This document shows, piece after piece, positions 1-64,000 of a stretch of 64,000 nt of DNA (the first letter of the stretch is position 1; the number at the start of each line of letters is the position of its first letter). This DNA is from Zasmidium citrigriseum. Lineage: Eukaryota; Ascomycota; Dothideomycetes; Mycosphaerellales; Mycosphaerellaceae. The notes below the pieces were generated by a model that did no database searches, had not been told where the DNA came from, and saw nothing but the letters and a program-made list of their open reading frames with translations. The position numbers were made by a program, and so were the translations under genes. The stretch spans positions 62,001 to 126,000 of the forward strand of contig NHNW01000074.1 in assembly GCA_002786025.1 (NCBI GenBank). Direction: 5' to 3'.

Positions 1-1317
1 GATGGCGTGGGATGGCCGCAGTATACTCAAGGAGCCCATAACAACACACCACCCTCCGAATCCAAGCCAGGAACCTACGTCGACACGAATGCTGAGGGTT
101 GGACTGCCGGTTTCTTTCCAGATAGCCTGTGGCAGCTGTACCATCGCAAGACTTCCCTTCTGCCCAAGCGACGAGGATACAAAGACCAGCCTAATCTGGA
201 GCAATGGCTCACGCAGACACAAGCGTGGACCGAGCCACTCATCACGAACGTCAACCTCACCAACACTCATGACATCGGCTTCCTCGCCAAACCTTTCGAA
301 TCCGCTTTGAACTACAATGATGAGACAAAGTATCTCCCTGTCCTAGCCCAGATGTCTCTCAATCTTGCTTCACGATTCGTGCCACCACCTGGAGTCATCC
401 GCTCCTGGAACACAAACAACGATAGCTTTGGCCAGCACGGGTCGCACGAGGACTCAGTACTGGTCATCATCGACAACATGATGAACCTCGCCCTCCTGGC
501 TCGTTCGGCTTCGATATACACACACAACACCACACTCTTAGACATCGCCATCTCCCACGCGAACAAGACGCGAGACCATCACATCCGTCCCGATGGCTCC
601 TCCTTCCATGTCTGCGATTACAGCGGGACCACGGGCGAGCTGTACCTCTGTCGCACGGCACAAGGGCTTGCCGACAATTCGACGTGGGCGAGAGGCCAGG
701 CTTGGGCCATCTACGGGTTTGCTGAGATTTACTCCCATACTGGTGACGAATCGTATCTCCAAACGTCCATGAAGGCTGCGGATTGGTTTCTTGATCACTT
801 GCCTGAAGACGGTGTGCCTTTCTGGGACTTCGATGCTCCGTATGTGCCGAATGTGACACCGAGAGATAGTTCTGCGGCGATGATTGCGGCTAGTGGGATG
901 CTTTTGTTGCAGCATGAGATTGATAAGAAAGGCAGTCATGGCGGTGGGTGGAACTGGGGAAGGGGTGACCACTGGAAGACTGGCAGAGGGCAAACTGACT
1001 ACCATGACGCGGCTGTGAAACTCATCAAGAGCACCCTGGACCTCGCATTGGCCGGCACGATCTCGTACTCGTCTATTGATGTCTCTAACCCAAACGCGAC
1101 TCTTGGTGCCGTCACTGATATCTCCACGCCTGCAAAGACGAGCGTCTCCAAGGGATTCGAATCGATCTTGATGCATGCTACGGCGAACAACAATCCCAAT
1201 GCAGGAGAAGGAACGAGTTTCGATACTGGACTGGTGTATGGCGACTTCTACCTCATTGAGGCTGGTAATCGACTGCTCCAGCGTGCTGGCCGAAAAGGTT
1301 GGAAGTCATGGAGGTAG
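1..1317 (+). CDS. Glycoside hydrolase family 88, unsaturated glucuronyl hydrolase-like (5' partial)
   Basis: The frame is open from base 1 to the TAG at 1315-1317, so the true start lies upstream of the window; about 437 residues are visible. GH88 enzymes remove unsaturated uronic acids from oligosaccharides released by polysaccharide lyases, for example in pectin breakdown. Recognisable family blocks are the aromatic N-terminal region (EGWTAGFFPDSLW), the acidic segment with IDNMMN that contains the likely catalytic Asp, and the WARGQAWAIYGFAEIY block followed by a conserved DWFLDHLP segment. No intron is needed in the visible part. Several NxT/S sites fit a secreted protein, but any signal peptide is off the window. 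It converges on the alpha/beta hydrolase, with only about 120 bases between the two stop codons. Family is confident; the exact substrate is not. Confidence 0.88.
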   Translation, partial: DGVGWPQYTQGAHNNTPPSESKPGTYVDTNAEGWTAGFFPDSLWQLYHRKTSLLPKRRGYKDQPNLEQWLTQTQAWTEPLITNVNLTNTHDIGFLAKPFESALNYNDETKYLPVLAQMSLNLASRFVPPPGVIRSWNTNNDSFGQHGSHEDSVLVIIDNMMNLALLARSASIYTHNTTLLDIAISHANKTRDHHIRPDGSSFHVCDYSGTTGELYLCRTAQGLADNSTWARGQAWAIYGFAEIYSHTGDESYLQTSMKAADWFLDHLPEDGVPFWDFDAPYVPNVTPRDSSAAMIAASGMLLLQHEIDKKGSHGGGWNWGRGDHWKTGRGQTDYHDAAVKLIKSTLDLALAGTISYSSIDVSNPNATLGAVTDISTPAKTSVSKGFESILMHATANNNPNAGEGTSFDTGLVYGDFYLIEAGNRLLQRAGRKGWKSWR

Positions 1318-1435
1318 TAGCTTGACTATACTGGAGCATTTCAGTCAATGCAGTTTAAAACTTAGAGCGGTGCTCAAGTCGACATGGTACGGACATATAC
1401 AGCAACATGACAGTCCATGGTGTCTTGTCTCACGA

Positions 1436-2757
1436 TTAAGTGCCCACGCAAGATCGAACAAACTCCAAGATGTGGTTCGCTTGGGCCGTATCTGCCGTTC
1501 CAATCGAAAGAATGTTGCTAGAAGTCTGTTCAGCTAGAGGCATTTTCTCAAATGTGCGAGGAAACCCCCATACCTGATATGATTATGGCCTTTGAGTACG
1601 TGAAACGTGGGCAGAGTGCCAGCTGGCTTCGACTTCTTTCTGTACTCGTCGAGAAACATGATGTTCCCGTCTGCGGTGGGAATACTACCTGGTTCAGCAG
1701 GATCTAATGGAATGTATATGCAGCACTCACATTTCCCATTCTACTATGCCAACGTAGATAGGCAGCTTGATCGAGTCTCTGCCAGGATGTATTAGTATAT
1801 CTTCGTCTGGGCCGGCATTATCAAGGCACGCACAATGTCGGCGAGTCCTCTGGCAGCCGTCGAAATAAGCCCAACGCTGACTTTGGCTAGCAGAGTCATC
1901 AGCGGGTGGACGCTAGACTTATGAGGTCGCAAACGTACCTCCCAGACTTCTTCAGCCTCTGAGCCAAAGTAATTGCGTAGAGTGTTCTTCCTGACTGGGT
2001 TGCTTGGATCGAAGGTGAAGGGAACGTCGATCAAGACGATGCCTGCAACTGGTGGATGGAGAGGATCTTTGGCTGGGAGAGATGGATCTCCTAGCATTTC
2101 TGGATCAGCAAGATGCAGTTGTAAGTGACTTCGGTGGAAAGGCTCGCACCAGCGGCGTAGAGATTCGTGGCAATGTGGGCACCTCCTGACGAATGCCCGA
2201 ACAGAATGACCTTGTTGACCGAGCCCCTACCGTACTCCTCGGAGGCAATGTTTTTGAACACCCATTCTCGCGCATGTTGGATATCTTCTGCGCCGCCTGG
2301 GTACTTGACGTTGGGAACCAATTGGTAATTCATCACCACCGTGACGATACCTTGATTTGCGTAATGGTAGCCCACATTGGAGTAGTTCTGCAGAACTGTA
2401 AGTGACGTTGCTTCGCATCGTGAAATTACCGACCTTACCTTGTCACTCCACTGTTTGTCTCCAGAGAAGAAGCCTCCTCCGTGGACGAAGACAAGTACAG
2501 GCTTCTCTGGGGTGCTGTCTTGAGGGACAAAGACGTCAAGGTAGTTTCGATCTTGGGGACCATACCGGATATCGAGAATCACTTTGATGTCCGACGGCAC
2601 AGGTCCGTACAGTGGCTGATATCGATCTCGCCATTTCTGACCGCTGACCGTCAGCATATATTAATGACAGCACGAAAGCCTCACAGTGACGTACAACATC
2701 GTCTCCTGGACCCCACGTAGTGGTCTCTTCTCGTACCTGTTGAAGCACAGTCTCCAT
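1436..2757 (-). CDS. Alpha/beta hydrolase (esterase/lipase-like), eight exons
   Basis: A carboxylesterase-type alpha/beta hydrolase of 317 residues. Exons: 2757-2695, 2636-2439, 2387-2150, 2099-1939, 1886-1834, 1778-1731, 1684-1574, 1517-1436. The seven introns are 46-58 nt, with GT-AG ends and good branch sites (TACTAAT in intron 5). The model is supported by conserved blocks that reappear in frame exon by exon: HGGGFF (oxyanion hole), GHSSGGAH (nucleophile Ser), EEVWEP, GLFRRLPEDSP, IYVGIVEWE and KGHNHIS, which carries the likely catalytic His, then NILSIGT near the end. No signal peptide is visible, so a cytosolic enzyme is likely. The family includes kynurenine-formamidase-like and feruloyl-esterase-like members; the substrate is unknown. 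The acceptor of intron 6 (1685-1730) is the least certain junction. Confidence 0.85.
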
Positions 2758-3649
2758 GATTTGATTCTCAAAAATGAATCCTTTCCTGCGATGTTCCTGG
2801 ACAGTGATGAATAGCTATATGTATTAGAGCATCGTCACTTGTACCTCTTCGTTTAGCGGCAGTAAGTCTGAGTCAGCCTGAAGTTGAACGAAAGTAGGGT
2901 TTTCGGGCGTTCAAGTCAACACAAAGTTGGCAAGAGCTTGATCGACGGGGAGATGATCCACACCTAGGGATGCGTGAGGATATGTATTCCAGGGATGTAC
3001 TCGATACTTTTAGTACGCCCTTCGAAAGACAGAAAATAGTCAAAGCATTGCGTATGGTGAGATATATCGAGCTCGTTCAACCTCGAAGTTAGAAAGTGCA
3101 TGTGGTCCCGTCCCTGCAATGACGTGTGCTTTCCCACCACTGGATTTGTGGACCTCCTTGAGGGAAGGTATCGTGCGACTGCCAGCTCAAGGCATTTTCA
3201 ATTTGTACGTTGGCATTGATCAATCGCAAGCAGCGCTTGCATTCACTCACCACGCAACGGCGCCAGAACGCACGGACGTCGTCGTCACATGCTAATTTTC
3301 CGTTGGCGCCGCTGAGCACATGTCTTTGGGATCTCAAGCATTGACTCAAGTGCTACGATCTCACAAGATTTCTTTACAGCATGGGAGCGTTTCGCCTGCC
3401 TTGTACGACAGATGCGACATCTTTCTGTAGAGTCAACGAGAGTCGACCTCGGTAAGCTCACGATCGTGGACGAGCTCACCCCACCCAGCTATCCACGATG
3501 AGAACATCGTCGCGGAGAATTTTGTTTATCTATTCTAATGCATGGGCATACTTTCATCGCAGCAAGTTGACAGTTTGGAATCAAGCAAACCTTCCTCTCG
3601 AGTTCTCTATTATAGTCGTACGAAGATCAAGACCGGACTGTCAACAAAC
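2758..3649. promoter_or_regulatory. Divergent intergenic region
   Basis: About 890 bases between the divergent starts of the hydrolase and the GST-like gene. Short open frames here show no family features. It presumably holds both promoters; I see no clear TATA box or repeat. Confidence 0.4.
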
Positions 3650-4767
3650 ATGTCAACCTCTCGGCCCCTACCCAACAATCATGCAGGAGAGATCATACTC
3701 TTCACATTCCCAGAATCCGTCTTTGGCCGCCGCATGGCCCGCTATCTCAATCTGAGACAACTTCCTTACTCGCAGATCAGGGTGCCGCCAAACATGCCTC
3801 GCCCCTTGCTCCAAGAAAAGCTCGGCGTCAACTATCGACGAATACCGATCATGGCCATTGGTAGGGACGTGTATATCGATACACGATTGATGCTCCCAAA
3901 ACTTGAGAAGTTCTTCCCCGAAGGCCGACTTGGAGCGACTGGCAGCTTTGAGGCCGGCTTCGAAGCGATGCTGGAGGAGTTCGTGATCGATGGAGGGCCA
4001 TTCTGGAGGACTAGCGGCTGCATGTACGTTAATTAAAGGGCAAAGGCCGTCGAAGTGTATGTCTGAGACATCTGCTGACTGTTACTTTCAGTCCAGAAAG
4101 CGCTCCATTGGTGCAAAACGAAGTCTGGATGAAAGATCGATTCGATGGATCCGGAGGTCAGTTCACGAAGAAGGCTTTGGTCGAGAATCGGTCTTGGTGC
4201 TTAAGCCAGTTGAGATTATGGCTTGGAACCGTCGAAAAGTTCCTTGGTGACGGGCGTGAATGGATTCTTGGAACACCAAAGCCGAGTCTGAGTGACATCC
4301 ACGCTGGTTGGCAATGCGATTGGGCGATAAATATGGCCGGTGACATGCGAGATGATTCTGACAAGTCGATCGCTGATATGAGGAGAGTGCTCGGCAAGGA
4401 GGAGTTCCCCCACGTGCACTCCTGGGTTGAGAGATTCAGGCGAGCGACGGAGGAAGCTGCACAGGCGAACTCAGGGGCTGGTCCTCTTGGTGAAGGGGAC
4501 GAGGCGGAAAAAGATGTTGTCAAAAGGATACTTGCAAGCGACTTTACAGAGCAAGAGCCCGTGGTCGATGAAACGGACGTTCTGGGTCTGAAAAGGGGTC
4601 AGAAAATTAGCGTTGCTCCAGTGGACTTTGGATTTACGCACAAAGATGAAGGAGTCCTGGTAGGGTTGGTAAAAGACGAAGTGGTGATCGAAGTCGATGT
4701 TCCAGGAGACAACGGCAAGCTGAGGCTTCATTATCCCAGGATCAACTTCAAGATCTTGCCACTTTGA
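3650..4767 (+). CDS. Glutathione S-transferase-like protein with C-terminal extension
   Basis: Two exons, 3650-4023 and 4092-4767, give 349 residues; the 68-nt intron has GTACGT and TTTCAG ends. An in-frame ATG at 3542 exists, but the residues between are low quality, and MSTS at 3650 sits just before the fold begins. Residues about 12-90 look like a GST N-terminal thioredoxin domain (EIILFTFPES start, YRRIPIMAIG before a conserved-Pro position, then an acidic D-T-R loop). The all-helical C-terminal domain follows (RLWLGTVEKFLGDG, KPSLSDIHAGW). About 80 extra C-terminal residues form a beta-rich tail seen in a group of fungal GST-like proteins. No signal peptide is visible. Detoxification or a secondary-metabolism isomerase role are both possible; the substrate cannot be told. 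Confidence 0.8.
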
Positions 4768-5195
4768 GTAGACTGGTCAAGAAAGTTGAGATTCCCAGCC
4801 CGGTTTTGTCTCTCTGTCGTCAATCGCGGTGCCTCACTAGAGCTTTCACCGCGTCCAAAGTCGCAGCTTATGAGAGGCAATAATGCCTGTACAAATGACA
4901 TGAATCCTGCGGTCTCGACAGTAGCCCTGCTCCTGGAATGCAACTGAGTCCAAGGAAGATCCCGACAACTCTTCCTGTTCAACCCTTGTCAGCAGGGGGG
5001 TTTCCACAAGATAGCGAAAGACTATTAACAACCTGGGACCGGAACCCTAGACATCGGCTATCTGCTTCCGTGACCGATTCAGCATTCAGATGACTGCGGT
5101 GCTTATGCAGATACTCTCAGCGGCGTCGTGTTCAACAGAGAGAGTCGTGCTTTGGCTATTCCAGGAGCGCTGATTGCCAATTCATTCCGTTTCGT
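4768..5195. promoter_or_regulatory. Intergenic, promoter side of the dioxygenase gene
   Basis: About 430 bases between the GST-like stop and the dioxygenase start. No coding signature, repeat or RNA gene seen. Confidence 0.35.
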
Positions 5196-6273
5196 ATGGC
5201 TGAGGCTCAAGTACGAGTGGTTTCACTCAAAGGTCAGCAGGGGTGCCGAAGTTGAGGGTTTGGGAGTCTTACGAATGCTGAACAGATTTTGACCGGCGCA
5301 GACCTGAGATCAAGAAGTCGTTGCTGGAGGGTGCTCAACATGCCGGCTTCTTCACGTTGATCGATCATGGCATTAGTAGAGAGGATATAGAGGCCCAGTT
5401 TAGCGTCTCGAAAGCCTTCTTCGACCTTCCCATGGAGATCAAGGGCCTCATGCCTCATGATACCAAAACCAATAACGGATGGGAGTACAAAGCTCAGCTT
5501 CGGCCAAGTACCGGTATGTACGATGAGAAGGAGTCGTTATGGTTGATGCGAGATTCGCAATGGCCGGGTGAAGAGCATGTTCCCGGATTTCGGGAAGCAA
5601 CCGTCAAGTTCATGGACAAGTGTGCTGCTGTGTCAGAGAGAGTCTGTAAGTCGAAAGTCAGTCGTATTCGTGATTGGCCTCTAACGTGTAGCAGTGTCAT
5701 GTTTTGCTGTTGAATTGGGTTTTCCGGAGGACCACTTCTCCATCGCAAATGACCCAACCATGCCGGATTGTTTAACGCAGCTCCGTCTAATCCACTATCC
5801 ACCGGCCGATAACGCCGTCGGTACATGGAGAGCAGGGAGTCACACCGACATTGGTCTTTTGACTCTATTGTTCCAGCAGGACGGTGAAGACGGCCTCGAA
5901 ATCTGTCCCGGTCGAGAATCCCACAGCAGCTTCCCGGCGAGCGACAAGTACTTTCCGTTGGCGGCGGAGACAGGTCCCATCGTGGTCAACATTGGAGACA
6001 TGTTGATGCGGTGGAGCGACGATAGGCTGAAGAGCACTTTTCATCGAGTGAAAGCGAAAGGAGTCGGCAGATCTCCTTCGCGATACTCTCTCGCATATTT
6101 CAACCAAGCCCGCAGAAATATTGTCGTCCAGGGCCCAGGCAAGAAATAGTAAGTTGATGGAAGTCGCATCCTGTCTCAGGCTCATGTATTGTGACAGTAC
6201 TCCTGTGACCGTTGGCGAGTATTTCCGCCAGGCGATCGAAAGAAACTTTAGTCCCCCGACGGTCGCGAGCTAG
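5196..6273 (+). CDS. 2-oxoglutarate/Fe(II)-dependent dioxygenase (isopenicillin N synthase-like)
   Basis: Four exons, 5196-5232, 5286-5645, 5695-6148 and 6198-6273, give 308 residues; introns are 53, 49 and 49 nt with GT-AG ends. The N-terminal DIOX_N region is clear (GAQHAGFFTLIDHGI). The catalytic core has the metal ligands in SHTDIGLLTLL (His-x-Asp) and in STFHRV (distal His), plus the RYSLAYF block whose Arg and Ser bind 2-oxoglutarate. The small first exon encodes VRVVSLKD, the usual opening of this family. The last intron adds a short tail starting YTPVTVGEYF. These enzymes oxidise small molecules in the cytosol, often in secondary metabolism, but no biosynthetic cluster surrounds this gene. 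The substrate is unknown. Confidence 0.88.
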
Positions 6274-6656
6274 CTCGCAGTCCGTTCCATGCAAGCTGTC
6301 CGTGTATTGCCATCAGATCCGCATACTTGATGAAGTTGGGGTGCTGGGATGAATTGGGAAATGCAGAAGATGAAACGTCGGACAGAAGGAAGGGGCGGCT
6401 CGGGTAAATTGCTTTCCGGCTTTTCGCGCTAGCACGTGAGTCTTGGCACCGAATCAAGACTCCGAATGAATGTGGTCTATGGTATAGTAATGTACACAGT
6501 GTTCATTTGCATAAGTGAAACCAATTTCAAGAGCATTCTGAATACCCGTACCAAGCGCCGGCGCTGTATCGTTTCGCTAAATAAGGAACGTCGATAAAGA
6601 TACAAAGTCTTCATTCCCCAATTTCACAACTTCTCTAGCTTTTCTCGCTCGTCCCT
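6274..6656. other. Intergenic
   Basis: About 380 bases between convergent gene ends (dioxygenase and HsbA-like). Nothing else recognised. Confidence 0.35.
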
Positions 6657-7532
6657 CTATGCCTGAACATAGCCATTGAGGTGATTCATATAGTCAGTGA
6701 TCTTGCAAAAATCGGGCACAGCTTCGCCATTGTTGGCCGTAGTATCAGAGTAAGCATCCTGGGCGGCACGCTCAACAACATAGACAAAGTCGATGGCGCT
6801 CTTCGGGTCAGTCGGTGTACCAAGGTCGAACGTTGGGCACTTGACAGGTCCATCAGCATTTGCGGCCTTCTTGAAGGTCTCGATGGTGTTCTGGGCGTTG
6901 GTGAAGGCAGTCTTAGCCTCGCTGCTGACTGGCTGGCCTGATGGGATGTTGTTAAGAGCGGAGATGAGAGCCTCGAGAGCGACTTCGGTTGCGGTCCAGG
7001 TCTGGCCGAGCTTGTTCGCGTCGTAGCCTTCGGCGTTTATAACGGCGGCGACGGGCTTATTGGAGGCGCCGTTTTGAGATGTGCCGAGGATGGTGAAGAT
7101 GTAGTTCTTCGTAGCGAAGAATGTTCCATAGGCAACGCAATAGTCGTTGTTGATGGTATCTTGCGAAGACGCAGTGTTTTGAAGGTCCAATGACAGCTGT
7201 GCCAGATTGTTCTGCGTAGTGTTCAGGGCGGTAATGGCTCCCTCAGCAGTAGTGATCTCGCCCTGATAGACAAAAGGCGGGCAGCTGCCTGTTGTGACAG
7301 ACTTCTCGATACTCTCGAACTGGGACTGGGCGCTGTTGAAGTCATTCTCGGCGTTGGCCTGGTTGGTCTGGACGATGTCGTTCGTCAGGTAGACGATCGT
7401 GTTCTCGAGGTTGACAATCGATTGCTGAGTCTCCTGGGAGGCCGGGAGAGTAGCTTGTCGCTCCGCAAGTGGTACGGCGTGAGAGACGCCCAAGAGGGCG
7501 AAGGCCGAGAAAGCGACTGAAGTGTACTGCAT
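6657..7532 (-). CDS. Secreted HsbA-like / galactomannoprotein-type cell-wall protein
   Basis: Single exon of 291 residues. The ATG at 7532 is chosen because it opens a clear signal peptide (MQYTSVAFSAFALLGVSHAV) ending near Ala-Val-Pro; the in-frame extension upstream is not signal-like. The mature chain is helical, Asn/Gln/Thr/Ala-rich and low in aromatics, as in hydrophobic-surface-binding protein A and Mp1-type wall proteins. Typical HsbA is about 180 residues, so this one is long. It holds four Cys in two similar halves: SCPPF...DYC and KCPTF...DFC, each Cys pair about 60-65 residues apart, so it looks internally duplicated. Expected location is the cell surface or medium. Family call is moderate; the secretion call is strong. 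Confidence 0.75.
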   Translation of the reverse strand: MQYTSVAFSAFALLGVSHAVPLAERQATLPASQETQQSIVNLENTIVYLTNDIVQTNQANAENDFNSAQSQFESIEKSVTTGSCPPFVYQGEITTAEGAITALNTTQNNLAQLSLDLQNTASSQDTINNDYCVAYGTFFATKNYIFTILGTSQNGASNKPVAAVINAEGYDANKLGQTWTATEVALEALISALNNIPSGQPVSSEAKTAFTNAQNTIETFKKAANADGPVKCPTFDLGTPTDPKSAIDFVYVVERAAQDAYSDTTANNGEAVPDFCKITDYMNHLNGYVQA

Positions 7533-8446
7533 GGTGTGAGACGCTGAAGTTGTTGCAAGTATTGTGTTTGGGAGGATAGATGATATTGGTTGTTGTCGAA
7601 CTATCGAGTTGTCGAGCTGCTTGTGTTGATGAGATTGATTCGACAGAGGAGAACACGATCTCTTATATCTTGCACATGCACTAATCGTCACTGCACCAAC
7701 TCTTGGATGGATCTCCGACTGTTCGTGTCAGCCATAAACCCTTGACAGAAACATCAGGGCCATAGAACTCGCAGTTGCGATGACGGAGAGTGACCCATTA
7801 CAACAGCCTCGTAGAAAGCACTTGCAAAGCTACCGGCTGCCTCGTGAAAGCGTGATGAAGTAGCATCGTAGTAGTCGAAAATAGCTGCATCGATCCTCCG
7901 TCGTCAGGGAAGAAAATCCCCGGCACTCCGGTTCGTCAGTCGGTGTCATCTGTCTCTTCTGCACAGCCTGACGGCAGAGCCCGTGGACAGGAAGCGGTTG
8001 GATGAAAAAGCATCCGCCCTCAGCTCCATCATCGAAGTGCCACCTGCCCACCCGTATTGAGGGCAGTGGAGCTGACGCAGGAACAGTGCGGTGAAGGTCA
8101 TGGGGCTGAAAGCCGCATCGGCACTGTTGCACAAGTCCAAACCAGCGCACAGCAACTTCGAAGCATGTTCGGAGATGTAGGGCTTGCTCGTATTGGATTT
8201 AGTACCTGTCGATTCCTTCACTTCGTCATATGCGTGTTTGTTGATCCTTCCTAATCCAGTCTAGGCGCATCAGACTCCCGACAGATATAGCTGAGGTGCC
8301 TCCAGCTGGGAAGATTTTGCGAAGTTCGCTATGCGGCTGTCGGGTCCTCCACTTGGAGAAGAGAGGCTGAAGACTTGAATATGTGGACTGTATACTGTGG
8401 TGTTTTGCGAGAACATCTTTAAATTGATTCTCCAAAGGGCGTAATC
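7533..8446. promoter_or_regulatory. Promoter region of the HsbA-like gene, then intergenic
   Basis: A TATA-like element on the minus strand (GATATAAGAG, near 7661-7669) lies about 130 bases upstream of the HsbA-like ATG. The rest, up to the end of the transcription-factor gene, holds short frames on both strands with no family features. Confidence 0.4.
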
Positions 8447-10686
8447 TTAGGCCGGTGGCGGCATGAAAGGATCGCCCTCGTCATTGCGCAAGAAAGGCGA
8501 CCAGACACCGACTCCTTCCTCCGCTGGGAATGACTCGGGGAAGTATCCAGATGCTCTGTTGCTATACGGCGGCTCAGAAACACTTGGATCGTTGGGCCAC
8601 GTGGTGTGAGACTGTTGAGCAGTGCTATCGAATCGCGAATCTGGTGTTGTTTCTATCGAGCCGGGTGTCAGAGGGTTCAGTTCTGGAATGCGCGCATAGT
8701 CAAGTAGCTCCCACAACATGGAACCGTGCTTGATGGCAATCTTCTGTGATAGGGAAATGGCGCTCGTGAGCGTCTTCGCGGTTTCGATGTCAGGCCTGAA
8801 ATAGCGCAAGAGATGTGCCATGTTGTTGAAGATTGGCCAGCGGACCGGCTTGGATTCCAGAAACGCGAGCGCTGCTCGGGCTCGTTCCCGGGAGGCAGCA
8901 GCAATAGCCGGATCGTCATGGCTCTCGTATAATCGATTGATAACACCAGGGAGCATTGCACAATATCCGTAGAAGCTCGATTGCACCAGTCGCCCATATT
9001 GCTGGGCATCAGTCAGCATACCAAGGAGTTCAGTTGCATGACGGTGACATCTTGCTAGCCCTGTAGAAAAGGAGGATGGAAGGTCAGCAAAGGTCTGAAC
9101 ACAGTAACATGGCTTCCAGCCTTCGCTGCTTACCTTCGGCGACAAAACTTGGCGGAACTTGTGCTGATGTGTTTTGCAGTAGGTGGTGGAAGATGAACGG
9201 GTGGTTAAGCAAACAATGAGTGAGATGGTAGATGGCGTGCGAATAGAGGAAGTGTCCAGCCCGCTGCTTGTCCACCTGGCCGTCGAATGTGAACTGATAT
9301 TGTAGTGTCTCTGTCACGGTGCTGAGCGTGCAGGGCGATAACGATTCGAAGTGTAGCAGGATGCCGTGAACATCATGATACTGGGAACGTGGATCCCAAG
9401 GAACATGTTGACCTTTCGGTGACCGCTTCAAAGCGAATCTATCGTCGGTCAAAAGGCAGATTTTGAGTGTGGGCTGACAGCGGCTCTCACCTGATGAAGC
9501 GACCAAGCGCTGATGCCATCAAGACGGTCATTGCAAAGTAATCCAGATTCTGATGGCCCGGCGCAGTTGGATCCTCGATCACTGCCTCCAGCGTGGGCTC
9601 AACATCGCTAATGAGACCGTTTCGAAAGAGGTCCTCATGGCACGGAAGCCGCACTGTACAGTCTGCATCCAACAGCGAACGAGGTCGATTCGGCCCAAGT
9701 GATATCAGCGCGTCCAAGAGGTACACAGACCAGAAAGTCCGTCGACGCTCTTCTTGCTCGTACACCGACAGACTCTCATCAGGCTCTTCATTCAGTCGCA
9801 GGCCTTGCGCGAATCGTATGGTGAGGGAGAACTTCACCCAGCCAAGTTTAGTACGTCCGGCTATCAAACATCAGCGACACCATCACGTCGATTCCCCTTC
9901 GGCGACTTACAGGTAAAGTCGATCGCCGACAACATGCTCGTTGCCTGGACCATGGAGAACTCCAAGTTCGCATCATAAGAGAACGAGTCTTCATAGATCT
10001 GATTCCACGAGGCATTCGCATATGCCGTCATGGCTTCAGCTTGACGGTCGCGATAGTACTCGTGGTCGGAAAATCGGCATGCTGTCGCGACGAAAGCCAG
10101 CATCAAGTACTCCGGAAGACAATCGTCGTCAAACCTACGACGGAATGTTGTCTCGTGGAAGTACGAGTAAGGTTGATTGTGGTTGTGCTCGAAGTACATA
10201 TCGATGAGATGTCGTTGGACGTCGCGATCAGGCAGCGTCGAGAATTCGCTCTCGTTCGCACCGGCTTCGACATCGTCACAGACGCGCTTGCCGCTATACT
10301 GTCTGCTGGAATGTCGTACAGTCCCCGAAGAAGCCGATGTTGGACTGGGAATTGGCAGCGTGCCTTCATCGTTGAGGAGACTTAGCTTTGCTTCCAACAA
10401 TGCAACGCGTGCTGCAAGCGCAGTCTCCGATGGTTGAATACTCGAAGGTCGTCGGAGGGATGATTGTTTGGAAACGTGTTCCGATGAGGAGCCATCCCAT
10501 TCGCAAGGCTGGCCCAGCCGGGCGCAAAACGCACATACCTGCAAAGGTAGGCGCAACGTTAACAGATGGGCGAGTCTTGATGCGTGAGAGACCTACTGGC
10601 TTCTCTCCGGAACATCGCGCCTTCTTCCTTCTGCAATTCAAACACGCTTGTCGGGCTCGTTTGGGTTCTCTCCGGTCGTGGCTCAT
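8447..10686 (-). CDS. Zn2Cys6 fungal transcription factor
   Basis: Five exons, 10686-10597, 10538-9911, 9860-9491, 9438-9134 and 9060-8447, give 668 residues. Introns are 58, 50, 52 and 73 nt with GT-AG ends. The binuclear zinc cluster near residues 14-42 has all six Cys in C-x2-C-x6-C-x6-C-x2-C-x6-C spacing (ACLNCRRKKARC, then VCAFC...QPCEW) and is interrupted by intron 1, a common position. A short coiled-coil (ALAARVALLEAKLSLL) follows. The middle homology domain has the usual blocks (DMYFEHNHNQPYSYFHE; EERRRTFWSVYLLDALIS). It should be a nuclear DNA-binding regulator recognising CGG-type half sites. The HMG-CoA lyase gene lies upstream on the same strand; a regulatory link is only a guess. 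Confidence 0.9.
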
Positions 10687-11606
10687 CGTATACTGGGTCG
10701 ACGAAGGGTCTCGGAAAATGAGCCTACAAGTGACGAAGCTGCCAGTGAAGAAAAGCTCGATAATATCATTATCATACTTCCAATTTAGCACGAATTTACC
10801 ATAACGGTGGTAGCTGGCTGAGTCTCGACTGCCCCAGGTGGAGCAAGAGACATGCTTGTGTACATGGCCAGGTCTGGCTGGTCAGACCCCTGAGTCTAAG
10901 CCACTGATGCCTTGCACATGAAAACGATTGCTCTCGTAACGAGTGCCAGTATCGATCGTGGGGCGATTGCGTTATTCCAGTCCGGCTCTTCCTGACCAAT
11001 AGCATGAGCGAATTGACAATGGCGCCCCCAATTGCGGCGTGGATGTAGTTTACGGTGCACACGTGCCGGAAGTTTGAAGATTGTACCGCTCGAGTTGGGT
11101 CTCACTTGTATGGTCTCGGAGTGGACCGGCTTGATAAGATGCTGATAGCGGTTGGACAAGTCGAGTATACTGCTGAATTCAGCAACGAGCGGGCTACAGC
11201 AACAGGCTTGTCATCTTTTCGACCCCGAGGCGGTCGTCGGTCTCGACTTATCGAACGCTCCGGAGTCGGTCCAAAGCAACGGCCTGCCGAGATTCGGTGT
11301 AGTCATCTTCGATCTCACGTCCGAGCATGGTGACCTGGTCCCGAATGTGCCGTTGATGCTTTCCGTACGTACATGATCCTGGCAACGTGACAGGCAACTT
11401 CGTGAAAGACGTTGATTGACCGCCAGGAACTCGCGCGCAGAGCATCTGGTTTGTACTGCTTCTCCTCGATATAGTTGTTGCAGCTGCGAATAGGTAGTCG
11501 TGAACGGAGTGTCGAAGTTGAAACCCTAACAAGACTCTGGCTTTTTTGAGTTTGTGCTCCATTTGTACGCTGACGTTCGGAAATCACTCCGATTCAGTAG
11601 GCATGT
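10687..11606. promoter_or_regulatory. Intergenic between HMG-CoA lyase and Zn2Cys6 gene
   Basis: About 920 bases, presumed promoter of the transcription factor and 3' region of the lyase gene. Frames of 80-140 codons occur on both strands but lack domains and splice continuity. Nothing further recognised. Confidence 0.35.
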
Positions 11607-12746
11607 TCATAGCCCCAAAGGCAACGCCAAGTTGTGCCTCGAACGCCACAGCAAATGACACACTTGCCAAAGAGCCCTGAGACTGACCCCCGCTTTGAAC
11701 AGTGCGGAACCATCCCTTTGAGCCTTGGACATCACTTCGTTCTGTTCAAGCGGCACAGACATTTCCGTCTGCGTGGAAAGGTTGTAGTTGATTCCTTGCT
11801 TCGCTGCCAATGCCGCACCTGCGCGGCTTCCGTTGGGTATCGAAAGCTTGGCGGAGATCCAGGCACCTACGGCCGAGAGTTCGTCCAGGTCCACACCAGT
11901 TTCAATCCCAGCTCGCTCGAATAGAAATACAACATCTTCTGTTGCTGCGTTCCCTTTGGCGCCGGGACAGTACGGGCAACCACCAAGACCAGCAACGCTC
12001 GTGTCGAACACTCTCACCCCACGCTCATAAGCCGTCCAGATGTTGCTAACAGCTTGGCCATAGGTGTCATGGAAATGGCCCGCGAGGCGATTCATCGACA
12101 CCCCTGAATTGTGGAGGTGGCCCAACAATGACTGCACATCTACAGTGGTTCCGACTCCAAGAGTATCTCCAAGGCTGACCTCGTAACAGCCCATGTCCAA
12201 GAGGTTCTTGACGACATACGAAACGGTTTCGGGGACAGTCGGACCGTCAAAGGGACATTCGAAGATACAGCTGACGTATCCGCGGACATCCAGACCAGCT
12301 TCGAGGGCCTTCTTTGCGACGTGGCGTGCCCGAGCGAGCCCGTCGTCGACTGTACAGTTGATGTTGGCCTGGCTGAATCCTTCGCTAGCACTGACAAACA
12401 CAGCTACTTCTCTGACGCCTTGCTCCAGCGCTCGCTCCAGACCTTTCATGTTTGGCACCAGTACTGGATGGCGGATCTGCTCGTCCGATAAGAAGTCTTG
12501 AATCTCGTTGTTTGCAAGCAGCTGACGCCCGTCACACAATTGAGGGACTGCTCGAGGCGATACCATGGACGTAAGTTCGATGGCATTTAGCCCAGTCTTC
12601 CGGAGCTTCGAAATAAGTTCAACTTTGGTTGAAGTCGGAATCGCCGATTTGATATTTTGAAGTCCATCCCTGGGGCCAACTTCCACGATCCTAACACGGT
12701 CCCGTAGTCGCATCCGAGCCTTCTCGTCCATGATGAAAAAATTCAT
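11607..12746 (-). CDS. Hydroxymethylglutaryl-CoA lyase
   Basis: Single exon, 379 residues from the ATG at 12746 (an alternative ATG is at 12731). HMG-CoA lyase splits 3-hydroxy-3-methylglutaryl-CoA into acetoacetate and acetyl-CoA, the last step of leucine degradation. The HMGL TIM-barrel features are complete: VEVGPRDGLQN at the substrate and metal site, ELTSMVSPRAVPQL, CPFDGPTVPE, GDTLGVGT, the GHFHDTYGQA metal-ligand histidines, and the signature GLGGCPYCPGAKGN with the catalytic Cys. Unlike mitochondrial forms it starts almost directly at the barrel, with no obvious presequence, and no clear C-terminal peroxisomal signal is present (ends PLGL). It may therefore be cytosolic. The closing LWQVCHLLWRSRH tail is unusual. 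Confidence 0.9.
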   Translation of the reverse strand: MNFFIMDEKARMRLRDRVRIVEVGPRDGLQNIKSAIPTSTKVELISKLRKTGLNAIELTSMVSPRAVPQLCDGRQLLANNEIQDFLSDEQIRHPVLVPNMKGLERALEQGVREVAVFVSASEGFSQANINCTVDDGLARARHVAKKALEAGLDVRGYVSCIFECPFDGPTVPETVSYVVKNLLDMGCYEVSLGDTLGVGTTVDVQSLLGHLHNSGVSMNRLAGHFHDTYGQAVSNIWTAYERGVRVFDTSVAGLGGCPYCPGAKGNAATEDVVFLFERAGIETGVDLDELSAVGAWISAKLSIPNGSRAGAALAAKQGINYNLSTQTEMSVPLEQNEVMSKAQRDGSALFKAGVSLRALWQVCHLLWRSRHNLALPLGL

Positions 12747-13480
12747 TAAAGACTGTCGCAAGGAGATTGTGCTTCGGTCTAGAAAGCGTCTGGCTTTCCA
12801 AGATTCCTCTTCTACGGCACCATGATCCAGGCCTAATCGGGGTATTTCAAGAAATCCTCGTCAGTGAACAAAGCATGAGATCACTGTGCATCGACATTCG
12901 CCATCAGAAGGGTCCCAGACCCGGGGGGCATGCTGGCGATTATGTATTTCGGAAACCGAGGCAGTGTGTTCTATTTCGGCCTTTTGGGGCCGAACGACAA
13001 GCCACCCGTCAGCCGTTTGTGCGCTCATCAAACTTGGTAGCTGAGATAAGCTGTGGCTGTCAGCCATCATGAGAAACCGTAGAGGGCGGCAAAGGTCTGT
13101 CAGATTTTGCAGAGGTTGTGTTGGTAGAGTGAGGTTGAAGACGGGAAGTAGTGTTTCGGGAAGGAAGGAGGATGGGCCGGAATTCTCCCGACATACTGCC
13201 GAATATGACCCGGCCGTCAACGACAGTGGCGTGAGAGCGTGAGAGAGAGAGGTGAGTGAATGAAAATGTACAAACACATTAATGAGCTCAGGGAAACGCA
13301 AGTCATTTTGACGCACCTTTGCCATTCAAAGGTGTACGGAGACATCGAAGGGTTGAAGAATGATGCAGGTTTCTTTCCTGCACTATCTTCTTTTTGTTTC
13401 CCCTTCATCGTCAAATTGTTTCAATATCTTCCTGACATTTCGACCGTCATTCATTTTACTCATTGATCATGTCTAGTTCT
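12747..13480. promoter_or_regulatory. Intergenic
   Basis: About 730 bases between the lyase start and the sedolisin stop. Frames here show no family features. Presumed lyase promoter. Confidence 0.35.
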
Positions 13481-15386
13481 TCAGACGCCCAGCGATGCTC
13501 GGATCTTCGTGAAATCTGGAGTGCCCCATCCAGAGGCAACATCCCAAGACTTTCCAGCTGGGAAACCCGTACTGTGATACAATGGTCAGCAAAAGTTCGA
13601 CGTCTCGAAGATCAAGGTACCTACGTGTTGCAACCGGTGCTAGCGCCAGTAACGATATCATTGAAGCCAGCTCCATTGGTGGAGTAAAGTCTTGGGTTGA
13701 GGAAACCAAGCGGAGGCTTGCCCTTAGCGATGAGTGCATCGTTGACGAGCGTGAGGATGCCTCCCATGATCGGGCTAGCAACACTCGTTCCGTCGACTGG
13801 AGTTGGAGCGCCCATGTAGGTCACCAGGAAGCGGTAGCTCTGAGCTGAGATATCTGGATAGGCACGACCGCTTGGGTTGTACAGACCAGCGTTCTTTGTG
13901 CCAATGCTTGCCAAATAGGCCGAAACAGCTGCTGACTGGTAGCTTGGCTGACTGAAGTAGTTGCTGAAGCCGCTTCCGGAGACGTAGCCATTGCCAGTGT
14001 CGAAGGCAACTTGCTCTGGGCTGAAGTCGCGAGTTCCGCCGATGGTAGTCACGTAAGGGCAAGAGGCTGGAAATGCGGGAAGGAATTCCTGCTTTGAAGT
14101 TCCATCATTGGAGACACAAGTACCGTTGGCGCCAACGCCGCTGTCGCCGCTGCTGAAGAGGAGGGTAACGCCACGAGCTCCGAGTTGGGCCAGCTCCGAA
14201 CAGACACGCTGGGCGTAGTCAAGAGGAACAGTCTGCTCGTCGTCGCCATAGCTCGTGGAGATAACGTAAGGTACATTCTTCTGGCCAAGCACGTAGTCCA
14301 ACCAGGTCAGGTAGGGTTCGTTGGTGTTCGTTGGGGTATTGATGTCTGGCTTATACGGCGGGGAGCCACCAGTGCTGTAAGTCGTAAAGTTGGTAGGGTA
14401 AGCAATGCCTCCGACTGCTTCCACATCGAGATCAGCTTCGACACCAGGCATGAGCTGGTTGTTAGAAGCGTTGGCGATGATCTGGGTAGTGAACTGATAT
14501 GTGGGACTGGCATCAGGTCGGTTCGTGAGCATAAAAGCCTTGAAATCGGCAACGGATGGCACCTGGCCCCTAAATGAAAGAGTTAGAAGGTCCTCTTGTC
14601 TCAGATATGTTACAGAATGGCTTACAGGTAGTTCGTAGTGCCTACGAAATTGGATTTGGGAACTTGGGGTTTATACCCCGTGACTTTGTAATAGTCACGA
14701 ATGCATTGAAGCGGCACGGCCTGAGATCCAGTCAAGCACGAAGCCGGTGCGCCGGCGAGTGCGAGATCAGACGATGAGCTTTGCATAGATGCCTCCTCAA
14801 CCGGGACAGACAAGTCGGCAATCCTTGAATCAGTGGAGTGGAGCTTCCAGTTTCCGAAGAAGTTCGTGGGCTGGACGACATCGATATGTCCATGAAGAGA
14901 TCGTGGCAGGCTGTACTTGGTCGTTCGAACGATTCGCTTGCCGTTCTCATGGCCGTAGTGATGGTATTCCGTATCTAGCAGCTTCTCAACCTGCCAGACA
15001 GGGAGAGAGATTTTGAACCAATCCTTGGCCGGGCTGTACTCGACGTGATCCTTGGAGATGCCGTGTCCCTCGAGCCACTCGTGGACGGAGTCGCAGCTCT
15101 CCTCGGATGGCGCGCTGAGACTCTGGACATCCTCCAGGGACAGATGCTGGCCGTAGCGTTCGTGGTCTGGATGGCTGACTTCGTAGAGGTGTCGTTCCAA
15201 CTCATCAAACTTGTTCTGCTTCAAGCCAATCCGAAGGTTGATCTGGTGGTCTGGGTCCGCTCTGCCCATCTTCTGCCACTCTTGTGGAGCATGGTGAGAG
15301 CTGAAGAGAGCATAGTCTTTCCTGCTCTCCAATGGCACAGCAAGGATAGCTGGCAAATGAATCAAAAAGAACGAGAAAGACTTCAT
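13481..15386 (-). CDS. Secreted sedolisin (tripeptidyl-peptidase, MEROPS S53)
   Basis: Three exons, 15386-14626, 14569-13625 and 13571-13481, give 598 residues; introns are 56 and 53 nt. The ATG at 15386 opens a signal peptide (MKSFSFFLIHLPAILAVP). A pro-kumamolisin activation domain follows (LRIGLKQNKFDELERHL; HPDHERYGQHLS; NFFGNW at the end). The catalytic domain starts after LQCIRDYYKV and contains the Glu/Asp pair in GVEADLDVE, the oxyanion-hole Asp region in LLFSSGDSGVGA, and the nucleophile Ser in DGTSVASPIMGG. The last exon supplies the calcium-site region (SWDVASGWGTPDF). Sedolisins are acid-active secreted peptidases that release peptides from extracellular protein. The SGTS consensus reads DGTS here, but the nucleophile is kept. 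Confidence 0.92.
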
Positions 15387-16468
15387 GGTTGCACCTGTGC
15401 ACACCACTGCTGGGAAAAAGAGGATTCTTCTTTTGTAGGATGGAGGAAATGTCTCACCTGTCAAGCTGGGGCACTCACCACCTTTTCAACCTCCACCCAG
15501 CCATTGATCAACATCCACTAGAGTATACAAGGTGCGTGGTTACACGGCAAACCACCAGATAGCATTCAAGATCTTCGCAAGGTAACGGTGCGGGAACTAC
15601 CGTAGAAACAGGGCATCGTCCTCGGTCCTGCCTGAACAGGCGATTGCGTCGTCTCTCAGCTTCCACAACCAGCTGGACAGCCGCCGCTGCAAGCCACAAG
15701 GCTCGAAGATCTCCCGTAGTCAAGTGCTACAAGCAAATGGAAGCTCGCGAGATAAGAAAGTCGAGGTGCGATGGTTCGGCTTGGCCTGCAGATGTGCCGA
15801 CCGTCTCCTGCCTGATTGTGATTAGATAGGCGGGAATGACTTCAGCCAAGGGAGATAGGACCAAACATTATATCGACTCTGTGGGGTACTTTTTTCCGTG
15901 TAGACAAGCACACAATTTGTAGCCCGAGGTTCTGGAGATTGCTGCGACGTGGTACCTGGCCGCGATGGTGTCGGATGGTTGCATCCGTTCGTGCCATGAG
16001 TCTCAATTTGGCATACTCGTCCTCGGATGCCACCTCGAGAGTCTTCCTTCCATGAACGGGTAAGCACGATCATGAGAATGCTGCGGTGATGTATGGTGCA
16101 TGGGAAATCTTGTTGTTTGACCATTCGTGAATTTGTCAATTGGGAGAGTGAAGGCATCTTGGTTGGGGTGGCTTGGGCTAAGATTGCCCCGGCCGGGGAA
16201 CTTTTGGGGGCGGGGGTTAGTCCGTTCCGCAAGGGGGAGTGAGAGGACGGCTTGGAACTGAGCATGCTCATTCCCAAGAGACAGCACTCCCAATACGAAG
16301 AATCGCGAGAAGAGACCGTCCAGATTATACCAAGTCATTCGCCAGTGGAATGGAGTATATGCGCAATTTTGGACAGGGGAATCTCTTTCTGGATTTCCAT
16401 TTATACATGTACACCCAGCGCTTTCCATGCCATGCACACAACCGTACTGTACAAAACGATCCCCTCGA
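15387..16468. promoter_or_regulatory. Intergenic, sedolisin promoter side
   Basis: About 1.08 kb between the sedolisin start and the end of the uS4m gene. Only short unsupported frames; no repeat or RNA gene seen. Confidence 0.35.
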
Positions 16469-17856
16469 CTATCTCCTTCTCAAGTACCAGTTGAAACCCA
16501 AAGCCATCGTCTCTCCATGGAACGGCGTCGGCACCTCCGCCAACCCAGGTCTCGCCACTGGATGCCTCAGATACACCGCCGAGCAAATGTTCTGATTCAC
16601 CTCGAGATATCTCGGTATGAAGGCGAAAGCGCTCATGTAATCTCTCGGATGCCACGGCGTAGCGTAGGGTTTTGACGTGTCAATCGGGTTCGCGCGGGCA
16701 CGTTCGAGGGCTGCTTGGAGCAGTTCGGCGTCTTTGCGAGCGCGGTCGGCGGCTTGTTTTTCGGGGTCTTGCATTTGAGGGTTGGAGGAGGTTGTGTTGA
16801 GCGTGGCTGTTGTCTCTTCTTTCGGAAGGCTGTCTTTGGGAACTTTGGTGAGGATTTCTGCAAGTGCGGTCTCGAACGATTCAGTGGTCTCCTGAATGTC
16901 GGATTCCTTCATGCCGCGGAGTTTAGAGAATGTCGACTTCAAGTCCTTTCTGAAGTTTCGTAGCTCCTGTTGTCGCTTGCCCGAGAGGTCGCGTTTCGAG
17001 TCGTCCAGAATGTTATTGGCTCGTTTCATCAGGGCTTTGAGCTCTTTGCTGTATGTATCCCTGCCATCCACGCTCTCCTCTTCCTCAGCAACTTCAGCTT
17101 CGTTGGTCTCCGTCGCCTCTTCTTCTACGACAGCTCCCACTGCGCGGTCTTCTTCAGCCTTCTCTTTCTTCGCTTGGGCCGCCTCTGCTTCTCGCCTCAG
17201 CTCCTGGTTGGACACTGCCATGTTCTTCTTCACTTTCCTCGCACCAGTGGCGTACATGACTCTGTCAGGATCCACCTGGAACATATCCCCCGGGTTGAGC
17301 TGATAACCTGGGTATATCATCTTTTTGCCATTGACCTTCACCCATCCGTGTACGACAAATTGCCGCGCTTCTCGCGTACTGCTTGCGAACAACGCTCTGA
17401 AAATGGCAGTATCCAATCTCCTTTCCAGAGGATGGAAAGTCATGTGCATGTACGGTGTCTTCTCGGGTCCTCTCGGCTCGTTTCCCCGCGCATCTGTTTG
17501 CGGTTTCTTCTGCACGCCCATACCTCTCCCGGTCGCCATCTCACTTCCATCGTATTTGGCCAGATATCGATGATCCATTGGTACTACTGCCGGTAATCGG
17601 CGGTCGAACATTCGCGTCCATGTCCCTTCTCGTACGTCGGGGTTGTGATATGACCGGAGCATCGATTTGGCGAGCCATTTCTGCTGGAAGAACGTCTTGT
17701 TGGCGGCGGGAGGAGTGGTTACTCGGGAGAGGTTGTAGAGGTTGAATTTCGACCAGGATTGACGTAGTTTCTAATCAAATTAGCCATTGAAATCAATTGC
17801 GCTTTTGATGGTCATACCGGCCGCTTTAATGCGTGTATCTTCTTGGTGCGCGGCAT
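16469..17856 (-). CDS. Mitochondrial small-subunit ribosomal protein uS4m (Nam9-like)
   Basis: Two exons, 17856-17818 and 17770-16469, give 446 residues; the 47-nt intron has GTATGA and GATTAG ends and follows the short leader [13 protein letters not shown]. The S4 RNA-binding domain is clear ([48 protein letters not shown]). A long Glu/Lys-rich, probably coiled-coil insertion follows, and the C-terminal half ends with [20 protein letters not shown], a block typical of fungal uS4m. It should bind 15S-type rRNA in the mitochondrial ribosome. It is divergent from the La-protein gene across about 380 bases, so the promoter region is probably shared. Confidence 0.87.
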
Positions 17857-18232
17857 GGCGAGATGGAGTCGCAAATGATGCTCTCGTGCGCGCACTCTCC
17901 TTCGATGAAAGTGAAAGTTCGCAAGCCTCCGGAGCAAAAGAGTTGGCCCGACACTGCCTTTTGTCACAAGAGCTGCTTATCGATTTGCGCTAGTGGGGCC
18001 GGGCCCGTGCTCTCGAGTCAAAATGGAAGCTCACTCATGAATTTTACTCACTTCAATCAGCTTCACAATAGCGCATGTGCCATTGTCGCTTGCTATTGTC
18101 GCCGCCAACCTTTTTCAGCTGACCGCAGCTCTTGACTCACTCTCTTCCCTATTTATTCTAACCTTGAACACCCACAGACTCTACACATCTACAACACCAA
18201 CCTCCAACCACCAACAACCACCCACCGACATC
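17857..18232. promoter_or_regulatory. Shared divergent promoter, uS4m / La protein
   Basis: 376 bases separate the two divergent starts. A TATTTATT stretch near 18149-18156 lies about 80 bases upstream of the La ATG, and the leader before the ATG is CA-rich (repeated CCAAC), as in highly expressed fungal genes. Confidence 0.45.
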
Positions 18233-19660
18233 ATGGCCGACGCCGCGGTTGAGACGCCGCAGACCGCTGGAGCTGAGAAGGACGTCAAGTCTACTGAAGC
18301 TCCCACCAACAACGACAGTAAGCCTACTGAGAATGGCGCCAGCGACGACGTGAAAGAGTCCAAGGCCACCAATGGCGAGAAGAAGGCAGATGAGGAAGAC
18401 GACTTCGAGCGCTACGGCGCCGACAAGAAGGACCGCCGTGATCGTGACGACCGTCGCAGCGACCGTCGTGATCGCGATGACTACAAGCGCCGTGACTACG
18501 ACGACCGCGGCCGCGGACGTGGCCGGGGTGGTCGCGGCGGAGGTCGTGGCAGAGGCCGTGGCGGCGGACGTGGAGGCTACGACAACAACCGCTACAACCG
18601 CAACAACGTCAAGACCCGATTCGAGCGCAAGGACGAGAGCAGCGATGCGACTGAGATTCGTCGTCAGATCGAGTTCTACTTCTCCGACTCCAACTTGCCC
18701 GTCGACAACTACCTCCTGCAGGAAACCGGTGGTCCAGAGAACCGCCCATTCCCACTGAAGACCATCCACAACTTCAAGCGCATGCGCCACTACCAGCCAT
18801 TCAGCGCCATCGTCGACGCTGTCAAGGGTAGCAGCTTCCTCAAGGTCAACGACAAGGACGAGGTCTATCGCAACGTCCCACTCGCAAAGCACTTCACTCT
18901 GGATGTTGCGAAGAATGCCGAGTTGCTCACCTCGGAAAGCATGGCTCGCAGCATCTACGCCAAGGGTTTCGGCGAGGAGGAGGAGAACACTGCCTTCAAG
19001 ATCGAGGAGTTCGTACCTTCACCTTCAATCGGTGTGTAATCATGACTGACATTTGACAGGTTCTTCGAGCCATACGGCGTTCGTGGCGTTCGTCTCCGAC
19101 GTGAGAAGGATGGTACCTTCAAGGGTTCGGTCTTCGTCGAATTCGAGGACGAGGCTGCTGCCAAGCAGTTCCTCGAGATGGAGGAGAAGCCCAAGTTCAA
19201 CGACAACGAGCTCGAGGTGAAGAGCAAGAAGGAGTACGTCGACATGAAGTCGCAGGACATTCGCGATGGCAAGGTCAAGCCAAACAGCCCCACTCGTCAC
19301 AACTCCTGGCACCACCGCAACGACCGCGACGATCGCCGCAACGACCGCCGCGACCACCGTGACAAGGGCAGCTACAACAAGCGCAAGCGCGACTACGACG
19401 ACGATGACGACGTGGACCGTGACGACTGGCGCGAGCGACGCGACCGCTTCCAGAAGAAGGGCCGTCGCGACACTCGCAGCCGTAGCCGCAGCCCATACCG
19501 CAAGGACAAGGGCGAAGACAAGGAGGATGACTCCAAGGCCGAGAAGCAGATTGATGAGAAGTCGGAGGAGAAGAAGGCTGACGAGCCAAAGAGCGACGAG
19601 CAGAAGCCAGAGGAGTCCAAGGTCGAAGAGGCTAAGGCTGAGACCGAGGCTGCCGCATGA
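18233..19660 (+). CDS. La-type RNA-binding protein (La motif + RRM)
   Basis: An acidic, charged N-terminus leads to an RGG/RG tract (residues about 95-125), then a La motif (EIRRQIEFYFSDSNLP; FKRMRHYQ), a following RRM (YAKGFGEEE; PYGVRGVRLRR; GSVFVEFEDE) and a long RD/RS-rich, lysine-rich tail. La proteins bind 3' oligo-U ends of new pol III transcripts in the nucleus. One intron interrupts the RRM: donor GTACCT at 19013. Joining to the first acceptor (CAG, ends 19059) shifts the frame. Joining to the AG ending at 19069 keeps the frame (57-nt intron, 456 residues) but drops two residues (FE) expected in the RRM, so the junction is uncertain. Codon use is strongly C-ending, suggesting high expression. 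The long antisense frames here are shadows of the repetitive RG/RD coding sequence. Confidence 0.83.
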
Positions 19661-20482
19661 TCGCAGAGCATTCACCCAGCATGATTTCATCGATCTGAGA
19701 CACGGCGGTGGCGTTTTCGGAGCGCGGCGTTCAGGGCAGAAAAGTTGATTTCAGAATACGGGATGGCTATTCATTAGAGGATAAGTCGACGGTCATGACT
19801 TGTAACATACCATCACAGGAAGATATGCGGCCGATGATCTTGCATGCATGCCTTTGGAGATTCTCCTCTGGCTAATGACATGAGATGGCATTATTTCGAA
19901 GAAGCAGCACTTGCTTCTGAATTTAGCAGCGATGCTGATCACGAAATGCAAGAACGAGACTTTACATCATCCCCTTTTCTATTCGTTTGGTTGTTCGAGC
20001 AAGATCCCGATCATGATTCCACACATCGCAACAATTCGCCAAAACGAATCAAAGTTGGGCTCTTGGCCGAAACATGATGGTCTGAACGTATTCGTACCTG
20101 AGGCTGGCAGCAAGGGGCAGCGAACATTCTCTCCACAACCAACACTGCCCGTGAAGATCATGTTCCTGAACAACGCTGACTTAGTAACAGAATCCTCCAT
20201 CTTCAAAGAATCCGAACGGACGTGTCGCCGATGTGCTACGATGCCAGCATCCGCCATGACGAGTGCCAGTTACACGAGCCTCTCAGCAACGGCTGAGGCG
20301 TGGCAGGACAGTATGCCGGTCTTGCCGTCTAAGAGTACGAAGACGAGGACTGACAACGAGCGAAGAAGATATATAGCCACGGTGCTGCAACGACTTGAAG
20401 CGCAACATCATCAAGCAACTTCGACATCAAGACAGACATCAGCAATTCACACTCAACACCCAACACTCAAAGAACCGTAACC
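19661..20482. promoter_or_regulatory. Intergenic with TATA box for the small secreted protein
   Basis: About 820 bases. A TATATA at 20370-20375 lies about 110 bases upstream of the ATG at 20483, and the leader is CA-rich. A 189-codon plus-strand frame spans 19911-20480, but it runs through this TATA box and has no family features, so it is not annotated as a gene. Confidence 0.45.
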
Positions 20483-20982
20483 ATGCACTTCGCAACGATC
20501 ACCCTCGCCACCCTCCTCCTCACCCCCTTGGCCGTAACCGCCCTCTTCGAATGCAACAAAAACCTAATCGCCTTCGAACCGGCCTCCGGCAAATTCGTAG
20601 TCCACTACACCTCCATCCGCGACGAGAACAACGATGGGAAACCCTGGGTACTTCCCCTCTCCCTCCCCATCCCCATCTAAACCCAACCACTAACCAGGTC
20701 TCTTTCTAGATCCGCATCTGCATCCCCAACGAAGACGGCGAATGGGATGACGTCGAACCGCTCAGCGTGCGCTGTGATCAGGAAGACGCAGTCACTTTCC
20801 CAGAGGGGAAGACGGGTCTCCTCGAGCCTTTCAAAGTCACGAATGGCGATGGTTGTAGGAAGGATAAGAACGGCTTGGATGGGGCGAAGATGGAGTATGG
20901 GAAACAGACGAGGGATTTGAGTAGTGGGGGTGGTTCGTGTGGGCCGCGCCACAAGGGGATTTCGTGCGAGTTTGATATGTAA
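20483..20982 (+). CDS. Small secreted cysteine-rich protein (candidate effector)
   Basis: Two exons, 20483-20647 and 20710-20982, give 145 residues; the 62-nt intron has GTACTT and TTCTAG ends and is phase 0. The first about 20 residues are a signal peptide (MHFATITLATLLLTPLAVTA). The mature chain has six Cys (ECNK, ICIP, RCDQ, GCRK, SCGP, SCEF), enough for three disulfides, with acidic and Gly-rich stretches. No known domain is recognised. Size, secretion and even Cys number fit apoplastic effector-like or stress-related secreted proteins, but this is inference. It converges on the next gene, with under 100 bases between stop codons. Confidence 0.72.
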
Positions 20983-21069
20983 GGGGATCGAAGGGGAGCA
21001 AAGGGAGGGGAGAGGGAGAGAGAGGATGCTCGTCAACCTCTACCTCTCTGAATGAATGAATGAAATCAT

Positions 21070-21658
21070 TCAATACCTCCAAACACCCCCCTCCATCTCC
21101 TTCATCTCAAGCTGCTCCGCAAAATCCTCCACCCCAAACTGGCGACTCATCTCCAGAAACCACGCAACATTCACACACTGCCCCGCACATCTCACAGTCG
21201 CCATAATCATCGCCTCCGCCCCCTCTCCCTGCGCATCAACAAGCAACACCGTGCCATCCTCCGCAGTTCTCCTATCCAGGACCGCAAAGCTCGAACACTC
21301 AATATCCGCGTTGGCGCCGCGCTCCCTGCAGAGATGTCGAAGCAGAAGGTAGCATTCGCAGGCTGACTTGCCGATGAAGGGGGAGATGGGCGAGCTGGGT
21401 TTCGTGATGGGGGAGGCGGAGCGGGTGAGGTAGGTGGGTTCTTCGAAGCTGTCGATGAGGAGGAGATTTGGGTCTGCGTGACCGGGTCCCAAGTTGGCGA
21501 TGAAAGTCTCGTTTGAGGAGATGAATTTGTTGAGGACCTGTTGCATTCGATTAGTGTCCTTGTCTGGTGCATACTATTCTTGATGTGGATGGTCGAACCT
21601 CAGCGCTCAGCTCTACGGCGCAGCAGACTGGGTAGAGTGATCCAAAGACTTTCGGCAT
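21070..21658 (-). CDS. Hypothetical protein, 175 aa
   Basis: Two exons, 21658-21599 and 21537-21070, joined by a 61-nt intron with a CACTAATC branch site and CAACAG acceptor. The start MPKVFGSLYPVCCAVELSAE reads smoothly into VLNKFISSNETFIANL. No signal peptide or membrane segment. Five further Cys occur, two in SACECYLL. The C-terminal half (DAQGEGAEAMIMATVRCAG) looks like a small globular alpha/beta fold, but no family is recognised. Coding status rests on the clean splice and the amino-acid composition. Confidence 0.6.
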
Positions 21659-21940
21659 GGTCTGTGATGTCGAAACGGATGCTTTCGAAACTGTTCTCTT
21701 GAATGAGGTCGTGCTCTTGTACTATAAAGTATGGAGTTCAGTGACGGTCATCCAGGCAGGCAATTGCCACCATCCATTGTTGCTTTCCGGGCGTTGAGGC
21801 AACAATGCCGCTCGGAAGCTCTTCCCAGAACAGCGGAGGTCTGTCCTGCCAATCTCGTCTCTTGAGCGACGAAGAGCTCTCGCCCAGAAAGTTCCAACGC
21901 CAGAGCAAAGACGTCTTATTTTCCGCCACGCCTCAAAAGC

Positions 21941-24900
21941 TCAAAAGAACGACTGATACCCCGAATCAGCCCCAAATCGTGATTTCGACACCGCAGGCAT
22001 TGTAGTTCCAAGCAGATCTCTCATATCCAACGCAGGAGCCATCGTTTCCTGAGGAGGCGCCGGAGGTATCCCCGTCGTGGCCAAGCCCTCTTGTAAACCC
22101 CTTGGAACGCTACTGAGAATACCTCCAGCAAATCTCCTGACCAGTCGCCAGACCGGCGACTCTGGCTGGGCTTCTGCGCTGCCTGTCCGCGCTAACGCTT
22201 GCCACACATTGCCCAGTACCATCTCGAGATCTGACTCTCGGTCTGTTGGTTGGGCGAGGCGTTGCTCGAGGAGCTGTACCCTCTGACGCAGAGCCTGGAC
22301 GTCGCTGAAGAAGTTCTCGTCGACTTGAATCTGTTGCGTTTGTATCCCTGGTTCGAGTCCTGGACCTATTGCGTTTTGCCCCGGTCCAAGTGGCTCGTCG
22401 AAATTGCGTACAGTGTCACCAGATGGAGGAAAGCTGATTTCTAGGATGTTAGCTCCAGGCGCTTGAAAGTCTGCCAGGATGGTGTTCGAGCCGTTCCAGA
22501 GCCCGTCAATGTTCGTGTCGTTGCCGAGTGCGTCCAATCCTTCAATAGAATGCTGGATGGTCTCATCAGAAGTATGATTACTTGATATTGCTGCGTTCGT
22601 ATCCGGGGCCTGTGATCTGGGAACTGTGGAGTCAGGCTGCCTTGAAATACTGTTCGACAGATTAGGCGCAGCAGCTGCTGGTTCAGTATCATCGTGGTCT
22701 TGCCCTGGTGCCAAGCCTGGAACTGCTGAGTTCGGATATTGCAGAAGGAAAAGTTCGCGCCACTGAGACTCAGGAGAGTCAACATGATCGCATGTGTCGG
22801 GCCGAGTGGATCCGGCAGGGAGATATCTCAGGCATCGTTTGCTCCGACAAGACTTGATACAGGGGTTTTCCTGATGGTGAAGCTCCTGTGCTTCTGAGTC
22901 CACAAACTTTGTAAAGCACTTTCGACATGCATAGAAACCATGCCGTTGGAGGTGACGACTGGTTCAAGATAAAGTCAGCGATTTCACGATACCAGACGCT
23001 CTTTCGGGTAGGAACTCACAGTAGTTGCGAGATGTACTCATACTTCTTGTCGTCCGCGGCGTACCTTCTCGGCTCACCAACGTGAAATATGCACGGGAAT
23101 CGTTCTTTGTCCGTGGATACATTGCCTGGATCACGCAACTTCCGACGTTTCGATGCCGGATCTTTAGCTCCCCTCTCGTGCTCGTCACCATTCTGATTGG
23201 AATCCTGTGGCGACTTGCGCTTGCGTGTTGACTGGTCAAAGCCACTTTGACTGTTCGAGGTCGAAGAATTGACGGTGGAGGATCCAGTTGCATGATTCCG
23301 ACTTGAGTCTATTGCTCTCCTCCGTATTGGTGGCTCGCTGCTTGCTCTGCTGGACTGCGGTATCGAGCGCCTGGACTGGTTGTAAGAGGCATCGGCATCA
23401 GAACGCGTGCTTTGGCACGATGTCGAACTGAAAGACGAGTATTCGCTTTGAACGTCAGGTGTCTGGTCAAGGTCAGGCTGTTCTGGCGAGATGTGAGATC
23501 CAGCTGGGGTCAGACTTCGCCGTGCCAATCCAAACGGCGGTGGAGAACTGTGGCTACGTCGAGACCTCTCCCGCGAGGATCTTTGTGTCGTCGCGCCTCT
23601 TCCAGGTCGGCTTATGAGAGAGGTCTGTCTGAGCAAACTCTCTGTCCTTGATTGAAGATCTGCGACAATCTCTCGAAGCTCCTCGAGCCTGTGCGAACTC
23701 CATACCGCCGGACCAGTCCGAGTCTCCTTGATGCTCGCCGGGCCGCTGATGGCCGACTCCGACCTTTGTTGATGTCGGGGGACCGGTTCGATACGCTGAA
23801 CATCCACTGGCACGTCCCTCACAACATCAGAGTCATGATGACGCCCCGTCTGGTTTAAGCCAACGAAGTTGTACCCTGGATCGAGTCTAGATGACTCGGC
23901 GTTGTCTGACGCAGATTTGGGAAAGTTCTCTTTGTTGTGCTCCTGGACTCCAGTGTTGTATTTCACGCCGACCATGGTTCTGCCAGTGTGACTCTCAACG
24001 ATAACGCGCAGAACGCAGTCGTCGAGATGCTCATAGAAGTCTTGAGCATTCGCGAAGGCGTTTTCACAAGTGCAACACAGTCCAGATCGGCCAGGTGAGG
24101 CAGAACTGCTCGGTGCAAGGGAAAATCGCCCAGGCTCTTTTTTCGGCCGTCTTGCATTAGGTGGTGTCTGCTTAACTCCATGTACGGATGTCAAGTGCCT
24201 CTTGAACACGTCCGCCCGATTGAATGTCTTCTCTGCCGCTGTTTCAACACCGGGACAAAATGCGCAAACCAAAATGCCCTTGTAGTGAGTGAGGGTATGC
24301 CGATTCCTGTCGTATTTGCGCGCAAAGCCCTTGATATGATAGTCGCAAGTGGTGATAGGGCACTTCTCTGGACGCTCGTTTTGATGCGTCAGCATATGTG
24401 CCTTGAGGTTCTTGACCATCCTCCCGCAAGTGGCAATCGGGCACAAGCCTTTAGTTGACTCATCGTCATTCGAGCTTCGGTTTGAGAGCGTGCCGTGTGT
24501 CGAATCCGCACTTGATGAATAGGTAATGTGAGACTGCTTGCTGGAAGTTCGGCTGAAGGACGTTCCATAGCCTGAATCAGTCGACTCAAGAGGATCAATC
24601 GATGTAGGACCGGCCCAGCCCCCGTCTGTTCCTGCACTTGACGAGTGACCGATATGTGGGCTCTGAGCGGATGTTCCAGAGAAGAATGAGCCATAGGCGG
24701 AATCGGTCGACTCCGACGAATCATTCCATGAATGGTAGCCCCAGCTTGGTCCAATGGGATATTTGGGATATGAGGTTGGAGCGAATGTTCCACCGAAGGA
24801 CGTGCCATAGCCTGAATCAGATGTGTCGAAAGGCTCAATCAATGATGGATCGACACAGCTTCGGTCAACTACGGGCAGTAGACTAGCTGCGGCAGACAGA

Positions 24901-25232
24901 GGCCAAGGTCCAAGCTGATCATCGCTCCCAAGGCCCGAGAACACCGAGTCGAATGGCGGCAGTGGTGTGTAATGGTTGCTGCCGAATGCTGAGCTAACTG
25001 GAGGTCTATCTCGCTCCAAATCGGCAATATCCGGAAAGACCGATGCAATTCCCGGTAATGTTTTATGATGGTCGTGACTGGATTGACAGCTTTCCAAGAC
25101 TTTGTTCGGACTCCCGTTCGCAATACCTGGGAAGTCCGACCAGGATAACGGGTAATTTTTACGCTTCTTGTGACTGGTCCGATAGTTGTTCATAGGCTCC
25201 ACATTTGGAGCTGCACTGTATGGCAAGTCCAT
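21941..25232 (-). CDS. Large C2H2 zinc-finger protein with DSGYGTS repeats
   Basis: Two exons, 25232-23020 and 22958-21941, give 1076 residues; the intron (22959-23019) is 61 nt. Residues about 130-235 hold three imperfect units centred on DSGYGTSF or DSAYGSFF, and the C-terminus ends in a further DSGYQSFF. Three classical or near-classical zinc fingers follow (CPIATC...HMLTH; CPITTC...HTLTH; CAFC...HLTSVH), then a CxxC-x-HxxxC element (CCTCENAF...HLDDC). A long Ser/Arg-rich disordered stretch comes next. The intron falls inside a second Cys/His region (FPCIFHVGEPRRY...YACRKCF...ELHHQ). The C-terminus has a coiled coil (ALRQRVQLLEQRLAQ). Probable nuclear DNA-binding regulator of a filamentous-fungal lineage; no ortholog recognised. 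Confidence 0.82.
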
Positions 25233-26621
25233 GATCGGTCTGAGAGGCGCCGTGTTTCGATCGATAAGAAAAGTCGATGGGACATGAAGAGACAGCCTCC
25301 ACGTCTATAACCCGAGAAGTCGTCAACTGTGCAGTATAGCGGGAGGCCGCCCGAAGGCTGAGCAGCGCTCGCTTGCGCTGCCCGCGCCACGATCACACCT
25401 GCAGAAGCATAAGTAGTTGCTTGCATGAAGATGCACGTCTTGCCATTGGTCGACTTCCACATTGCCCTCTACTTTCGTCCCGTCTGAAGTGGTTCAAGCG
25501 TATTTCAAGCGAGCTTCAAGCGAGCAAGTGGCTGGCAGCTGAGCCAGATGTTTGACAAGTGAATGGCATCTTGATCAGTTTTCGCGTCCGAATGAGTGCT
25601 GAGAGCCGCAACTGCCTTGTTGCAAGTTCCCTGAAGAGAGACCTCAAGCACTGCTTGTGATGGTTCGGCAACAAAAACACCCATTTGACCATCACTTGAC
25701 CTTGTCATTGTGCAGTATGGAATTCGCAGTCGTCCTCGTGTGCTTTAGTTGCATGGAGGATAAAAGAGGGAGAGGATGTCGTTGATGGCATCGCCGGTTA
25801 AGTGTCCAGATCAGGAGATCTTCAACAGCAGTCTTGTCTTCGAAATAACGTCTGCACTCAGCGGCCAGCCTTGATCGTTGCGCGCGGCTGTTCGACATTT
25901 CACCCCGGGTGCCTTCCTCGACCAAAAGACATCCAGAGTCAGGACTGCTTCGACGACTTCAGCAACAATCGCTACGACCGCAATGAACCGCACCAAAGCC
26001 AACTCGACCCCAGGGGGGCAGTCGTCCGGAATCAAGCAGAGACCGGATGTCGAGGTTCGGTCCTCCACTGAAGCCTGTCTCCTTGGCATCGGCGCATGGA
26101 CTCAGAGTTTTTCAACCAGCAGAGCCACGGCAGGAGATTTCAGTAAAGACATCGACTCGATAGTCTCTACAGGTCAAACGGTGGGATCGAGTAGCGAAAG
26201 ACGGCAGCGAGCGGAACACCTGCCTTGGAAGCCATACACGCCAGGGACGTTCAAATGAGACTCAAGCAAGATGAGATGCAGCGAGGAAGTCTTTACACAT
26301 GGCCTTGGCGCTCGAAAGCGCTTCATCGAGTTGATTTTGCCAGGCCAGACGGATCAGCGGATTGCTGCAAAGCTGATGGACGAGAGACCGTTCTTTCATT
26401 CGAGCAAGGAGAGCGGCAAAAGCTCAGGCGAGCCGTAACGCAAGAGCATTGCCTCCGTTGGATTCGGCTTGTTGTACAATAGGCTGTGACTGGAAGGATT
26501 GGCTGTGCCGGCTGGCCTGTGCGATGGTCCTGGCTTGCTTGATGGTGAAGCTTGGATGGCGATGGATGTCCATCAGGAATGGAGTCTTGAACGCTTCTTT
26601 TGACGCACGATGTTGGTCATC
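25233..26621. promoter_or_regulatory. Long intergenic region upstream of the C2H2 gene
   Basis: About 1.39 kb between the C2H2 start and the Eaf7 stop. Frames of up to 126 codons lie on both strands around 25.8-26.3 kb, but none has a domain, signal peptide or splice continuation. No repeat or RNA gene recognised. Confidence 0.35.
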
Positions 26622-27622
26622 TCACTTCCCTCGCCCGCGTCCCTTCATTCGTCCTCGCGCCGCAGGTTTGCCCCTTGTTGCTTTTGAAGATCTCCCTCTT
26701 CGAGTCCCAGTGGTGCTTGCTTGATCTTCTTCCTCCTCTTCTTCACTCTCCTCTTCCTCTTCATCGTCCTCTTCATCTTCGTCTTCTTCCTCTGCCTCCT
26801 CTGCCTCATCCTTCTCCTCTTCTTTGTCAGCAACGCTCTCAGTGTTCCTCGTACTTCTTCTCCTGCCGCCCGTATCAGAAGCCGCGGCACCTCCTCTCGA
26901 CCCTCTGCCCTTCGCCGCACCTCTTCCCTTCTTTGGCGTTGCAGCTTCGCTCGGCTCGATACTGAAGCTCGGTGTGAATCGTACAGGAGGTTGCTCTGCC
27001 AGGTTCAATTCTGGTAGCTCCAATTCACTGTCCTCACCCTTGTCCTGCGAAAACCTCGCCTTCCACATCATCTCGTCGAAGCCGTCTTCAGGTGGTAGGG
27101 AGAAGTCCTCGTTTTCGATCTTGTTGGCAGCTAGGCTGTACACGTCGGCTGCATCATCTTCTGTCTCTTTCTCTGCTTGCTCTTCCTGCTCAGCCGAAGT
27201 CCACTCTGGCGATAATTGTCGTGCATTCTCCCGGGCATCCAGCGCATTCAGATCGTACAGTGTACTCAATTTCGCCCATATCCCGGCAGGCTTGGTGTGC
27301 TCGTTTCGTGGGTGGATGTAGTTGTTCTCCAGAAGCCAGGAATGCAGAGCAATGAGTCGGAAGTGTTTGTGGATTCCTAAGCCATCGCATTAGCCTGACC
27401 TCCTCATCAGCGACTATCAGGCGGTCTCGTCGCTCAATGGCATGTACCGGTCGGCTTCCATCGCATCAGGCCTTTGAACAGGCCAATCTCCTCATCGTCC
27501 GTCCATGGGTCGTTGAGGACCTGCTCATCCGCCTTGTCTGGCGATGTCGTGGTTCCCGGAGTGTCCGGCTCCGGGTCTGGCGAGGCAGCCTGTGATACGC
27601 GTGCCTTCTTCCTCGGAGGCAT
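26622..27622 (-). CDS. EAF7: NuA4 histone acetyltransferase subunit Eaf7 (CT20/MRGBP family)
   Basis: Two exons, 27622-27448 and 27376-26622, give 309 residues; the intron is 71 nt and phase 1. The N-terminal half carries the CT20 block: WTDDEEIGLFKGLMRWKPTG, then IHKHFRLIALHSWLL, then a proline-containing loop and IWAKLSTLYDLNALD. This region in Eaf7/MRGBP binds Eaf3/MRG15 in the NuA4 (TINTIN) module. After a short acidic linker with FSLPPEDGFDEMMW, the tail is very low complexity: an RG-rich patch, a long Glu/Asp run and a basic RGR end, suited to chromatin contact. Nuclear. It is divergent from the Yvc1-like channel gene with about 300 bases between starts. Confidence 0.88.
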
Positions 27623-27926
27623 TTTGATGGTAGTGCGATGTGAGTGAATGTTCAATGTCGACAAGGTGAGGTCCCAAGAAGCTCGCCGGGGAGACGTGGA
27701 CGCGCCGCGGGAAGGCTCCGCCCATCGTCATCAGCTCCACCTCCCAGCACCGCATCCTGGTCAAGCTCAAGCAGGTTTGGAGCTTCGCCGCCAACAACAA
27801 GCAGTCTCTTCTTCTCCGTTACATGTGAGGTGGGCGACAAAAACATTACTTTGGAGCTTCTTGTACTCCATTTACGACTCGCTGAAGTCGAGTTGTCCTT
27901 AAGCCTAACCAGAAGCCACCATCAAA
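27623..27926. promoter_or_regulatory. Shared divergent promoter, Eaf7 / Yvc1-like
   Basis: 304 bases between divergent starts. No obvious TATA box; an AATCACATG-type motif or other known site is not evident. The context ATCAAAATGG precedes the channel ATG. Confidence 0.4.
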
Positions 27927-29865
27927 ATGGTCAACTGGAGCAGGTAAACACATAGCTACAGTCCAATGCTTTCACCAAAGCTGACTCGATCACAGCATAT
28001 TCGACTGGACGCACAAGGACCGACGAGGATTGCACGATGAGCTGAGCGCACTGCTCCCCTCCCACCGCGAGCCCGACACCGTCTCCGCCATTCCCGCCCG
28101 AGAGGTCACCTTCGTAGCCCTCCGCCTCAAGTACCAGCTCGAACAAGTCATTCCCTGTGAGCTTCCCGAGGAGCGCATCACCAAGCCACATAGCGATGTC
28201 ATTACTCCCTCAGTTATCAAGACCGCCAAGAGCGCTGGAAAGGTGGCTGGGTCTGACGACGACCATGGAGCCTGTGTGATCTACTGTCTGCTTATTGTCA
28301 AGCATTGGTTCAAGAGGCAGGCTATGCTGGAGCTATGGGATGCCGACCTGCATGAGCTTCGCGCTGAAGCTTGTGAGGTTTTGGCGAAACACATCATCGA
28401 GGACGAAGACGATCACAACTATCTCATGGAGGATGTGTTGTTGAAACGATACAGCATAGTCGTCGATGGCGAAGACACCAAGCCCGCGAATGCCGTTGAG
28501 AAGGCTGTGGACCTGCATGCTGTGCGTGTCATTGGCAGCTCTGGATATCAAAAGTGCATCAACCATCTATGGCGCGGATGGCTGGTCCAGGACGAAGACG
28601 ACCCCAGTCGTTTCGTTGACTACAAAGGGAAGACCTCGACCAACTACTGGGACCATTTCGATCCAGATCGGATGAGAGTCCCGCAGTATCAGAATTCTCT
28701 GCAAGTCCTCATCAGCATCATCTTCCTGGGACTCTACACTGGAGCTATTAACACTATCAACCCAGGCGGAGAGCTTGATGTTGTTGAAGGCCTGCTGTAC
28801 ATCTTCACTGCTGGATTCATCTGTGACGAGGCTTCGAAGTTCATCAAGATTGGACGATACTACTTCGGATTCTGGAACATCTTCAACTCGACTTTGTACA
28901 CACTGCTTGTCATCTCATTCGTCCTTCGCATGGTGGGATTGGGATACGACTACAAGTCCGAAGATCGGGTTTACTACAATACACAGTCGTACAACTTTTT
29001 GGCCTTCAGTGCGCCGATGTTCTGGATGCGACTTCTTCTCTACCTGGACGGCTTCCGCTTCTTCGGTGCGATGCTGGTGGTATTGAAAGTCATGATGAAG
29101 GAATCCCTCATCTTCTTCGCACTTCTCATCGTCGTGCTCGTGGGCTTCTTCCAGGGATTCATCGGCATGGACCAAGTAGACGAACAGATCACGGCGGCGC
29201 AGTTCATCATCAAAGCCATGTTGAACGCCATCATGGGCGATCCCGATTTCGATTCCTGGGACAATTTCGCTCCACCGTTTGGACTGATTCTCTACTACAT
29301 CTACAACTTCGTCATCATCGTCATCCTGCTGAATGTCCTCATTGCGTTGTACAACTCAGCATACGAAGACATCTACCAGAATGCGATTGACGAATTCCTG
29401 GCCCTCTTCGCAGCGAAGACGATGCAGTTCGTTCGGGCACCTGACGAGAACGTCTTCATTGCGCCATTCAACCTTATCGAGATATTCTGTCTCATTCTGC
29501 CATTCGAATGGTGGATGCCGAAGGCGAAGTATGAGCAGCTGAATGACATCGTCATGGGCGTCATCTACAGTCCTCTCTTATGCGTCACGGCTCTGCTGGA
29601 AACCAGGACGGCACGAATGGTGCGATGGAACCGCAGCAGATCTGAGGCCGACGACGATACTATCGAAGAATGGGAGCAGCTTGAGGGCGAGATGGATGTT
29701 GAGGGCACGGGCTGGAGTAAGAGGGTTGAAGAAACAGCCCCCAACGTCATCTCTGACGCTGCATTGACTGAGTTGAAGGAATTGAAGGAACAAATGAAGG
29801 AGCTGAAGAACATGCTCCGCGAGATGACACCGCAACCCGGCGGCACGACTGATGGACATACTTGA
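27927..29865 (+). CDS. YVC1: Vacuolar TRP-type cation channel (Yvc1-like)
   Basis: Two exons, 27927-27943 and 27996-29865, give 628 residues; a 17-nt first exon (MVNWS) is joined by a 52-nt intron. The cytosolic N-terminal domain (LRLKYQLEQVIPCEL; NHLWRGWLVQDEDD) leads into six to seven hydrophobic helices from about residue 235: VLISIIFLGLYTGAI, GLLYIFTAGFIC, TLYTLLVISFVLRMVG, LIFFALLIVVLVGFF, then a pore loop (AIMGDPDFDSW) and the last helix (IYNFVIIVILLNVLIALYNSAY) followed by a TRP-box-like segment. A C-terminal coiled coil (LKELKEQMKELKNMLREM) ends the protein. Yvc1 releases calcium from the vacuole on hyperosmotic or mechanical stress. Length and layout match the family. Confidence 0.92.
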
Positions 29866-30022
29866 GCTCAGAATGTAAACGGCCGGCAGATCGACCTGGT
29901 TTGTACATGTATCAAATGGAGCCAGTCGTACTGATTGAATTGTAGTTAGCCGCTTGAATAACAGACTGTCGACAGCGTTCCAATGTTGCTTTCTTCCAAG
30001 GTACGTCTGATTCCCCCTTGGG

Positions 30023-30760
30023 CTAATCATTATCCGGATGGGCCTTCTTCAGCGCATACAACTTGTCCGAATTCCTGCACTTCCGAACATCCAATTCTCC
30101 GCTGATGAAGGCGTTTCCAAGCGTTCCATTGTGGAACCAGTCTCGTTCAATCGTGTCGTCGGCCGCACAGTGGATCGCACGCCACATGTAATGGAAGCAA
30201 TGCGGCCAATGCGCCCCACCGTCGGTTGGATCGACGCCGATGTGCTGCAAAACATCAAGTCAGCAAGACGTGAATGCACGGGCATGTCCGGTCAAGCATG
30301 AAGGGTTTGTTCAACTCACCTCACCTGCTGATGCTCTTTGCAACGCCATCCGGAATCCCCTCAAACAATGCAACTGATGAAACATCCCAATCGACCCCGC
30401 CCTGGGCTCCTCTCCCGGCCGCATCGGCACCAAAACGCCTTTATCGCCCAACTCGGGCCTGTCCCAGATGTAATCGTACTTGTGGTCTAGCGACATGTAG
30501 CTGAAATCGGAGCCGTACACGCCGTGGTGGACGTCGTCTGTTACGGCATCCTTCACAATGGACGTCTGTCCGAGGTTGAGGACGAGCAGGACGAAAATCA
30601 CGAAGAGTAATAGAGGTGTTAGGATTGTGGAGATTAGGGAGAGGGTGCGGCGGAGGTTTTCGTAGCGCCGGTCTGTTGGGTTTAGGGGGAAGGAGGGTCG
30701 GCGCGAGTGGATCTCGTCTGTGCTGCCGGAGCGCTTTTCGAGGAGGGGGTTGTAGGACAT
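30023..30760 (-). CDS. UstYa-like DUF3328 oxidase-family protein
   Basis: Two exons, 30760-30320 and 30244-30023, give 220 residues; the 75-nt intron uses the GTGAGT donor at 30319. A type II anchor lies near residues 38-62 (LSLISTILTPLLLFVIFVLLVL). The lumenal part has both family HxxHC motifs, HQLHCL and HWPHCF, the latter followed by HYMWRAIHCAADDT. UstYa-family proteins are thought to oxidise or cyclise ribosomally made peptides and some other metabolites. No precursor peptide with repeated cores, cytochrome P450, methyltransferase or kexin gene is seen next to it, so no RiPP cluster is evident here. Confidence 0.87.
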
Positions 30761-31224
30761 GGTGGCGTTGGGGTTGTGGTGCCACGGTCGCTGAGATGTC
30801 GGACATCTTGGGAGACGTTGATGTTGGTGAGTTTATCAAAGAACAGTCTGCTATTGAGGACTTGATTGAGACGAAGGGCGAAGCTTTTCTTTGTTATGAA
30901 GTCGAGGCTGACACGTGCGGCTGCATGACGGCAAGGCTGACTTGATTAAGGGACCCAGTTGAGCCGACAAAACGACTTCTTGATTTAATCCTCGCACCAG
31001 GTCAGTCCTTGCCTTGGTGCCACACTTGGCTGAAGCGTCGAAAAGCGGCAAGATTTGAGGTGACACATTGACCACTTCATCAATGGACGTTCGCACCCAC
31101 AGCTGCTATTGAGCCCGACCAAAGTGTTATCGACAGCGGATCCCAAGTCCCGTCGCCACCACAGGCGAGATACACAAGAGCGAAACCCATCGATACGGCC
31201 CAAGTCCTATCTTGGCAGTCTTTG
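30761..31224. promoter_or_regulatory. Intergenic
   Basis: About 460 bases upstream of the UstYa-like start. Nothing recognised beyond presumed promoter. Confidence 0.35.
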
Positions 31225-32257
31225 GTCACTCCATCTGCAAGCTGCGCTCTTCCTGATCCTCCTCTGGGTCCGACTCGTCATGAATGAAGAATCCCCAGCG
31301 CCTACGCATCGAGCAAATGTGAGAGATGCTACGAATGTATGGTCAGAGTAGACATCGCCACTCCACCTTCATTGGACCTACCTCTTCTGCGGCTTCAAAG
31401 TTCCCTGGTTGCCACGAGGCTTCAAACCTGTGGACATCTTGTTCGAGGCGAAAGGTCGTGGTATGTACAACATGTCAGTATCCGTTGAGGCTCCTGACAA
31501 ACAAGAAAGTGGGCACTCGCGCAGGTTGGTAGGTTAAGAGATGGGATCACGCTCGCCCTGCTAACATCCATCTCCTCAGCACCACCAGTGTTCGAAACGC
31601 CCTGCTCGTGCATGCCGTCGAATCCGTACCGAATGCCCTCTTTGTCGCCGATGCCATCGAACTCATGGCTGACGGGCTCCTCGAGCCATACCGACGTCGG
31701 CCATGCTGATTCGAAATCGTTATCATCTCCCTGCTGCTTCGCGGCTTCCTCGTGCTCAGTCTCTTCCATCTCGCCCAGGTTGTCAGCCATCTCCCGAAGC
31801 TCTCGAAGATCTTCCTCGGACTGGTCATCGCCACGATCACGGTCGAGGTCCTCGACTTGCCACTGGGTTAGGGCCAAGGTCTCGTGGCGTGCTGTGTCGA
31901 TGGGATCGGCCACGGCAGTGCCCAAGAGCGCGAGGAGGTGAATGCGGTGGTATCGCGTGATGTCAGTGTCGAGCAAGTCGATGGCTGTCTCTACGAAGTA
32001 ATGTAGCTGGTCGTTGTCGTAGAACTAGTAGGCGGCTGTGAGGCGGGTTGGAATACCATCGGCAATTTCAACGTCCCTGGATGGCAGACTGACGATCGGG
32101 CGATACATGAATTGTTGCAATGCATGGCAGGTTCGTCGATGATTGTGGCACTCCCCGGACTTGTCGGGAAAGTGTGGGTGTCTCTCAGGTCGCGCTGGCT
32201 TTCTTCTATAGGGGCTTAGTTCATGGAGTGATTGTATACGCACAGCTCGTTGAACAT
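31225..32257 (-). pseudogene. Hypothetical protein gene, uncertain model with an in-frame TAG
   Basis: Minus-strand coding character is clear but I recognise no family. A stretch reading MYRPIVSLPSRDVEI...RLTAAY is followed, after a TAG at 32027-32025 in the same frame, by FYDNDQLHYFVETAIDLL and an acidic helical region (DLDRDRGDDQSEEDLREL). Downstream, likely exons encode MLYIPRPFASNKM and, after an intron with a GTAGGT donor, RRRWGFFIHDESDPEED, ending at TGA 31225-31227. The start (tentatively ATG at 32257 before a 38-nt intron) is weak. The TAG may be a nonsense mutation (CAG to TAG is a CpA-to-TpA change) or the 3' end of an intron, since it reads CTACTAG. I label it pseudogene only provisionally. 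Confidence 0.4.
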
Positions 32258-32574
32258 AGAGCGTCTGTTTGTCATCTGAATAGCATCTCTCTCTGGGCAC
32301 ACGATCTGACAAGTAGGAAGCGTAGCATGACACTGAGCATCAAGTGAAAGTCAGCGTTGGCTCTTACTGTTGTGTATCTACGCAACAGACTCATCAGCAT
32401 GAGAGGAGGTCGCATAGTGTCATGTCATGTTCATTCCTGCGGCCAAGGTGCCGTGCTGTCCAGCTTGATAAGTTACAATCCGATGGCAATCCCCATTTCA
32501 TGTTCTCCATTCTTGATACCTGATGCCATCCATCAATGCCATGCCCACACATTGTTTGATTGAGAAGGATCCGC
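32258..32574. other. Intergenic
   Basis: About 320 bases between the uncertain gene and the dynamin stop. Nothing recognised. Confidence 0.3.
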
Positions 32575-34962
32575 TCAAGCACGAGCAAGAATCTTCATCG
32601 CCTCTCCCAAACTCGCAATCTCCTTCGTCAGCTGGCTGCGCTGGCGCTTAACCGCCGGCGCTTCGCCCGCAATCTCCTCCAACTGCAACGGCGAAAGCTG
32701 GCTCACAAAGAGCGGCGAGAAGAGCGCCAAGGGGCCCTTGTCCGGGTGAAGGAGGTAGTGCATGGCGGCTTGCTTGCACACGTTGTCGACAAAGGTCTTG
32801 CGCGAGACTTTGTCTGGAAGTGAAGAGTAGAAGGTTAGTGGATGTTTCAGAAGAGGTGATGGACGGAGGTGTACTTACAGTACGACTTGAGGATGTCGTG
32901 GATCTCGATGATGGTGTGGTCATCATTGCTCATGGAGTGGGTTTGGATAGCGTGCTCGAGCTGCACGACTTCGCCATATTTGTCGGTGTTGAAGGAGTTC
33001 TTCTTGAGGGAGGTGATGACTTTTCCTTGGCGGCTGGTGAGGTCGTTAGTACAGACATGAGAGTACAGGGTGGACGGGACTCACCTCTTCTGGAGATTGT
33101 CATTGAAGTAGTGATTGAGTGTCATCGGCGCGTCGCAGCTCTCCACCTCGAGCAGAAACTTAGCATTCTCGACGGCTTTCTGGTACCGCTGAATGAGATC
33201 GTCGTACATGGTGTCGGCCAGCGTGCGGCGAATCTCCTCGTCTTTGCAGATCGTGGCGAGAGCCGTGGTGATGAAGTGATGGACTTTGACGATGATGTCG
33301 CTCACAAATCCCAAGGTGATGTCTTCCCACTTGGTGGACTGCTTCTTCATGACAGTGGCCAAGATGGAAGAGTTGAAAGTTCCCAAGTCGAAGCCACGGT
33401 TACCTTGGAACACCTCGAGAAGCCACGACTTGATTGAGTTGTCGATGGGTTCTGGCTGCTTTGTTGAGTCACGCAGAACTTCGTGGAGCTCTTCGACGTC
33501 TTCTTCCTTCCGCGTCTTCAAAGTCTTGTCTTTCTCGGATGAGAGCTTCTCACGCAGCTTGGCGGCAGAGCCTTCCTCGTCAGTCATGGTGTCGCCCTCA
33601 GAAGTGAAGAATGAGTATGTCTCGCCGTAAGCGTACATCTCGTCCGAGAACTCCTTCATGCGCAGCATAACCGCGGGAGTGATGCGAAGCGCATTCTCTG
33701 TGTCGAAAACCTTATCAGAGCCATGGTTAGCGCTCAGAGCAGCAGATACGAGACGCTGAAACTGCGTCGCGAGCGTGGTGAGGTATGCCATCTGCTCGGC
33801 GGAGCCACCGCGCTCTGGGCCAAGATCGAGAAGCTTCTTCTGGTGGACATCGAGCCTGCTCTTGATCTCGGCTTTGACCTGGCAACGAAGTCAGTCTGTG
33901 CGTAGCGCCCGTGTGCAGGAAGCTCACTCACCTTCGGGAACTCTCTCTTCACCAGAAGCGAGAGTACTTCATTGAGACGGACACGCAAGGCATCAATACC
34001 GACTTTGTCCTTGTCGATGGAGTTCCATGGGACTTCAGAGCGGAAGAAGCTCGCCTCGAGCGCATCACGATCGAAATTCTTACCATCCAGATGCGCCTGG
34101 CCCGGGTTGCGAATCATGTGCCAGCCGAGCTTCATAGCGCGAGCGCGGCCGTCGAGGAGTTCCATCACCCGTGATTCTGCGCCTCTGTCAACCAGGTCAG
34201 GCTTTGTGAGCACGCCGAGCGTGCGGTCTTGAGTAGGATCGGCTTCTCCGGCCAGCTCCAGAATCTCTTGGGTTGCCACATCGACGTTAGCTGGAATCAC
34301 GGCAAGCATGACAGAGCGCGGATTGTCCATGTAGCCCTTCACCATACTCCGCACCAGCTCGATGTCCGCTTTGGTGGTGAGACCTTCCGTCGTGCTCTTG
34401 AAAATGCCGGGAACATCGATGACGCTCAGGTGTTCTTGATCAGGGCCGGAAATTTCCAGACGGAGGACATCGTTGGAGAAAGTGGGCTTGCGCTTAGGTG
34501 AATCGTCTTTGCCTGTAGCAAGACCCATCACCTCGTGAACCTGTTTTATGTGAGCTTTTGGCTGACGTGTGAGCAGGACAGACTCACATCTTGCATGATT
34601 TCGGCAAACGCTTTGGAGTCAAGTGAGGCCACTGACTTGCCCCACGCTTTCAAGTGGGCGCTGCGCTCTTGTGAGGAACTCTGCTCAGGAATGATAGACA
34701 CGAAGATGCCCGCAGTCTTTGAACGGCGAAAGACAATCTGCGTTGCGAAGCGCGTGCAGAGACCGCTATCACGCGGAAGCGGCTTCTTGATGAGGCCTTC
34801 GAGCACACTGCTCTTGCCGGAAGACTGATCACCTACCACCACGATCTGGGGCAGGTCAACAAGCTCACCCACACCGCAGGCGAAGAGCTTGTCGATCTTC
34901 TCCAGCATCAGAGGTGAGCCAAGGCCATAGTGCTCGTTGGTGGAAGTTGTGTTTGTCGCCAT
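32575..34962 (-). CDS. Dynamin-family GTPase (Mx/Vps1-like fungal group)
   Basis: Five exons, 34962-34588, 34540-33932, 33878-33085, 33033-32879 and 32813-32575, give 723 residues. Introns are 47, 53, 51 (TACTAAC branch) and 65 nt. GTPase motifs are complete: GDQSSGKSS (G1), the LCTRFAT switch region (G2), DVPG (G3) and TKPD (G4). Stalk helices follow (QFQRLVSAALSANHG; EKLSSEKDKTLKTRKEEDVEEL), then a GED-like end (KTFVDNVCKQAAMHYLL; LTKEIASLGEAMKIL). There is no PH domain or Pro-rich tail, as in Mx and fungal Mx-like proteins. Such GTPases act in membrane fission or remodelling, or bind foreign nucleoprotein. An in-frame Met at 35088 would add a Ser-rich leader; 34962 is preferred because a conserved start region follows. 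Confidence 0.87.
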
Positions 34963-35746
34963 GGCTTCAGGGTTCGATGAGGTTGAGGGAGAGGTGAGAT
35001 TGCCGCGCTCTGGAGCGCTCGCAGGTGAAGAAATAGAGCGCCTGTAGAGATCCCAGGTCTTTGAGAGAGTGGTTTGGAGGGGGAACATGGTGGCAAGTTC
35101 TCCATCTCCTCGCAAGCCGATTGTAGTCTCGCTTGTTGGAGCAAACGACCAGGCACCCAAAACCTGCTTAACGCATTGAGAATGGGCCGGAAATCAGGGG
35201 AACATGCAGAAAATGTGCCTACCCGCACGATCGCGGCCTCTGTATCGCTCTCGTCTTGCCGCGCCAGTGTGCTTTTCGCCAGTCATTGGGGTCGGGGCAT
35301 TCGTGCCCTTCATCCCGTACGGGGCTGGACGCGTACTGTCAAACGCGTTTTGCATGGAGATGTCTGTTCTCGCACGTTTGAAAGCAGGAGGTGACTTCAT
35401 CAGGCTGTTTGCCGGCCTGGTCCATCTGCTCGGGCTCGGGAACACACTGAGGTGCGCTGCGTGTTGCGGGAAGATGTGAACGTCTGCACGGCGCCATGAA
35501 GGTATGCTTCACGCCAAGTAGTATCACATACGTGCAGCAGACGGTATCAAAGACACTGAATCAAACAGCTCGACGTCGTTGGGGACCAAAGTGATGAAAG
35601 AAATCAAACGCTGCGATGAAGTGAAGTGAGTCGCGCTTAAACGCGCCAGAGTTTTAAGATTTGACTGACTAAGCAGCACGGGCCTGTCGACAGGGGTGCT
35701 TTCTTCTTCCTTCTTCGTTGGACCTGACCAGGGAACAACAATGGCC
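34963..35746. promoter_or_regulatory. Intergenic, dynamin promoter side
   Basis: About 780 bases. Open frames on both strands near 35.1-35.5 kb have no domains. Nothing further recognised. Confidence 0.35.
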
Positions 35747-36754
35747 TTAGAACGCGCTGAGCTGCGAACACCTCGTCGTTAGCTTGAGTGCCACGAAGAG
35801 TCCAGGTTTGAACGTACCTGATTGAGAAAGACACCTTGTGGAATGCTCTCGTCCCCAGAGCCCTCCACAAGAGCACCACAGGCTTCCACATATCCGTTGA
35901 CTTCATCACAGTCGCTTGCGGTACCATTGACGCAGTACTACATCTTCATCAGCAGAGCCTCTATCATTCGAAACTTCCAAACTTACGCTGAACGGAGCCC
36001 AGTATGGAGAGTTGGTAAAGCCACCCATTCCAACACCCCAATGCTCGACACGAAACGACGTACTCGCGGGAAAGACCCTATTTGGCCTCGTGCTCTGGCC
36101 AAGAACCTCGAAGAATGAGTCGTAGCTCTCGCCCGATGCATCCTCGCCGTTGATGGTGCGGTTCGCGCCGACGATCTCTGCGGTCCCGCTCATACTCACG
36201 ATGCAGAAGTCTTGCGAGCCTCCACAGCCAGTGCCAGCACCAGTGGTTCGTTGCGGGACGCCTTGCTTGATTAATTCGGTGCTCGAGTCGATGACAAATG
36301 TGCAGTCTTGTGCTTGGACGCCACCGATGAGCATGAACAAGATGACGAATGCCGTGATGAGAAGACTTGAAAACGTCGGTTTCCTCGACGCAGTGCCGGC
36401 GGAAGTCTGGACAGTAGCCGTGAGGTTCCCTTGACAAAAGACATTCTCATCGATCGAACTGTCGTTGAGGAAGGAATTGGACTCCGGGTTGCTCGACAGG
36501 CAATTCACCATCCGTCGCATTCGGTCGAGGTTCATCTCTGGACCGATTTCGCAGTACGTGTAGCAGCCCAGGTATCCGAGCACTTGGCCTCCATCGCAAC
36601 AGCTCTCGATCAGAGTGCGGTTGTAGGTTTTGGTTCCGCATTTGTAGGAGTCTGAGGCGGGCAGGAGAGGGATTCCGTTGGTGACGTTGCAAATTGACGC
36701 ATAGAGCTCTGGTGATGGCTCGCGGACGACAGTTTGCTCAGGCACGAACGCCAT
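35747..36754 (-). CDS. Single-pass cysteine-rich membrane protein, unknown function
   Basis: Three exons, 36754-35987, 35937-35818 and 35761-35747, give 300 residues; introns are 49 and 56 nt and the last exon encodes only LSAF-stop. The N-terminal half has seven Cys (SICNVT, YKCGTK, ESCCDGG, GCYTYCE) and several NxT/S sites. A hydrophobic helix near residues 128-148 (SLLITAFVILFMLIGGVQA) is followed by a second Cys-containing region (DCTFVID, GCGGSQDFC) and an Asn/Gly-rich end. With no N-terminal signal peptide, the helix may act as an internal signal-anchor. An alternative is that two proteins are fused here, the helix being an old signal peptide ending in VQAQ. No family recognised. Confidence 0.7.
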
Positions 36755-38074
36755 GGTTAGAAAAGTTTCTGAGTCACGGTTCTTTCTGCTGGTTAATCAA
36801 AGAAGCTTGATGTAGGTGGAAGTCGAAGTCGCAAAATCTTTGACCGGGGTGCAGCGATGTGTCCAGGCGTCTAGGTGATCATCATGGTTCTCGAAAACTG
36901 TCCTCGTGGTACCTGACAACTCGCGTGGCGTCGTATGGGCAACTTTTCGAAGGATTCCAATGTTCGTCATGGTGGAGGTCGTGGTCGCCGCGCCAAGTGA
37001 CTTGGCCAGCCTTGTTGCTGTGTACAAGACGACCTTGATGGATTTCTTCAGCCGAAAGCGGAAATTCCCTTTCTACCCAAGCCACTTGGCGGGCGGGTAT
37101 AAAGACCGTGTAAATACGCTCATTGGAACTCTCAGGTACAGCCGCGGAGCCCACTTCGTTGTTGGTGTAACAATAACTTTGTCTGTTTTGGACTGCAGCT
37201 GAAGTCGTTTGCCATGGCCAAGTCACTTGGCATTTCGCCCTGCACTTTTTCCATTGCTAATGGAATGGAGATCGTTGTCCAGGAACATTTGTGAACTGCG
37301 AAGAGGTAAGCAGGACTTCCAAGTCAGCGACTTGGGCAGATTTGTGATGTACGCATATACTCTTAGTGTTTCCTCACCAACACGTCGAACTTAACGATAG
37401 ACTTTCACCTACCAGAGCACGCTTGCATCATTCTGCCACTACGACACGTTGCGACACCGCCAATACACTATATCATGCGAAGACAGGATAGTGCATCCTT
37501 CCAGCTGAAGTCGGGTCGAATCGAAGGCACGATATCCACCACCTGGATGCATTTGCTCTTGCCGCAAGGAGATGAGAGGTCCACATTACTAAGATCTCAA
37601 GGCTTCAGCTTCGTCAAAATGGCCTTGAGTTGCAGAGCGTCGTGTTGGCTAAGACAATCGCCCAGATGGAGACGGAACAACGAGCTGCCTTGGACGAACT
37701 TTGTGTGGAGCATGTGGTAGCCGTGCAGTGCGTGCATCTGGAGTCGTGTTGGTCATTAGGCCAATGAAGACGATGCATGGCGTTCGTTGAGACGAGATTC
37801 ATGGGGCAGGTGGTGGTCGTAGGTGGAGGAAGGTTCTCAGGAGACGGGGAGACCGGGCAAAAGCACAGCGAAGGATCGTGGGGAGGAACTCACATCGATG
37901 ATGCACGCTCTGGCAGATATGTCGATGGGAGAGGGGAGTCCTCCTCAGCATCGGGTATATAAGGGGGCTCGTCAACGGCAGAAAGGGAATCTGAACTATC
38001 ATCAGCTTCGCACACTTCTCATTTCCATCCTCACAACCTCGTACTCCGAAAGACTTGCCTGCCATCAGTCGACC
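36755..38074. promoter_or_regulatory. Divergent intergenic region with TATA box for the secreted protein
   Basis: About 1.3 kb between divergent starts. A clear TATATAA at 37956-37962 lies about 115 bases before the ATG at 38075. The stretch around it (about 37890-38000) has a diverged copy at 48060-48180. Short frames elsewhere in the region are not supported. Confidence 0.5.
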
Positions 38075-39225
38075 ATGCCTCAGCTTTTCCACCCATTGCC
38101 GCTGGCTGTGCTGGCTGCCATCTCGGCCATGGCGTCGCCAGTACTTCAGGAGCGTCAGCGTGGCGAGAGTCCTTGCTTCACCTTCCCCGGTGATCGATGG
38201 TATGACAACACCTTCTATGATGAATAGCATATTCGTTCGAGTTCCACGGCTAATTTTGGTCCTGATCAGCCCGCCAGCTACATACTGTGACAGCTCGCTC
38301 GCCCCGACTGATGCTGGCGCTTGTAAGTCCTTCACACTGTTCTTTCCAGTGTCCATAAATAGCACTGATACTTTTCCAGGCCGCAGTCTGATCGCCAACC
38401 TCAACGGGATGGCCGGCGACCTCTGCGTCAGTGGAAATGCCTGCCGCTTCTGGACTTCCGGCGATGCCTGCCGCGTGGGTATCTGCAACAATGACTCGGA
38501 TGGAGTCTGCGATTCGGCGACCCAATTCGCTACCTGGGCCACGGAAGGCTTTGACCAGTGTGAGCCATCTGGCTTTACTTTGATCCCTGATCGTCCACAA
38601 TGGTTCGAGGTCTACGTCACCACGCCTCTACCTCAGCAGGAGGGTGCTTCGGTTGCCAGTACCCAGTCCAGTGCCGTTGTTGAGGGTACCATGCCAGTGG
38701 ACCAATTCAAGGCCGAGCTTGATGAGATCCGGGCCATGAACAATGCTCGAGGTGCGACCAAGCGTCAGGCAGAAGGGGTCGAAATTGCATGTCTTCATAC
38801 TTCGTACTTCCATATTGACCTAATGCCCACAGGACAACGACTTTGACGTTACTGTCTTCAACTTCGGGACCCGTATGGACGGAGGAAGCGAAGTTGTCTC
38901 CAACATCCTCCAAGACGGTGGTGAATTCGCGACTTCTGAATCCGAGACATACACTTTCGGCGTATCGGCCAGTGTCGAAGTCGGCGGCACCTTCTTCGAG
39001 GTCATGACTGTGGGAGCCGGTATCTCGGTCGACACAAGCACGTCGTACACCAACTCCAAAACCGAAACTGTTCCGATTGACTGCCCTGGAGCTTGCGGCA
39101 TTGTGGAGTATTTCCACCTTTACGACTGCTATGAGGGTAACTTCGTTCCGAGCGGTCAGCCAGGAGAGTTCTGTGTCCCTATCGACCAGGGCCAATACGC
39201 CGTCCGCTGTGTTGGATGTCCATAA
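38075..39225 (+). CDS. Secreted protein with aerolysin-like Ser/Thr-rich beta segment
   Basis: Four exons, 38075-38199, 38270-38322, 38380-38777 and 38833-39225, give 322 residues. Introns are 70, 57 and 55 nt; the third donor could be GTCGAA at 38778 or a GC donor at 38787. A signal peptide opens the protein (MPQLFHPLPLAVLAAISAMA). A Cys-rich N-terminal domain with about nine Cys follows (YCDSS, DLCVSG, ACRFW, ACRVGICNN), then a linker with a dibasic KR site near residue 196 (ATKRQAEG). The C-terminal part has alternating Ser/Thr and hydrophobic residues (TYTFGVSASVEVGG; GAGISVDTSTSYTN), the pattern of aerolysin-type membrane-inserting hairpins, and ends with a Cys cluster. The pore-forming idea is inferred from pattern only. 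No family is named with certainty. Confidence 0.68.
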
Positions 39226-39626
39226 TTGGAAGCAGTGTAGGCAGCTGGAGAAGAACAGAGACGGGCATTAGAGTCTTCGGGCTCATGGACGGGGCAGTGT
39301 CGAGGACATGCAAGTAGTGAGACAGTGGTGCCATCTTCAACAATGGTGACCGATTCCGATGAAAGTGTCTTCTTCAGGCCAGATAGAAGCACACCATCCA
39401 CCAGTCTCACTTTTGCCATTTGCTTTTTAACGCTGATCGGCGATGGGTGTGAAGATCCGATTGAAGCATCGTAGAGATCCGCATTTGGCGCCAGCGAAGA
39501 AGAAGGTGATATTCTGAATGTTAGAAGAGACGTGGAAGTCTCGGAGATGGTGAAGTTGTCATTTGAGTTCGACACTAATACACATGCATGGCTAGCTTAG
39601 AATGACTAAGCCGATTGTCTTGGCGG
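39226..39626. other. Convergent 3' intergenic region
   Basis: About 400 bases between the secreted-protein stop and the GT2 pseudogene 3' end. The last part, about 39545-39620, has a diverged copy at about 48395-48475 (shared TTCGACACTAA and TCTTGGCGGTCAGGAG). Confidence 0.45.
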
Positions 39627-41570
39627 TCAGGAGCGAGCTGCTCTCGCTCCTGCTGTCACGGACAAGAACACAACAGTGCTCCAAACCAGACCCAACCACG
39701 CCTGTACCTCCAGCACGAAAGCCCACCCATCGACTTGAGGTGTCTTGTAGTCCGCCTTGACTCGCCACGCCCCCATTCGGCCAGGTCTCTTCATCTTCCG
39801 TTGCTCTGGAACGCTCGGCGGCAAAGCTGCGTACAGAATCGGGATGGCGAACGACATCTGGCGCTCCCAGAACAACGCCGGGGACAGTGAGTGACTGACC
39901 AACGTCATCCACACAGGAGCCCCTGACCGTATCCGACCCAGGTCCATCCAGATGAGCGCTGAGAGCGATACAATGGCGTTGATGAGCATGAAAGTGTTGA
40001 CTAGATACTTGCGGTCGAACAGTATCGTCCAAAGACGTTGACGCAGCGGGACTCGAAAGCGGGACGATCGTTCGGCCATCGAAGATTGGATGCTGCCCGA
40101 GCTCACGAAGAGCACCGACTTGTAATGATACGGCCCAAGAGATTGTGGCAGCACTTCTGCAATTACCGATGGCGCAATTACACACCGCAGCCAGTATTGG
40201 CTGTACTCTCTCTGGAGTAGCGCGTGGTGGCTCGCCCACGTCGTCTCAACAACTGTTTTGATGTGCGACACCGCGTGATCAAAAAATATCCATAAGAGTA
40301 TCCACCAGACAGATTTGGAGTTATGATTCGATCAGCTGAACACAAAGCACCAGGGCAGAAACACCAGCTCCAGAGGCTGGAGGATGTATTGCGCGTAAGG
40401 TGCAAAGCAATAAGCACATCCAGCGAGACGCTGAGCGATCGACATGCGACTGGCTTTGCTGCCAAAACAGAACTTGGTTATTTTACCATTCTGAACGCTA
40501 CCGACGAGCCATCTCCGACGCTGAGCAATGTGAGACTCGATCGAATCTGGCATAAGTCCCCATTGCAACGGCAGATCCAGATAGGCTACCCGCCAGCCTT
40601 GACCATTGAGCAAACAGCCGCAGAGGATGTCCTCGCACACAGATTCAGTAGGTATGCCGCCGATGCTGTCAATCGCAGCACGTCGTGCTAAGAAGCCGGA
40701 GCCGGCGCACCAGGTCGCTCCGATCGAGTTGCGTGCTGGCTCGTCCAGTGTATTTTGGACCTCCATGCTCTGGTAAAGAGGATCATTCACGGGTATGTTG
40801 TAGTAGTTCTGGGGGCATACTACCATGGCAGTCCCAGGGTCCTTCTTGGCCTCATTCAGTAACAATGCCAAGAATTGCGGCTCCGGCATCATGTCGCAAT
40901 CGAGCACGACAAACCATTCCGATTTGCCAGCAGGTCGGCCATGGTGCTGTATCCAGAGAAGGGCCTTGTTGACATTGCAGGCCTTCGGATTGATCTCGAC
41001 TGGGGTATGCTTTTCGCGTGCGTGGTAAAACAGGTTGAAACCTCTTTTCGATTGACCCAAAGCTTTGACTCTGAAGCGTAGGTTCGCATCGTTCCCATCA
41101 TCCGCTACCACGACTCGAAAATGATTTCGTGGATATTGAAGCTCACAGGCTGCTCGAACAGTGTCCATGATCATATTTGGATCTTCGCCACATGTCGTGA
41201 TTATTATGTCGATCAACGGAGGCTCGACATCCATCGACGAACAGGGCATGATATGTCTACGAGGCTCGCTGCCTCTGCACAAACGCCAGCTGACATCCAA
41301 GGAAGACTTGATTAGAATCGAGAGGCGATACAGAGCGACCGGAGTGGCCCAAACCCAGGCCGAGAAAGATGCTTGCCGTGTCTGCACGAATTCGATTGCA
41401 AACAGCAAAAGAGGAAACAGTCTCAGCACACCGAGGAAAAGAGCGAGCCCTTCTCTGTACCGATACCTCGACCGCGCTTCCTTGAATGGTTCTTGCTTTC
41501 CAGATCTCCGCAACAATTGGGCCGTCCGAAAGTACTGGCCTTCGACTGCAAGCGTCTTTTGACCAGCCAT
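39627..41570 (-). pseudogene. Cellulose-synthase-like GT2 glycosyltransferase, disrupted by one TGA
   Basis: A single continuous frame of 648 codons, interrupted only by TGA at 40334-40332 (codon 413). Before the stop are two or more membrane helices (ALFLGVLRLFPLLLFAIEF) and all GT2 processive-synthase motifs: ADDG (157-159), DCD (224-226), ESVCED (313-314) and QRRRW (350-354), followed by a helix (LELVFLPWCFVF). After the stop the same frame continues with WWILLWIFFDHAV, VETTWASHH and further membrane helices. The stop thus removes the C-terminal membrane part. No GT-AG intron can bridge it. TGG to TGA equals CpA to TpA on the opposite strand, a RIP-type change; the AT island begins about 360 bases upstream of the start codon. 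A sequencing error cannot be excluded. Confidence 0.72.
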
Positions 41571-41930
41571 GCCTGGGATGCCTCCTGGAATGACGCTTCC
41601 GATATCCTCAAGGCTCAGATGGAAGGCACTTCTCTCAGTAGACTTTGGTATGAAAGGGTAGGATCCAGGGGATGTTTAGGAAGACATCCAAACTTTTGTT
41701 CAACTTTCAGGTTGTTTTCACACTCACCTTTGTCGTCAGCACTCGCATTGCAAAACCCTGCTTGGTCATAAGATCAAGATCGAGAAAGCTGCGGTCTGCT
41801 ATCGACTTGGTGAAACTCCGTTCCAAGTGTAGTAAACGTCCTTTGTACACCGGCGACGACTTAGGGCAAGCTGGATATCCTAGCTAGGCTTATGGCCACT
41901 AGCTTCAGTTGGCCGGTGCCACGGGCACGG
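41571..41930. other. Left flank of the AT-rich island
   Basis: About 360 bases of normal composition between the GT2 start and the island. Just before the edge is a small GC-rich palindrome, GTGCC-ACG-GGCAC (about 41915-41927). No terminal repeat or target duplication is evident. Confidence 0.4.
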
Positions 41931-44900
41931 CCGCCTCGTAGCTAGTAAGCGTAAGTGCGGGATTAGTAAGATACGTAGCCTACTAAAGTTAGTATACTCT
42001 ATTCTCTATAGTTAAATATAGCTAAGATTCTCTCTTATTTAGAATATTTAAAATTATAATATTTAAAGAGCTTTAGATACTTAAAACGCCTTATTATACT
42101 ATATAGATTTCTAAACTTTTTTAGAATATATTTAGTAACCTTATTCTAAGACTTAATATATAATTCTATAGTATAGAGAGTATTAGATAGTTAAATAGCT
42201 TACTACTTAGTATAGAATATTATAACTTATACCTACTATTTAGGATTTTTTAATCTTTTAGAGAGTATATCCTAAAATATACTATATAATTCTATAGTAT
42301 AAGGTAGTTAAATAGCTTACTACTTAGTATAGAATACTATATTTTATATTTACTAAACTTAGTAAAAGATTCTAACGTTTAGAAACGTTTAGATACTTTA
42401 GAAATCTACTTCTAAGTATAGAATACTATAGTATATATCTACTATTTAGGTCTCTAAGCTCTTCTAGAATAAGCTTAGAGAGCTTATTCCTAACTTTAGT
42501 AAGAGATTCTAACGTTTAGAGAGGATTAGATAGTTAAATAGCTTATTTTAAGAGTTTATAATAGTATATATCTACTATTTAGTTTTTTAAAGTTACTTAG
42601 AATAAGCTTAGAGAGCTTATTCCTAAACTTAGTAGAAGATTCTATTATAGGCTAACCTTAATAGCTAAGTTACGTCTAGTAATATAACTTTATCTTAGTC
42701 TATTCTACTAAAGCCTAGGTTTATTAGGCTTCTATTTCTTATTAGAATCTTATTAGATATTAAACTATTTACGCCTAACCCTATTATTATTATCCTTCTA
42801 TAGATTCTAACGTTTAGAGAACTTTTAATTATTAAATAGTTTACTATTTAATATAGAATACTATAGTATATATCTACTATTTTAGTCTTTAAAACCTTTT
42901 AGAATAAGCTTAGAGAGCTTATTCCTAAACTTAGTAAGAGATTCTAATATTTAGAAAGTTTTAAATAGTTAAATAGCTTTCTTAAAGAGTTTAGAATAAG
43001 CTTTAAGCTTATTTCTAGACTTAGTAAAAGATTTAATAATAGTAATATCTATAGAGCTCTAGAGAATTAAATAGCTTATTATAGAATACTATAGTATATA
43101 TCTACTATTTAGTAATCTATAGTTAATCTTTAGAGATAAGCTTAGATAGCTTATTCTTATACTTAAGTATAAGGTTTTATTACGCTTTATACTTTAAGTA
43201 TCTTAGTATAGAAGACTATAATCTATATAGGTTAGAAGTTTCCTTAAATATTAGTAATTAGTAGCTATTTTTTAGGAATAAGCTTAGAGGGCTTATTCTT
43301 TTACTTAAGTATAAGATTTTACGCTATAGGTATAGGACCTAAATAGTATAGAAATATAAGGTATAGAAGGTATTAGATACTATTAAAATTTTAGAAGCTT
43401 TTTAGAATAAGCTTAGAGAGCTTATTCCTAAACCTTAATAAGAGATTTAAAAGTATAGAGAGTTATAGATATTTAAATAGCTTACTTTTTAGTATAGAAT
43501 CTTATAGAATATATCTACTATTTAGCTTTCTAAAACTTTATAGAATAAGCTTAGAGAGCTTATTCCTAAACTTAGTAAGAGATTCTAACGTTTAAAGAGT
43601 TTTATATAGTTAAATAACTTAGTATAGAGATCTATAGCTTATATCTACTATTTAGTTTTCTAGACTTATTTAGAATAAGCTTAGAAAGCTTTAAGTAGTT
43701 TAATAGCTTACTACTTAGTATAGAATACTATATTTAATATTTAGATTTATTAAATCTTTTAGAATAAGCTTAGAACGCTTATTTCTAAACTTAATAAGAA
43801 ATTCTAAAGTTTAGAGCTTTAAAGATATCTTAATAGCTTACTACCTATTATAGAATACTATAGCGTATATCTACTATTTAGGTTCCTAAATAGTCTAAAC
43901 TCTTCTAGAATAAGCTTAGAGAGCTTATTCCTAATTCTAGTAAGGGATTCTAACGTTTAGAGAGTTTTAAATAGTTAAATAACTTATTAAAAGAGTTTAG
44001 AATAATCTTATAAAGCTTACTTCTAAATTTAGTAGAAATTTATAATATTTATATTATTTTAAGTTATAAAGCTTTCTAAATATTATAATCTTCTCTAAAT
44101 ATTATTAAACTCTTTAAAAGTTACTTCCTAAGCTTATTCCTAAAATAAATAAAGATTTCTAATCTTTAGAGGGCTTTAGATAGTTAAATAGCTTAGTACT
44201 TAGTATAGAATATTATAGTTTATACTTACTATTATTTTAGTCTCTTAAATCTTAAAGCTTATTTCTAAATTTAATAAAAAATTCTTCTATTTAGAAAGCT
44301 TTAGATTATTTATTAGCTTATTCTTTAGTATTAAATACTATAGCTTATATCTACTATTCTATTTCCTAGACTCTTCTAGGATAAGCTTAGAAAGCTTATT
44401 CCTAAATTTAGTAAGGAATTCTAACGCTTAGAGAGTTTTTAATAGTATAATAGCTTAGTATAGATTAATATAGCTTATATCTACTATTTATATTTCTAAT
44501 TCTTTTAGAGAGCTTAGTCCTATACTTAGAGTAAGTTCTTATATTTAAAGAGCTTTAGATAGTAAAATATCTTAATATAGATTATAATAACTTATATCTA
44601 CTATTTAGATTTATAAAGTCTTTTTAAATAAACTAAAAGATCCTATTTCTAAACTTAGGGTAAGATTATAAGATTTAGAAAGCTTTAAATAGTAATATAT
44701 CTTAGAATAGACTACTATAGCTTATACTTACTACTTAGTTATTTAAAATATCTTAGAATAAGCTTAGAGAGCTTATTACTAAAATCCTTAACTTAGGATA
44801 GGATTTTAAAGTATATAAAGCTTTAAATATTTTAATATCTTAGTATATAATACTATAGCTTCTATCTACTATTTAGTTTTTTAATACTTCTTAGAATAAG

Positions 44901-46208
44901 CTTTAGAATAAGCTTAGAGGGCTTATTCCTAAACTTAGGATAGACTTCTAAAGTATATAGAACTTTAGGCGTCTAAATACTTTAGTATACTTATTAGTTT
45001 CCTATAGCTTATATCTATTACTTAGCTTTCTAAAACGTCTTAGAATAAGCTTAGAAAGCTTATTCCTAAATTTAGAATAGCGTTTTAGATATATAAATAC
45101 TTTAGTATAGTTATTAGTTTTCTATAGGTTATATCTACTATTTACCTATAATTATAAGTTTTCTATAGCTTATATCTACTACTTAGCTTTCTAAAACTTC
45201 TTAGAATAAGCTTAGAAAGCTTATTCCTAAATTTAGGATAGAGCTTTAGATATTTAAATACTTTAGTATAGTTATTAGTTTCTTATAGGTTATATCTACT
45301 ACTTAGCTTTTAAAAACTTCTTAGAATAAGCTTAGAGAGCTTATTCCTAAACTTAGAATAGGATTTTAGACGTTTAAATACCTTACTATAGTTATTAGTT
45401 TCCTAAACTTAGAAAAGGAGTTTAAAGTATATTAGGCTTTAGACGTTTAAATATATTAGTATAGAATAATATCTACTACTTAGCTTTTTAATACTCCTTA
45501 AAATAAGCTTATAAAGCTTATTTCTAAACTTATTAGAGAATATAGAGCTTTAGATATTTAGATATCTTAATATAGAATACTATAGCTTATATTTACTATT
45601 TAGCTTTCTAATACTTTTTAGAAAGCTAATTCCTTAACTTTATTTATATATAGTTACTTTTTAGTTTAGGAATTAAAGTATAGCTTAGTAATTAGTAGTT
45701 AGCCTTTAGGAATAAGCTTAAAGAACTTAATCCTATATTTAAGTAGTTATTAGTCTTTAATAATAATAGTAATCCTATATTTAAGTAGTTATTAGTCTTT
45801 AATAATAATAGTATACTATAATTTATACTTACTATTTAGTTTTCTTATACTTCTTTTAGAATATTATTTCTAGACTTAGGATAGAATTCTAAAGTATATA
45901 AAGCTTTAGCTATTTAAGTATCTTAGTATAGAATACTATAGCTTAGATCTACTATTTAGTTTACTAATATTTCTTAGAATAAGCTTAGAGAGCTTCTTTC
46001 TAAGTTCTTAAGTAGCTATTAGTTTTTTAAAATAAGCTTTAAGAGCTTATTCTTATATTTAAGTACGAGATTTTATCGCGTCTTACGCTACGGACGTTTT
46101 AGTACGGGAGGCTATAGCCTATATACGCTAGAAATTTCCCTATATACTCGTTCTTATTTTACCTAAAGAGGTACGCTAAGTTTTAGACTTTCTCCCTTTA
46201 TTTTAATT
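41931..46208. repeat. AT-saturated island of degenerate tandem repeats (RIP-like)
   Basis: About 4.3 kb of roughly 70-75% or more A+T with very few CG pairs, against about 50% GC in the flanks. It contains no open frame above about 60 codons. A recurring unit of about 120-155 bases is visible: a block ATATCTACTATTTAG, then the hairpin AATAAGCT-N5-AGCTTATT, then CCTAAACTTAGTAAGAG, TTCTAACGTTTAG and GATAGTTAAATAGCTTA. The hairpin or a close variant starts near 42466, 42599, 42901, 43134, 43275, 43404, 43542, 43672, 43761, 43907, 44378, 44755, 44892, 45042, 45202, 45322, 45500, 45709 and 45976. Composition and decay match repeats hit by RIP in ascomycetes. It may be a dead satellite or transposon array, or heterochromatin with a chromosomal role. 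Confidence 0.85.
45729..45812. repeat. Exact 42-bp tandem duplication
   Basis: Two identical adjacent 42-base units, 45729-45770 and 45771-45812, each starting AATCCTATATTTAAG and ending AATAATAATAGT. Identity suggests a recent slippage or duplication after the surrounding decay. Confidence 0.85.
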
Positions 46209-46586
46209 ACTATTTAGTTTTCTTATACTTCTTTTAGAATATTATTTCTAGACTTAGGATAGAATTCTAAAGTATATAAAGCTTTAGCTATTTAAGTATC
46301 TTAGTATAGAATACTATAGCTTAGATCTACTATTTAGTTTACTAATATTTCTTAGAATAAGCTTAGAGAGCTTCTTCCTAAGTTCTTAAGTAGCTATTAG
46401 TTTTTCGGAATAAGCTTTAAGAGCTTATTCTCGTATTTAAGTGCGAGATTTTGTCGCGTCTTACGCTACGGACGTCTTAGTACGGGAGGCTATAGCCCGT
46501 ATACGCTAGAAATTTCCCCACACGCTCGTTCTCGTTTCGCCTAAAGAGGTGCGCCAAGTTTTGGACTTTCTCCCTTTGTTTTGAAT
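45831..46586. repeat. 378-bp tandem duplication, copies decayed to different degrees
   Basis: Copy A is 45831-46208 and copy B 46209-46586; they align without a gap at an offset of 378 bases. The first about 170 bases are identical and already AT-saturated. In the remainder copy B (nearer the genes) keeps C or G where copy A has T or A, for example CGGAATAAG versus TAAAATAAG, CCCGTATAC versus CCTATATAC, and CTCGTTTCGCC versus CTTATTTTACC. About 25 differences were seen, essentially all C-to-T or G-to-A in the A copy. Confidence 0.9.
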
Positions 46587-46940
46587 GGAAGCGTCGAATG
46601 CCCCTTGTCTATCAACTTAACCTGTAGAGGCTTTATCACTCCGATCTGAATAGCGTAGATTTTCCGACGGGTGACCTGGACTAGCGTTGCTTTCCAGGCG
46701 GTAAAGGCTCGGATCAGGCTTGAGATCTTCCAGCCTACCATTTATCATTTTGGTCTGACCCAATACAGCCTATATAGGCAACCTCGTACCAGGACTGGTC
46801 TTGCATCAGGTCTTACACTTGATGTTACTTTGAGTGAATTGTACGAAGGAGGACGTCTCTCAGAAGGGGGTAAATTTACAGGACATCATGGCTCAGCACT
46901 GGTTTCGGACAGTAATTCTATGCGTGTATGTGCAGAAGAC
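46587..46940. promoter_or_regulatory. Right flank of the island; sulfotransferase promoter
   Basis: Normal composition resumes here. A TATATA at 46771-46776 lies about 165 bases before the chosen ATG at 46941. An in-frame ATG at 46920 is an alternative start. No other feature seen. Confidence 0.45.
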
Positions 46941-48035
46941 ATGCACTTGGCGACAAGACCCTTCAGTGGGCTGACTATAGAGTCCAGCGCACTCGCGATA
47001 CCAACAGCAGTGTTTGCCTCCAATCGCACGGTTCCCTTTCAGGTGGGTAGCTGGAGGATACGTCGGCTCTGCGCAGTGCTGATAGTGTATAGGTGATTGG
47101 AGCCGGCTATGGAAGGACTGGAACAAAGTGTTGGTGGCAACAGATCCAAAGAATCATCAATCCCAACTAATCGCCCTCCAGCTTTCCACCGAGCACTGGA
47201 ATTACTCAACATCACACCAGTCTACGACTTCAACATGGCCCAGCGACCCATTTTCGAGAACAAACTATTGGCAGAGCAGCTTAGGATCAAAAAGCCAAGC
47301 GGTTTCATTCACAAGTTCCAAGATGGTATTTGGCGCACTGCCGAAGAGTGGGACCTGATCTTTGGCGACTTCGCCGCCTGCGTCGATTCTCCCTGCAACT
47401 TTGTCGCTGCCGAGCTCGCACACGTCTATCCGGAGGCGAAAGTCGTTTTGACCGTGAGGGATTCGCCAGAGGTATGGTTCAAAAGCTTTAATGAGACTGT
47501 GATGGATCGTGAGCGTAGCTACATCTCTTCGTGGAGCTGGCTCATCATGACGAGGCTCAGACGCTGGGCTGGACTCACGCCACGTGGGTACGACAGCCCT
47601 GTTGTGCGTCTTTTTCGCGAGGAAAATTCGCCTGTGCTGCGAGTGACAGCGCAGAATTACGTGGATTTCCATAACTCAATACGACAACATGTTCCGTCGG
47701 ACCGACTTCTGGAATTTAATGTGAAGGAAGGTATGTGTGAAGGAACGCCCGTTTCTGTGAGTTGCAGTAGTCCATTGTGTGTGCTGACTTTCGAGCCAGG
47801 CTGGGAGCCACTCTGCAAATTCTTGGGAAAACCTGTACCTAATGTGCCGTTTCCCCACGTCAACGACAGAAAGGCGTTCCGGGAATGGACCGACAAGATC
47901 GTCCGTGATACCGAAGATGAATTGCGTCTTTTGCTAGTCGTCCTTGGGGCAGTCGAGGCCTTTGTGGCCTGGTTGGGAGCAGTTTATTACTTCTGGAAGA
48001 GGCAGCGCAATTCAATAAAGGTCAAAGAGTCTTGA
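46941..48035 (+). CDS. Sulfotransferase-like P-loop protein with C-terminal membrane anchor
   Basis: Four exons, 46941-47042, 47093-47129, 47182-47730 and 47800-48035, give 307 residues; introns are 50, 52 (CCAACTAATC branch), and 69 nt. The third intron is a multiple of three and open, so it could be misread as coding. The 5' PAPS-binding P-loop is split by intron 2: VIGAGYGRTGTKS, followed by FHRALELLNI. A second family block is AKVVLTVRDSPEVWFKSF, with the Arg/Ser positions expected to contact the 3'-phosphate. The WEPLCKFLGKPVP block and PFPHVND follow, as in the fungal Sulfotransfer_4-type family. A C-terminal helix (LLLVVLGAVEAFVAWLGAVY) then KRQR suggests a tail anchor. Acceptor molecule unknown. 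It sits just beyond the RIP-like island but has no stop or frameshift. Confidence 0.82.
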
Positions 48036-48059
48036 AGTGAGGTCCAGAGTGAAAGCGCT

Positions 48060-48190
48060 AGGACTGCCATCGATGTTCAAAAGCCGGCCAGGGTACTGGA
48101 ACCGGCAGTGGATGGAAGAGAGAACATCGCTCAGCACTGTATATGTAAGGCAGCTCGTCCATGACAAACAGAGATTCTGAAAAGAGAGAG
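48060..48190 (+). other. Eroded copy of the secreted-protein promoter
   Basis: Aligns by eye with about 37890-38000 upstream of the secreted protein: shared CATCGATG, GGCAG..GATGG, CTCAGCA, TATAT.TAAGG, GCTCGTC and ATTCTGAA in the same order and spacing. The TATATAA is degraded to TATATGTAA. No matching signal-peptide exon follows, so only the promoter remnant remains. Confidence 0.55.
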
Positions 48191-48454
48191 AGGTCACCTC
48201 CAACGATGGCGGGCCATGGTCTAATCCAGGTATCTTCTTTCCCTTAGAGAAGCCGAAAGTCATCATGCATCGTTACGCTTTGCTTGCATCGCGTCCAGAT
48301 TCGCGAAGAACTCATGTGTGTTTTCCCTCTGACGTTAGCCTGCTGATGTCGGTGAGCGATGATGGAATGGATGACATTGCAAATAATGGAAAGAGAAGCA
48401 GAAGACTCGATGGCGTGAATGAATTCGACACTAAAATTGGCTAGTGCCCCTGAC
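48191..48454. other. Deleted interval of the eroded duplicate block
   Basis: Lies between the promoter-like and GT2-like remnants. Its last about 60 bases resemble 39545-39600 (shared GAAGACTCG/GAAGTCTCG and TTCGACACTAA). The secreted-protein exons themselves are absent. Confidence 0.4.
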
Positions 48455-48735
48455 TAATCAGTCTTGGCGGTCAGGAGTGAACGGCTCCTTCCTGGACCTC
48501 ATCAGCAACTCCAAACATGCACAATGATATCCGATCTCACTCATCAAGGCCACCCATGCATCCTGAGGCGCAGTGCCGACTTTTCCTATCTCTCCAGCCC
48601 ACAGCCTCGACTTCCCTTCTTCCCCACGAAACTTCTCGGGATCCATCTTGGCAACAGGGCAGAGGCCGCGTACGGCAGTATCCAGGACCGGGGCTCAGCA
48701 TGTCGACCAACAACGACCTTCCCAGCATGATCGCC
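48455..48735 (-). pseudogene. Remnant of a GT2 glycosyltransferase 3' end
   Basis: Matches the last about 280 bases of the GT2 pseudogene at 39605-39890, same orientation: shared TCTTGGCGGTCAGGAG, CCACCCAT, and GCGTACGGCAG versus GCGTACAGAAT. In the minus-strand frame PQDAWVALMSE corresponds to PQVDGWAFVLE. The rest of the gene is missing. Non-functional. Confidence 0.55.
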
Positions 48736-49108
48736 TTGACATGTGTTATAGATGGCTATGTCAAGAAAGTGAAACCAGGTCGCGATGGCCCTGACAGTGA
48801 GCGGATACGTCTGCCGAGGCGTGTTGCTGGCTTGAAACAGATTGTGACGAAAGCTCCTCTCGTCCTGCCCCCTTGGCGGGCCTCACAGCCTGGTGATACT
48901 ACGTGGGCATCGTTGGGGATATGAATTATCGGGTGAGTCTGGTATGGGACTGGAAACTTACATGTAAGGGAAGTTTCGCCTGTGAGAGGCAGGGCATCTG
49001 CCCGTCTTTCTCACTCGAGATTCTCTTCGCAGATTGCTTGAACTTCAATACTCCACAACTTAAATGCCATCGAACGTGTGAGACTGATAAGACCGTACGA
49101 ATCACGAC
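48736..49108. promoter_or_regulatory. Intergenic, MFS promoter side
   Basis: About 370 bases before the MFS start. No clear TATA box; nothing else recognised. Confidence 0.35.
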
Positions 49109-50989
49109 ATGAGGTCTATCTTCACAGAAGCCCTCCCGAACACCATAAGGAAGGACTCCGAACACGATGACGAAACGAGAAGCAATCCAAACTACCTCAC
49201 AGGATGGCCAATGTTCGCAGCAGTCATCTCACTCAATGCAGCCAACGGAGTGGCGTTCGTTGACCTTCTCGGGGTCACTGCAATACTGCCGGCCGTATCT
49301 GTATACTTCGACTCCGGAGGTCCCATTGCGTGGGCTGCGACAACACAACTCATAGGAGCGACCGTTGGCCTTGCTGTCCTTGGTTACCTGAGCGATGTCT
49401 GGTCCCGACGCATGATGCTCCTGGTTGCGCTGGGACTGCTCACAGCCAGCGCTCTGGCATGCGGCTTGAGTAGCTATCAGCCAAGCACGGATCTGTTCTG
49501 CGCACTGAGGACGTTCTCGGGTATCGCGACGGGAAGTGTGAGCAATCTGGTCAACATTGCACAAAACGACTTCCTGCCAGAGAGGAAGAGGCTGAAGTAC
49601 CAAGGTATTCAAGGTCGGTACTCCATCTCTTGTACTGCCACCTGATACCAGCATCTGACATCTGACATAGGTACCTCTGTCGCCCTTGGAAGCATCACCG
49701 GCATGCTCGTTGGCGCAGCCCTTGCCATGAACGGAATTTGGGAAGTCTTCTACTACATCGAGGTCGGCCTCTCAATCTGTGCAAGCATCGCCGTCTTCCT
49801 CTGGGTTCCTGCCAACTGCACCCCACCAAAGAAGAAGCAAATTTGGGAAGCAGTCAAAACAATCGACTTCGTGGGCATTGTATCTGGCATCGGATTCATC
49901 GTACCAGGCTTGTTGATTCTGTGCAAGTATTACTTGCTCCACAAGGCCGTCCTCATAGCCTTGGGCGTCATCACCGGACTCTCGTGCATCGTCTTCCTCT
50001 TCTTTGGATTCAAGACCGGTCGTGGGCCTGTTCGACCACTGGTGCCTTTCCGCCTGTTCCGAAACCGTACGATCGCTACCATACTGATCCAGAATATCCT
50101 CTTCGGCGCCGCGTATTACTCCTTCTCGTACTACCTTCCACTTAACCTTCAAGTCGTCCGCGAGATGCCGGAGATCGAAGCATCTGCAATGCAAGTACCC
50201 TACTACGTTGTACATGGTGCTTGGTCGACCATCTCTGCCTTGATAATCCTCAGGCTCCAACAGAAGGGAAAGAGAAGCTACTCGACCATCTTCCTAGTTG
50301 GCTTCGCGGTCTGGACCCTAGCCATGGCCCTTCTTGGCGTCGATAGTGAGTATCGAGTTCCTGGCCTTGTCGCTGTGTTGGGTGCATTGGTTGGCATTGG
50401 GACCGGCTCCTCGTTTCAAAACTCCGTCATGGCCATTTCGGCGCAAGTGGACAAGGAGACCAAAGGTGTTGCCGTCGGCACTAGGAACGTCTTGCGTACG
50501 TAGTCGATCGCTTCCGATCTTTGAACGTTTACTGACCTTTCTGCAGGATTCTTCGGCGGCGCCCTCGGAACCGCCATATCATCTACAATCCTGCGCGACC
50601 GCCTCATCGCCAGCCTGCCAAGCCATCTCGACTATCTTGCCGGCTCGACATTCTCTCCTGCAGTCAACGATCTCAACGAGCCTGAAGAGATCGCTGCTCA
50701 AGAGGCGTACGATAGTGCAATTGCAACAGTGTTCCATACTTCCGCGGCCATGGTTGGAGTGTGCTTCTTGCTGTGTCCCTTGATCAGGGACAACAGTCAA
50801 CGAAAGCCAAGGGACGAAGAGGATACCATCGCGATGAAAGAGAGTCCAAGTATGGACAGCAGCACAAACGATGCGAAAGAAGACGAGGAGTCGTCAAAAC
50901 GATCCTCATTCGACATGCCCGCCGAGCGTCGAGCAGTACCCTTCGAGTTGGCTTTTCACCGACCTGTCTCTGATCCGCCCATTCCATGA
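49109..50989 (+). CDS. Major facilitator superfamily transporter (DHA2-like, 14-TM type)
   Basis: Three exons, 49109-49613, 49671-50495 and 50547-50989, give 590 residues; introns are 57 and 51 nt. Many hydrophobic helices run through the chain. The loop 2-3 motif A is present as GYLSDVWSRRMML. Motif C-like Gly-rich segments occur after ALRTFSGIATGSVSN and in GTSVALGSITGMLVGAAL, which is typical of drug:proton antiporters of the 12-14 helix groups. The final segment (DEEDTIAMKESPSMD...KRSSFD) is a hydrophilic, Ser-rich cytosolic tail with possible phosphorylation sites. It probably exports a metabolite or drug at the plasma membrane; the substrate is unknown. The sulfotransferase-like gene lies upstream on the same strand with the eroded block between them. 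Confidence 0.88.
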
Positions 50990-51072
50990 GTAAAAGGATA
51001 GACCAACTTAGACTGATATAGATAGAGTGAATGAGAGACGTCCAAAGATGTAAATGGAAAGCACAAAGATAG
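50990..51072. other. 3' region of MFS gene
   Basis: Short spacer before the first tRNA-like repeat; nothing else seen. Confidence 0.3.
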
Positions 51073-51190
51073 GTCGGGACCGGGACTCGAATCCAGGCAC
51101 TCGGCAAAAGAGAAGTAAGTGCCCGCGAAGACACCCTCAAGATTTCCAGTCTTGTGCCGTCACTGGCTGAATACGAGCTACTTCTCTGAG
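51073..51190 (-). repeat. Degenerate tRNA-like repeat, copy 1
   Basis: Minus strand carries a box-B-like GGATTCGAGTCCCGG and an anticodon-arm-like hairpin CAAGA-CTGGAAA-TCTTG (loop would read GGA, Ser). The acceptor and D arms do not pair properly, so no functional tRNA can be folded by hand. It shares CTCAG.GAAGTAGCT and GGCACAAGACT with copy 2. Confidence 0.4.
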
Positions 51191-51375
51191 GTTTGAATGA
51201 GTTCATTTCGTAGACCGGTGGTGTGTGGTGACTCGATATCGGCTAGTATTTCTACTTTTGCACCAACAGCAACACAAATCACACCTTCTCATGAAATAGA
51301 AAAAAAGACCTTACAAACGATCAAAACTATCGATACTCTACCAGAGGATCGAAAAAGAGAGAGACAAGGCAAAAA

Positions 51376-51539
51376 GCGGGCAGTGTCTGAGACTCGAACC
51401 CAACCCGACAGCAGAGCAAAAGCAAAAGGGAAGGGCTGGCATGCCCGCTAGGACACACCAGACAGAATGCAAGATTAATAGTCTTGTGCCTCACCGGCTG
51501 ATTCTTTGATTGGTAGCTACTTCCCTGAGAGTCACACAA
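51376..51539 (-). repeat. Degenerate tRNA-like repeat, copy 2
   Basis: Minus strand has GGGTTCGAGTCTCAG (box-B-like), the hairpin CAAGA-CTATTAA-TCTTG, and a TTTTT run shortly after, as in pol III terminators. The upstream CTCAGGGAAGTAGCT and CAATCAAAGAA.CAGCC blocks match copy 3. Arms do not form a normal cloverleaf. Confidence 0.4.
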
Positions 51540-51740
51540 TTCTTTTGAGTATATGAAGGTTGTGTTGGACCGGTGAGAGATGTGAGTCAGACGACTCAGC
51601 GGAGGGGGAAAGAGGATGACTACTGGATCCAAAAGTTTACTACGATCTTCGAACCTAACAAGACGATATGGAGCTGGAGACATGCAGCAGTACATCACAA
51701 AAAGAGTTGAACGTCTTGTTCTATAACAACAAAAAGGTCA

Positions 51741-51875
51741 GGTCTCATCAAGACTCGAATTGACGACCCTGGGCAGAGCAAAAGGGAAGGTAGCGCCTTT
51801 GCAGACACTAAGAACGAAGATCATTGAATCTTCCCAAGAAGGGGCTGTTCTTGATTGGTGAGCGACTTCCCTGAG
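51741..51875 (-). repeat. Degenerate tRNA-like repeat, copy 3
   Basis: Minus strand has CAATTCGAGTCTTGA and a following TTTTT; CTTCCCTTTTGCTCTGC and CTCAGGGAAGTCGCT match copy 2. Spacing from the previous copy is about 336 bases (copies 1-2: about 349), so the set is a tandem array. Confidence 0.4.
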
Positions 51876-52061
51876 AAACAGTGCTCGTTTTTGCAACTCA
51901 TGAAAGTTGGTTGTTGGGCGAAGCGAAAGGATGGTGTGGAGCTCCAGCCTGGCGGTGACTCGATTCGAGAGACCGAGTTCTAGCGAGCTGAGATCGCTTG
52001 GTTCTTGGCCGAACAGCAACAACTCTTCTCACCTGAGGCATACGCGATCTACCGACGTCTT

Positions 52062-53525
52062 CTACAGTCTACTCTCTACCGCACCCTGCCACTCTTTACT
52101 CCCCACCAACTTCTGCTTCCCCAACACCCTCCACCCGCCACTCCCCTGCTCCAATCCATTCCTCTTCCCCTCCGGCACATCTCTCCATTTGAACAGCCTC
52201 GTGTAGTCTGTATCCTTGCCCTCCATAACGTCGACCACATGCTCGCCTAGTACTGGAAGGAATTTGAAACCGTGTCCGCTCCCTCCACTCGCAACGATGA
52301 GGTTCGACGTCGAGGGGACGTAATCGATGAGAAAGCTGTTGTCCACCGAGTCGGTATACCAACACAATCTTATCGTGGAAAGCGGCAGCTCCAGCAAATC
52401 CGGCAGATTCTCCTTGCAAAAAGTACGCAGGACGCGCATAGCCTCGTCAGGTACCTTATTCAACTCGACGTTGGGGTAAGAGAGGTCGGTTCTCCCGTCA
52501 TGCGTTTTCTTCGAATAGTTCGTCCACTTCGCCCCTCGAAAAGCAACCTTCACAACTCCATCAGGCGTGCGCGGCATTCCATAGATGCCTCCAATGCGGT
52601 CGTCCGAGTGAGGGGTGTAAGAGCCCATATTCCAGCTCCAGACGGGGAAATTCTCTTCAGAGTACTTATCCCAGAGGTCTTTTCTTTCTTTTGGTAATTG
52701 CACGGCGAGGACGCTGCCGGCGGTTGTTTCGAGGAGGGATTCGACTTCGGGGATGAGAGAAGGTGTCCAGCCGCCACAGGCTATGATTAGGAGGTCTGCG
52801 GAGTGATTCGAGCCGTCGGTTGTGGTGATTCCTGTGACTTTGGAGCCGGACTTTTGGATGGATGCTAACCCATTGCCCGAGCCGAAATACGTCTTCACAT
52901 AACCACTTCTTTGTAGTAAGTGCAACACCCACGCACAAGCCCGGCTCGCCAGCACGAAACCCGCTGTCATATCCAACACCCCATCAACCGGTAGCCCTCT
53001 CTCCCTCCTTCCAAAGGGATCAATCTTCGTCCTCGGGATCCCCTCCTTAATCGCCTCCTTCACCCTCGCCTCATCAGTAACCCGATACTGCGTATGTCGA
53101 ATCTCCCTCGGAAACCCCTCCTGCGTCTCAACTTCCTTCGCCTCAAGTCCATCCCTACTCAACCTCAAAAACCCACAATAATGCCACAACTTGATCTCGG
53201 GATCCAACGCTTCCGGCAACTCACTCCGCGAAGTCTTACTCAAATCCTCATTCCACTGCGTCCAGATTGGCATGGCCTTAAAGGCTAGATCCTGGTAGAG
53301 TTTCTCGCCGCCATAGGAGGCACGAATGATTTTGTTCAGGTCGCAGGAGGCCCCGTGGGCGCCGGCTTCTTCGGCGTAGTGGTTCTTGTCGAAGGGTTGG
53401 CGGTCGAAGATGTGGATGTTTTTGTAGCCGCGTTTGAGGAGGTGGAGGGCTGTTGAGAGACCGAAGACGCCGGCGCCGATGATGAGGATTTTGGAGTTGG
53501 GGTGCAGGTGTGGTTTGGAGGGCAT
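52062..53525 (-). CDS. FAD-dependent amine oxidase (fructosyl amino acid / sarcosine oxidase-like), peroxisomal
   Basis: Single exon, 487 residues from the ATG at 53525; the frame is open further upstream but that part is not conserved in type. The Rossmann FAD site is near residues 13-18 (ILIIGAGVFGLSTALHL), followed by the acidic ribose contact at HIFDR. Other DAO-family blocks are HGASCDLNKIIRASYGG near the flavin, ADLLIIACGGWTPSL, and the C-terminal ASGGSGHGFKFLPVLGE. This group oxidises N-methyl, glycated or related secondary amines with hydrogen peroxide as by-product. The chain ends in SRL, a PTS1 peroxisomal signal, which suits a peroxide-producing oxidase. Exact substrate unknown. 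Confidence 0.9.
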   Translation of the reverse strand: MPSKPHLHPNSKILIIGAGVFGLSTALHLLKRGYKNIHIFDRQPFDKNHYAEEAGAHGASCDLNKIIRASYGGEKLYQDLAFKAMPIWTQWNEDLSKTSRSELPEALDPEIKLWHYCGFLRLSRDGLEAKEVETQEGFPREIRHTQYRVTDEARVKEAIKEGIPRTKIDPFGRRERGLPVDGVLDMTAGFVLASRACAWVLHLLQRSGYVKTYFGSGNGLASIQKSGSKVTGITTTDGSNHSADLLIIACGGWTPSLIPEVESLLETTAGSVLAVQLPKERKDLWDKYSEENFPVWSWNMGSYTPHSDDRIGGIYGMPRTPDGVVKVAFRGAKWTNYSKKTHDGRTDLSYPNVELNKVPDEAMRVLRTFCKENLPDLLELPLSTIRLCWYTDSVDNSFLIDYVPSTSNLIVASGGSGHGFKFLPVLGEHVVDVMEGKDTDYTRLFKWRDVPEGKRNGLEQGSGGWRVLGKQKLVGSKEWQGAVESRL

Positions 53526-53804
53526 GCTTGATGGTGGCAAAGGGCCAGGGCGATCCTTCTGCGGAGTCAAGATGATGGTATTCGAATCGCCGGGCTGTTT
53601 TTCTGACTTTTGCTTGGTTTGTTTGGTCCAGGACGGAGCTTGTCTTGAGATCAAAGGAAGTTCAAAGTTGTTGTTGAGTCGAATGCATCTCTGGCCTAAG
53701 GTAGTCGTTAGTGGTGGAGACCTTGATGATAGAGTTGCCCACCAATCAGGTCTCACAGATTCCCTGGCCGATCTGCTGAGTGAAGACGAAATATCGAGCT
53801 CCTA

Positions 53805-56800
53805 TCACGATCTTCCTCTCGAGGGCATTCTCTCAAACCCAGCATCGTCGGGTATGTCCAGCTTTCCTTTCGTCTCTCTCCTTCTCGAGCCTCTCTCCCT
53901 CAAGTTCTGCTGCGGGTTCGCCTCGTGACTTCGCCGGTACGCGATCATGACTCTTTCGACAGCTTCGTCTAATGCTTTGCCTTCGAGTTGATGCTTGTCT
54001 CTCAGATGATCTATGAACTCTTCAGAATCGCTCCAGCAAGGGTCGCTCATTTGATTCTGATGCCGCAAAGCGCAGCGGAACTCCGTCCCAGTGGCAAATC
54101 TTGCCCATCGAGAGCGATTGTGGACTCTGAGACGGCGGCGGCCGACTAGTGATTGAGCGCACTCGGTAAAGTAATTTTGGACATCCGGATTCTCAAGCCA
54201 GCGATTGAAGACAGTCTCGATCTGGGCGCGTGTCTTCCAGCCGGATTTCGTATTCGATTGCGACATAGCCGGCTCCCATTCGTCCGGAGCCATGTTCGAG
54301 ACATGGTAGGCGGTCTCTTCTGCGTCGGGGTCGATGCGGTAGTATTCAAAGCCATCCTGCTTTGCTGCGCCGTCGACGGCGATGTGAACTCGTTCGGGTT
54401 CGAAAGATCTGGCGAGGATGTTCCTGCTTTCTGCGCCTTTGACTGTCGTTCCAACACTGACGATTGTGCCTGCAGAGGCTACTCCAGCTGCTGTGTCAAT
54501 CTCACGCATTCCGAACAATGTCGGATTGAAGTGAAAGCCAAAACCGCCATGCTCAAACATCACACGGTAATTCGTACCCTTCAAAGTCAGAGGCTCAAAG
54601 TAGCCAGGTGAGACTGTTGTCGCACGAGCGACCAGGCCAATGTCAAGTCTTGCAGCATTCATAGCAGTGCCAACCAGCGGACTGGAATGGCTGCTCTCGA
54701 GCAAAGCCAGGGGCTTGTCGAACACCAGCATCTGTGATGTTTGGGAGCCTTGCGCTGCCGGGCTAGGAGATCTGTCGGCAAGGCTGTCTCTGTAAGATCG
54801 TAATACGCGGACCTTGCGAAAGCTGCGGTCGTGTTCGGCGCTCTCGATGGCGGTCACGAAGCTGTGAACTATCAGCATAGACCGAGCAGGCGTTCTCAAA
54901 TAGATTAGTGGCATACGTCCGGCAGGTACGAGACTTGGAACTGAATTTGAGCGTCCCATTCCTATACCAGTTCCACGACGACTTCTCCGCCATGTTCTCC
55001 ATGAAGTCCTCGAGTTTCGATGCATCGTACTTGGGCTTGTTTCGAAAGTATGTCGTGATTGACCCGGCTTCTTGGAAGACTTCTTCTCCCAGTCTTTCGA
55101 ACTCGGTGATGCAGTCGCAGATGGCCATGTGCAGCCTGCCGAGCATGATGGCGACGAGACTGAACGAGATCAGCTCATGTTACGATTTCAGAGTGTATGT
55201 GAACGACTTGCCCTCCGAAACTTGCACCTCCGATGTAGTCGAAGTAGTGGCAGAGAAGAAATCTCTTGCTGGGAGTCAGCGCCTTGAAGGTCTCGTCATC
55301 TTGTCCAGTGTAGTGTGTTTGGAGTGCTAGTTCAGTCGGGCTCGGGGGCCGTGCCACATCATTGGGGTATGGCTCAGGCTGGAAGCTGTGATAGTGAGGC
55401 TCATTGTGATTCTCTTCTTCTTCCGCAATGCATTCGACCAGCTTGTTGAGTGCTAGCAAAGTCCAGTACGAGCGAAGATCGCTGCCATCTGCCGTCCGTT
55501 AGTGGCCACCCGTTACATGAGTCTTTGTACTTGCCTAGTGTAAGTAAGTTGCATTTCTCCCAAGCTTCTTCAATCGATGCTTGAAAGTCAGCGTCTTGCC
55601 CATGTGAAGTTCCTGCTAGTCGTAGTTTGCTCGAGTAAGGCTCCCATGCGTCTGCCAGAACATACACAAGTCGATAGGATACTGGCTGTGCAGGCTTTGT
55701 CACTGTCTGTCGTAAATCTGTCGTGCTCGACTCCGTGGCATTGTCCTTGCCCACGCCTAGAAGGAACTCGTCACAATTCACTCGTCGCCAGGAAGCACCG
55801 TGCCGTTTGAGCAAAATTCGAATAACCCGATCCCTCCAACGCCAACCCTTATGCTCGGCATCTTCGCCGGGCTTTTTGCTCTTCCAGCAACTGAGTGTAA
55901 ACGTCTCCACGTCTCGTCCGAACAGAGTATCGTGAGCAGAATCTGTTCGATGACCATGGGAAGGTCGTCGCGTACCAGGCTTGGTCGTCGGCTTCGTTTC
56001 AAAGTCTGGAATCCAAAGCTCTAAACCCAGGTTCGTCCAAGTCCAAGGCCGTTGGTGTCGTTGCTGAGGTCGTGCAAACGTCCTAATGTCTCCTGAGCTT
56101 GCAAATGCGTTGGGTCCTGTTGCGAGCATACCAGAGATAGGGAGGTCCGGGTCAGTCCAGGCAAATATTGAGTCGTCATTGGAACTTTTGATGATCTCCA
56201 GTTGTAATCGAAAGAAAGCCTTCTTGCCACCCTCGCCATAGAGTAATGCCATATTCACATCGAAAATACCAAGTAAGCAATATGCGATATCCTCACTGCG
56301 GGTTGTCTGTCGTTGAGATGCCCAGCTCATTCTTTGGGCCACGTTGACCTGTACGAAGAATCAGCATGATGAATGCTTTATCTCAAAGGCTGCATACTCG
56401 AAAAATACGTTCTGGGTGCCGTAAGACTTCAATGTCAATACCTGTGATCTGAGAAAGCATCGGCGCCAGCCCAATCTTGGTGCCCATGAAATGCCATGAG
56501 GAGTCGTAAAACAAAACCTGCTTCGGTGCCAACAGCTCCTGCAGCGTCCATCCTCTCGTCCACCATTTTGACTTGCCCAAAAGATCGACTTCCGAGTTAC
56601 CAGAATGTCCAGACTGTCCAGAATCCCTGTTAGTCAGATTCGAGTTGGTCCAGTTCACATCTGACAAGAAAGCATAACATTCGACAGCAGCCTTATACCA
56701 GCCAAACATGGCATTGATAGCTTCGCTTAGCTCGGCACTGCTTTTCTTGTCAATGCATATGGAGTCGATCCAGATGTAATCGCGTGAGCGGGACTTGGCA

Positions 56801-56976
56801 AGACGGCAAGCTTCGACGACTTTGTGGTGGCCTTGGCTGTCCTTGCGGCGGCCGTGCAGGAAGTCATCGTGGGATAGCTCGCCATCCTTCCAGCGGTGAG
56901 AGAGCACGGCGTATGGGGGAGTATCGCCGTCATTGAAGTCGGCGAAGCGCAGGGCGGTGGTGTGTAGTAGGCGCAT
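53805..56976 (-). CDS. HET domain - patatin-like fusion protein with two GC-AG introns
   Basis: Five exons, 56976-56398, 56348-55535, 55488-55212, 55159-54917 and 54861-53805, give 989 residues. Introns 1 (49 nt) and 4 (55 nt) are GT-AG; introns 2 (55489-55534) and 3 (55160-55211) start GCAAGT and are GC-AG. The HET domain opens the protein (YAVLSHRWKDGELSHDDF; YIWIDSICIDKKSS; WWTRGWTLQELLAP), followed by the usual post-HET block (SEDIAYCLLGIFDVNMALLY). From about residue 461 a patatin-like domain begins: CNLLTLDGSDLRSYWTLLAL, then YFDYIGGASFGG with Ser554, LVAIMLGRLHM, and ARATTVSPGYFEPL. The oxyanion-hole DGGGxRG reads DGSDLRS, and the catalytic DG[GA] reads EHGG (His about 742), so lipase activity is doubtful. 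HET proteins act in self/non-self cell death. Confidence 0.83.
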
Positions 56977-57493
56977 TTTGGCAACACCATTCGGGCGGGG
57001 TAGCTGGAGTGTGGTCCACAGTCTTTCTTCGTGTTATTGGCATAGTGTATTGCTGAGTGCGATAAAGGAATTGACGGAAGGATGCAATAGAAATGATGAG
57101 GCTGAGGTAATGTTTGGACTACTGCATCTCGTCCGTCGAGACTCGGCTTTGGCGTGCAGCTGGGCTGAAAGCGAGAAAAGTTGACTCTACCTCCATTTTC
57201 TCATCCTTTCTTCGTAGGATCTCCCCTGTCGATGTGGTCCAAAGGAGGCAGCGCAATCACCAGATTGGATGTAGGCCAATGAGTCGAGATAGGAGGTGAA
57301 GTGAACAGTCCCTTCGCCTTGACCGTTGCACTGGGAGAGCCACCGACGTCAGGCGCAGCCACAGGGCAGTGGAAGCTTCCTGGAAGGCGATGAGGCTCTT
57401 GCCGGCTTGATGCTCCTCCTCGACCATGCTGCGACATGAACATGCGGGGATCTGCTCCAGGATCGGTGGCGTAACGACGATACTGAAGATGCG
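56977..57493. promoter_or_regulatory. Divergent promoter region, HET-patatin / Spo71-like
   Basis: About 520 bases between divergent starts. No clear TATA box or repeat seen. Confidence 0.4.
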
Positions 57494-60367
57494 ATGAGTC
57501 GAAACGCTCCCCTCCCACCGGAGTCGTATACCGCTCGCCGGCTCGAGCACGCCACGCCGCAACACCTCCACCAAACCACCCACCGAGTCTTCATCGGACC
57601 AATCCCCGAGGGCTGGCTCAAGAGCCACAGGAAGCAATGGTACAAGCAGTATGTCGGCGGTGGTAAGAGAGCTCCGACTTTCACTGCCGCCCACCCTATA
57701 GCGCGCCCCGATTCCCAGCACGCGGGCCAGGACGAGAGGAGCGACGAAGTTAGGACTTCGGCTACCTTATCTGCGGAGGGCTCTACGCTGCGGGAACCCG
57801 AGAATGCCACCAGTCAGACCAGTCTACTGCACAGCCAACGCGTGAGCTCCATCAGCGCCGTCAGTCGTCCAACCCAGGAGGAGACCCACGATGGAGCCCA
57901 AGACGAGGTCCAGCCAAGCACTGCGCCTGCCGTCCAACCAATCCTCCAGCAGCGCGGGAACACGTCTCGACTCGATCGAGCAGCCACCAAACTACCCAAA
58001 GTCCGATTCACCGAGGCCAGCAAGCTCCAACTGCGAGCAAGAGCACAGCGCCTTGCAGCCCGAGGCAACTTTCGAAGCTCTAAGGTGAAGGATGGAGAGA
58101 TGGTCAAGGTCGACAAGATGCTCATTCGCATCGATATCACTCAACAGTCTTTGAGAGAGGACTTCGACGAGAAGGTCAGCCAGGGCGTAGAGACCAAGAG
58201 CTTGGACAAGTGGCGGGAGTTCATGGTAGTGTGCCGAAAGCATACTGAAGAAGACGCGGAATATGTCCTGCAGTTCTACCAGACAAGAGTCATCGCTGTG
58301 TCGGAAGGGGAGAAGGTCAGAAAGAAGCCCAAAGTGCAGATACTCCTAAGCAACAGACGGGCCCGAGTCAACCTCTACTCGTCCTTGGATAAGACGCTGT
58401 GCGTCTGGACAACGAACAACTTGCGTACGACCATCTACTATCTGCGAGCTCAGTCTACCGCTGCGGCAGTCGAGTGGTATACCTTCCTGCGCGGACTGCT
58501 GGGACATAAGCGAGCCCAGGCCTTGCAGGTCAACATTCCCGACTTGAGCGTTAGTCTACGACTGGACGACCCCTTCAAAGCTCTCGAAACGTCGCAGACA
58601 CTTGCTGAGGCTGCAGAAGGTGATGAGGAAGCGTTGGCGAGGGCTGTGAACGAAGAGAAGGGCGCTGCTGGTGCCATTGTGGCGAGATGCATCGATATGC
58701 TCAAGCAAACGCCAGAGTGGGCAGACGTCCTGAAAGCGTGGGCTCAGTACGACCGAATTGGCCTGGCATGGAAACGCTACGATCGACTGGAGTGGATCTA
58801 CGGCGCCGTAGAGCAGAGAATGTACGGCACCATCGCCATGCAACGCACACATGATCTGGAGTTGCGGCCCAAAGACCACTACCCATTGACCACGAAGATC
58901 GCAAACGGACCTACTTTCGAAGAACCACCGCCAGTCGAAGGCTTCCTCATTCGCCTGACATCGCAAAAGGGAAAGGAGAGACGGTTGGGCAAGATGATGT
59001 TCAAGCGGCTATACTTCACCTCACACAACCAATTCCTTTTGTTTCTTCAACCAGCTAAAGCGACGCCGCCCCCACCGCCGAAGATGCCAACCCGCCAAAA
59101 CGAGACGAGCGTCCCATCTGCGAAAGAGATATCCGAACAGGTACCTTTAGCATACGACGTGGATCCGTATCCTCTTGAGGGCGGCCACATCACCTGGCTC
59201 GACACCGAAGGCGTTAAGTCTGCCAAAGAGCAAGAGCGTCGTGATAAAGAGGCATCAGCTGAAGCTGACCGTAATGTTGACATGGTGATGGCTTCTGATG
59301 GATTCATCAACCTTTGCAACATCAAGCGCGTTCGACAGTTCCAGAGGGGAGCTACTGCAGTAGACGCCAATCTTACGGATGGTGAAGATGTCGACTTTCA
59401 CGATCACGTTGACAATAACCGCCAGGACGATGGCGGTACCAGCGAAGTCGAGGAAGACCGTGTTCTGGAACTGGTCATGAAAAACGGGCTTATCATCCGC
59501 CTCCAAGCGTTTAACAAAGCTGCCAGGAATGAATGGATGAGACGCCTGCGTGACCTGGTCGAATATTGGACTCAACGCACTAGAGCAGACATGGACCTGT
59601 ACAAACTTACCCGAGAGCAAAACCTCAAACAGCTGGGCATCGACGAGCGTGCCGAAGCCTACGTCGGCCAATTCGCACAGAAGTGGGAAGTTGGCCAGTC
59701 TTACGCTTCTCCAAGTCTCTACAACATGTGCGGCATCGCTGAATGCCGTACCATCCATCTCTCTGGCACCCTTTTCCGCAAACCAAGAAAGCACACCACA
59801 TTCTCCCGCTGCCACGTCATTCTCTCCCACGGCCATCTTCTCGTCTTTCAGGATACCCTTCGGAAACGCACCGGCAAGAAGCTTGTGCATATCCACCACG
59901 AGCGCATCGCTTCCATCTCGCTCGAAGGATGCTATCTCTACTCGGGTCTTCTTACCGAGAATGATCTGCTCTACCAGAATCAGACTTTTGATTCCAACGC
60001 CCCTGGCCACCACGCACTTCCCCGCATCTATCTCGAAGACAACTGGACGAGCACGGACGAGGACGCCATGACGACCTTTGTCATCTGGCATTCTAAGAGT
60101 CGATCCTGGTTCAAGAGCTCGCAATTCGTCGACGACTTAAAGAACCAAGAGCGTAGTGAAGACACGGCTTCGAGACGAGCGAGAACCAAGACTAAGCTGA
60201 CCAGAGTGAGTCAACTGGGAGCCACGGGACGCAGTGTCGTCTTTAAAGCGAGGAGTCGTGCTGAGAGGGATCACTGGGTTCTGGCAATCCAAGTTGAGAT
60301 CGAGCGTCTTGCAGCGCAGAACGAAGAAGTGAGAATCGTTGACGAGAATGGGGATGCTAAGAAGTAA
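57494..60367 (+). CDS. Spo71-like PH-domain protein
   Basis: Single exon of 957 residues. After a disordered N-terminal third, regions similar to fungal Spo71 appear: SLDKWREFMVVCRKH with a following beta-rich segment; a PH domain near residues 490-700 opened by VEGFLIRLTSQKGKERRLGK and interrupted by a long acidic insert before FNKAARNEWMRRLRDLVEYW; and a second PH-like domain (IHLSGTLFRKPRKHTTFSRC ... RAERDHWVLAIQVEIERL). Spo71 in yeast helps shape the prospore membrane together with the Vps13 adaptor Spo73. In filamentous fungi the role is unproved but probably membrane or lipid-contact related, possibly in ascospore formation. No signal peptide or membrane helix. Confidence 0.8.
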   Translation: MSRNAPLPPESYTARRLEHATPQHLHQTTHRVFIGPIPEGWLKSHRKQWYKQYVGGGKRAPTFTAAHPIARPDSQHAGQDERSDEVRTSATLSAEGSTLREPENATSQTSLLHSQRVSSISAVSRPTQEETHDGAQDEVQPSTAPAVQPILQQRGNTSRLDRAATKLPKVRFTEASKLQLRARAQRLAARGNFRSSKVKDGEMVKVDKMLIRIDITQQSLREDFDEKVSQGVETKSLDKWREFMVVCRKHTEEDAEYVLQFYQTRVIAVSEGEKVRKKPKVQILLSNRRARVNLYSSLDKTLCVWTTNNLRTTIYYLRAQSTAAAVEWYTFLRGLLGHKRAQALQVNIPDLSVSLRLDDPFKALETSQTLAEAAEGDEEALARAVNEEKGAAGAIVARCIDMLKQTPEWADVLKAWAQYDRIGLAWKRYDRLEWIYGAVEQRMYGTIAMQRTHDLELRPKDHYPLTTKIANGPTFEEPPPVEGFLIRLTSQKGKERRLGKMMFKRLYFTSHNQFLLFLQPAKATPPPPPKMPTRQNETSVPSAKEISEQVPLAYDVDPYPLEGGHITWLDTEGVKSAKEQERRDKEASAEADRNVDMVMASDGFINLCNIKRVRQFQRGATAVDANLTDGEDVDFHDHVDNNRQDDGGTSEVEEDRVLELVMKNGLIIRLQAFNKAARNEWMRRLRDLVEYWTQRTRADMDLYKLTREQNLKQLGIDERAEAYVGQFAQKWEVGQSYASPSLYNMCGIAECRTIHLSGTLFRKPRKHTTFSRCHVILSHGHLLVFQDTLRKRTGKKLVHIHHERIASISLEGCYLYSGLLTENDLLYQNQTFDSNAPGHHALPRIYLEDNWTSTDEDAMTTFVIWHSKSRSWFKSSQFVDDLKNQERSEDTASRRARTKTKLTRVSQLGATGRSVVFKARSRAERDHWVLAIQVEIERLAAQNEEVRIVDENGDAKK

Positions 60368-60829
60368 TAATCATGATGCATTACGAAGGGGAAGATTGCA
60401 TTCAGCATTGGAATTGGAACATTGGACAATGAGCGTTGGCGTTTACGAAAGCAAACAGAATACCCCAGGAACGGAAGCATAGGAAGATATGTAATTGGGT
60501 TGGATTATCGTATTCATAGTGTGTAGTCACGTATCTATTATAAGCACTGAGGCTTGTATAAGAACAAGACTGGGGCGATCACATGCACATGTTTCCGAGC
60601 CGGCCGGATTTAGGCTAAATGCTGCTGCGAGAGCTCCACTACATGCGGACTGCATTGAAGCGATAGGCGAGTGTGTTATGCCGTGGGTGTAGCATACCAC
60701 TGCAGAGAAGCTGTGCTTTGAGAACTGATAAATAGTAGTCGGCTGCCCTTCCATCAAACCCAGACTAGTTGTCTATCTATTCCCCTGCCCCTCTCCCAAT
60801 CCTCACTCATCGCACAGTCTAATCCAACC
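60368..60829. promoter_or_regulatory. Intergenic, GH5 promoter
   Basis: About 460 bases. A CT-rich tract (CCCCTGCCCCTCTCCCAATCC, interrupted view: 60782-60802) lies just before the ATG region, a common fungal core-promoter feature. Nothing else seen. Confidence 0.35.
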
Positions 60830-62476
60830 ATGGCAACCGGCATCCTCAAAGTCCAAAATGACAAACTCGTCGACGGCAATGGCAACCCCGTTGTCTTGCG
60901 AGGAGCGGCTTTGGGCGGTTGGATGAACATGGAAAACGTACCCATCCCTCTCCCTCCCTTCTATCGTCTCACTCCCTGACTCTGCTGCCAGTTCATCACC
61001 GGCTACCCAGCCCAAGAACATCAACACCGCGCCTCCATGCTCAAAGTCCTCGGAACAGAGAAATATGACTTCTTCTTCGACAAATTCTTGGAATACTTCT
61101 TCACCGAAAAAGACGCGGAATTCTTCGCTTCGAAAGGACTGAATTGTTTGCGTCTCCCAATGAATTATCATCATTTTGAGGATGATATGAACCCGAAAGT
61201 CCTCAAGGCAGAAGGATTTAAGCATCTAGATCGAGTAGTCGATCTTTGTGCGAAGCATGGCATTTATACCATCTTAGATCTCCATGCAGTACCGGGAGGT
61301 CAAAACCCCGACTGGCACTCCGACAACCCCACGAACGTCGCCTCCTTCTGGACGCATAAAGATTTCCAGGATCGGGTCATTTGGCTCTGGAAGTGTATTG
61401 CCGAGAGGTATAGGGGCAATTCCTGGGTCGCGGGGTATAATTTGTTGAATGAGCCTTGTGATGCTGAGCATACGAGGTTGGTGGCGTTCTATGAGAGGGC
61501 GGAGAGGGAGGTTAGGGGTGTTGATCCTGAGCATTGTTTGTGGTTGGATGGGAATACTTTTGCCATGGTAAGAAGCGACGATCAGAGGAATTGTATTGTG
61601 TCCGGGACATTTGCTGATCGTCGCCCTTCTGTCTTGTAGGAATGGAAGGGGTTTGAGGGCGTGTTGCCAAACACAGTGTATGGACTGCACGACTACTCGG
61701 TGGGTCCGGTTTCGATTGCGATCGGAGTGTTGCTGATGAGGTCGTGATAGATGATGGGCTTCCCCAAAGGCGATCGATATGAAGGCACCGAGGAGCAGAA
61801 CTCGAAGTTGGAGAGCCAATTCCTTCGCAAAGCCGAATTCATGACCAAATACAACGCACCGATCTGGAACGGCGAGTTCGGACCCGTATACGCCAACCCA
61901 GCTCTCGACGAAGGCCACGAGGAAATCAACGCCGCGCGGATCAATCTCCTCGCCCAGCAACTCAAAATCTACGACAAGTACAAGATCCACTGGAGCATCT
62001 GGCTGTACAAAGACATCGGCCTGCAGGGCATGATCCACACGAACCCAGAGAGCAAATGGATGAAGACCATCGCGCCATTTCTGGAGAAGAAGAGGGCGTT
62101 GCAGCTGGATGCTTGGGGGAGGTATCCGAGTAAGGAGGTGGAGGATGTTATCAACCCGTTGGTGGAGTTTATTGATAAGCATATTCCGCAGTCCAAGGAG
62201 CAGTATCCTACGCCGTGGGCCACCGAGAGACAGATTGTGAGGATTGTGAATCAGTTGTATATGGCGGGTTGTTTGTCGGATGAGTTTGCGGAGTTGTTTA
62301 GGGGCATGACGTTCGAGGAGTTGGATGAGTGTGCGAGGAGTTTTCATTTCGATGAGTGTTTGCAGCGGGAGCAGTTGAATAAGGTGCTAGAAGCGCATGC
62401 TACCGTGGCGGAGGGAGATGCGGGCTGGTCCAGACCTGTGGCGGACACGAATGGTGTGAAGCTCGAACTTGATTGA
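60830..62476 (+). CDS. Glycoside hydrolase family 5, glucan 1,3-beta-glucosidase-like
   Basis: Four exons, 60830-60937, 60992-61567, 61640-61699 and 61751-62476, give 489 residues; introns are 54, 72 and 51 nt, all phase 0. The GH5 barrel is well marked: LRGAALGGWMN near the start, GLNCLRLPMNYHHFED, GIYTILDLHAVPGGQN, the acid/base Glu in GYNLLNEPCD, LHDYS, and the nucleophile Glu in APIWNGEFGPV. There is no signal peptide (the chain starts MATGILKVQND), so unlike secreted exo-glucanases it may act inside the cell, for example on storage or glycolipid substrates. The long C-terminal region after the barrel (ERQIVRIVNQLYMAGCLSDE) is unusual for secreted members and fits an intracellular subgroup. 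Confidence 0.88.
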
Positions 62477-62501
62477 GAGGCTGTATTAGAGCAGGTTTCA
62501 T

Positions 62502-64000
62502 TCATCCATAGTGTTCGTTCCAATTCAGTCTTGATAGAAGGATCTTGTTGACCTCAATTTCCTCGGCTTCTGAGGAATTCGTCGTCTTCAACGGCTTGTC
62601 GACGATGTCTTGTAATAGCTTGTGCACTTGCTTGGTTGAGGACTGCAGAGTCTTGAAGTTGTCTTCGAAGACAGGCCGGACGAGTGGATCCTTCCGCTGC
62701 AAGGCAAAGCTTCCTTTTAGGACTGAGTCGAGCGCCTCTTCGATAGCTTTACGCATCTTCTCTTGCCTTCTCTTCAGGAACAGCCTGCTTCGGATGTTCT
62801 CCAAGCACCGCTCATGAAGCTGCCGTAGTCCTTCAACGCCGAGATTCGACTTCGTGCCGATCTCGCCAGCTTGGTCTTCTTGTCTTAAGAGCTTGTCAAG
62901 GCCATCGACGGACTTGAGGAACAATCGCCATGGGTCGTTGATACCAAGCTCCATAGTGTGCGACATCAAGATGGACACAAAGTGATTGGCCTCCTGTGCG
63001 AATCGACAGGCTCGCACATCCGACTTTGAGTCCGCATCGAGTGAGAGCGTCTTGTTCAAGTTTGCAGTGACATGAACAAGCCTCAGAAGGCGCAAGAGGA
63101 AGCGGAACATGCCATCATACTTCTCAAGGGCGTCAGTCGTGATGATTGCATCCAATGGCGAGCCAGGGGTGTATTGCAAGCGGAGAAAGTCTAGTGCGTA
63201 GACTGAGTTGGGATCCAGGACTCGGTCGATCTCGGCCTCTGGGAGTTGTCGAATGGAAAAGCTCAAAGCACCAGGCAGAGCATTTCCTTGCGTGGACGAT
63301 GATTCCTTCTGGGTACGAAGCTTACCATACGTCTCGTTTAAGATGCCCATCAGCGTCAGCTGGAGCTCAGAGCTCGCCGGTGGCCAACGCTCCTCATGTG
63401 TAGTTCCCAGTCGTAGACCCATGACTTCTCCCGTGAGAGTTGCACCGCGCCGTCTCTCTGCCGACTGCGTTTCCTGGCTGAATAGCGCCGTGGAGAGGCG
63501 TAGTACAAAGTCGCCATTACCAAAAAGTTGGAATGATTTCTGAATGTCCAGATTCTGTTTGAGATTGTGCTCTCTGAAAAGGCGTCGGAGAAGAACGCCA
63601 TTGACCAAGCGTTGCTGGGCTTGGAGGAGTGGCCGTATTCTTTCAAGTGGTGTAGTGCTCAAGTCTGCTGCAAGATCCAGCAGTTCTGGGGTTACATCTT
63701 GCGATCGACAGAGCGATGAGACCTGTTCGTGCAGAAGGTCTGGCAAGTCGATCCCAATATTGGCGTGCTCTGACATCAAGGCGGCCGTCTGTTCCAGGAA
63801 AGCCTGCTGCGATGCTTCATTACTCCATATGTCGGCCTCTTGCGATGCATGCGCACGGGCAGTGGTGATGGTCGGAGCTCTTGCGCTGTCAGTCTTACGA
63901 AGACGAGCCACCATCCTCTGTTCGTAGCTTTTGCTGATGCCCGCGACTTCACCCCGATCCAAGACGGGGTTCGTCAGCGTTGTGAAGGCCTCGACATCGT
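62502..64000 (-). CDS. Gamma-tubulin complex component (GCP / Spc97-Spc98 family), 5' partial
   Basis: The frame is open from the right window edge to the stop at 62504-62502; about 498 C-terminal residues are visible and the start is off the window. The family's C-terminal helical domain is recognisable: FFLFGNGDF-type block as SFQLFGNGDFVLRLSTALF, then LDFLRLQYTPGSPLDAIIT, ALEKYDGMFRFLLRLLRLVH, and the EANHFVSILMSHTMELGI helix that contacts gamma-tubulin in this family. The divergent sequence and the poorly conserved N-terminal grip region seen suggest a GCP4/5/6-type subunit rather than Spc97 or Spc98, but this is uncertain. It should act at the spindle pole body. It converges on the GH5 gene with only 25 bases between stops. 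Confidence 0.78.
   Translation of the reverse strand, partial: DVEAFTTLTNPVLDRGEVAGISKSYEQRMVARLRKTDSARAPTITTARAHASQEADIWSNEASQQAFLEQTAALMSEHANIGIDLPDLLHEQVSSLCRSQDVTPELLDLAADLSTTPLERIRPLLQAQQRLVNGVLLRRLFREHNLKQNLDIQKSFQLFGNGDFVLRLSTALFSQETQSAERRRGATLTGEVMGLRLGTTHEERWPPASSELQLTLMGILNETYGKLRTQKESSSTQGNALPGALSFSIRQLPEAEIDRVLDPNSVYALDFLRLQYTPGSPLDAIITTDALEKYDGMFRFLLRLLRLVHVTANLNKTLSLDADSKSDVRACRFAQEANHFVSILMSHTMELGINDPWRLFLKSVDGLDKLLRQEDQAGEIGTKSNLGVEGLRQLHERCLENIRSRLFLKRRQEKMRKAIEEALDSVLKGSFALQRKDPLVRPVFEDNFKTLQSSTKQVHKLLQDIVDKPLKTTNSSEAEEIEVNKILLSRLNWNEHYG

Follow-up and report, generated by a model that had tools for sequence, protein, structure and literature searches.

A HET-patatin gene of Zasmidium citrigriseum whose patatin part lacks the canonical active site, compared with known fungal incompatibility proteins

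Known HET and patatin systems and the locus compared with them

In Podospora anserina, the BH protein of the het-B locus is made of a HET domain, a HAD, and a C-terminal lectin fold that sets specificity (PMC10890737; this and the other publications are cited here from excerpts). HET domains are reported to be sufficient for cell death (PMC10890737, PMC12881547, PMC10197012), and Sordariales possess 117 HET proteins on average (PMC10890737). Patatin proteins also function in fungal incompatibility (PMC12881547, PMC11138114). NLRs of the PLP-1 type consist of an N-terminal patatin domain followed by NB-ARC and TPR, and PLP-1 killing is reported to require patatin activity (PMC12881547, PMC10197012). 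Patatin in fungal NLRs is almost invariably coupled to NB-ARC (PMC4986451). Finally, hetC of Aspergillus fumigatus is a patatin-like het protein (PMC11138114).

We analysed a window, that is, a stretch of 64,000 nucleotides of Zasmidium citrigriseum, containing a five-exon coding region for 989 amino acids and a stop (53805..56976; minus strand, as for all features of this gene given below). Its spliced translation agreed with a previous sequence-only reading that had proposed a single chain in which a HET domain precedes a patatin domain with neither NACHT nor NB-ARC, and Pfam recognized HET and Patatin alone at E<=1. The HET match covers residues 22-147 (56913-56536) with 51.7 bits for a cut-off of 22.5, while the Patatin match, covering residues 540-736 with 28.7 bits, is barely above its cut-off of 27.7. 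Altogether, HET at residues 22-147 is followed by a HET-associated region at about 248-430 (55638..56186, defined from relatives and a model) and then by a whole patatin-type module at about 452-989. The HET-associated region also occurs in HET proteins that stand alone, P0059 being one of them. Alignment A4 placed window exon 2 together with 67 of the 120 HET relatives listed. A model of exon 2 reached a mean pLDDT of 72.9, which is a medium confidence, and showed helices and then, at about residues 281-423, strands. It had no match in the PDB at E<=0.001, and the predicted strands agree with the description of the HET-associated domain of BH as beta-rich.

Like BH, the window gene has an N-terminal HET domain, a HET-associated region, a separate C-terminal domain, and no NOD. 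The C-terminal domain is a degenerate patatin here and a lectin fold in BH, and the specificity region of BH is variable whereas the patatin part of the window gene is strongly conserved. Moreover, BH has an adjacent PII-like partner, whereas none was seen next to the window gene. It is flanked by genes for a DAO-type oxidoreductase (frame 52062-53801, minus) and an SPO71-like PH protein (frame 57440-60367, plus), so no obvious partner gene lies next door. Of the 33 ORFs of at least 220 aa in the window, 20 were scanned with Pfam; 11 of these 20 matched a family at E<=0.01, and no NOD, SNARE or PII-like family was among them. PLP-1 shares with the window protein the presence of a patatin domain within a protein of the cell-death type, but the patatin of PLP-1 is N-terminal and its activity is required, whereas that of the window protein is C-terminal, without a canonical site and without NB-ARC. 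As for hetC, it is likewise a patatin-like protein in an incompatibility setting, but no HET domain is mentioned for it in the available excerpt (PMC11138114). No description of a HET-patatin fusion was found in the literature searched, as far as the excerpts extend. The parts are familiar, and the combination of HET with a patatin that has lost its canonical site looks new.

A patatin-type module with a lost canonical site

The patatin fold was seen via the model of the closest canonical relative, P0001 from Elasticomyces elasticus, which is 36% identical over 87% of the patatin part. This model (mean pLDDT 80.2, pTM 0.85) matched potato patatin 1oxw_B at 4.9e-10 with a TM of 0.67 by target length, and 14 PDB chains in total were found at E<=0.001, including 1oxw and the phospholipase CapE. 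The profile of alignment A3, made of 52 sequences without the window and excluding P0039, P0042, P0046, P0049, P0053, P0054, and P0055, also matched CapV and iPLA2beta. A single-sequence search of solved structures gave two matches, neither of them useful (best E 0.44). That the patatin part is a retained patatin-family domain is supported. Further downstream, a C...C...H...H stretch was delimited by alignment at residues 899-928 (53991..54080). Such a tail is common to stand-alone patatins and is zinc-finger-like in canonical relatives; in the clade of the window gene, the second Cys is shifted or missing. We infer that this stretch may bind zinc.

The three motifs claimed by the sequence-only reading were all recovered in the translation: DGSDLRS at residues 465-471, GASFG at 552-556 (55228-55214), and EHGG with His742, in which His742-Gly-Gly (54543..54551) replaces the catalytic Asp-Gly-Gly. 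The site is thus non-canonical, in contrast to that of P0001, which reads DGGGIRG, GSSTG, and DGG. The GxSxG nucleophile is present as Ser554 in GASFG, and the canonical DGGGxRG is absent, with three of its six invariant residues altered, one of them to Asp. That reading did not list four further changes: A721V, A722S, T555F next to the Ser, and N749F within the NNP motif. We then looked at the 81 columns that are invariant in eight hand-picked canonical relatives, taken from an alignment of the window with 11 relatives. The window retains 62 of them and alters 19, including G467S, G468D, G471S, T555F, D742H, and N749F, one of the 19 being the start Met of the relatives. Changes were not significantly enriched at the active site (6/16 versus 12/64, Fisher p = 0.18, with active-site columns assigned by hand and the start Met excluded).

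In a first alignment of 55 patatin matches and the window, the catalytic position was Asp in every match and His in the window. Once the relatives found with exon 5 were added, His was present in 4 of 53 rows and Asp in the other 49. In the corresponding 53-row tree, which leaves out the same seven sequences as A3, the His rows (the window, P0176, P0177, and P0178) form one group explained by a single D-to-H change, with a support of 100/94, and P0001 adjoins this group (support 93/81). P0178 shares the His while being 39% identical to window exon 5, and its long branch makes its placement less certain. Judging from the rows compared, loss of the Asp is unique to the His group. The same does not hold for the loop, since nine matches that keep the Asp also deviate from DGGGxRG (P0016, P0025, P0031, P0032, P0035, P0037, P0049, P0051, and P0054), meaning that a weakened loop is not unique to the HET-patatin gene; P0039 has no residues at this position in the 55-match alignment.

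The loops of two close relatives of the HET half, P0056 and P0058, were deduced by shifting the frame of their read-through peptides over exon 3, on the assumption that the start and frame of this exon are those of the window. Within the oxyanion loop, Gly is then impossible at positions three and seven in P0058, and at positions four and seven in P0056; as a control, the same frame shift applied to the window gave the true residues among the options. Active sites were thus compared in relatives, as the sequence-only reading had advised, and none of the close ones is canonical, with His in the exon-5 relatives and loops other than DGGGxRG in P0056 and P0058. Since these relatives share the loss, a sequence error behind it was ruled out, and the loss of the canonical oxyanion loop and catalytic Asp is supported.

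Despite the absence of a canonical site, the domain looks like it is under purifying selection. The patatin core (residues 641-800) is 92% identical to the window in P0176 and 98% in P0177, the latter over 119 of 160 positions, and the C-terminal part (801-989) is 84% and 88% identical, respectively. For the other half, identity to relatives is 95-100% at the HET end (204-247) and 80-84% in the HET-associated region, falling to 58-69% in its loop (308-345), while intron 2 shows no clear similarity among the window and its relatives. The strong conservation of the patatin part argues against decay and against its rapid diversification. An allorecognition surface that diversifies fast would fit it less well than a ligand or partner that is itself conserved.

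A proposed HET receptor and the readings that compete with it

We propose, with a probability of roughly 0.6, that the window gene encodes a non-NLR HET receptor built on a BH-like plan, in which the C-terminal pseudo-patatin would sense and HET would kill. This reading is favoured because HET domains are reported to be sufficient for death, because C-terminal domains set specificity in known HET proteins, and because the C-terminal domain has here lost its canonical site yet stayed conserved. The architecture, the conserved junction, the lost canonical site, and the strong conservation are visible in the sequence, whereas catalytic inactivity, sensing, autoinhibition, and killing are what we infer. 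The patatin part would have kept its fold, lost its canonical catalytic machinery, and taken on a role in binding or sensing. In the resting state, it would keep the HET module silent. A cue would then bind or modify the pseudo-patatin, upon which HET modules would assemble and trigger cell death. This cue may be a partner protein, a lipid that occupies the former substrate pocket, or a factor whose normal target is an active patatin. Several observations count against the receptor reading: Ser554, the nucleophile, is still in place; the patatin part is conserved and not variable as the specificity region of BH is described to be; the Pfam patatin score is 1 bit above the cut-off and the excess of active-site changes is not significant, with the p value of 0.18 given above; P0056 has a Met 35 residues ahead of the patatin strand; and no obvious partner gene lies next door.

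If true, the receptor reading would carry the idea of integrated decoys beyond NLRs, to HET proteins of other build. The activating cues of most fungal HET proteins are obscure, and a C-terminal domain that is recognisable as an enzyme but lacks its canonical site gives a concrete and testable hypothesis for such a cue, namely a lipid or an attack on patatin. As to its origin, a death effector may have been turned into a sensor: the patatin lipase, which does the killing in other fungal immune proteins, would have been catalytically retired and attached as C-terminal domain to HET as the killer. It would then act as a lipid sensor or an integrated decoy and be kept under strong constraint in close relatives; we hold this idea as a possible one, with odds below even. 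The constraint on the retired patatin possibly extends much wider, as the His of P0178 at 39% identity would suggest.

The receptor reading can take two forms, which differ in what would be sensed. In the first, the dead pocket would bind a lipid or fatty acid without hydrolysing it and report membrane damage to HET. The kept fold landmarks, the lost canonical catalysis, and the conservation of the core at 92-98% all speak for such a lipid sensor, which we hold to be less likely than not. In the second form, the domain would mimic an active patatin-like effector or het protein, such as PLP-1 or hetC, so that a factor acting on patatins would trigger HET. Patatins do act in fungal incompatibility according to the excerpts (PMC12881547, PMC11138114), and the assembly contains nine other patatin matches; but the genome holds no close patatin paralogue, the patatin half having three remote genome matches besides its own exons, and no partner was identified. 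We give the decoy form the same odds as the lipid sensor.

Alternatively, the C-terminal domain could still be an enzyme whose rebuilt site combines Ser554 and a changed oxyanion hole with His742 in the role of base, in which case HET and a lipase would be two effectors in one protein. In principle, His742 could act as a base. Ser554 is kept in the GASFG of the window, the His is common to all four rows of the group, and the region is highly conserved. However, half of the invariant DGGGxRG residues are altered, with an Asp among the replacements, and T555F and N749F affect the site too. To our knowledge, no patatin has a Ser-His site. We regard a rebuilt enzyme as improbable.

One gene with two GC-AG introns, and its surroundings

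Exon 1 (56398..56976) encodes residues 1-193 with the HET domain and is followed by intron 1 (GT-AG, 49 nt, 56349..56397). Exon 2 (55535..56348), which encodes residues 194-464 and the first base of codon 465, contains the HET end, the HET-associated region, the linker, and the first patatin strand CNLLTL. Intron 2 (GC-AG, 46 nt, 55489..55534) separates patatin strand 1 from what used to be the oxyanion loop. Exon 3 (55212..55488) carries the degenerate loop and the nucleophile elbow, and intron 3 (GC-AG, 52 nt, 55160..55211) separates it from exon 4 (54917..55159), with the patatin part LVAIMLGRLHMAICDCITE.... After intron 4 (GT-AG, 55 nt, 54862..54916), exon 5 (53805..54861) encodes the remaining patatin module and the C-terminal tail. 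None of the four intron sizes is a multiple of 3, and a CTRAY-like branch site, judged by eye, is present in each. Reading the sequence bore out the earlier claim that introns 2 and 3 begin with GCAAGT, and both end with AG.

In-frame splice options were enumerated for introns 2, 3, and 4, with intron sizes from 35 to about 130 nt, giving 21, 8, and 41 options, respectively. For intron 3, the three in-frame GT-AG alternatives (82-106 nt) each remove the stretch LVAIMLGR...DCITE, which is present in similar form in the eight canonical relatives, while the GC-AG intron yields GGLVAIMLGR. For intron 2, the GC-AG choice yields LTLDG, as in the LxxDGGG of relatives; of its four in-frame GT-AG alternatives, the single one that retains LRSYW uses the donor GTACAA at 55530 (49 nt) and would give LTLGNDLRSYW. 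Both GC-AG introns are well supported. They could conceal the HET-patatin fusion from annotation. Splicing that restores a canonical loop was absent among all the options listed for the three introns, and a GT donor just 5' of intron 3 that would delete the nucleophile was also dropped, no such in-frame option being listed.

The HET-half search (120 of 7975 matches listed, proteins up to about 812 aa) gave P0056-P0058, from source lgn, with an identity of 83-88% that spans 57% of the query. They match the window through E(A/S)WEKCNLLTLG and diverge directly after LTL|G at the intron-2 donor, which indicates that the end of exon 2 sits where the model puts it. Identity across the HET-patatin junction (430-464) is 88-94%. 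Past the divergence point, the relatives have AY, LY, and TC, which suit GT donors better than GCAAGT, so that the GC donor of intron 2 probably arose in the window's own lineage. Reading through intron 2 implies introns of about 47 nt in P0056 and 46 nt in P0058. The lgn records are split but run through intron 2, so they were evidently called without introns, and we read them as coming from environmental or other assemblies. With exon 5 as the query, P0176 and P0177 are 87% and 92% identical. P0056 and P0176 are both on 7801-base contigs, P0058 and P0177 both on 7787-base contigs, and their co-location rests on these equal sizes. The matching contigs make it very likely that the fusion is one conserved gene and that the HET and patatin parts stand together in two further assemblies.

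On the patatin side, in which the 7992 candidates sharing most words were scored, none of the 55 matches has a HET domain. P0001 is one of them: its annotated model is without HET, in contrast to the window gene, and its N terminus looks wrong. As annotated, this N terminus (LTR27_002463) is without the NLLTL strand ahead of DGGG. The annotation probably errs at the counterpart of intron 2, and what really precedes it might be an exon for HET.

Two adjacent genes, one for HET and one for patatin, could have been misread as one. Stand-alone relatives do exist for each half: P0059, of 395 aa, reaches to about window residue 425 and P0001, of 548 aa, starts near residue 440, which indicates that the HET-patatin gene joins two complete modules through a linker some tens of residues long. 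The Met of P0056 mentioned above could also serve a separate patatin, but in P0057 and P0058 the 190 residues ahead of the patatin strand contain no Met, and in the window there is no Met at residues 267-562, which would leave a separate patatin without a start codon. As exon 2 is moreover conserved into patatin strand 1 and the donor position is kept in three relatives, we rejected this very improbable reading, and the single fused gene first suggested by frame continuity stands. A decaying pseudogene is still harder to believe and was rejected as well: several catalytic residues are lost and two GC donors among four introns would seldom arise by chance (about 0.0006, given a GC-AG share of 1.009% among fungal introns in the available excerpt, PMC7072748), but the 989 codons have no stop or frameshift, and regions of exon 5 are 84-98% identical to relatives though intron 2 diverged.

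The 44.4-Mb assembly contains at least 150 HET matches, a count that comes from scoring 150 of 282 candidates. Searched with the HET half, the genome gives 97 matches including the gene's own two exons, the best others being about 50-54% identical. In one patatin paralogue of the assembly, L009 (G000 C69:245300-247800), DGGGVKT replaces DGGGxRG, and the stretch that matches contains two in-frame TAG codons, which are perhaps due to an intron or to a decayed gene. Elsewhere in the window, an AT-rich block is found at about 42000-46400. From 42001 to 46500, the GC content is 0.236, TA/AT is 1.79, and (CA+TG)/(AC+GT) is 0.01, a composition that is, by these indices, an extreme signature of repeat-induced point mutation.
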